Source of the DNA: Bacteroidales bacterium
GTDB lineage: Bacteria; Bacteroidota; Bacteroidia; Bacteroidales; UBA932
DNA length: 31,751 bases
Assembly: GCA_017483985.1 (NCBI GenBank)
Contig: JAFUUB010000002.1
Span: 1-31,751, forward strand
Reading direction: 5' to 3'
Under the pieces are notes generated by a model. It ran no database searches and was not told the DNA's origin. It saw only the letters and a program-made list of their open reading frames with translations. Positions 1-31,751 of the stretch are shown here, in pieces. The position numbers and the translations under genes were made by a program. Each line of letters starts with the position of its first letter. The first letter of the stretch is position 1.

Positions 1-56
1 GCGGTCCACTCACGAGATGGGTGTATTAACGTATTATTTTTTAAAACAGATTAACA

Positions 57-596
57 ATGGCTGTGAAAATTCGTCTTCAGCGCCACGGTAAGAAGAATTT
101 CGCATTCTTCCACATTGTAGTGGCTGACTCTCGCGCCCCGCGCGATGGTCGTTACATCGAGCAGATCGGCTCCTATAACCCGAACACCAACCCCGCCACC
201 ATCGTGCTCAACAGCGAGCGCGCCCTGGCATGGCTCAAGGTCGGTGCCCAGCCGACCCTCACCGCCCGCCGCATCCTCTCCTATGAGGGTGTCCTCCTTC
301 GCCATCACCTCGACGGTGGTATCGCCAAGGGTGCCCTGACCCAGGAGCAGGCCGACCGCAAGTTCGCCGACTGGAAAGAGCATAAGGACGCGAAGGTCGC
401 TGCCAAGGTGCAGGGTCTGAGCCGCGCCGCTGCCGAGAAGGCAAGAGAGGCCGTTGCCGCCGAGGCAAAGGTCAACGAGGCCCGCGCAGAAGCGCTCGCC
501 AAGAAGAAAGCCGAAGCTGAGGAAGCTGCACGCAAGGCCGCCGAAGAGGCTGCCGCCGCTGCCGCCGCCGAGGTTGAAGCCGCACCTGAGGCCTAA
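57..596 (+). CDS. rpsP: 30S ribosomal protein S16
   Basis: Structural protein of the small ribosomal subunit. The first ~85 residues are a standard S16 core: it opens with [14 protein letters not shown], followed by [22 protein letters not shown], split here only by the usual loop, and then the [13 protein letters not shown] region. From about residue 115 the protein continues as a highly charged, alanine-rich predicted helix (repeats of AEA, KKA, EEA) to residue 179, about twice the length of E. coli S16. Such tails are usual in Bacteroidota S16 proteins. The ATG at 57 is the only start that gives the conserved N-terminus. rimM follows after 4 nt, so the two are probably co-transcribed, but trmD and rplS, the usual next genes in proteobacteria, are absent. 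The 56 nt upstream are AT-rich and may hold the promoter, but I see no clear -7 box. Confidence 0.97.
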
Positions 597-600
597 TTCG

Positions 601-1110
601 ATGGCCGAGGCAGGACGCTTGCTGCAGATTGCCCAGGTATTGAAATCGAACGGTACCGAGGGGGAACTCGTATGGGGTTTCCGCGATTTCGGACCGGAAG
701 ACATCAACCCAGAGGAACCGGTGTTCATCGAATTCGATGGACTGCCGGTTCCCTTTTTCATTTCCGCAATCAAGCCGCGGGGCACGTCCAAGGCCCTCGT
801 GCGGCTGGAAGACGTCGACGGCTTCGAGGCGGCGGAGGAACTGGTCGGAAAGGCCGTCCTGGCCGAAGCCGACAGCCTGGAGGATTATGAGGAAGAAGAG
901 GACCTGACCGGCTGGACCCTGCTGCATGCAGACGGGCGCAAGGCCGGCACTGTCACGGACTACGAGGATATTCCCGGCAATCCGTGCATCTATGTGGATA
1001 CGGAAAACGGACAGGAAGTCCTGGTTCCGTTACACGAAGACCTCATCCTGTCCGTCGATCCGGAGCGCCGGGAACTCACGATGGACCTTCCCGACGGCCT
1101 GATTCCGTAA
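601..1110 (+). CDS. rimM: Ribosome maturation factor RimM (16S rRNA processing protein)
   Basis: RimM assists late maturation of the 30S subunit (head domain, near S19). The 169-residue protein has the two family domains. An N-terminal beta-barrel runs from about residue 5 to 90 and includes the GTEGELVW segment in place of the common G-x-x-G-E-V start and the FIEFDGLPVPFFI strand pair. A C-terminal PRC-barrel-like domain runs from about 100 to 165, with LTGWTLLHADGRKAG and VLVPLHEDLILSVD. I place the start at the ATG at 601, 4 nt after the rpsP stop; the open frame extends further upstream but only inside rpsP. The close spacing supports a two-gene operon with rpsP, matching the known rpsP-rimM pairing and the shared target, the 30S subunit. 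The stop lies 3 nt from the stop of the convergent gene, and no terminator hairpin is visible between them. Confidence 0.93.
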   Translation: MAEAGRLLQIAQVLKSNGTEGELVWGFRDFGPEDINPEEPVFIEFDGLPVPFFISAIKPRGTSKALVRLEDVDGFEAAEELVGKAVLAEADSLEDYEEEEDLTGWTLLHADGRKAGTVTDYEDIPGNPCIYVDTENGQEVLVPLHEDLILSVDPERRELTMDLPDGLIP

Positions 1111-1113
1111 ATC

Positions 1114-1833
1114 TTATTCTACCTTTTCAGCTGCGACATAAGGCGCATCGCTCGGAAGTCCGGCGGTGCCGTTCTTCACGTCCTCATAGAAGGCGCCGAT
1201 CGTCGTCTGCATGTACGGAATCAGCCAAATATAACCAATGCCCACGGTTAAAATGCCCAGAAGGAGCCAGCCGATGAAACTCAGGCAAAGCCAGAAATAG
1301 TCAAACTTGTGGCCTTTCATCATCTGGCGGGTCTTTTTCATGGCCTCGATGGCGGAGAGTTCCGGATTGTCCTTCAGGACATACGGGAGTATCGCATAGC
1401 ACAACGCAAGGATGATACCCGGAATCAGGAAGAAGAGGCAGCCCAACATGACCACCATTCCCATCAGGAACATCGCCAGGACATTCCGGCCGTACCGCGG
1501 ACGGAAAGCTTCCCTGAACATATTTTCGGTCACTTTGTCATCCCCATGGCGGTACAGCAGCAGGAAAGAATAGTAGAATCCGATTTCAATCGGAATCAGC
1601 AAAAAGAGGCTGGCCAGGGAACCGAAACACATCAACGGCCAGAGGCCACTGAAGGCAGCCATCGGATTGCCGGGATTCTCCAGCATGGCCTGGGTGTCCG
1701 GCTGGGCGAAAGAAGTGGCTCCCGAAATCGCCAGGGAGATCAGGAGAAAGAGGATCGATGCAATGACAGCCGGTGTCCAATGCCCTTTCAGCGCGGCGAG
1801 GGCCGCATTCTTGTATTCTTGATTCTTGATCAT
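1114..1833 (-). CDS. DUF975-family integral membrane protein
   Basis: A 239-residue polytopic membrane protein of unknown function. It opens with a charged segment (IKNQEYKNAALAALKGHW) typical of DUF975 proteins. Hydrophobic segments follow at roughly residues 22-42, 65-90, 115-145 (LAMFLMGMVVMLGCLFFLIP) and 180-205 (WLCLSFIGWLLLGILTVGIG). The family hallmark, a glycine/proline-containing membrane segment followed by YAILPYVLKDNPELSAIEAMKKTRQMMKGHK, is present at about 145-175, and the protein ends with the conserved PYMQTTIGAFYEDV. It lies 12 nt downstream of the DUF4465 lipoprotein gene on the same strand and has no promoter of its own that I can see, so it is probably its operon partner. 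No catalytic residues can be pointed to. Confidence 0.8.
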   Translation of the reverse strand: MIKNQEYKNAALAALKGHWTPAVIASILFLLISLAISGATSFAQPDTQAMLENPGNPMAAFSGLWPLMCFGSLASLFLLIPIEIGFYYSFLLLYRHGDDKVTENMFREAFRPRYGRNVLAMFLMGMVVMLGCLFFLIPGIILALCYAILPYVLKDNPELSAIEAMKKTRQMMKGHKFDYFWLCLSFIGWLLLGILTVGIGYIWLIPYMQTTIGAFYEDVKNGTAGLPSDAPYVAAEKVE

Positions 1834-1845
1834 GGGGAAAGAATA

Positions 1846-2601
1846 TTAATAATCGATTTCGATGTTGGCGACCAGGTCATCGATGCACGCCTGCAGCGGG
1901 ACGTCGGTCCGGTTGGAAGTGATCGAGAAATCCAGGTACTGGAAAGCGCCGAACTCCTTCGTTTCGACAGCGGTCCATTCCTTGATCAGCTGCAGTTCAC
2001 TGCCGGTATAATCGGCCAGCATCACCTCCTGGGACTTGCCGGTCGGCGTCGTTCCCATATAACCGGTGACCGTCAGTTTCAGCCAGTCGCCGGGAGCAAA
2101 GGCCGGGATCCCGTCCAGGCCATAAGCGGCCAGGGTGGCGACCCGGTTGGTATTGTTGACGTAAAAGCCGTTCAGGACGCAGGTCCCGATACTCTGATAA
2201 TCAAACGTGACGACATGCCGGGACGGGGCGCCGGGCGTATCCTGGTACACCACGAAGGTCTGGTTCTTGTAATCGAATTTTTCCACGGTAGCCAGGTCTT
2301 TGGCTAAGTGTCCGCTCTCCAGCGTCGGATCGTGACGCGCGGAAATGACGAAGCCGTTCTGTGTGGGCGAAACGGTCGAAGCCGGATTATAGCCGCTGAA
2401 CGTCACGCCCTCTGCACCATAGAAACGGTCTGTCATGTATACGCTGTCCGTCCAGACGGTGGGAAGGTCGGTAAATTCAAAAGAACAGATTCCGAAATAG
2501 GACTGATGGGTCCCTTGCTCCTTTGAGCTGCAAGAACATACCAAGGCGCCTGCTACGAGCACCATCGGCAGAAGGAAATTCAGTTTCATGGTATTGTTCA
2601 T
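1846..2601 (-). CDS. DUF4465-like exported lipoprotein
   Basis: A 251-residue predicted lipoprotein of unknown function. It starts with a basic residue and a hydrophobic stretch (LNFLLPMVLVAGALVCSC) ending in a cysteine, consistent with signal peptidase II processing. The mature part is beta-rich and contains features I associate with Bacteroidota DUF4465 proteins: an FYGAEGVTFSGYNPAS segment, FYVNNTNRVATLAAYG near the middle, then GDWLKLTVTGY, and a C-terminal acidic IDDLVANIEIDY. These resemble surface beta-sandwich proteins. Two starts are possible, at 2601 (MNNTMK) and at 2589 (MKLNF). The second leaves a more normal ~20 nt leader behind the promoter at 2615-2622. It is followed after 12 nt by the DUF975 gene. 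Confidence 0.7.
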   Translation of the reverse strand: MNNTMKLNFLLPMVLVAGALVCSCSSKEQGTHQSYFGICSFEFTDLPTVWTDSVYMTDRFYGAEGVTFSGYNPASTVSPTQNGFVISARHDPTLESGHLAKDLATVEKFDYKNQTFVVYQDTPGAPSRHVVTFDYQSIGTCVLNGFYVNNTNRVATLAAYGLDGIPAFAPGDWLKLTVTGYMGTTPTGKSQEVMLADYTGSELQLIKEWTAVETKEFGAFQYLDFSITSNRTDVPLQACIDDLVANIEIDY

Positions 2602-2614
2602 TTAAATACATTTA

Positions 2615-2622
2615 CAAATATA
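2615..2622 (-). promoter_or_regulatory. Predicted Bacteroidota -7 box for the DUF4465 lipoprotein gene
   Basis: On the minus strand this reads TATATTTG, an exact match to the Bacteroidota -7 consensus TAnnTTTG, 14 nt upstream of the ATG at 2601. The -33 region would fall inside the last codons of dapF and contains no clean TTTG. The site suggests that the two small genes downstream are transcribed separately from the dap operon. Confidence 0.55.
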
Positions 2623-2632
2623 GAAGGTTTTC

Positions 2633-3412
2633 TCATAGGTTCGTTTCCACCGTACCGACAAATTCCGCCGGGCCGGTCAGGAAAACATCCCGGAAACCAC
2701 CGTTTTCCGGCCGGAAGGCTACGCTCAGGTCTCCTCCCCGGGCACGGACGGGAACCTCCCGCAGGGACAGGCCGTGACGGACGGAAGCGGCCAGTGCGGC
2801 CGCAACGATGCCTGTTCCGCAGGCAAGCGTCTCGTCCTCAACGCCTTTTTCGTAGGTACGGATCCACAGTTGCCGGCCATCCCAGCGGACGAAGCTGACG
2901 TTCGTCCCGACCGGGGCGAAACGGTCGTCGTAACGGATGGGCGGAGCCACCTGCCGCAGGTCTACGGCCAAGGGATCCTCCACGAAGCGGATGAAATGCC
3001 GGGTCCCGGTATCCAGGAAGAATTCCTCCGGACCCAGCCGCTGCACAAGGGTGACATCCTTCATCGCCAGCCGGACGGTCTTGGGATTCCCTTCCTGCAG
3101 GATCTGTGCTTCATGGGGGCCGTCAGCGGCCTCGAACCGGAAGGCCGTGATTCCCAGGTCTGCCGCAAAAGCAACGATACACCGTCCGCCATTGCCGCAC
3201 ATCATGCCGCCGGATCCGTCCGGATTATAGTACTCCATCGTAAAGTCAAAGCCTTCCCGGCCCGGACCGAGCAGCATCACGCCATCTGCTCCGAAACCGA
3301 AATGGCGGTCGCACAGACGGCGGACCCGGCCGGCATCCAGGTGGATGCTGCCGTCCCGGTTATCGGCCAGCAGGAAATCGTTCCCGGCGCCATGGTACTT
3401 ATAAAACTTCAT
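2633..3412 (-). CDS. dapF: Diaminopimelate epimerase
   Basis: Converts LL-diaminopimelate to meso-diaminopimelate, the form used in peptidoglycan and by DAP decarboxylase for lysine; cofactor-free two-base mechanism in the cytoplasm. The 259-residue protein has both catalytic cysteines in their expected motifs: Cys72 in MMCGNGGRC and Cys198 in ETLACGTG. It also has the N-terminal signature KYHGAGNDF and the FGFGADGVMLL segment. Length is slightly under the usual ~270-280. The ATG at 3412 lies 14 nt inside the end of the upstream aminotransferase gene, so translation is probably coupled. It is the last gene of the nine-gene minus-strand operon. I see no intrinsic terminator behind it; a new promoter begins in the 31-nt gap. 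Confidence 0.95.
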   Translation of the reverse strand: MKFYKYHGAGNDFLLADNRDGSIHLDAGRVRRLCDRHFGFGADGVMLLGPGREGFDFTMEYYNPDGSGGMMCGNGGRCIVAFAADLGITAFRFEAADGPHEAQILQEGNPKTVRLAMKDVTLVQRLGPEEFFLDTGTRHFIRFVEDPLAVDLRQVAPPIRYDDRFAPVGTNVSFVRWDGRQLWIRTYEKGVEDETLACGTGIVAAALAASVRHGLSLREVPVRARGGDLSVAFRPENGGFRDVFLTGPAEFVGTVETNL

Positions 3413-4580
3413 GCAACAAATTGGCTAACAATTGGATCCCCTCCCGGATCCGGTCGTGGGTCATGAACGAGAAATTCAGCCGCATGGTATTGCGGCCCCC
3501 TTTCGTATGGAAGAAGGAACCGGCCACATAAGCGACGCCGGCATCCAGGGCCTTGTCATAAAAAGCCACGCTGTCAAAACCTTCCGGCAGGGTCAGGAAG
3601 AGGAAGAGCCCGCCTTCGGGACGGGTCCAGCTGATCCCTTCCGGCATGGTCTCGGACAGCATCTGCAGCAGCAGGTCCCGCTTGGAGCGGTAGAGGTCCT
3701 TGCTCCGGGCCAGGTTGGCATCCAGCCGCCCGCTGCCCATGAATTCCGCCGCCAGGTACTGGTCGAAGATCGGCGGACAGAGGTCCAGGCTCTGCTTGCA
3801 GACATAGATCTGGTCGAGCAGCTCCGGAGCACCGAAGATCCATCCCAGCCGGAAACCCGGGGCGAAGATCTTGGAGAAGGAGCCCAGGTGCAGGACCCGT
3901 TCCGGTGCGAGGGAATACATCGTCGGCACCGGTTCTCCTTCGTAGCGGAGCTCCCGGTACGGGCAATCCTCCACCACCAGGAAATCATACGTTTCCGCCA
4001 GTTCCAGCAGCATCTTCCGCTCGGGCAGGGTCAGGGTCTCGCCGGAGGGGTTCTGGAAATCCGGGATCATGTACAGGAACTTGATCCGCTTCCCGGCCTT
4101 CCGCAGCCCTTCGACCGTATCCACGTACGCGGAGCGCAGCGCCTCCAGGTCCCCGAGGTGCGGGACACCCACGATGTCCGCCCGGTAGGAATGGAAGGAC
4201 TGCAGCGCCCCCAGGTAGGAGGGGTCCGACGTCAGGATGACATCCCCCGGATCCACCAGGATACGGGTGCAGACATCGATCCCCTGCTGGGAGGATGTCG
4301 TGATCTGGATCCGTTCCAGCGGCACCCCGTAACGGTCCGACAGCACCTGCCGGAGTTCCGGAACACCCTGGGTCGCCCCGTACTGGAGGGCTTTGGCGCC
4401 GTATTTGTCCAGGACGACGGCGCTCAGCTCCTTGATATCCTGCAGCGGGAAGGTGTCGGCCGAGGGATAGCCTCCGGCAAAGGAATAAATGGCGTTCAGG
4501 TCAACCCGCTTGAAGATTTCACGGACCGGCGAACGCATGAAGTCGGCGGTATCGGCCGAAAAGAATTTCCCGTATTCCAT
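3399..4580 (-). CDS. PLP-dependent aminotransferase, probable N-succinyl-LL-DAP aminotransferase (DapC role)
   Basis: A 393-residue fold-type I aminotransferase of the LysN/MocR-like (2-aminoadipate aminotransferase) group. The PLP lysine is Lys237 in SFSKIFAPGFRLGW. Other cofactor contacts are Asn176 in PDFQNPSG and Asp205/Tyr208 in VVEDCPYREL, and a C-terminal substrate arginine lies in GRNTMRLNFSF. It overlaps dapD by one base (TGATG) and dapF by 14. Because it sits between DapD and DapF in an operon that also has DapE, the likely job is transamination of N-succinyl-2-amino-6-ketopimelate with glutamate. It does not resemble DapL, the LL-DAP aminotransferase encoded next to dapF in Bacteroides. 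The substrate is an inference from context; a role in 2-aminoadipate or aromatic amino acid transamination cannot be excluded. Confidence 0.85.
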   Translation of the reverse strand: MEYGKFFSADTADFMRSPVREIFKRVDLNAIYSFAGGYPSADTFPLQDIKELSAVVLDKYGAKALQYGATQGVPELRQVLSDRYGVPLERIQITTSSQQGIDVCTRILVDPGDVILTSDPSYLGALQSFHSYRADIVGVPHLGDLEALRSAYVDTVEGLRKAGKRIKFLYMIPDFQNPSGETLTLPERKMLLELAETYDFLVVEDCPYRELRYEGEPVPTMYSLAPERVLHLGSFSKIFAPGFRLGWIFGAPELLDQIYVCKQSLDLCPPIFDQYLAAEFMGSGRLDANLARSKDLYRSKRDLLLQMLSETMPEGISWTRPEGGLFLFLTLPEGFDSVAFYDKALDAGVAYVAGSFFHTKGGRNTMRLNFSFMTHDRIREGIQLLANLLHEVL

Positions 4581-5353
4581 CAGCGCAGGGCGTCCTCCAG
4601 CACAACGGACGTATCCGTCTTGCTGTCACGGTATTTGATGATGACCGGCGTATAAACATGGATGCCTTCGGCGGCACCGGGGCCCTTGGTCATCGGACGG
4701 GTTCCGGAGACGACGACAGCGCCGGCCGGAATGACCAGCTGGCCAGCCTCGTTCGGCCGGATGAAACAGCCGTTCACGGCATCGAACACCGGCGTACCGC
4801 GGGTGATGACCACCCCGGAGCCGATGACGGCCCGCTCGCCGATGATCGTCCCTTCGTAGATGCCGCAGCCGCCGCCGATGAAGGCGTCGTCCTCGATGAT
4901 GACCGGCAGGGCACCGGCCGGTTCGAGCACACCACCGATCTGGCAGGTGGCGGCCAGGTGGACATGCTTGCCGACCTGGGCGCAGGAACCCACGACGGCA
5001 TGGGAATCCACCATGGAACCTTCATCCACATAGGCACCGATGTTGACGTAAGACGGCGGCATCATGATGACCGAGGGGGCCAGGTAGGCACCCCGCCGGA
5101 CCGTCGTGCCGCCCGGAACGATGCGGACGCCGTCCGCAGCCGTGAAACGGCGCGGCGGGATGGTGTCCTTGTCGAAGAAGGAGAATACGCCGTCGGACAT
5201 GTCGACCGTCTTACCCAGGCGGAAACCGCTCAGAATCACTTCCTTGATCCAGGAGTTGACCACCCATTTCCCGTCTTTCTTCTCGGCAACGCGGATCTGG
5301 CCGGCCTCCAGCTGGCGGAGGACTTCATAGAAACGTTCGAGTTCGTTATTCAT
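4580..5353 (-). CDS. dapD: Tetrahydrodipicolinate N-succinyltransferase
   Basis: Transfers succinate from succinyl-CoA to tetrahydrodipicolinate, the committing step of the succinylase branch. The 257-residue protein has a short helical N-terminal part (to ~70) and then a left-handed beta-helix built of hexapeptide repeats from about 80 to 205, for example [34 protein letters not shown] and [14 protein letters not shown]. The segment [20 protein letters not shown] and the loop [20 protein letters not shown], which carries the CoA-binding region, are typical of DapD and separate it from DapH-type acetyltransferases. The gene follows dapA after 18 nt and overlaps the next gene by one base. Length is slightly below the usual ~270. 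Confidence 0.93.
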
Positions 5354-5371
5354 ATACCGTCAAATTCTATA

Positions 5372-6244
5372 TCAGCACGTTACTCCCAAATCCGAAAGCA
5401 CCGTCCGCATCCGCTCCAGGGTCGGGGCGGTCGCCGGGGTCAGGGGAAGGCGGAGTTCGTTGGCGCAAAGCCCGAGAGCGGACAGGCCGCCCTTGGCCGG
5501 AATCGGATTGCTTTCGACAAAGCAGGCCTCATACAGCGGGGTCAGCGCGTTGTTCAGGCGGATCGCCTCGGTCATGTCCCCCCGGCGAAGGGCCTTGCAC
5601 AAGGCGACCATCTGCACGGGCGCCAGGTTCGAGGCGACGCTGATGATGCCGTCGCAGCCGCAGGCCATCAGCGGCAGGGTCTGGTCGTCATTCCCGCTCA
5701 GGACGGTGAAATCCTCCGGAGCGGCCCGGCGGATGGCCAGGATCTGACCGATGTCGCCGGAAGCCTCCTTGATGGCCACGATGTTCGGGATCTCTGCCAG
5801 GCGCAGCACCGTTTCGGGCTTGATGTTGGAACCGGTCCGTCCGGGGACATTGTACAGGACGACGGCCTTGTCCGTGGACTCGGCGACCGCCTTGAAATAC
5901 TGGTACATGCCTTCCTGGGTCGGCTTGTTGTAATACGGCACGACCACCAGCCAGGCATCCGGGCCGCAGGGCTCCAGCAAGCGGATGTTCCGCAGGGTCG
6001 CCTGCAGCGAATTGGTTCCGACACCCGCGACCACCGTTCCGGAAAAGGCTTCCCGGGTCATGGCCAGCAGACGGACTTTCTCATCGTCCTCCAGGCAGGG
6101 GGTTTCAGCCGTGGATCCGAGCGGGACCAGGAAGTCCACGCCGACGGCCACCTGGCGGGCCACCAGGTTACCATAACTTTCCCAATCGACGGCGCCTTCC
6201 CGGAACGGGGTCACCAGCGCCGTACCCAAACCTTCGATACGCAT
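5372..6244 (-). CDS. dapA: 4-hydroxy-tetrahydrodipicolinate synthase
   Basis: Condenses pyruvate with aspartate semialdehyde through a Schiff base. In the 290-residue TIM barrel I see the Schiff-base lysine, Lys159 in AIKEASG, the catalytic Tyr131 in YNVPGRTG, Arg136 for the carboxylate, and Tyr105 in PYYNKP. The usual GTTGES loop reads GSTAET here (residues 43-48), so the first threonine of the proton relay is serine. This is a conservative change that should keep the hydroxyl. The ATG at 6244 follows the dapB stop with one nucleotide between, consistent with coupled translation. It is the fourth pathway gene in the operon. I see no reason to prefer another aldolase of the family (NanA, KDG aldolase), given the flanking dap genes. 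Confidence 0.95.
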   Translation of the reverse strand: MRIEGLGTALVTPFREGAVDWESYGNLVARQVAVGVDFLVPLGSTAETPCLEDDEKVRLLAMTREAFSGTVVAGVGTNSLQATLRNIRLLEPCGPDAWLVVVPYYNKPTQEGMYQYFKAVAESTDKAVVLYNVPGRTGSNIKPETVLRLAEIPNIVAIKEASGDIGQILAIRRAAPEDFTVLSGNDDQTLPLMACGCDGIISVASNLAPVQMVALCKALRRGDMTEAIRLNNALTPLYEACFVESNPIPAKGGLSALGLCANELRLPLTPATAPTLERMRTVLSDLGVTC

Positions 6245-6245
6245 C

Positions 6246-6920
6246 TCAGAGATTCTTTAAAAACAGTTCCTTGAATTCGTGCACACCCGTCAGGCCTTCG
6301 GTCATCAGGGCCGCCGTGACGGCGCCTTCCGCAAATCCCTGGCGGGAGAAAGCCTCATGCTCGAGGGTGATCCGGTCCGCCTGGCTTTCAAAGACCACGG
6401 TATGGATACCCGGGATCTCGCCGGCCCGGATGGACTGGATGTCGGTCTTGCCGCCCATGTTTCCGTCCACGATGGCGGCCAGGGTCTTGGCCGTTCCGCT
6501 CGGGGCATCCAGCTTGTGGATGTGGTGCCGTTCGATCATATAGGGCTGGTAGCCGCCGGCCTTGGCCAGCAGCCTGGAAGCCACGTCCACCGCGGCAGAC
6601 AGGACATTCACGCCGACGGAGAAATTGGAGGCCCAGATCAGCGGGGTCCCGCATTGTTCAAAATAGGCGAAAACCTCCTCCCGGATGTCATACCACCCGG
6701 TCGTTCCCACGACCGCGGCCTTGAAATGCTCCGCAATCGCCTTGTAATTGGCCCGGAATGCGTCCGGGACCGTGAAATCGATGCAGACCGACTCCCGGGC
6801 AAGCGCCGGATCGAAATGCGCGATGTCCTCAGAGGCGCCGGCACACTCGATACCGCGGGCGGCCAGGACTTTCTCTATCATATGGCCCATCTTGCCATAA
6901 CCGGAAATGACTACCTTCAT
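6246..6920 (-). CDS. dapB: 4-hydroxy-tetrahydrodipicolinate reductase
   Basis: Reduces the DapA product to tetrahydrodipicolinate with NAD(P)H. The 224-residue protein begins with a Rossmann glycine motif (VVISGYGKMG, residues 3-12). DFTVP (48-52), VGTTGW (71-76) and ASNFSVGVN (97-105) follow. The signature RHHIHKLDAPSGTA (131-144) carries catalytic His132/His133 and Lys136. It is shorter than E. coli DapB (273) but close to compact Bacteroidota forms. A TTG at 6929 would add three residues, but the ATG at 6920 gives the conserved start and sits one nucleotide after the lysC stop. The position after Gly7/Gly9 that selects NADH or NADPH cannot be judged by eye. Confidence 0.94.
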   Translation of the reverse strand: MKVVISGYGKMGHMIEKVLAARGIECAGASEDIAHFDPALARESVCIDFTVPDAFRANYKAIAEHFKAAVVGTTGWYDIREEVFAYFEQCGTPLIWASNFSVGVNVLSAAVDVASRLLAKAGGYQPYMIERHHIHKLDAPSGTAKTLAAIVDGNMGGKTDIQSIRAGEIPGIHTVVFESQADRITLEHEAFSRQGFAEGAVTAALMTEGLTGVHEFKELFLKNL

Positions 6921-6921
6921 A

Positions 6922-8103
6922 TCAAGCAAAAAGTTCGTTATGCAATTGACTGACTACCTTGTGCGCCAGGTCTTTTTCAACGATGGCGCTGAGGCTGAGG
7001 CCGTTCTCGGCCAGCGAGACCGCGCAGCCCTCATCCGCCGAACGGATGACGGAAACGATCTGCTCCTTCTGCGCAGCGATTCCCTTCCCGATGACGGAGA
7101 CCTGGGCCTTGCTGCCCACGTCGAAAATCGTCCGGGAACGCAATTCACGCGCATCCTGGGCCGTCAGCAGGGCAATCGACTTCGCCCCGGCCGGGATGCC
7201 GTCCCCGTCTGCGCAGACCTTGGAACCTGCGCCGGAGGGCTCCCGTGAATTCAGTACGCAGATCGGAATGCCCTTGCTGCGGGCCGGACCGATCGTCAGG
7301 GGATGCAGGACCCGGGCGCCGAGGGCGGCCATTTCCGCCGCCTCTTCGTAGGACAGGACGGGAATCCGGCAAGTCCGTTCGACGATGCGCGGATCTGCGC
7401 TGCGGATACCGTCGACGTCGGTCCAGATCTCTACCCGGCCGGCATCCAGGCACATCCCGAAGATGGCGGCCGAATAATCCGAGCCCTCAAAACCCAGCAC
7501 GGAGGCGTCTCCCGCTTCCGTACGGGCGATGAAACCCTGGGTCAGCAGCACGCCGGCGTCTTCCGCACGGACGGCGGACAGGACGTTCGCCTGCGTCGCG
7601 GCGAGGTCCGGCCGGGCACTGAGGTAATTCTCATCCGTCACCACCAAGTCCCGGGCATCCAGCCAGCCGCATTCGATCCCGGCCGCATTCAGGGCCGCAC
7701 TGACCAGGATGGACGACAGCAGTTCCCCGGTCGAAATGATCCGGGCATTGTCGCAGTCGGAAAGGCGTCCCGTCCCGCAGGTCTCGTCCACGAACACCGC
7801 CAGCTCATCCCATACGTCATCGATCCGGACGATGGTCTGCATGAACAGGTCCGCATCGTCGGACAGCAGGTCTTCCGCCACGGCATGATGGCGTTCCAGC
7901 AGGCCGTCCAGCAGTTCGTCCGCCTTTTCCTTTTCGCCCTGACGGACGGCATCGGCCACATCGCAAAGCGTACGGGTCACCCTGGCCATCGCGGAAACCA
8001 CGACCAGGGGATGGTCGGACAGGCGGCCGCGGACGATTTCCGTCACGCGGGCGATCGCCTGGGCATCCTGGACGGACGTCCCGCCGAATTTCATCACAAT
8101 CAT
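6922..8103 (-). CDS. lysC: Aspartate kinase
   Basis: Phosphorylates aspartate, the first step toward DAP, lysine, threonine and methionine. The 393-residue protein starts with the kinase signature MKFGGTSV (4-11) and has VVVSAM, IISTGELLSS and LGFEGSDYSAA, the last replacing the GRGGSDxxA of many aspartokinases. IWTDVDGI follows. The last ~75 residues (from DVGSKAQVSVIGKG on) are ACT-type regulatory sequence, so feedback control is likely. At 393 residues it is a short, monofunctional form without homoserine dehydrogenase. Its ATG overlaps the stop of the M20 peptidase gene by four bases (ATGA). Asd, the next enzyme of the pathway, is not in this window. Confidence 0.93.
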   Translation of the reverse strand: MIVMKFGGTSVQDAQAIARVTEIVRGRLSDHPLVVVSAMARVTRTLCDVADAVRQGEKEKADELLDGLLERHHAVAEDLLSDDADLFMQTIVRIDDVWDELAVFVDETCGTGRLSDCDNARIISTGELLSSILVSAALNAAGIECGWLDARDLVVTDENYLSARPDLAATQANVLSAVRAEDAGVLLTQGFIARTEAGDASVLGFEGSDYSAAIFGMCLDAGRVEIWTDVDGIRSADPRIVERTCRIPVLSYEEAAEMAALGARVLHPLTIGPARSKGIPICVLNSREPSGAGSKVCADGDGIPAGAKSIALLTAQDARELRSRTIFDVGSKAQVSVIGKGIAAQKEQIVSVIRSADEGCAVSLAENGLSLSAIVEKDLAHKVVSQLHNELFA

Positions 8104-9122
8104 ATTCTCTCTCCTTTTTGGGTACCCAGCAGGGTGCAGGCCATGGAGACATATTGCTCCACAGCCGTTTCAATATCTTGCAGCAAAATATGTTCCGCAG
8201 CCGTATGGGCCACGGAGATACTGCCCGGGCCGCACAGGGCGCGGCGGGCGAACTTCGAAAGCCGGGGCGCATCGCTGCCGAATGCGACCGTCGTCCGGGG
8301 CAGGCCATCCAGGGTCATGTAATGCATCGGCGTATCCCCGCCGTGGGCCTCGATGGAGACCTTCTCCGAAGCGAAGCCTTCCATGACCGACTTTACGAAA
8401 GCATGGCTGGCAAAGGTCGTCCGGAAATAGATCCGACAGGTCAATTCCGGGCTGAGGATGTTCTGCGGATTGTCGCTGACCAGTTTACCGACGTTCCAGG
8501 TGGTGTCGCCCAATTCGGGATCCGGCGGGAAATACGTCGCCCGCAATTTTTCCATCAGGTCCAGGAACCCGTCGACGGCGCTTTCGCCCCACTGGGGGTA
8601 ACCGGAATGGCAGGGCTTTCCCTGGATCCGGACGGTATATGCCTGGGTGCCCTTGCTGGCCGTCACCATGGCGTTGCCGGTCGGTTCCCCGACGATCACC
8701 ACGTCCCCGCCCGGGCAGTCCCGGTCATACGCCTTGGCCCCGAAAGAGCCGGTTTCCTCTCCGGCGAGCACGAGCAGGCCGAAGTTGGTCAGGCCCCTGG
8801 CTGCCAATTCCCTGCAGGCCAAAAACATGGAGAATACCTGACCCTTGGCGTCGCAGGAACCGCGCCCTTCGATCCGGTCCGCTTTCAGGGTCGGAGGGAT
8901 ATAGGGCGGGACGGTATCGCAATGGGAACAGAACCAGAGTTTCGGCCGGCCCCAACTCACCCGGACGTTCAGGGTGCCGTCTCCGACCTCCAGGGTCTCG
9001 ACGGTATTGTCCGGCGTCTGCAGGTGTCCGGCCAGCCACTCGGCCATCGGCCTTTCGCGGCCGGAGGTCGAGTCGATGGAGAGCATCTCCAGGAAAAATC
9101 GGATGTCTTTTTCAGCGATCAT
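8100..9122 (-). CDS. dapE: M20-family metallopeptidase, probable succinyl-diaminopimelate desuccinylase
   Basis: A 340-residue zinc hydrolase of the M20 (DapE/ArgE/LysK) family. The metal and catalytic residues are visible: His67 and Asp69 in SHCDTV, Asp91 in GRGSCDAKGQ, Glu122/Glu123 in AGEETGS, Glu146 in VIVGEPT, and a late histidine in SVAHTAAEHI. A lid/dimerisation domain lies between, from KGTQAYTVRIQGKPCHSGYP to about residue 280. M20 enzymes cannot be assigned to a substrate by motif alone. The position directly upstream of lysC-dapB-dapA-dapD makes N-succinyl-LL-DAP the likely substrate. Acetylornithine or acetylcitrulline deacetylation is the alternative. It has ATGA overlaps with the genes on both sides. 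Confidence 0.85.
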   Translation of the reverse strand: MIAEKDIRFFLEMLSIDSTSGRERPMAEWLAGHLQTPDNTVETLEVGDGTLNVRVSWGRPKLWFCSHCDTVPPYIPPTLKADRIEGRGSCDAKGQVFSMFLACRELAARGLTNFGLLVLAGEETGSFGAKAYDRDCPGGDVVIVGEPTGNAMVTASKGTQAYTVRIQGKPCHSGYPQWGESAVDGFLDLMEKLRATYFPPDPELGDTTWNVGKLVSDNPQNILSPELTCRIYFRTTFASHAFVKSVMEGFASEKVSIEAHGGDTPMHYMTLDGLPRTTVAFGSDAPRLSKFARRALCGPGSISVAHTAAEHILLQDIETAVEQYVSMACTLLGTQKGERI

Positions 9123-10321
9123 GACAGGAGCGCATCCAGCAGGGACTTGACATGTCCCGGAAGGATGATATGGTGGTTACCGATGGGGTTGTTCAGGAAA
9201 TAGTCCGCCTGCGGAAGCCGCAGGACGACCTGGGTGCGGCAGAGGTCCGGCTGGGACTGGTTGCGCAGCAGGGTGCCTTCTTCGGCGAAATGCCGGGAGA
9301 AGTCGCCGGAGACCTTGAAGACGGTGACCGGGCCTTCCTGCATGTGGCCGCGGATCCCCATGCCGATTCCCGACTCGAAATGGGTGTCGAACGCATAGCG
9401 GGTCACCATGTCCAGCGGGATCGTACAGTGGGCGAACAGGATCTCACCGGTTTCCGGGTCGATCCGGGAAGGATTGGCCTGGAAGCCGCTGACGCCAGTC
9501 AGGGCACGGCCGATGACCATGGACAGCATGGCCGGGATGTCTCCCTCGCACGTCGCCACGATTCCTTCGGCATTGAGGCGGGCCAGAGCGAGACAGCCGG
9601 TATTGCGGACCGATGAGAGCAGGTCGAAGCAGCGGAGGGTCAGGCCGCCGAGCCGGTATTTCCCGACCAGGTCCCGCAGGGCCAGGTAGATACGGTGGGC
9701 ACCGGGAGCGGCATCCTTCACCTTCTGGGCGGCATCGAAAAGGGGCTGGCCACAGGCGATACGGGCGGCCGCGGCATCCTCCGGATACCGGCCGATGGTT
9801 TCCAACAGTTCCTGCATCGGGATGTCCACCAGTTCGATACCGGCCTTTTTCCGGACCGTTTCATAGTCCACACCGCTGGAAATCAGCCAGTCGGAAGGCT
9901 GACCGACCACGCCGAGACGCAATCCCTGCAACTGCTTGCGCGCCTTCTCGATCTGCTCGAGCGTGCGGATCCGGCCGGCGATGTACTGCGGGCTGCCGTG
10001 CAGGATCTCGCCCTTGATTCCCTGCTGGCGCAGGTAGGACAGGATCTCCATCGAGGCGGCGAGCGAATTGCTCTTGCCCGAGGTCAACAGGTAGACCGGC
10101 TGGCGGGTGGCCGCCAGCAGCTTGGGCAGCAGCGGCTTGAACACGCCTTCGGTGCCCCCGGTCCGGACATAGATCAGGTCCAGGTCGGCAGCGCCGTAGT
10201 CTTCATAGCCGGCGCCCTTGAGGACGAAGTCCACTTTCAGGCTGTCCAGGAATTCCCGGGTCACGGCGGCGACGGCGGCCTCGTCATGCAAGGCGGAGGT
10301 CAGGGTATGGATGGCAATCAT
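9119..10321 (-). CDS. L-fucose isomerase-like protein of unknown substrate
   Basis: A 400-residue cytoplasmic protein resembling the FucI/AraA sugar-isomerase superfamily, mostly in its C-terminal half. The segment VATCEGDIPAMLSMVIGRAL (Glu259, Asp261) fits the metal-binding region of FucI. FAHCTIPLDMV (His298) follows, then a late GNHHIILPGH (His378/His379), giving a plausible Mn-binding set. The N-terminal half is a Rossmann-like region with LYVRTGGTEGVF-type loops. It is shorter than L-fucose isomerase (~590), and no kinase, aldolase or transporter for a sugar lies nearby. The gene is locked between the flippase and dapE by ATGA overlaps on both sides. The frame stays open far upstream inside the flippase gene, but that part is antisense-quality sequence; the ATG at 10321 is the real start. 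Function unknown. Confidence 0.7.
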   Translation of the reverse strand: MIAIHTLTSALHDEAAVAAVTREFLDSLKVDFVLKGAGYEDYGAADLDLIYVRTGGTEGVFKPLLPKLLAATRQPVYLLTSGKSNSLAASMEILSYLRQQGIKGEILHGSPQYIAGRIRTLEQIEKARKQLQGLRLGVVGQPSDWLISSGVDYETVRKKAGIELVDIPMQELLETIGRYPEDAAAARIACGQPLFDAAQKVKDAAPGAHRIYLALRDLVGKYRLGGLTLRCFDLLSSVRNTGCLALARLNAEGIVATCEGDIPAMLSMVIGRALTGVSGFQANPSRIDPETGEILFAHCTIPLDMVTRYAFDTHFESGIGMGIRGHMQEGPVTVFKVSGDFSRHFAEEGTLLRNQSQPDLCRTQVVLRLPQADYFLNNPIGNHHIILPGHVKSLLDALLS

Positions 10322-11817
10322 TTTCTGAAATATTTTCCGATGACGGGAAGGCCGGCCAGGGGCAGGTCCTTCCGGACGATATAGGCGGCGAACAGGGCGA
10401 TCAGGACCGTATTGGCGGCCAGGGCCGCAACCGTACCCAGGTGGGCGTTGGTCCAGGTAATGCCCAGGAACAGGATGGCTGCCAGCAGGGTATAGAGCAG
10501 CAGGTCCTTCAGGGGATAGGCGATGGGGTAGTATTTCTGGCCCACGAAATAGGACAGCAGCATGGCCGTTCCGTAGCCGGCGAATCCGCCCCAGGCACAG
10601 GCCATGTAGCCGTATTTCGGGACGAAAAGGAGGTTGACCGCAATCAGCACGGCGCAGCCGATACCGGAGAAGACCGCTCCCCAGATGGTCTTGTCTGTCA
10701 GTTTGTACCAGAAACTGAGGTTGAAATAGACCCCCATCATGATCTCGGCGGCCATGACGATCGGCACGACCCGGAGTCCGTCCCAATAATCCGGTCCGAT
10801 GATGTATTTGAGCACCCCCATGTAGCCCATCACGCACAGGAAGGCCAGCAGGGTGAAGATCAGGAAATACTTCATGCCCTTGGCATAGGTTTCCTTGCTG
10901 TCTTTCTCCTTGGCGCCGGCGAAGACGAAGGGCTCGTAGGCGTAGCGGAAGGCCTGGGTAATCATGGCCATGATCATGGCAATCTTGCTGGCGGCCCCGT
11001 AGATGCCGAGCTGGGCGGAAGCATCCTCGCCGGGATAGATCTTCGGGAACAGGATCTTGTCCGCGGTCTGGTTCAGGATGCCGGCGATGCCCAGGATCAG
11101 GATCGGCCAGCTGTAGGAAAGCATCCGCCGGCACAGTTCCCGGTCAAAGCCGTAGCCGATGCCCTTGAGTTCCTTTGCGAAGAAGAAGGTCACCAGGGCC
11201 GTACAGAACAAATTGATGTAGAAGACGTAACCGACTCCGACAGAGGGGTCGTAGACCTTTCCGACCAGCTCCGGGTTTCCAGCATACAGTTTCGGGAGCA
11301 AGACGAAGAACGCCAGGTTCAGGGCAATGTTCAGACCGATGAACAGCAGTTTCAGGGCAGCGAACTTGATGGGGCGCTGCTTGTACCGCAGATAGGCGAA
11401 CAGGATGGCCTGGAAGGCGTCCAGGGCAACGATGATGGCCATGGTCCAGATATAGGCCGGATGGTCCGGATAGCCCATCGCCTGGGAAATCGGCCGGATG
11501 AAGGCCAGTACCAGGGCCACGAAGAGCAGCGAGGTCGAACCCACCATCCGCAGGATCGTCGAAAAGACCTGCTTCGGATCTTCACCTTCCTTGTTGGCAA
11601 AGCGGAAGAACGTCGTCTCCATGCCGTAGGTCAGGATCACCAGCAGCAGCGCGGTATAGGCATACAGGTTGGTCACGACGCCATAGCCGCCGCTGGCTGC
11701 AGAAATCTTGTAGGTATACAGCGGTACCAGCAGGTAGTTCAGGAACCGCCCGATGATGCTGCTCAGTCCGTAGATGGCCGTATCCTTGGCCAGGGTCTTC
11801 ATGTTTGCCATATCCAT
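10318..11817 (-). CDS. Polysaccharide/oligosaccharide flippase (Wzx/MATE-like)
   Basis: A 499-residue inner-membrane protein with about 12-14 hydrophobic segments over its whole length, of the MOP superfamily (polysaccharide biosynthesis proteins). It begins KTLAKDTAIYGLSSIIGRFLNYLLVPLYT, the usual start of Bacteroidota flippases: an arginine and a glycine before the first helix. Segments such as SYSWPILILGIAGILNQTADKILFP and YGAASKIAMIMAMITQAFRYAYEPF are typical of the family. It likely moves a lipid-linked glycan across the inner membrane. It is the first gene of the nine-gene operon, just behind a TATCTTTG box. In-frame ATGs at 11811 and 11802 are alternative starts and would give a longer leader. 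Co-transcription with DAP synthesis hints at a cell-envelope role, but MurJ activity is not shown. Confidence 0.88.
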   Translation of the reverse strand: MDMANMKTLAKDTAIYGLSSIIGRFLNYLLVPLYTYKISAASGGYGVVTNLYAYTALLLVILTYGMETTFFRFANKEGEDPKQVFSTILRMVGSTSLLFVALVLAFIRPISQAMGYPDHPAYIWTMAIIVALDAFQAILFAYLRYKQRPIKFAALKLLFIGLNIALNLAFFVLLPKLYAGNPELVGKVYDPSVGVGYVFYINLFCTALVTFFFAKELKGIGYGFDRELCRRMLSYSWPILILGIAGILNQTADKILFPKIYPGEDASAQLGIYGAASKIAMIMAMITQAFRYAYEPFVFAGAKEKDSKETYAKGMKYFLIFTLLAFLCVMGYMGVLKYIIGPDYWDGLRVVPIVMAAEIMMGVYFNLSFWYKLTDKTIWGAVFSGIGCAVLIAVNLLFVPKYGYMACAWGGFAGYGTAMLLSYFVGQKYYPIAYPLKDLLLYTLLAAILFLGITWTNAHLGTVAALAANTVLIALFAAYIVRKDLPLAGLPVIGKYFRK

Positions 11818-11830
11818 TCCCTAAATCATA

Positions 11831-11838
11831 CAAAGATA
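11831..11838 (-). promoter_or_regulatory. Predicted -7 box for the flippase-dap operon
   Basis: Minus-strand TATCTTTG, an exact TAnnTTTG match, 14 nt upstream of the first possible ATG of the flippase gene. There is no good TTTG at the -33 position. The leader left is under 25 nt whichever ATG is used, so there is no room for a lysine riboswitch or an attenuator ahead of the operon. Confidence 0.6.
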
Positions 11839-11874
11839 TCATTTTTTCGCAGTTCCTCCTACGGCCCCTTATGA

Positions 11875-11906
11875 TTTGTTTTGTATAAAGGGATTGCTTA
11901 TCTTTG
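11875..11906 (+). promoter_or_regulatory. Predicted Bacteroidota promoter for icd-gltA
   Basis: TTTG at 11875-11878, 20 nt of spacer, then TATCTTTG at 11899-11906: a complete match to the Bacteroidota sigma-ABfr type promoter (TTTG, N19-21, TAnnTTTG). The icd ATG at 11930 follows 23 nt after the box. The promoter therefore also decides the start, because the open frame begins at 11876, upstream of the expected transcription start. Confidence 0.8.
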
Positions 11907-11929
11907 CCATACCCCTAATAGAACGAACT

Positions 11930-13132
11930 ATGGCAAAAATTACAATGAGCACTGCCGGGTTGAAAGTTCCTGAAAGTGTAACCATCCCGTTCATCTCCGG
12001 CGATGGGATCGGGAAAGAGATCACCCCCGTATGCCGTTCTGTCGTTGATGCAGCTGTCAGGCAGGCATATAATGGAAACCGCGCCATCGAATGGCTCGAG
12101 TTGGAAGCCGGTGAGCAGGCGTTCCGGAAAACAGGGGCCTACCTTCCGGATGAAACCCTGCGTACCTTCCGCGAATACATGGTGGGCCTGAAAGGTCCCT
12201 TGATGACGCCGGCCGGACGCGGCGTCCGTTCGTTAAATGTCGCCCTCCGGCGGGCCCTTGACCTTTATGTCTGTCAACGGCCGATCCGTTATTTTTACGG
12301 AATCGACTCTCCCGTCCGCTATCCGGAGCGCATCGATGTCTGCATCTTCCGGGAAAACACGGAGGATGTTTATGCCGGCATCGAATGGCCAAGCGGATCC
12401 GAAGCGGCCGGCAAACTGGGGGATTTCCTGGAAAAAGAGTTGAAAGAAACGAAAATCCGTTTTCCGAGGACATCGGCCTACGGTCTCAAACCCGTTTCCC
12501 GCGAAGGTACGGAACGCTTAATCCGCAGTGCCATCCGTTTTGCACTCAGTCACAACCGGCGCACCATTACGCTGGTTCACAACGGCAATATCATGAAATA
12601 CACGGAAGGCGCCTTCTGCAATTGGGCCTATGAATTGGCAGAGCGGGAATTTGGCGACTACCTGTCCTCCGGCCGCCTTGTCCTGACCGGGATTACCTGT
12701 GACGCCTTCCTGCGAGAGGCCATCCTCCATCCGGAAGAGTTCGGCGTCATTGCGACCTTGAATCTCAATGGAGACTACATTTCCGACATTTTCGCAGCTC
12801 AGGTCGGCGGTGTCGGCTTCGCCCCCAGCGGCAATCTCAACTATGAGACCGGCCATGGAATCTTCGAAGTCACCCACGGCGTCGCTTCCGATATCGAAGG
12901 ACGGAATATCGCCAATCCTTCTTCCATGGTTCTCGCGGGTGCCATGATGCTGGAATACCTGGGATGGAACGAAGCGTCACGCCTGATTATCACCGCCATG
13001 GAACGGACGCTCCGCAAAGGAATCTGCACGGCGGATGCCGCCGAATCCGTCAAACATCGCCGCTGCGTAGGGACCGCCGAATTCGGTGAAGCCCTCATTG
13101 ACAACCTCCGTCCGACCGTCAGCCGACCGTAA
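11930..13132 (+). CDS. icd: Isocitrate dehydrogenase, predicted NAD-preferring
   Basis: Oxidative decarboxylation of isocitrate to 2-oxoglutarate. The 400-residue protein aligns well with E. coli Icd: RSLNVALRRALDLYVC (Ser101 at the E. coli Ser113 position), IFRENTEDVYAGIEW, TLVHNGNIMKYTEGAF, and NLNGDYISDIFAAQVGG with the metal-binding aspartates. The cofactor pocket differs. Where E. coli has Lys344, Tyr345 and Val351 after THGTAP, this protein has Asp321, Ile322 and Ala328 (THGVASDIEGRNIANP). By my hand alignment the Tyr391 and Arg395 equivalents are Ala368 and Glu372. Asp-Ile-Ala is the set known from NAD-dependent isocitrate and isopropylmalate dehydrogenases. The start at 11930 is supported by the promoter and by homology. 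Citrate synthase follows after one nucleotide. Confidence 0.93.
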   Translation: MAKITMSTAGLKVPESVTIPFISGDGIGKEITPVCRSVVDAAVRQAYNGNRAIEWLELEAGEQAFRKTGAYLPDETLRTFREYMVGLKGPLMTPAGRGVRSLNVALRRALDLYVCQRPIRYFYGIDSPVRYPERIDVCIFRENTEDVYAGIEWPSGSEAAGKLGDFLEKELKETKIRFPRTSAYGLKPVSREGTERLIRSAIRFALSHNRRTITLVHNGNIMKYTEGAFCNWAYELAEREFGDYLSSGRLVLTGITCDAFLREAILHPEEFGVIATLNLNGDYISDIFAAQVGGVGFAPSGNLNYETGHGIFEVTHGVASDIEGRNIANPSSMVLAGAMMLEYLGWNEASRLIITAMERTLRKGICTADAAESVKHRRCVGTAEFGEALIDNLRPTVSRP

Positions 13133-13133
13133 C

Positions 13134-14480
13134 ATGAATCCCGAATACCTCATTTATAAATTGGCCGACAAGGTCAAAGGGACCAGTCGTATTCCGACTG
13201 AATGGTTCCCCAAGTACGGCGTCAAAAAAGGGTTGCGGAACGAAGACGGCTCCGGTGTCCTGGTCGGACTGACCAACATCGGGAACGTCGTCGGGTATGA
13301 CCGTCTCAGCGACGGCAGCCTCAAACCCGTGGAAGGAAAGCTCTTCTATCGCGGATACGAGCTCAAGGATCTGGTCACCCCGCTGAAAAAAGATTGCCGC
13401 TTCGGATTCGAAGAAATCGCATATCTGCTGCTTTCGGGAGATCTTCCGGATCAGGAGGAACTGGACACCTTCCGGACCCTGCTGAACTCCAAGATGGCCC
13501 TGGACCACAGGGCTTTGGTCCATATCATCGACCTGGAAGGGTCGGACATCATGAACATCCTCTCCCGAACTGTTTTGGAGATGTATACGTTCGACCAGGA
13601 CCCGGATGGGCTTTCCAAAGAAAACCTGATACGCCAGTCCATCGACCTGATCGCCAAATTCCCGACCATCATCGCCTACGCCTACAACATCTATCGGCAC
13701 TCCGTCCAAGGGAAAGGACTGCACATCCGCCACCCGCAAGAGAATCTCTCGCTCGCCGAGAATTTCCTCTACATGCTCAAGAATGACGGTTACACGGACC
13801 TTGACGCGCAGACCCTGGACCTATTGCTCATTACGCAAGCTGAACACGGGGGCGGTAACAACTCCACCTTCACGGTCCGCGTGACCAGTTCCACCCTGAC
13901 GGACACCTATTCTTCCATCGCAGCGGGTATCGGGTCCCTGAAAGGAAGGCTCCATGGCGGAGCCAATATCATGGTATCGGATATGTTCCAACACCTTCGT
14001 TCGGTAATCCGGGACTGGACGGACGAGGATGAAATCGACCGGTATCTCAGCAGGATGGTCCGCAAAGAGGCTTATGACAAATCCGGCCTGATCTACGGAC
14101 TGGGGCACGCTGTCTATACCCTAAGTGATCCGCGGGCGGTGGTCCTTAAAGAAATGGCCGGCCGCCTGGCGGCCGAGAAAGGACGGAGCCGGGAATACGA
14201 TTTCCTCGTCCGGATTGAAGAGCGCGGGATCCAATGCATTTCCAAATACCGCAAGTCCGGGCGGCCGATTTGTGCCAACCTGGATTTTTATTCCGGCTTC
14301 ATCTATGAGATAATCGGACTTCCGCGCGAACTATATACTCCGATTTTCGCCATGGCCAGGATTGTAGGCTGGTGCGCACACCGGATCGAAGAACTCAATT
14401 TCGGGGATCGCCGGATTATCCGCCCCGCTTACATGAATGTATTCGGGGAAAGGGATTATCCGGATATGAACAACCGTTGA
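13134..14480 (+). CDS. gltA: Citrate synthase
   Basis: Condenses oxaloacetate and acetyl-CoA to citrate, feeding the isocitrate dehydrogenase encoded just upstream. The 448-residue protein has the family residues: His238 in AEHGGGNNSTF, catalytic His274 in KGRLHGGAN, His325 in GLGHAVYTLSDPRA and Asp384 in NLDFYSG. The first ~45 residues (SRIPTEWFPKYGVKKGLRNEDG) are an N-terminal extension seen in the longer Bacteroidota/Firmicutes-like forms and not in short archaeal-type enzymes. I place the start at the ATG at 13134, one base after the icd stop, although the frame is open from 13086. With icd it supplies 2-oxoglutarate for glutamate. Aconitase is not in the window. 2-methylcitrate synthase activity cannot be excluded. 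Confidence 0.92.
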   Translation: MNPEYLIYKLADKVKGTSRIPTEWFPKYGVKKGLRNEDGSGVLVGLTNIGNVVGYDRLSDGSLKPVEGKLFYRGYELKDLVTPLKKDCRFGFEEIAYLLLSGDLPDQEELDTFRTLLNSKMALDHRALVHIIDLEGSDIMNILSRTVLEMYTFDQDPDGLSKENLIRQSIDLIAKFPTIIAYAYNIYRHSVQGKGLHIRHPQENLSLAENFLYMLKNDGYTDLDAQTLDLLLITQAEHGGGNNSTFTVRVTSSTLTDTYSSIAAGIGSLKGRLHGGANIMVSDMFQHLRSVIRDWTDEDEIDRYLSRMVRKEAYDKSGLIYGLGHAVYTLSDPRAVVLKEMAGRLAAEKGRSREYDFLVRIEERGIQCISKYRKSGRPICANLDFYSGFIYEIIGLPRELYTPIFAMARIVGWCAHRIEELNFGDRRIIRPAYMNVFGERDYPDMNNR

Positions 14481-14490
14481 TCGGACTGGT

Positions 14491-16668
14491 TTATTCCGCT
14501 AAAATCTGCCGGGCCAGGGCGATGCCGTCGCCGACGGGCTCGGACGGGAAGGATCCCGGGCGGTCATGCCACCAGGCATATTCCCAGTCCTTATACGCCT
14601 CTGTCAGGGCCGGTTCATCCAGCGGCTCCCCTGCATCCAGGCTCTTCTCCACCGCGTCGAAAAAGAGTTCCCAGCGCCCCTTGTAATAGGATCCGACCAG
14701 TCCGGACAGGGTCCGGTTGGCATAGTCGGTCAACATGTTCCCCCGGTCACCCCAAGAGGTCAGCAAATCCCGGGCATTGGACTCGAAATAGTTGGCTTCC
14801 GTCGCATCGGCGCCCCAGCCGCGGGCATCTGCGATCCATTTTCCGACCAGGAAATAGGTCTGGCTGCCCAGGAGCCGGTCCATCTCATCCAGGATGGCCA
14901 GCATCCGGTCCCGGGTCTTGTCGAGCCGTTCCCGGTCGCGGGCATCATAGGCCTCCTTGTATTGGAAAGAAAGGGTGTCGAAGTTGTTGCTGAGCCACTG
15001 ACGGGTCAGGTTGACGACGTCGAATGCATAGGCGGAGCCCCGGCCGTCCGCCGCCAGCAGTAGCTGGATCGCTTCGCGGAGCCGGTCGTTGTCGTAGGTA
15101 TACCGGACGGAGGAATGGTACGAGGAAGAACGGCCGAAAGAGGGACGCAGGTTCATCAACGGGCTGTGGCCCGGAACGGAACGGTCATGGTAAATCTCCT
15201 TAAACAGGATACTCCAGGCTTTGCGGGCGTTCTCGTCGGCCTTCCCGGTCCGGCTGTCCGCCACCACACGGGCATAGGCATCCAGGTCTTTGTGCGTATC
15301 GAAATCCCAGGCTTTTTCGAAAACGTACTGGTACATGAACGGGTTGACATCGAAGCCCTCGAGGGTCGAACCGATGCCGCGGAAATTGTCTCCGCCATTC
15401 GCAAACGTGTTCTCGATCAATTTGTTGACCTCGTTCGGATTGCCGGCCAGATAGGTATTGCCGCCGAAGTTGCCCAGCTAGCACCAGATGTACGGGACGC
15501 CGTAGTAGCGGTCCGTCCGCTGCCAGACTTCCATCCGCTCGCAATAGTAGTCGAGCAGCAGGGACTTGTCCGCCGGATAGGAGGTGATGTAGGGCTGGAT
15601 CTTGTCCGGGGTCCAGTACTGGCGCTCATTGTAGAAAAGCCAGGTCATCTGGAGCCAGGTCCCTTCGGGATCCGCGGCGGCCAGGGACTCGTAGGTCTGC
15701 CGGCTGACACGGGCCAGGTACTCGGGATCCCAGCTTTTGGGAATCATCTCGTTGAACAGGTCGATGCCGTAGATATGGTCGGTCCCGTAGATTTCGATTT
15801 CCTTCTCCAGGAACTTCTTCTGGATCTGGGGGAAAAGCGGGTCCATCGGGTCGAGGAAATGCGGCCACTGGTCCTCATCGAAACCGGCCCAGTCGCTCAT
15901 CCGGTCGATCTGTGCATCGGGGTAAAGGCGCTGCAGCTCCGGCGGGACATGGCCGGCAAAGGCCGGAAGAACCGGTTTCATGTTCAGTTCCCGCTCCCGC
16001 GCGACAATCTGCTTCTGGAGTTTTTCCTGTCCGACCAGCCATGAGACCGGCAGCGGACCGCCCCAGCGGTCGATGTTCAGCATCCGGTGCCACGGCAGAT
16101 GGGCCGGTCCCGTAAAATAGCTGCGGACTTCCTCGTCGGAAAGGCCCAGTTCCGTCCAGACCTGGTACCAGATGGATTCCTGGCCGGTGATGGCCAGGGG
16201 CAGGTTCACCCCGTTGAGGGCCATCCAGTCGATGAAATGCTCCCACTCGTCCCAGTGCCACCAGGGCATCGTGTATCCGAAGGTGCAGTAATTCAGGAAG
16301 AAACGCTCCTCAACCCGGGCTTTGATCTCAATGGGTTCAGCCACGACCGGGAACTTTTCCGGAAGGACGACTTCATCCCAGACGAACCAGCCGACATTGA
16401 CGTTGCAGAAGTATTTCAGGTAATGGTTGAGACCGACGGCCATCGAGTTGGCATTGTTGCCGCTGATGACGGTCTTCCGGCCCTGGGACTCGATCCGGAA
16501 TACATCCGAATCCGCATCGATCGTACGGAAAACGAAATGACGGGCGTCCTTGCCCAGCACGCGTTCCGCCAGGGCGCGGGCGGCAGGAGCCTCGGGACCG
16601 CTGTCGGGAGAAGCGGCGCAACCGGCCAGAAGCAGCAGGGAGGCTGCGAGAAGGAATAACTGTTTCAT
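14491..16668 (-). pseudogene. GH89 alpha-N-acetylglucosaminidase, interrupted by an in-frame amber codon
   Basis: Reading from 16668, a lipoprotein signal (MKQLFLLAASLLLLAGC) leads into a NAGLU/GH89 enzyme, which releases terminal alpha-GlcNAc from glycans such as mucin or heparan-type chains. The N-terminal domain and most of the barrel are intact, including FGYTMPWWHWDEWEHFIDWMALNG and the acid/base Glu307 in LFNEM. At codon 397 (15478-15480) the frame meets TAG within YIWC-stop-LGNFGGN. Human NAGLU reads WCMLHNFGGN there, and the change is one base from a Tyr codon. The same frame then continues without a shift for 328 more codons, containing the nucleophile Glu437 (GSTLEGFDVNP) and the whole helical C-terminal domain. 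Termination at the TAG would give an inactive enzyme without its nucleophile. It lies 1 nt downstream of the S66 fusion gene. Confidence 0.88.
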
Positions 16669-16669
16669 A

Positions 16670-18682
16670 TCATTCGAAGATTTCTAGGATGGGCCGGCCA
16701 CGCCAGGAGTCCGGCATGTCCAGGTCCAGGTAATGCGCCACGGTCGCGGCAACGTCATATTGGTACATGGGGGCTTCGATCTGATGGCCTTCCTGGATGC
16801 CGCCGCCATAGGCGACGAAAGGCGCATAGATATCGGACGGCAAGGGCTCGCCGTGCCCGGTCCGGTGCCCGCCATGGTCGGAAGTTACGATCAGCAGGGT
16901 ATTCTCGATCATCCCTTCTTCGAAGAGGGTCTGGACAACGCCTTCGATGACCTTGTCCAGCCGGGAGAGCATCGCATAATAGTCGGGGGTGTACCAGCCG
17001 GCGCTGTGGCCGGTATGGTCGGGATAGTCCCAGGTAAAGAGCGCCAGTTCCGGTTCCTTGTCCACGATATATTGCCGGACGAACGCCAGTTCTTCCTCGA
17101 TGCCCTCCTCGGTCCCAGGGAACTGCCGGTGCATCGAGACCGCGGCCGTATCGATCACGTATTTGATGCCGTCCCACTGATACGTGCAGGCGGATTCGGC
17201 ATCCGGCCGGGCCTCGCGGAACAGGGTGAACAGGGTCGGAGGCATGCCGTTCGGTCCGGTCTGGGCCGGGGTGAAGGCGGGCTCCCTGGAATCCCAGGCG
17301 ATATAACCATGGACTTCGGGGCCGGCGCCCATGAGCATCGTGGCCCAGTTGACGGCACTGGAGGAGGGCAGGACGGAGTGTTTGCGGGTCGTCCAGCTGC
17401 CTTCTTCCATCAGGCTGCGCAGGCAGGGCATATCGGCCGAGTCGACGGCAAAGCCGGCCAGGCCGTCGAAGCCCAGGATGATGGCGCGTCTGACAGGTTT
17501 GCGGGGAGCAACGGACGGTTTTCCCGCCAACGTGCCGCGCTGCCCCTCATAATGCTTCAGGAAATCAAGCACACGGATGGGCCACCAGTTCTTGTCGCCG
17601 GCCAGCATCCGGCGTTCGTCCGTAGAAGACTTTTGTCCTGCAGTCACCTGCTCCGTGCGGACTTCTTTCTTCGTGCCTTCGACATGGAAGGTCACCCGGG
17701 CATTCTCGGCCCGCACTTCCAACGTCACCGGAGCCCCCATGATCAGCGGCAGGTTGACATCGCCATGACCGGCCGGGAATCCGCAGCAGACCGGGACGTC
17801 GTAATCCCGCAGATAGCTGCTCAGCATCTCCTCCGCGGTCGCAAAGTCCAGGTCCGCATCGCAGTCGGTGAACTCTCCCAGGATAACGCCGCGGCAGCGG
17901 TCCATCACGCCATTGAGGATCAACATGTTGAAGAGCCGGTCGATGTTGTGCAGACTCTCCTCGACCTCTTCTATGAAAAGGATGATGTCTTCACCGCGGG
18001 TAGCATCCGCTTCCGTCCCGAGGATCGGGGCGAAGGTACAGATGTTGCCGCCGACCAGCGTACCGGTCGCCTTGCCACGGCGGTTGTCCGGATGGGCGGG
18101 GACGACATATTCGGGGATGGTCCCGGTCAGGATGTCACGCAGCAGGGTGCTGCTGGGATCGGTGCCGCCGGATTTGGCAAGGAAGGAGCCCATGGTTCCG
18201 TGGATGCTCATCACGCCCGCACGGGTTTCCATGCCATGCAGGGTGGTGATATCGCTGAAACCGGACAGCCATTTGGGATGGGCCGAAAGCTCTTCCTGAC
18301 CGAGCATGTCCACCAGCCGGATGGTCCCATATCCGCCCCGGTTGCAGATGATCGCCTTGATGGAAGGATCTTCCAGCGCCCAGCGGATGTCGGAGACGCG
18401 TTCCTTGGGCGTCCCGGCATATTTGCCCAGATAATGATTGTCCACATGGGCGCCGATCACCGGGACGAATCCCCAGCCGCGCAGCACTTCGGCGGCGCGG
18501 TCAACATTCTCCCGATCGGTAAAATACGACGGGGAAATCAGGGCGACCGTATCCCCCGGCCGCAGGAAGTCCGGCTCCCGGCAGGACAGGCGGACCGGCT
18601 CCGGAAGGACCTTGTCTCCGGAACAGGCGGCCAGGAAAAAGACGGTAGCGAGCAGCCCGGAACGGAATAACCGACGGAACAT
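16670..18682 (-). CDS. Lipoprotein fusing an S66 LD-carboxypeptidase-like domain to a type I phosphodiesterase domain
   Basis: A single 670-residue reading frame with two enzymes. Residues 1-20 are a lipoprotein signal ending LAAC. Residues ~32-335 are a peptidase S66 (LdcA/MccF) domain: CNRGGYGTIRLVDML (113-127), nucleophile Ser143 in GFSDIT, Glu238/239 in FIEEVEE, and His306 in PAGHGD. That family cuts LD-peptide bonds in muropeptides or related amides. After a ~60-residue linker, residues ~398-670 are an alkaline-phosphatase-superfamily phosphodiesterase: Asp405 in GFDG, nucleophile Ser442 with Asn445 in PSSSAVNW, Asp555/His559 in DYPDHTGH, Asp602/His603 in TSDHGGH, and His610. No stop or shift separates the halves. 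It probably acts at the periplasmic or outer face. It lies 6 nt after the preceding gene and 1 nt before the GH89 gene. Confidence 0.85.
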   Translation of the reverse strand: MFRRLFRSGLLATVFFLAACSGDKVLPEPVRLSCREPDFLRPGDTVALISPSYFTDRENVDRAAEVLRGWGFVPVIGAHVDNHYLGKYAGTPKERVSDIRWALEDPSIKAIICNRGGYGTIRLVDMLGQEELSAHPKWLSGFSDITTLHGMETRAGVMSIHGTMGSFLAKSGGTDPSSTLLRDILTGTIPEYVVPAHPDNRRGKATGTLVGGNICTFAPILGTEADATRGEDIILFIEEVEESLHNIDRLFNMLILNGVMDRCRGVILGEFTDCDADLDFATAEEMLSSYLRDYDVPVCCGFPAGHGDVNLPLIMGAPVTLEVRAENARVTFHVEGTKKEVRTEQVTAGQKSSTDERRMLAGDKNWWPIRVLDFLKHYEGQRGTLAGKPSVAPRKPVRRAIILGFDGLAGFAVDSADMPCLRSLMEEGSWTTRKHSVLPSSSAVNWATMLMGAGPEVHGYIAWDSREPAFTPAQTGPNGMPPTLFTLFREARPDAESACTYQWDGIKYVIDTAAVSMHRQFPGTEEGIEEELAFVRQYIVDKEPELALFTWDYPDHTGHSAGWYTPDYYAMLSRLDKVIEGVVQTLFEEGMIENTLLIVTSDHGGHRTGHGEPLPSDIYAPFVAYGGGIQEGHQIEAPMYQYDVAATVAHYLDLDMPDSWRGRPILEIFE

Positions 18683-18688
18683 GGCGGG

Positions 18689-19156
18689 TTACGGCCGTTT
18701 CATGCCGCGGGTACGCAGCCCCTCGGTAATCTCTTCCGGGGAAGTGACGGTCTTGGCCATGATCCAATGGACGGTCGGCGACCCGGAATCGCCCTTGGTT
18801 ATGGACTGGATGATATAGGCCTGCTTGAAGACCCAGCCGCGCTCACCCATGTAATTGGCGGCATCCAGGATGGAATTGAAGACGATGTCGCGGCCGGCCT
18901 CGTCGATCAGGGCCCGGTCGCGGCTCCAGAACTTGGTCTGCTGGCCGAAGTCGATATCGACGGTTACCTTATTGGTAAAGATGCCGTTGGTATAGGAGAC
19001 CAGCTCGCAGAAGACTTCATGGGGCTTGGCACGGGCGGCCGTATCCTGCGGCGCGAAAAGGTCGCCGGATGCCGGATCCTGGGCGGATGCCGCCACCGCG
19101 AAGAACAGCGCCAGGAGCATCAGGCTCCCTGTCATAAGGATTCTTTTCATCGTCAT
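18689..19156 (-). CDS. Small secreted protein of unknown function
   Basis: A 155-residue protein with a clear Sec signal (MKRILMTGSLMLLALFFAVAASA, cleavage before QDPASG). I do not recognise the family. The mature part is mixed alpha/beta with a KVTVDIDFGQQTKFW strand region, then NSILDAANYMGERGWVFKQAYI, and a basic C-terminus. The open frame extends to 19357, but that part overlaps the upstream gene in another frame. The ATG at 19156 overlaps the phosphoesterase stop by four bases (ATGA), and the signal peptide begins there, so I choose it. An ATG two codons later (19150) is equally possible. It sits in the middle of a five-gene operon in which every product is exported. Confidence 0.75.
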   Translation of the reverse strand: MTMKRILMTGSLMLLALFFAVAASAQDPASGDLFAPQDTAARAKPHEVFCELVSYTNGIFTNKVTVDIDFGQQTKFWSRDRALIDEAGRDIVFNSILDAANYMGERGWVFKQAYIIQSITKGDSGSPTVHWIMAKTVTSPEEITEGLRTRGMKRP

Positions 19157-20160
19157 TTCTTTTTGGGTGAGTAATTCATACGGACGGGCTCCCAGTCGAC
19201 GGAGCCGTCCTGATGGACATTGATGCGGACCATATAGTCGCCCGGATCGGGATTCTCGTTCTCGTTCATGGATTCCAGCGTCAGGTAATGCACCCCGTTG
19301 AAATCCCGTTCGTCCCATTTGTGGACGTGGCCGCAGAACACGCAGGTCGCATTCCATTTTTCGAACTGGTTCAGCAGGTAGAAGGTCTCTTCCCGGGTGA
19401 ACGTCGAGGCGAATTCAAAGAACTGGGGACGGAAGATGTTCGTATGCGAGAAAACGAAGGTATTGCGGTAGCCCGATTCACCGTCGCCATATTCCCCGTC
19501 CAGGACGCCCTGGTTGATCAGGTCGATCTGCGTCTGGCCGAGCGTACCGCTGGCGGAGTCCAGGAAGATCAGGTGGTCGAAGGCAATGTCCCCATCCTCC
19601 TTGACAACGAGGACGTCAATCTCATAGAAGGACGAATGGAAGATGTTGGACCACAGCGCCCAGCCGTTGTGGGTAATGTCGTGGTTGCCGACCACCGGGA
19701 AGAACGGGTAGGTGATCTCGTCATAGGTCATCGTCGCTCTGCCGGGGCCGTTGTAAATATAATGGTAACCGTCATCCGCTATGGTATAGTGGGCCCTGAC
19801 ATAACGGTCCTTCGCTTCCTGGATCAGGGAGTCCAGCGTGATGTAGTATTCCGCCTTGGTATCGGCGATATCCCCCAGGTGGGCATAGAACAGGTCGTCG
19901 TCCCGCAGGCCGATGGCCAGCATCTCGTCCATGCGGCCCGGATCGGTGGTCAGGTGGCTGTCGGCACCGACGATGAAGGAATAATCGCCCTCGGCGGACA
20001 GGTAAACCGTCTCGTTATAGTGCTGACGGTAAAAGAGGTCGGACATTTTCACACGGTCCTCGACGGCGGTACCGGCCATGAGGACGCCGAGGGGGCTGAC
20101 CTTGTCGCAGGCGGTCAGCAGGCAAACGGCTATGGAAAGGAGGGTTTGGATCCGTTTCAT
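19153..20160 (-). CDS. Calcineurin-like metallophosphoesterase lipoprotein
   Basis: A 335-residue exported phosphoesterase. The N-terminus MKRIQTLLSIAVCLLTAC is a lipoprotein signal with lipobox LTAC. The dinuclear metal motifs appear in order: Asp67-x-His69 in GADSHL, GDIAD (Asp97, Asp100), GNHD (Asn159, His160, Asp161), His239 in FVFSHTN, and GHVH (His278, His280). Likely substrates are phosphomonoesters or diesters outside the inner membrane; the specificity cannot be read. The frame is open to 20181, but the ATG at 20160, 1 nt after the barrel-protein stop, begins the signal peptide. It overlaps the next gene by ATGA. Its pairing with a second phosphodiesterase domain two genes on suggests a phosphorylated or phosphodiester-linked glycan as target, which is inference. 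Confidence 0.87.
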   Translation of the reverse strand: MKRIQTLLSIAVCLLTACDKVSPLGVLMAGTAVEDRVKMSDLFYRQHYNETVYLSAEGDYSFIVGADSHLTTDPGRMDEMLAIGLRDDDLFYAHLGDIADTKAEYYITLDSLIQEAKDRYVRAHYTIADDGYHYIYNGPGRATMTYDEITYPFFPVVGNHDITHNGWALWSNIFHSSFYEIDVLVVKEDGDIAFDHLIFLDSASGTLGQTQIDLINQGVLDGEYGDGESGYRNTFVFSHTNIFRPQFFEFASTFTREETFYLLNQFEKWNATCVFCGHVHKWDERDFNGVHYLTLESMNENENPDPGDYMVRINVHQDGSVDWEPVRMNYSPKKK

Positions 20161-20161
20161 T

Positions 20162-20911
20162 TTACCAGACATATTTGACACCCATTTTCATGGAAGTTTC
20201 ATAGCGCGTGGCCAATTGGCTGATACTCCCGGCCGGCCGCACGTTGAATTCGCCGAACAGTTTCATGTCCAGCGGGAGCGAGGCATGGAAGCGGACGCCC
20301 CAATTGATGTTCCAGTTCTCATAATAGAACTGGTCGTAGTTCCGGATGAACAGGCCCAGGTTCCATTTGTTGGCGCGGGGCAGGATGTTGACACCCAGGC
20401 CGAAGGTCATGACCAGAGGCTCGGTATAGCCGGCGTCCGTGCCCATGCCGTTCTTGTCCTTGACGTGGTTCATCCGGTAGCGGATCAGGCTCTCGCCGAT
20501 GCGCATGTCGAAATGGGGTGTCTCGAGGGAGATGGAGAAATTGGCAATCCCCTCATACACACGCCATTGATTGTAGCGGTTGAGCAGGAACCGACCGTCG
20601 AAATAGACATTTCCGTAGCGGAACGGCAGCCGGTAGGTACCCATGACGTCCAGGCTGTAGAGCTGCTTGAGCAACTGGACCTGCTCGCCGCCGCTGAGGC
20701 TCCAGCGGTCCGACAGATGGCGGGTATAGGTGGCCGCCTCGCCGATGAACCAGTCCGTGACGACATTGTAACCGCCTGTCAGATAGCCGCTGACTTCGTT
20801 TCTGTGCACGCCGTCATAGGCGCGGGGGCCGCTGTATGTCTGGGCGGAAAGACCCACCCCGGCCAGCAGTGCCGCAAGCGAAAACAATCTTCTTAGCAAC
20901 GTGTTTTTCAT
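20162..20911 (-). CDS. Predicted outer-membrane beta-barrel protein of unknown function
   Basis: A 249-residue protein with a signal peptide (KNTLLRRLFSLAALLAGVGLSA) and a mature region of alternating hydrophobic/polar, aromatic-rich strands: EVSGYLTGGYNVVTDWFIG, NVYFDGRFLLNRYNQWRVYEG, NKWNLGLFIRNYDQFYYENW. It ends KMGVKYVW, an aromatic C-terminal strand as in outer-membrane barrels. No named family is recognised. The open frame runs on to 21175, but that part overlaps the acetyltransferase gene; the ATG at 20911 starts the signal peptide. It is the first gene of the five-gene operon, with a possible promoter at 20939-20972, and could be its pore or anchor. Confidence 0.75.
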   Translation of the reverse strand: MKNTLLRRLFSLAALLAGVGLSAQTYSGPRAYDGVHRNEVSGYLTGGYNVVTDWFIGEAATYTRHLSDRWSLSGGEQVQLLKQLYSLDVMGTYRLPFRYGNVYFDGRFLLNRYNQWRVYEGIANFSISLETPHFDMRIGESLIRYRMNHVKDKNGMGTDAGYTEPLVMTFGLGVNILPRANKWNLGLFIRNYDQFYYENWNINWGVRFHASLPLDMKLFGEFNVRPAGSISQLATRYETSMKMGVKYVW

Positions 20912-20938
20912 CAAATGCCTTCTGAAAAAAACAATTTG

Positions 20939-20972
20939 TAAATATACGAAAAACTCTCCAGTATCGGTCAAA
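20939..20972 (-). promoter_or_regulatory. Possible promoter for the barrel protein-GH89 operon
   Basis: Minus-strand TATATTTA at 20946-20939 differs from TAnnTTTG only in the last base, and TTTG lies at 20972-20969, with a 22-nt spacer that is slightly long. It would leave about 20 nt of leader before the ATG at 20911. Readthrough from the acetyltransferase gene is the alternative. Confidence 0.4.
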
Positions 20973-21546
20973 GAATCCGATCGTCTTCCGTGATGGGCCG
21001 CAGGACGCGGCAGGGATTGCCGGCGGCTACCACATCGGCCGGAATGTCTTTCGTGACGATGCTCCCGGCCCCGATGACGCTGCGGTCGCCGATGGTGACC
21101 CCGGGCATGACGATGACCCCGGCGCCGAACCAAACGTTGTTGCCGATGGTGATGGGCCTGTGGTAGACCAGCCACCGGGCACGCTCGGCGGCGTCGACCG
21201 GATGGCAGGCGGTCAAGAACTGGCAGCCGGGACCGACCAGGACATGGTCGCCGAAACGGACTTTGCCCCCGTCCAGGATGGTCACGCCGTGGTTGGCGAA
21301 GAAATCTTCTCCGAGTTCGATATTGTAGCCATAGTCACAGATGAAGGGCGGATAGAAGCAGAACCGCTCGCCCGTCTTCCCGAGCAGCTGGCCGAGGATC
21401 TCCCGCTGGGCATCGAAATCCATGGCAGAGAGTTGGTTATATCGGTGGCACAACTCCTTGGCCCGTTTCACGTCGGCAAGCAGTTCGGGGTCGGAACCGG
21501 CATTGTACGGCAGACCGGCATCGCGTTTTTCTTTTTCAGTCATCAT
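20968..21546 (-). CDS. LacA/Maa-type sugar O-acetyltransferase
   Basis: A 192-residue acetyl-CoA-dependent O-acetyltransferase of the maltose/galactoside acetyltransferase group. The N-terminal helical Maa domain (EKEKRDAGLPYNAGSDPELL, then RYNQL) is followed by a left-handed beta-helix with hexapeptide repeats (FICDYGYNIELGEDFFANHG, VRFGDHVLVGPG, ITIGNNVWFGAGVIVMPGVT, IGDRSVIGAGSIVTKDIPA). The catalytic histidine is His115 in LTACHPVD, at the same number as in LacA. Two adjacent ATGs (21546, 21543) are possible starts behind the GGAGG of the leader. The physiological acceptor is unknown. The gene has its own complete promoter and faces away from the PepSY-like gene. Confidence 0.9.
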   Translation of the reverse strand: MMTEKEKRDAGLPYNAGSDPELLADVKRAKELCHRYNQLSAMDFDAQREILGQLLGKTGERFCFYPPFICDYGYNIELGEDFFANHGVTILDGGKVRFGDHVLVGPGCQFLTACHPVDAAERARWLVYHRPITIGNNVWFGAGVIVMPGVTIGDRSVIGAGSIVTKDIPADVVAAGNPCRVLRPITEDDRIL

Positions 21547-21563
21547 CGTTCCTGTTCTTCCTC

Positions 21564-21594
21564 CAAAGATAGGAAAACTGCCGGAGAACCCAAA
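21564..21594 (-). promoter_or_regulatory. Predicted Bacteroidota promoter for the acetyltransferase gene
   Basis: Minus strand: TTTG at 21594-21591, 19-nt spacer, TATCTTTG at 21571-21564. This is a full consensus match, 18 nt before the first ATG, with GGAGG just downstream of the box. Confidence 0.75.
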
Positions 21595-21663
21595 GCAGCC
21601 GTCCGGCATAATCCTTGTTTTCACAACGGGGCATGAATTATTTTCGTTTTTGCAAACAATTCA

Positions 21664-21671
21664 TATATTTG
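21664..21671 (+). promoter_or_regulatory. Predicted -7 box for the PepSY-like gene
   Basis: TATATTTG, an exact -7 consensus. The -33 position (about 21642-21645) holds TTTC rather than TTTG in a T-rich stretch. The ATG at 21703 follows after 31 nt, and an in-frame ATG at 21691 after 19 nt. Confidence 0.6.
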
Positions 21672-21702
21672 CAATTTAAACGATTAATTAATGTTCACTA
21701 AC

Positions 21703-22152
21703 ATGAAAAAAGCTCTTTTGATCCTCGTCGCCGTGGTAGCGCTCCTCGCGATTCCTGCCGCCATCCTCCGGGCTGACCGCGACCGCATCATCCCCCCGAG
21801 CGAACTCCCCGCTGCCGCCCAGGCATTCATCCAGCAGCATTTCCCGGGTCAGACCATTACCTTCGCCAAGAAGGAGTTTGACAATATGCGGACGAAATAT
21901 GAGGCCAACCTGGACAATGGTACCGAAATCACGTTCGACGCCAAAGGTGTATGGGATAAGGTGGACTGCCAGTATCAGGCGGTTCCCGCAGCCCTGATCC
22001 CGGCTCCCATCGCAGCCGCCGTCCAGCAGCAGTTCCCGAACAGGGTCATCACCAAGATCGACAAGGAACGTCATGGATATGACATCGAACTCGGCGACGA
22101 ACTCGAACTGAAGTTCAACAAGAACGGCAAACTGCTCTACATCGACGACTAG
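21703..22152 (+). CDS. PepSY-like (DUF2874) periplasmic protein
   Basis: A 149-residue exported protein with a signal segment MKKALLILVAVVALLAIPAA and two tandem copies of a ~55-residue unit. Copy one starts LPAAAQAFIQQHFPGQTI and ends ITFDAKGVWDKVD. Copy two starts IPAPIAAAVQQQFPNRVI and ends LKFNKNGKLLYIDD. This is the DUF2874/PepSY-like beta-lactamase-inhibitor-like family of Bacteroidota, typically small periplasmic proteins of unknown role. I chose the ATG at 21703 because the lysines and the hydrophobic core begin there; 21691 would add MFTN. A strong hairpin terminator lies 21 nt after the stop, so it is probably monocistronic. The stop is TAG. Confidence 0.83.
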   Translation: MKKALLILVAVVALLAIPAAILRADRDRIIPPSELPAAAQAFIQQHFPGQTITFAKKEFDNMRTKYEANLDNGTEITFDAKGVWDKVDCQYQAVPAALIPAPIAAAVQQQFPNRVITKIDKERHGYDIELGDELELKFNKNGKLLYIDD

Positions 22153-22172
22153 TTTCTCCGTGAATGAATGAC

Positions 22173-22201
22173 AATAGCGCTCCGGCTTCCGGGGCGCTAT
22201 T
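22173..22201 (+). terminator. Intrinsic terminator after the PepSY-like gene
   Basis: AATAGCGC-T-CCGG at 22173-22185, loop CTT, CCGG-G-GCGCTATT at 22189-22201: a 13-bp stem with one G-U pair, followed by TTGTGTT-type sequence. It sits between two convergent genes and may serve both. Confidence 0.75.
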
Positions 22202-22230
22202 TGTGTTATATGCTGTTTCTCGGATGAAGC

Positions 22231-22635
22231 TTATTCCTTCTCGAGTGAACGGAGTCCTGCGCGGATGTTGTCGATGACAGCCTTTGAGGAGAAAGTGGCA
22301 CCGGTCACGGCATCATAGGATTGGGTCGCTGCTTCATGGGCACTCTTACCGACAGCGGCATTCAGCAGACCGCTGTCAATAACGCGTTGGAAGAAACCCG
22401 GCGTCTCTTCGTTCGGCAGGGCCTTGATTTCAGTGACAATGCCGTCCACAAGCGTGATCTCCAATGGGGTCGTGCCCTTGTAACCTTGGATGTCTTTCCC
22501 GATTTCCGTCGTATTGACAACAAGGGTGTCATGGGGAGCCTTGGCGGATTTGCTCCGGGTTCCGCAGGAACTGCCGACCAGGCAGATTGAGAGAAGGGTG
22601 ACAGCGACCGCTGTTCCAAGAAAGAAGTTTTTCAT
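22231..22635 (-). CDS. Small exported FMN-binding-domain protein
   Basis: A 134-residue protein with an N-terminal export signal (NFFLGTAVAVTLLSICLVGSSC; a lipoprotein cysteine is possible, though the lipobox is weak) and a single FMN-binding domain like those of RnfG and NqrC. The motif DAVTGATFSS (108-117) matches the ApbE flavinylation consensus D-x-x-S/T-G-A-T-x-S/T, with Ser116 as the likely attachment residue. Stand-alone domains of this type are electron carriers or substrates of extracytoplasmic flavin redox systems. No rnf, nqr or apbE gene is nearby, so its partner is unknown. The ATG at 22635 lies 19 nt behind a TATCTTTG box. Confidence 0.85.
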   Translation of the reverse strand: MKNFFLGTAVAVTLLSICLVGSSCGTRSKSAKAPHDTLVVNTTEIGKDIQGYKGTTPLEITLVDGIVTEIKALPNEETPGFFQRVIDSGLLNAAVGKSAHEAATQSYDAVTGATFSSKAVIDNIRAGLRSLEKE

Positions 22636-22654
22636 GTTTCCGTTATTTCTTCGG

Positions 22655-22662
22655 CAAAGATA
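22655..22662 (-). promoter_or_regulatory. Predicted -7 box for the FMN-binding protein gene
   Basis: Minus-strand TATCTTTG, an exact -7 consensus, 19 nt before the ATG. No clear TTTG lies at -33. Confidence 0.55.
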
Positions 22663-22756
22663 AGAAGACCGTCCCGCTTTTCCTATCCCTATTTTTAGGG
22701 ATTCCGCGCGACCCTTACCCCTCGGCGAGCGGATTGACTATTCCTCAGGATGCCAG

Positions 22757-22942
22757 GTGTTATCTAAATCTTTTGATAAGACCTGGTTCCGCATCATCGC
22801 TTGGGATGCTCCTCAGATAAAGAAAGGAGATACCGTCCATGTCCTTGGAAGACTCCGGGAAAGGCGGTATACTGGTGCAGATGGAATCGAGCAGAGGTTA
22901 TTTGAAGTCATAGCAAGTTCAGTTGAACCCGTTTCTGCGTGA
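22757..22942 (+). pseudogene. ssb: C-terminal fragment of a single-stranded DNA-binding protein
   Basis: The sequence DKTWFRIIAWDAPQIKKGD and then VHVLGRLRERRYTGADGIEQ, ending EVIASSVEPV, matches the last three strands of the SSB OB-fold (the usual W-x-x-I-x-A-W, K-K-G-D-x-V-x-V-x-G-R-L-R, Y, DG, EV pattern). The first ~50 residues of the fold are missing. The frame upstream of 22757 is open for some codons but lacks SSB sequence and a good ATG; the GTG at 22757 is only a nominal start. It is best read as a remnant of a full-length ssb cut at its 5' side, followed by its own terminator. It marks the left edge of the accessory region. Confidence 0.55.
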
Positions 22943-22973
22943 TTCCGGTTTGACTGAACCCTAGAAGTATCGG

Positions 22974-23013
22974 AACAGGTCGGTTTCATACAGGGAACCG
23001 GCCTGTTTTGGTT
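22974..23013 (+). terminator. Intrinsic terminator after the ssb remnant
   Basis: AACAGGTCGGTT (22974-22985) and AACCGGCCTGTT (22996-23007) form a 12-bp stem with one G-U pair around a 10-nt loop, followed by TTGGTTT. It isolates the RHS promoter from upstream transcription. Confidence 0.7.
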
Positions 23014-23054
23014 TATCCACACCTGTAAACAAAAAGAATTCACATACATAACCC

Positions 23055-23085
23055 CTTGCTATTCCCGTAATAATGATTATCTTTC
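23055..23085 (+). promoter_or_regulatory. Predicted promoter for the RHS gene
   Basis: CTTG at 23055-23058, 19-nt spacer, TATCTTTC at 23078-23085: one mismatch in each box against TTTG/TAnnTTTG. It lies 30 nt before the ATG at 23116. The surrounding DNA is AT-richer than the gene itself. Confidence 0.55.
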
Positions 23086-23115
23086 GAAGAACGAATCCCT
23101 AACGCTTTTCTCAGT

Positions 23116-26100
23116 ATGTGCCGCCCATACAGACACTGCTTCCTGCCCTGCGGAGTTTCCTTTCTCCTCTCGGCTTGGCTGCTCTTTTTAATGGTCCTTC
23201 CCGCCCGGGCGCAGCTGACAGAACCGGTCTACAGCGCACCGACACCCGATGTGGCGACCCTCGGCACCTTCGGGGAAATCCCCGTCAGCCTTTTCACTGG
23301 CACCCCAGACATCTCCGTTCCCATCTATGACATCACCGCTGGAGACTTCTCCTTCCCCATCTCCCTGTCCTATCACCTCGCCGCCGTCAAGCCCAACCTT
23401 CCGCCCGGCAACTACGGCCTCGGATGGGCCCTTTCCACCGACGCATGCATCTCCCGTACCGTACGCGGTGTCCCCGACGAAAAGATGGACAGCCAGGGCA
23501 TAGCCCACGGCTTCTACGGGCACCATGCCAAAATGAAGAACATCACTCCCGCCGCATTCGCCTCCATGACCGCATCAGGGCTCCAGTCCTCTCCCTCCGG
23601 GAATGACTGGTACGAGCTCTCCGCAGACGAGTTCGCATTCTCCTTCAACGGTTACTCCGGAAACTTCTACCTCAATCCCGACGGAGGGTGGACCGTCGTC
23701 TCCGACCAGGACATCCGCGTCGACTTCGATCCTTCTTCCGGCGGTTTCCTCTCCCTCGACGATCTCGCTTCACGCATCCCCGGCATTTCATCATGGGCCA
23801 ACCGCGGCCGCTGCACACGATGGTTCGGCTCCTTTACCCTCATCACCCCAGACGGAACGCGGTATACCTTCGGCGGAGCCGACGCCACTGACTTCAGCAT
23901 CGACTACTATGCACGAAGCTCCGCCGACCTTATAGCTACCGCATGGCATCTCACCCGCATCGTCACGCCACAGGGACGACAGATCACCTTCTCCTATGCC
24001 GCACAAGACCGACCCATCATGGCCGACATCCGCTACGTCTCCGGCAGACGGACCACCTATGGCATCGCCGCCTCTTCTCCGCAGTACCTCGATACCGACA
24101 TCCGCGGACGACGCGCTTACTCCGGCTTCCTCCTCTTTCCCGCAAGACTCCATTCCATCGTCTCCCCCAACGAGACCGTCGAACTCACATACACGCCAGA
24201 TTGGAACTACGGATCGCGCTTCCTCTCCTTCTCCCCGGACGTCCTTTATTGGGACGATACCCAGCAGCGGCTCGGCGGAGTCTTCTCCTTCAACCCGGAC
24301 GACCCGGCCCTGCAGTTCTTCGAACTTATGCCTGGAACTAACACCGGATCCCTCCAATCCAACCGACGCGCCATCGCAGAGGCCCTCAGGCACGACTTCC
24401 TCCACCGCATCTCCATCTACCATGCACAGGAAGGCTATGGAAGGACCATCTATCTCGAATACGAAGGATCCGCTCGCAAACGGCTCGCCGCCCTCAGATG
24501 GAGGGAAGGAAACCCGCCCCTCGAGTACGACTACTTCTTCTTCGGAAACGTCGTATATCCTTTGCTCACAACCCCGGCCGACTCCTCTGACACCTCCCTC
24601 CCGGCCTGGCACTTCCACTACAACACCGAGCACAGCATGCCGCTGGGAACCGTATTCCCGAATACCGACGCATGGGGATACTGGAACGGCGGCGTCAAGT
24701 CTCCCGCCCAGACCTACTACGACAGCGCCAACCCAACTCCTGCCCCCCTCATTTTCGCCACAGCGGAGACCCTGCGCGCCGTCACTTTCCCCACCGGCGG
24801 CTCGGTCAGGCTCGCCTACGAGAGGCACACTTTCTCAAAGGTCGTACCCGACGACCACGGATCTCCCGAAGAGGCCTCTGGATCAGCCGGCGGACTCCGT
24901 ATCAAGGCACTCACCCTCACCGACCGCCTTGGCAACACACTCTCAGAAAAAAGATACCACTACACCGCTGACCTGACGTCTCTTGCCAGCAGCGGCATCT
25001 CCGCCGGCAATCCCACCCACCGGCAGACCTTCGTCCTCCCCGGAGGAGAGTCCGGGATGGTCATCCTCTCAGAATCCGGATTCGCATCCTCTACTACCGG
25101 ATTCAATTCCCCGCACGTCGGATACTCCGCCGTCATAGAAGAAACCAGGGGGCCGGACGGCTCTCCGCTCGGCTTCGTCCGGTACCGCTTCTCCAACTTC
25201 GACACCGATATCCACGGTATCCAGCACCCTGACCACCCCGCCTTCTATGCCTATAATGTCTCCGGTTCCCATGCGCACGTCCCCTTCACCTCCAATTCCG
25301 TCCAGCGCGGACGTCTACTCTCCAAGGAATACTTCTCCCGCGACACACTCCCCGAACGCACACAGACCTGGCACTACGCACTCGTCCGCAACGACTCCCT
25401 CGCCACCGCCACCCAGGAGACCGTCTTCCTATCCTCAGACCCCCTTGCCTTCCTCTCCGCCAACATCGGATGGCTCACCCGGACACACCTGGCAAGCTAT
25501 CTTCCTGTCAAGGAAGAGACTTATGAATACTCCCCCGCCGGGACTGCCTTCTCCACCGTCGCACACGCCTACAACGACCTGCGCCTGACCGTCAGGGATT
25601 CCACCCTGCGCAGCGACGGATCCTTCATCGTACGACATTATTCCTATCCCGACGACCATCCCGACCTATACGATTGGATGATACAGCGGCACATCCTCGA
25701 TGCCCCTGTCTCCATCCGTACAGCCACATCAGGGGGTGTCCACTACCAGACCGCCGAGTATGCTTCCGTGCAGGGGCCCCTCGGGGAACCTGTACCCTAT
25801 CTCGCCGCCTCTGTCTCTGGAAGGGAGGGATCCTCCCTCGTCCGCAACCACTTCCGTGTCCTGACAGCCGACTCCTGGGGCAACCCCACCAACGTCATTC
25901 AGGACGCTCTCCGGCATCGTCTCTATTGGACCGCCGACGGGCAGCGACTCTCCCGCACTACCTCGCATGACCCCGATCACGAGCCCCTGCCCTTCTCCCC
26001 CGTGCAGACACGGTCCATCCCCGGCTCCGGCAGCATCCTCTTCCCCAATCCCGACGGGAGCCAGACGCGCTTCTTTATCTACGATCCCACGGGCAATCTC

Positions 26101-29100
26101 ACCTTCGCCACGCAGCCCAACGGACTCGCAGACCATTATGGCTATGATGCCCTCGGAAGACTCGACTCCGTCATCGAGAACGACATCGCGGACTATTGGA
26201 ACGAAGACCGCGTCATCCGCCGCTACCGATACGTCTACCAGCAGTCCGACGGGGCTTCCCTGCCCGTAAACTCCGCCGGGACAGGGTATGCTGCCCCCGC
26301 CGCAGGACCGGAACCCGTCACAGAGTCCCACGCCCCGGACGGGGCCACCGAACTGTTCCTCCAGAAAGGCAACGTCTATCAGACCCATCTGGAATTCAGG
26401 TCCGCCGCCTATCATGCAGACTCCCTCTCCAACGTCTGCCTTCTCACTGTCCAGGACTCCCTTCAGGCTTTCTTCGACATCCGCAACCTCCGATACTACA
26501 GGAGCACTCCAGTCCTCGACTCTCTGCCCGACAGGCAGATTCCCATCGCCCTGAGGCTCTACCATACCCCGCCCAACGGTCCCGACAGCCTCATCCTGCA
26601 GTTCCCCTTCCTGGTCCAGGGGAGAACCCTCGATGTCTCCGTCGACCAGCGTCAATGGCAGTCGGACAGCGTCATCGTCAGCCTCCCTCCGGGATGGTTC
26701 CGCATCGACTTCCTCGGCATTGATCCCGATACCGAAGTCCAGCCGCTCCTGCGCGGTCGTACCTCCGTCATCATGACAGACTTCCCCTCTTTCGACCTGC
26801 ACATCGAATGCCCTCCGCTCGACCCCGGACCCACCGAACCTGAACCCGAACCCGCCAGTGTCTCCTCATGGAACAACGTCCGTACACTTGTCAGCCGCGA
26901 CGGTTCCGCCTCCACTGGACGCATCTCCATAGACTGGCTTGACGACTTCGGAAGGCCCGAAAGTTCGCAGGCCATCGCCGCCAGCCCCTCCGGAAAGGAT
27001 CTCATCTCCTTCGCTTCTCTCGATGCGCTCCAAAGACCCCTCCGGCAGTGGCTCACAACACCCGTCTCCTCACGCATACGAATCCCGGTCTTTCCGACAG
27101 GGCAGTCCTCCGATCCGCTCCGAGATCCGCTCTACGAACACTTCCTCCCAGACACGCTCGCCGCTCGAGCCCACTCTTACTTCGCAGCCGACGGACGACC
27201 CTTCTCCGAGCAGGACTACGGATCCTCCTCCCTCGACCGGCCGTCACTCACCTACGGACCCGGACAGCAGTGGTACTCCCATGGAAAAGCCGTCCGATCC
27301 GACTACCTCACCAATATCCCCGGAGATCCCCTGCTAGGCTGCCTGCGCTTTACCTGTACGCCGCATCCAACCCGTATCTGGGCCGTCTCCTCACCCGGAT
27401 CCTTCGCGGCCGGGGCCCTGAATGTCACAAAACTCACCGATGAGGATGGGAGGGTGGTCCTCTCCTTCTCCGACCGGCAGGGCAATCCCGTCCTCTCACG
27501 CACACTCATCGTCGAGAACGGCGCGACCCGGTACCTGGACACCTACTTCGTCCATGACGGCTTCGGCAACCTGCTCGCCGTACTGCCGCCACTCGCCTCT
27601 GCGGCTCTCCAGAATGGCGTCATACCCAACGATGCCCTACAGAAGTTCGCCTATCTTTACACGTACGACGCCCTCGACAGACCCGTCCTCAAAAAAATCC
27701 CCGGTGCGGAACCCGTCCGCTATGTCTACGACGCCGCAGACCGTATCATCCTTACACAGGACGGTAACGACAGGAACGCGGGAACCGCTCTCTTCTCCCT
27801 ATACGATGTCTTCGGGAGGCTCTGCGTCACCGGATACTGCTCCAACTCCGTCTCCGACGGCATGCATCTGTCCTCCGTCGTCAAGGCCGTCTATACGGGT
27901 GACGGTCTGCTGGGAGGATATACCGTCCAGGGACTGGAACTCGACAGCCCCAGCCTGCTCACCGTCAACTGGTATGACGACTACGACTTTATCGCCGATT
28001 TCCTCGGGCATCCCCAGGCTGCAGCGGATTCCCTCCTCCTCTTCGGAACGCCCGCCGCCCGCACCGACGCACTCCAGACCGGCAGTTGGGCCGCCGTCAT
28101 CGACCCCACCGGAACAGTACCGCAGGAAGCAGTCTGGTCCGTCATACGATACGACCGGAGAAACCGGCCCGCAAAGACCCTCGCTGCGGACCATCTCGGC
28201 GGATGGACCGTCGAAGACGTCCGATATACCTTCCAAGGAGCGCCCGCCGAACGGCGGGTCGTCCATCACGAACCCTCCGGAAGAGTACGTTCCGAGGACT
28301 ATGCCTATACCTATGATTCCCAGGAACGCCTCCTGTCCGTCACCCATGCACTCGATGCCGGGACGCCCGTCGTTCTTGCCAACAACACCTACGACGACCT
28401 TGGGAGACCTGCCTCAACCGCCCATGCGGGTGCTCCCGCCCTCGCTCAGGCCTACGGCTACAACATCCGATCGCAGCTCACCGGCATCTCCGGCCCCCTT
28501 TTCAGTGAGAGACTCTATTACCAGGAGCCCTCCCCGGCTTCCCCCAATGCCTCCGTCAACTTCGGTGGAGACATCTCATCCATGGAGTGGAAGGCAGCAG
28601 GCATGTCAGACTTCGCGGGATGGGACTTCTCCTACGACTCCATCGGACGCCTTTCAGGTGCCGTATCCCGTTTCGGAACCACACTCACCGGCGACTACGA
28701 CTCAGCCTATTCCTACGACGACCACGGCAACATCCTCTCCATCCGCGAGGAGGGGCTGTCCATACCGCTCAGGACCTTCTCGTACTCCGGCAACCGTCTC
28801 GCAGGAGCATCCTACGACCACAACGGCAACCTCACCGGAGATCCGGCACATGGGCCTAAGTCCATCCGCTACAACCGCCTCAACCTACCGGAGCTCATCC
28901 ACCGCTCCGCCGCAGCCGACACCGTCCGGTACGCTTACGCCGCCGACGGAACCAAACTCCGAGAGACCGTCTCCAAACGCGGCGTACTCCTGCAGCAGAC
29001 AGACTATGCCGGCTCTCGCATCTACCGAGACGGACAGCTCCACTTCATCCTCGGCGACCACGACGCCTACCTCGCCTTCCCAGACTCCCTCACAGGACTG

Positions 29101-30123
29101 CCGCGGGTCCCGGGACGCATCTTCCTCCTGCGCGACCACCTGGGCAGTGTCCGCGTCGCCGCAGACCAGGACGGATCTGCCCGGCAGGTCAACCACTACT
29201 ACCCCTACGGCGGGGACCTCGTCTGGAACGAACCCCTCATCCCCGTCCCGGATACAGCCGTCATCATCATCGACCCCATCCGACCCGCAGAACACGCGCA
29301 TCCGGAAGAGCCCATCGCCGGACAGATACTCCCCGACAACCCCTTCAAGTTCATCGGAAAGGAAAAAGCCGCCGGCAGCGGGTTCTCCCTCTATGACTTC
29401 GGAGCCCGATTCTACACCCCCGCCATACCACGGTGGACCACGCCGGACCCCCTCGCAGAGAAGTACTACCCCATCAGCCCCTATGCCTACTGCGCCGGGA
29501 ATCCGGTGAATCTGGTGGATCCTGATGGGAATAATCCAATCCTTTTAGGAGTGATAGGCGGTGCAGCAGATTTTGGACTGCAGATAGGCGTATATATGTT
29601 GAATGGAGCTTCGTTCAACGATGCATTTAGACAGGTCGATTGGACAAGCGTTGCTGCGTCTGCTGCCGTGGGTGCTGTTAATCCTTCTACAACAGTCCGA
29701 AAAGTTGCTATTGTATTAGCCATTACGGCAATTGATGCTGCGGCGGATTATACCGAAGATAAAGGATGGGAAATTATTGGCCAACAAGGAGAAGACAAGA
29801 AAGATATTGGGGATGCAGCCATTGATTTCGCAACTGGAGTCATTTCTGGCTCTGCTGGAAGTTTGATTCCAGATAAGATCGCAAATGGTTTATCGAAAGA
29901 GGCCTCGAATCGTTCAATCATGGCTCCACTTACTGCAGGTGAAAGAGCAGAAAAGAGAACTATAGCGCACACGGCGAATAACACATATGTAAAAGAAACG
30001 GAAGGGCTTCTTTTAGAGAGTTTCATTCAAGGGACAAGACAAAGCGTTAGAATTGATTTCAATGAAAAAAAAGAAGAGGACGAAAGCAAAGATTATCAAG
30101 TCAAATTTGGAATTTGGCGCTGA
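23116..30123 (+). CDS. Secreted RHS/YD-repeat protein with a variable C-terminal tip (polymorphic-toxin candidate)
   Basis: A 2335-residue RHS protein. Residues ~15-33 are a Sec signal ending PARA. The N-terminal ~800 residues begin PTPDVATLGTFGEIPVSLFTG and form the beta-rich Bacteroidota RHS entry region. YD repeats follow (YGYDALGRLDSV, YTYDALDRPVLK, YVYDAADRIILT). A DUF6443-like section lies around 1255-1400 (IDWLDDFGRPESSQAI, YGPGQQWYSHGK). The RHS core follows at ~2005-2138: LRDHLGSVRVA, FKFIGKEKAAG, YDFGARFYTP, RWTTPDPLAEKYY, ending NPVNLVDPDG. At that motif the DNA changes from about 65% to about 42% GC (60-base samples). The remaining 197 residues are a tip: an Ala/Gly-rich pretoxin-like part, then a ~70-residue charged end of unknown fold. 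By analogy with Rhs toxins, the core would encapsulate and release the tip. Toxicity is inferred. Confidence 0.9.
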   Translation: MCRPYRHCFLPCGVSFLLSAWLLFLMVLPARAQLTEPVYSAPTPDVATLGTFGEIPVSLFTGTPDISVPIYDITAGDFSFPISLSYHLAAVKPNLPPGNYGLGWALSTDACISRTVRGVPDEKMDSQGIAHGFYGHHAKMKNITPAAFASMTASGLQSSPSGNDWYELSADEFAFSFNGYSGNFYLNPDGGWTVVSDQDIRVDFDPSSGGFLSLDDLASRIPGISSWANRGRCTRWFGSFTLITPDGTRYTFGGADATDFSIDYYARSSADLIATAWHLTRIVTPQGRQITFSYAAQDRPIMADIRYVSGRRTTYGIAASSPQYLDTDIRGRRAYSGFLLFPARLHSIVSPNETVELTYTPDWNYGSRFLSFSPDVLYWDDTQQRLGGVFSFNPDDPALQFFELMPGTNTGSLQSNRRAIAEALRHDFLHRISIYHAQEGYGRTIYLEYEGSARKRLAALRWREGNPPLEYDYFFFGNVVYPLLTTPADSSDTSLPAWHFHYNTEHSMPLGTVFPNTDAWGYWNGGVKSPAQTYYDSANPTPAPLIFATAETLRAVTFPTGGSVRLAYERHTFSKVVPDDHGSPEEASGSAGGLRIKALTLTDRLGNTLSEKRYHYTADLTSLASSGISAGNPTHRQTFVLPGGESGMVILSESGFASSTTGFNSPHVGYSAVIEETRGPDGSPLGFVRYRFSNFDTDIHGIQHPDHPAFYAYNVSGSHAHVPFTSNSVQRGRLLSKEYFSRDTLPERTQTWHYALVRNDSLATATQETVFLSSDPLAFLSANIGWLTRTHLASYLPVKEETYEYSPAGTAFSTVAHAYNDLRLTVRDSTLRSDGSFIVRHYSYPDDHPDLYDWMIQRHILDAPVSIRTATSGGVHYQTAEYASVQGPLGEPVPYLAASVSGREGSSLVRNHFRVLTADSWGNPTNVIQDALRHRLYWTADGQRLSRTTSHDPDHEPLPFSPVQTRSIPGSGSILFPNPDGSQTRFFIYDPTGNLTFATQPNGLADHYGYDALGRLDSVIENDIADYWNEDRVIRRYRYVYQQSDGASLPVNSAGTGYAAPAAGPEPVTESHAPDGATELFLQKGNVYQTHLEFRSAAYHADSLSNVCLLTVQDSLQAFFDIRNLRYYRSTPVLDSLPDRQIPIALRLYHTPPNGPDSLILQFPFLVQGRTLDVSVDQRQWQSDSVIVSLPPGWFRIDFLGIDPDTEVQPLLRGRTSVIMTDFPSFDLHIECPPLDPGPTEPEPEPASVSSWNNVRTLVSRDGSASTGRISIDWLDDFGRPESSQAIAASPSGKDLISFASLDALQRPLRQWLTTPVSSRIRIPVFPTGQSSDPLRDPLYEHFLPDTLAARAHSYFAADGRPFSEQDYGSSSLDRPSLTYGPGQQWYSHGKAVRSDYLTNIPGDPLLGCLRFTCTPHPTRIWAVSSPGSFAAGALNVTKLTDEDGRVVLSFSDRQGNPVLSRTLIVENGATRYLDTYFVHDGFGNLLAVLPPLASAALQNGVIPNDALQKFAYLYTYDALDRPVLKKIPGAEPVRYVYDAADRIILTQDGNDRNAGTALFSLYDVFGRLCVTGYCSNSVSDGMHLSSVVKAVYTGDGLLGGYTVQGLELDSPSLLTVNWYDDYDFIADFLGHPQAAADSLLLFGTPAARTDALQTGSWAAVIDPTGTVPQEAVWSVIRYDRRNRPAKTLAADHLGGWTVEDVRYTFQGAPAERRVVHHEPSGRVRSEDYAYTYDSQERLLSVTHALDAGTPVVLANNTYDDLGRPASTAHAGAPALAQAYGYNIRSQLTGISGPLFSERLYYQEPSPASPNASVNFGGDISSMEWKAAGMSDFAGWDFSYDSIGRLSGAVSRFGTTLTGDYDSAYSYDDHGNILSIREEGLSIPLRTFSYSGNRLAGASYDHNGNLTGDPAHGPKSIRYNRLNLPELIHRSAAADTVRYAYAADGTKLRETVSKRGVLLQQTDYAGSRIYRDGQLHFILGDHDAYLAFPDSLTGLPRVPGRIFLLRDHLGSVRVAADQDGSARQVNHYYPYGGDLVWNEPLIPVPDTAVIIIDPIRPAEHAHPEEPIAGQILPDNPFKFIGKEKAAGSGFSLYDFGARFYTPAIPRWTTPDPLAEKYYPISPYAYCAGNPVNLVDPDGNNPILLGVIGGAADFGLQIGVYMLNGASFNDAFRQVDWTSVAASAAVGAVNPSTTVRKVAIVLAITAIDAAADYTEDKGWEIIGQQGEDKKDIGDAAIDFATGVISGSAGSLIPDKIANGLSKEASNRSIMAPLTAGERAEKRTIAHTANNTYVKETEGLLLESFIQGTRQSVRIDFNEKKEEDESKDYQVKFGIWR

Positions 30124-30538
30124 GGACAAGAAAAAATGGACCTCTAAAGATTCTGCTGGATTCATTGGCTTTTTGCTCTTTGTTGGTTTTTTTATAGCAA
30201 TGACCCTCGAATCCCGACGGAGTGTTTCAGTTTACGAAAAAGGGAAACCAGCATATGGTATTATTTCCTCTTTCTCATATGGTGGAAATGGTATCCTTTT
30301 TTCCGATATTCAGTATGAAGTCAATGGCATTAGTTTCCACACTTCTATCTCTCACGAAAATAAACATATGATTGGCGATACGATTATGGTTATTTATGAT
30401 TCGACGAATGCGAAAAAAAGTGGAATCCCTGTCGATGAGTCCGGCCATGTATTTACAAGGTGGGATGCTTCTTTTGATAATTATTTAAGAGAACTGAAAG
30501 ACGAGCAGAAAGAAAATCGTGAAATAAGGCTCCGATAG
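30062..30538 (+). CDS. Small membrane protein overlapping the RHS tip; candidate immunity protein
   Basis: A 158-residue protein whose ATG (30062) lies 62 nt inside the RHS 3' end in another frame. Residues 1-30 are strongly basic (KKKKRTKAK). One transmembrane helix follows at ~32-49 (AGFIGFLLFVGFFIAMTL), then a beta-rich domain (PAYGIISSFSYGGNGILFSDI, GISFHTSI, IGDTIMVIYDSTNAKKSGIP). The domain resembles DUF3592-type domains by pattern only. It is as AT-rich as the RHS tip (about 40% GC in a 60-base sample). Overlap with the tip, shared composition and the terminator right behind it suggest that the two moved together as a tip/immunity cassette. Immunity is inferred from position; no homology supports it. 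An upstream TTG at 30053 would add three residues. The stop is TAG. Confidence 0.75.
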   Translation: MKKKKRTKAKIIKSNLEFGAEDKKKWTSKDSAGFIGFLLFVGFFIAMTLESRRSVSVYEKGKPAYGIISSFSYGGNGILFSDIQYEVNGISFHTSISHENKHMIGDTIMVIYDSTNAKKSGIPVDESGHVFTRWDASFDNYLRELKDEQKENREIRLR

Positions 30539-30579
30539 AATAGACCTCCATCGATAGTAATATTCCTTTTCATTTTACT

Positions 30580-30616
30580 CCCGGCCGCACATTACTGTGG
30601 GGCCGGGTTTTCTTTT
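30580..30616 (+). terminator. Intrinsic terminator closing the RHS module
   Basis: CCCGGCC (30580-30586) pairs with GGCCGGG (30601-30607), and an inner CACA/TGTG adds pairs. TTTTCTTTT follows. It is a strong terminator 42 nt after the candidate immunity gene, separating the active RHS module from the remnant beyond it. Confidence 0.85.
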
Positions 30617-30805
30617 ATTCAGCCCTATTTAAAATACCCCTTCGGTGGCAAGGAAATTGCAGGCCAGAGGGCTGGCGCAAACGCGCTTGCGGGCACCCTG
30701 GCGGCAGCTGCCGGCCATCCCTACCGGGACTTCGGAGCTAGATGGTTCAACCCCGCAACTATTTCCGACTGGCCAGACACAAAAACGGGCTCTCACAGCG
30801 CCTAG
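30617..30805 (+). pseudogene. Orphan RHS-core fragment
   Basis: The frame beginning near 30617 reads QPYLKYPFGGKEIAGQRAG, then ANALAGTLAAAAGHPYRDFG and ARWFNPATISDWPDTKTGS, stopping at TAG 30803-30805. The FGGKE and DFGARWFNP motifs are the RHS-associated core signature, but there is no start, no preceding YD repeat and no DPxG ending. It is not a copy of the main gene's core, which reads FKFIGKEKAAG and DFGARFYTP, so it comes from another RHS gene. GC is higher than in the cassette before it. It is best explained as the 3' piece of a displaced or recombined RHS gene. Confidence 0.6.
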
Positions 30806-30841
30806 GTGTCAGGGGTGGGATTATAATCCGGGGCCTGACAC
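30806..30841. repeat. Nested inverted repeat at the end of the RHS fragment
   Basis: Outer arms GTGTCAGG (30806-30813) and CCTGACAC (30834-30841) enclose a second perfect palindrome, GGATTATAATCC (30818-30829). It starts directly after the stop codon of the RHS fragment. There is no T-tract, so it is not an obvious terminator; a recombination or end-of-element site is possible. Downstream, 30842-30967 holds no recognisable gene, only short frames with stops. Confidence 0.5.
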
Positions 30842-30967
30842 GGAATCTAGTTTCTACGCCCTGGCGGTGTCAGTGCAGCCGGAACTTTATTCGATCGGAT
30901 GGTGCCATCTTGTCTCATCCTTTTGGCACAAGCTCCGGTTATCTTAGCAGTCATAAATGGCTGCAAG

Positions 30968-31369
30968 ATGACAAACGAAATGCCTTATAACGCCTGGGTG
31001 GCTCCCCCTCCGACAGAGATTCCGAACTATGTTTGGAGCAAGAAATATGATCCAAAACCACTGAAAATCAAGTCCTCTAAGCTCATCGAAATCAAAGTCG
31101 AAGAGTTTTACCATCCTTCGAAAGAAGTTGCTCTGAAGGCCGCAAAAATGGCTGTCAGAGGGAAATCGGGGATGTATTTCGGCTCAATGGAAAATGGAAA
31201 AGGGTTTCATGTCTACCGGAATGGGAAGGTGTTCAGAGACATTGGGTGGAATCTCGATGAAAAAAAGTGGCTCGAAAGGAAAAGTTATATAAAACCTGAC
31301 TGCAGTTATACTCCCCTGACAAGAGATCCGGACCGGCTTGAAATGGTTGATGAAGGAGTTAGAATATGA
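30968..31369 (+). CDS. Hypothetical protein downstream of the RHS fragment
   Basis: A 133-residue protein that I do not recognise. It is charged and soluble: a proline-rich start (WVAPPPTEIPNYVWSKKYDP), a basic mixed region (KLIEIKVEEFYHPSKEVALK), then GMYFGSMENGKGFHVYRNGK followed by VFRDIGWNLDEKKW. The frame is open to an ATG at 30899, which would prepend a hydrophobic stretch ending INGC that resembles a lipobox but has no basic residues. I prefer the ATG at 30968. It is in the same frame as the orphan RHS fragment, although several stops lie between. It could be the displaced tip of that RHS gene (GFHVYRNGK resembles the His-containing strand of some toxin nucleases), its immunity protein, or unrelated. 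Function unknown. Confidence 0.5.
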   Translation: MTNEMPYNAWVAPPPTEIPNYVWSKKYDPKPLKIKSSKLIEIKVEEFYHPSKEVALKAAKMAVRGKSGMYFGSMENGKGFHVYRNGKVFRDIGWNLDEKKWLERKSYIKPDCSYTPLTRDPDRLEMVDEGVRI

Positions 31370-31400
31370 TGAAATCACGCCCTTTTCACGCCCCTCCTAT

Positions 31401-31435
31401 AAAAAGAAAAGGCACCTACATTGCTGTAAGTGCCT
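31401..31435 (-). terminator. Intrinsic terminator directly after tRNA-Ala
   Basis: On the minus strand AGGCACTTACA (31435-31425), loop GCAA, TGTAGGTGCCT (31420-31410): an 11-bp stem with one G-U pair, followed by TTTCTTTTT (31409-31401). It lies 13 nt beyond the tRNA-Ala 3' end, where a 23S leader would be expected in a linked rRNA operon. Confidence 0.85.
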
Positions 31436-31448
31436 CATTCTCAGGTTG

Positions 31449-31521
31449 TGGAGGTAGTCGGATTCGAACCGGCGACCCCATGCTTGCAAAGCATGTGCTC
31501 TACCAGCTGAGCTATACCCCC
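31449..31521 (-). tRNA. tRNA-Ala (anticodon TGC)
   Basis: Minus-strand 73-nt cloverleaf: acceptor GGGGGTA with TACCTCC plus discriminator A (one G-U pair), D-arm GCTC-AGCTGGTA-GAGC, anticodon arm CATGC-TTTGCAA-GCATG with anticodon TGC, variable GGGTC, T-arm GCCGG-TTCGAAT-CCGAC. CCA is not encoded. The second T-stem pair is a C-A mismatch. It follows tRNA-Ile in the 16S spacer position. Confidence 0.96.
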
Positions 31522-31554
31522 AAACAAAAAAAGCCGGGCTGGTAGTCCGGCTTT
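31522..31554 (-). terminator. Terminator-like hairpin between tRNA-Ile and tRNA-Ala
   Basis: On the minus strand AAAGCCGG (31554-31547), 9-nt loop, CCGGCTTT (31537-31530), then TTTTGTTT (31529-31522) ending at the first base of tRNA-Ala. It has all the marks of an intrinsic terminator, but no separate promoter for tRNA-Ala fits in the remaining space. It may be leaky, or it may be a processing stem. Confidence 0.65.
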
Positions 31555-31555
31555 G

Positions 31556-31629
31556 TAGGCCCTGGCAGAGTTGAACTGCCGACCTCTACATTATCAGTGT
31601 AGCGCTCTAACCAACTGAGCTAAGAGCCT
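31556..31629 (-). tRNA. tRNA-Ile (anticodon GAT)
   Basis: Minus-strand 74-nt cloverleaf: acceptor AGGCTCT with AGGGCCT plus discriminator A (one T-G pair), D-arm GCTC-AGTTGGTTA-GAGC, anticodon arm CTACA-CTGATAA-TGTAG with anticodon GAT, variable AGGTC, T-arm GGCAG-TTCAACT-CTGCC fully paired. CCA is not encoded. It is in the usual place after 16S rRNA. Confidence 0.96.
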
Positions 31630-31713
31630 ATATAATAATGAAAGACTCGTACAAGAGGCAGTTGCCTCTTTGCCTTGCAGACCGCTGAGCGTCGCGTCAA
31701 GATCCACGCTCCA
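31630..31713 (-). other. 16S-tRNA spacer with two processing-type hairpins
   Basis: Just behind the 16S 3' end, GAGCGT and ACGCTC (31711-31687) form a short stem. Further on, AAGAGGCA/TGCCTCTT (31670-31653) is a tight 8-bp stem. Neither has a T-tract, so they look like RNA-processing structures and not terminators. Confidence 0.5.
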
Positions 31714-31751
31714 AAAAGGAGGTGTTCCAGCCACACCTTCCGGTACGGCTA
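31714..31751 (-). rRNA. 16S ribosomal RNA, 3' end (partial)
   Basis: The minus strand reads AAGGTGTGGCTGGAACACCT followed by CCTTTTT, the 3' end of a Bacteroidota 16S gene with the anti-Shine-Dalgarno core CACCTCC. Only about 38 nt lie in the window; the exact mature end is uncertain by a few bases. It is followed by tRNA-Ile and tRNA-Ala as in a normal rrn spacer. Confidence 0.9.

Follow-up and report, generated by a model that had tools for sequence, protein, structure and literature searches.

A free-standing 16S-tRNA-Ile-tRNA-Ala unit in a Bacteroidales genome and the probable ancestral split of an rRNA operon in its family

The stretch of DNA analyzed here (the window) comprises 31,751 nucleotides; the protein database places a protein of the window on a contig of the same length, so it is probably an entire contig, with its right end an assembly break within a 16S rRNA gene. 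The 16S gene is cut by this end, and its 3' end, with the anti-Shine-Dalgarno sequence ...GGCTGGAACACCTCCTTT, occupies positions 31715 to 31751 on the minus strand. It matches positions 1497 to 1533 of Rfam model RF00177 with 30.6 bits (E 1.5e-6), under the gathering score of 50 because just 37 nt of 16S are present. Farther along the minus strand, an 85-nt trailer, or 16S-tRNA-Ile spacer (31630 to 31714, delimited by the adjoining features), leads to tRNA-Ile(GAU) (31555 to 31629, anticodon GAT; 70.4 bits with Rfam RF00005) and tRNA-Ala(UGC) (31448 to 31521, anticodon TGC; 68.1 bits with Rfam). ARAGORN located both tRNAs as well, and the two programs confirm the first-pass annotation, which had read a minus-strand 16S 3' end, tRNA-Ile, and tRNA-Ala.

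The unit is closed on the same strand by an intrinsic terminator (31401 to 31436), a 12-pair stem with a 4-nt loop (31436 to 31409) followed by TTCTTTTTAT; relatives have a terminator at the same position. It had been described as an 11-bp hairpin 13 nt past tRNA-Ala, correct to within two bases. The predicted fold reaches -23.3 kcal/mol versus -9.6 for shuffled sequences (z -5.05), and 0 of 200 shuffles were as good; a simple terminator scan of 30000 to 31751 gave 3 sites versus 2.1 expected, which alone is weak evidence. This predicted hairpin and T tract supply the terminator of its own by which an independent 16S-tRNA unit is recognized. A second terminator-like hairpin, missing from the first-pass account, lies between tRNA-Ile and tRNA-Ala (31520 to 31556, minus strand) and occupies the 33 nt separating both tRNAs. 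Its fold of -12.1 kcal/mol (z -2.6) was equaled by 3 of 200 shuffles, and the simple scan did not list it. Such a hairpin may lower the yield of tRNA-Ala, uncoupling it from 16S and tRNA-Ile.

At gathering scores, Rfam found no LSU or 5S rRNA across all 31,751 bases, and none even at E values up to 1 within 29500 to 31751; matches to IS102, Atu_C9, and Plastid-ycf2 were disregarded as under their gathering scores. The lack of a 23S gene noted at first reading thus extends over the rest of the window (31.4 kb). A 23S gene would lie a few hundred bases from tRNA-Ala in a classic linked operon, and none is there; nor does one occur within 1,500 bp past the 16S 3' end, the distance that defines unlinked rRNA genes as quoted in a passage of PMC8178347.

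Beyond the terminator, positions 1 to 31400 encode rpsP, dapD, aspartokinase, isocitrate dehydrogenase (IDH), citrate synthase, and an RHS protein (Rfam; Pfam/NCBIfam). The RHS gene (23116 to 30123, plus strand) encodes 2335 aa with DUF6443 and an RHS core (Pfam/NCBIfam) and shows a strong C-over-G skew; short ORFs follow it, three without a Pfam match. On the minus strand, 16670 to 18682 encode a 670-aa protein in which an LD-carboxypeptidase (S66) and a type I phosphodiesterase/sulfatase-like domain are joined. The rpsP block (window positions 1 to 1500) is about 31 kb from tRNA-Ala, versus about 3.7 kb in a relative (G176 contig C25, 3700 to 7300; L218), and its order relative to the rRNA unit is reversed between the two, as after an inversion or insertion beside the unit. 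Among the relatives compared, the DNA past the terminator is variable, and it may be locally rearranged. Plasmid transfer was considered and set aside, with matches of only 42 to 75 bases in 9 records.

The family and order samples were centered on RUG352 (G001), the nearest genome found, which gave the best genome-contig match to the IDH of the window (74% amino acid identity) and which we take to be a rumen genome. The sampled family is, we suspect, UBA932/Candidatus Cryptobacteroides. Among the matches listed for the genus of G130, to which G001 also belongs, G181 came closest to a 357-base query from the window that runs from the 16S end to beyond the terminator (88% identity over query bases 1 to 304). 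No LSU gene occurs within 1.5 kb of 61 of 61 draft-genome 16S 3' ends for which 800 nt or more of downstream sequence is available, the window included, a count that excludes the single-contig genomes, which do carry linked copies, and that describes units picked mostly by likeness to the 16S-Ile-Ala query, not all rRNA copies. These ends came from 75 sources (L087 to L116, L152 to L179, L327 to L342, and the window; one further end was too short), and linked copies are undercounted in draft genomes because repeated linked operons would collapse or stay unbinned. Rfam likewise detected no LSU in the fetched flanks (1.3 to 1.5 kb) of 20 of 20 family loci. One apparently linked operon (G139 C122) was set aside as probably a foreign contig, its 16S being 73% and its 23S 68% like those of G078, with the tRNA order Ala-Ile.

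The rest of the order presents a different picture, in a control that is small (198 genomes, each pattern matching just 20) and whose genomes outside the family draw might include family members. Among 19 23S starts outside the draw, 18 have a visible upstream region, and all 18 lie behind 16S and/or spacer tRNAs. Of 28 16S 3' ends outside the draw, 23 have a 23S gene downstream (one soon entering masked bases) and 3 have none; for the remaining 2, the contig stops 802 and 304 nt farther on. The first reading, that unlinked rRNA genes are unusual for Bacteroidales, holds when these 18 linked 23S starts are set against the family draft 16S ends lacking 23S. Two of the three exceptions belong to G434, a 1.2-Mb genome in which no LSU was found, and one belongs to G362, apparently a second and independent unlinked case in the order. 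A locus in G537 was rejected as an unlinked copy, since its sequence passes from the beginning of the 23S gene into masked N bases, which makes it a linked one. At the G362 locus (L257, contig C5), 16S and tRNA-Ile are followed by a terminator-like hairpin (by eye), and the 23S gene is on another contig without an adjoining 16S.

Within the family, 53 of the 58 Ile-Ala pairs examined, the window included (62 sources, 4 without a pair), have a predicted terminator no more than 20 nt from tRNA-Ala, versus 67 of 1,500 random stretches from the same sources; two of the five pairs missing it have a second tRNA-Ala downstream. As judged by eye, the hairpin sequences vary between species while the terminator persists, which speaks for selection on termination. 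An intervening hairpin between tRNA-Ile and tRNA-Ala is present in 13 of the 58 pairs: 10 (the window and 9 related loci) share a GCCGG...CCGGC form, those of L157 and L167 are strong with a different sequence, and that of L135 is weak. No promoter pattern was found between the internal hairpin and tRNA-Ala in L088 and L162, both of which have long spacers. Ten further family 16S ends carry no tRNA and have a terminator starting 53 to 107 nt past the 16S end, and three have tRNA-Ala alone before the terminator. The locus L334 (G033 C100) has a reversed and enlarged set, with tRNA-Ala, tRNA-Ile, and tRNA-Leu behind 16S.

Three relatives assembled as single contigs place these units in whole genomes. 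In G078 (2.38 Mb), and likewise in G011 (2.66 Mb), a single 16S-Ile-Ala unit lacking 23S and a single 23S-5S unit lacking 16S coexist with two linked 16S-23S-5S operons that have no spacer tRNAs. In G004 (2.23 Mb) there are also two linked operons free of tRNAs, and the Ile-Ala pair has no 16S with it. Two of the three genomes are thus mixed, and G004 has only linked operons; linked copies make up 6 of the 8 16S copies found, the 23S genes having been sought genome-wide and the 16S genes via rRNA and tRNA matches and fetched regions only. The orphan 16S gene is full length in both mixed genomes, identical to the linked copies in G078 (1524/1524) and different at 8 positions in G011, and the orphan 23S gene differs from its linked copies at 0 positions in G078 and 3 to 4 positions in G011. 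A tRNA-Ile pattern (up to 3 mismatches) matched once each in G078, G011, G004, and G241, 3 times in G165, and 4 times in the linked control G475, and the sole match in G078, G011, and G241 sits behind the orphan 16S end. Since the linked operons of G078 and G011 lack spacer tRNAs, the 16S-Ile-Ala unit holds the only tRNA-Ile(GAU) gene found there. The contig ends of G241, a five-contig genome from the genus sample of the window, carry the 5' parts of two 16S genes, a single exit of the 16S 3'-Ile-Ala type, a single 23S leader that has a flank of its own, and two complete 23S-5S genes cut 57 nt upstream. This pattern fits one orphan pair and one linked operon; it may also reflect a missing contig.

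Each half has promoter sequences of its own in the relatives. By eye, the orphan 16S and the orphan 23S of G078 and G011 are preceded by TA(T/C)CTTTGCAGCCCGTTT, mostly with TTTG about 19 nt before it, and the linked 16S genes of the same genomes by TACCTTTGCACTCCCC instead. The arrangement of TTTG, about 19 nt, and TAnnTTTG is presumably the promoter type of the Bacteroidetes primary sigma factor. In the genus sample (200 genomes searched, 125 with a match, best 30 loci taken), 30 of 30 16S 5' ends match the pattern, 29 in the form TA[TC]CTTTGC, with L309 unconvincing; 45 of 3,000 random windows match, the control covering 400 bases with a strict TTTG and the test 500 bases with TNTG, although all 30 matches begin with TTTG. 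Upstream of the genus 23S genes, no 16S end was found within 600 nt in 29 loci (of L180 to L209); CTTTGCA[GC] precedes 14 of the 29, and the 8 viewed among the remaining 15 show, as judged by eye, the same promoter with another last base.

Across the family, 57 of 149 genomes had a 23S match, and 30 loci, one per genome and without the linked G078 and G004 copies, were examined. The promoter pattern is present at 25 of these 23S starts (that of L359 weak by eye); of the other five, one is a linked G011 copy with 16S upstream, three have less than 300 nt upstream, and one (L366) has no promoter. The 23S 5' flanks are common to different species, 26 of 35 falling into one single-linkage group. 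The promoter and first leader bases of the 23S genes resemble those of the orphan 16S, a likeness that would follow from a deletion in which a 16S promoter became fused to the spacer end.

The two relatives with orphan pairs also have leader and trailer sequences that match within each unit. Paired with its own trailer, the orphan 16S leader reaches -42.0 kcal/mol in both G078 and G011, versus -18.5 and -24.6 kcal/mol, respectively, with the linked trailer; linked leaders have their best partners in the linked trailers of the same genome. In G078 and G011, own leader-trailer pairs beat 300 of 300 shuffles whether the unit is orphan or linked; in G004 they beat 298 of 300. Across genomes, the G011 orphan leader with the G078 orphan trailer (-50.4) is better than with its own, and the reverse pairing is weak (-24.9). 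Self-matched stems are what an independently processed pre-16S would show, and processing of this kind is predicted for the orphan units.

The position of the halves relative to each other is conserved as well. Among the matches listed, at least 21 genomes have both on one contig, always with the 16S side upstream of the 23S on the same strand: G035, G050, G032, G012, G053, G068, G052, G141, G087, G049, G134, G098, G130, G112, G181, G170, G160, G078, G011, and, with a tRNA-less 16S, G145 and G080. The contigs of G052, G141, and G160 start between 16S and tRNA-Ile, leaving 16S itself outside, that of G160 ends in the 23S leader, and that of G112 ends just past it. The constant order is not a clean sign test, as rRNA genes tend to follow replication and contigs end at rRNA repeats. 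In many other genomes the halves are on separate contigs. The gap between the halves ranges from 7.4 kb to 109 kb, and 17 of the 21 gaps were compared gene by gene (Pfam names taken from G012). The recurrent families are an OPT transporter (15 gaps), an M20/PepT-like peptidase (14), a DUF4922-SpoIID protein (11), and, with 10 gaps for each, a glycosyltransferase, an MFS permease, and a NamZ N-acetylmuramidase. The order is constant: glycosyltransferase, DUF4922-SpoIID, MFS, and NamZ, with OPT and the peptidase toward the 23S in either orientation.

The genomes nearest the window (G181, G170, and G160) share only OPT and the peptidase, and the two gaps behind a tRNA-less 16S have none of the listed families in common. 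The gap of G012 (L389, contig C12) encodes NamZ, DUF4922-SpoIID, an M20 peptidase, and Zip and OPT transporters, together with a tRNA_SAD domain (alanyl/threonyl-tRNA editing type) and a C10 peptidase. The gap block was rejected as the downstream DNA of the window, where representatives of the gene clusters found in 3 or more gaps had a single weak tblastn match (23% identity). The conserved order and strand and the recurrent gap genes suggest that the operon split once, long ago, around a block of peptide and muropeptide genes that was later shuffled.

The feature in the window is thus very probably the 3' part of a free-standing 16S-Ile-Ala unit, half of an ancestrally split operon whose 23S-5S half lies separately. 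The first-pass annotation had instead proposed a rearrangement beside the RHS locus, that is, a recent local event through which this strain alone would have had a normal operon divided. The RHS gene does adjoin the unit, and the downstream DNA, including the distance to the rpsP block, does vary among relatives; however, the same unit end recurs family-wide with other flanks and with terminators of other sequence, so that the break is neither recent nor an accident of the RHS locus, and the shared 23S 5' flanks, together with the promoters and stems belonging to each half, speak against such an event too. We regard such an event as very unlikely and abandon the earlier proposal.

It is similarly improbable that the 16S of the window is a pseudogene or remnant serving just as a leader for the spacer tRNAs. 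The window contains only a short piece of the gene, and the position of the sole tRNA-Ile(GAU) match behind orphan 16S ends would suit such a role, yet G078 and G011 have full-length orphan 16S genes that differ little or not at all from the linked copies and are flanked by processing stems, and 16S ends free of tRNAs are closed by terminators in the same family. An assembly or binning artefact, a chimera at the rRNA repeat in which the contig ends, has the slimmest chance of all, since many assemblies and two single-contig genomes contain the same unit closed by a terminator at that position, which makes a misjoin at 31400 to 31450 unlikely, and since an IDH 99 to 100% identical to that of the window is encoded on other contigs, of up to 31,605 bases for one 100% match and, longer than the window, 61,850 bases for a 99% match (P0010).

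Under the preferred reading of an ancestrally split operon, the break would have occurred in an ancestor within this large uncultured Bacteroidales family, leaving the 23S-5S half downstream or elsewhere. Transcription would run from a promoter before 16S through 16S, tRNA-Ile, and tRNA-Ala and stop at 31436 to 31401, the leader-trailer stem would free the pre-16S of the 16S-tRNA half, and 23S-5S would be made elsewhere from a similar promoter of the Bacteroidetes type (TTTG, about 19 nt, TAnnTTTG). The 16S 5' part and the 23S half belonging to the window would presumably be like those of its relatives, and promoter use, termination, and processing are all predicted from sequence. More tentatively, and with considerable doubt, the split could be an old, maintained regulatory design around a peptide/muropeptide recycling block, in which like promoters and leaders would match 30S to 50S RNA and the Ile/Ala terminator in the subgroup of the window would tune the spacer tRNAs separately from 16S.

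It was already known that rRNA genes can be unlinked or mixed (Brewer et al. 2020, via citing papers; Ahn et al. 2020, PMC7761764; PMC8178347). As in the passages of PMC7761764 that describe them, 16S and 23S are more than 1.5 kb apart here, and linked and unlinked copies coexist in some genomes. Those passages stress symbionts and soil and sediment taxa, whereas the carrier here is a Bacteroidales family whose split unit keeps Ile-Ala with 16S; in the relatives, each half comes with promoters and terminators, often with a conserved gene block between. The same source cites Helicobacter pylori, an unrelated lineage in which pre-16S and pre-23S-5S are likewise separately transcribed and matured, and mentions a role of RNase III and antisense RNA there. 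Cellulosilyticum (Lachnospiraceae) from the horse gut, treated in part of PMC8178347, is also a gut bacterium with linked and unlinked copies and differs in phylum; in that account, unlinked reads in horse feces were assigned only to Cellulosilyticum or Anaerocolumna, and the statement that unlinked rRNA genes were undetected in the human gut is repeated. Neither PMC7761764 nor PMC8178347 contains the word stem "bacteroid" in its main text. The open-access literature yielded no published Bacteroidales case of unlinked rRNA genes, most subscription journals and supplements being out of reach; within this scope, unlinked rRNA genes were known before, and a Bacteroidales family as their carrier is apparently new.

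Compared with the classic Bacteroidales operon seen in the order genomes (16S-Ile-Ala-23S), the unit keeps the same 16S-Ile-Ala order and strand, and halves on one contig keep the operon order; the differences are the terminator past tRNA-Ala, the 7 to 109 kb of other DNA, and the promoter before 23S. Because 16S-tRNA and 23S-5S lie apart, methods that expect adjacent 16S and 23S genes would miss such copies, and split Bacteroidales copies would be undercounted by 16S-ITS-23S amplicon methods. Cells that transcribe the two halves apart would offer a natural test of 16S:23S balance, and the family, in which mixed genomes occur together with linked copies that lack tRNAs and with 16S genes standing alone, would offer a natural test of rRNA operon breakage.
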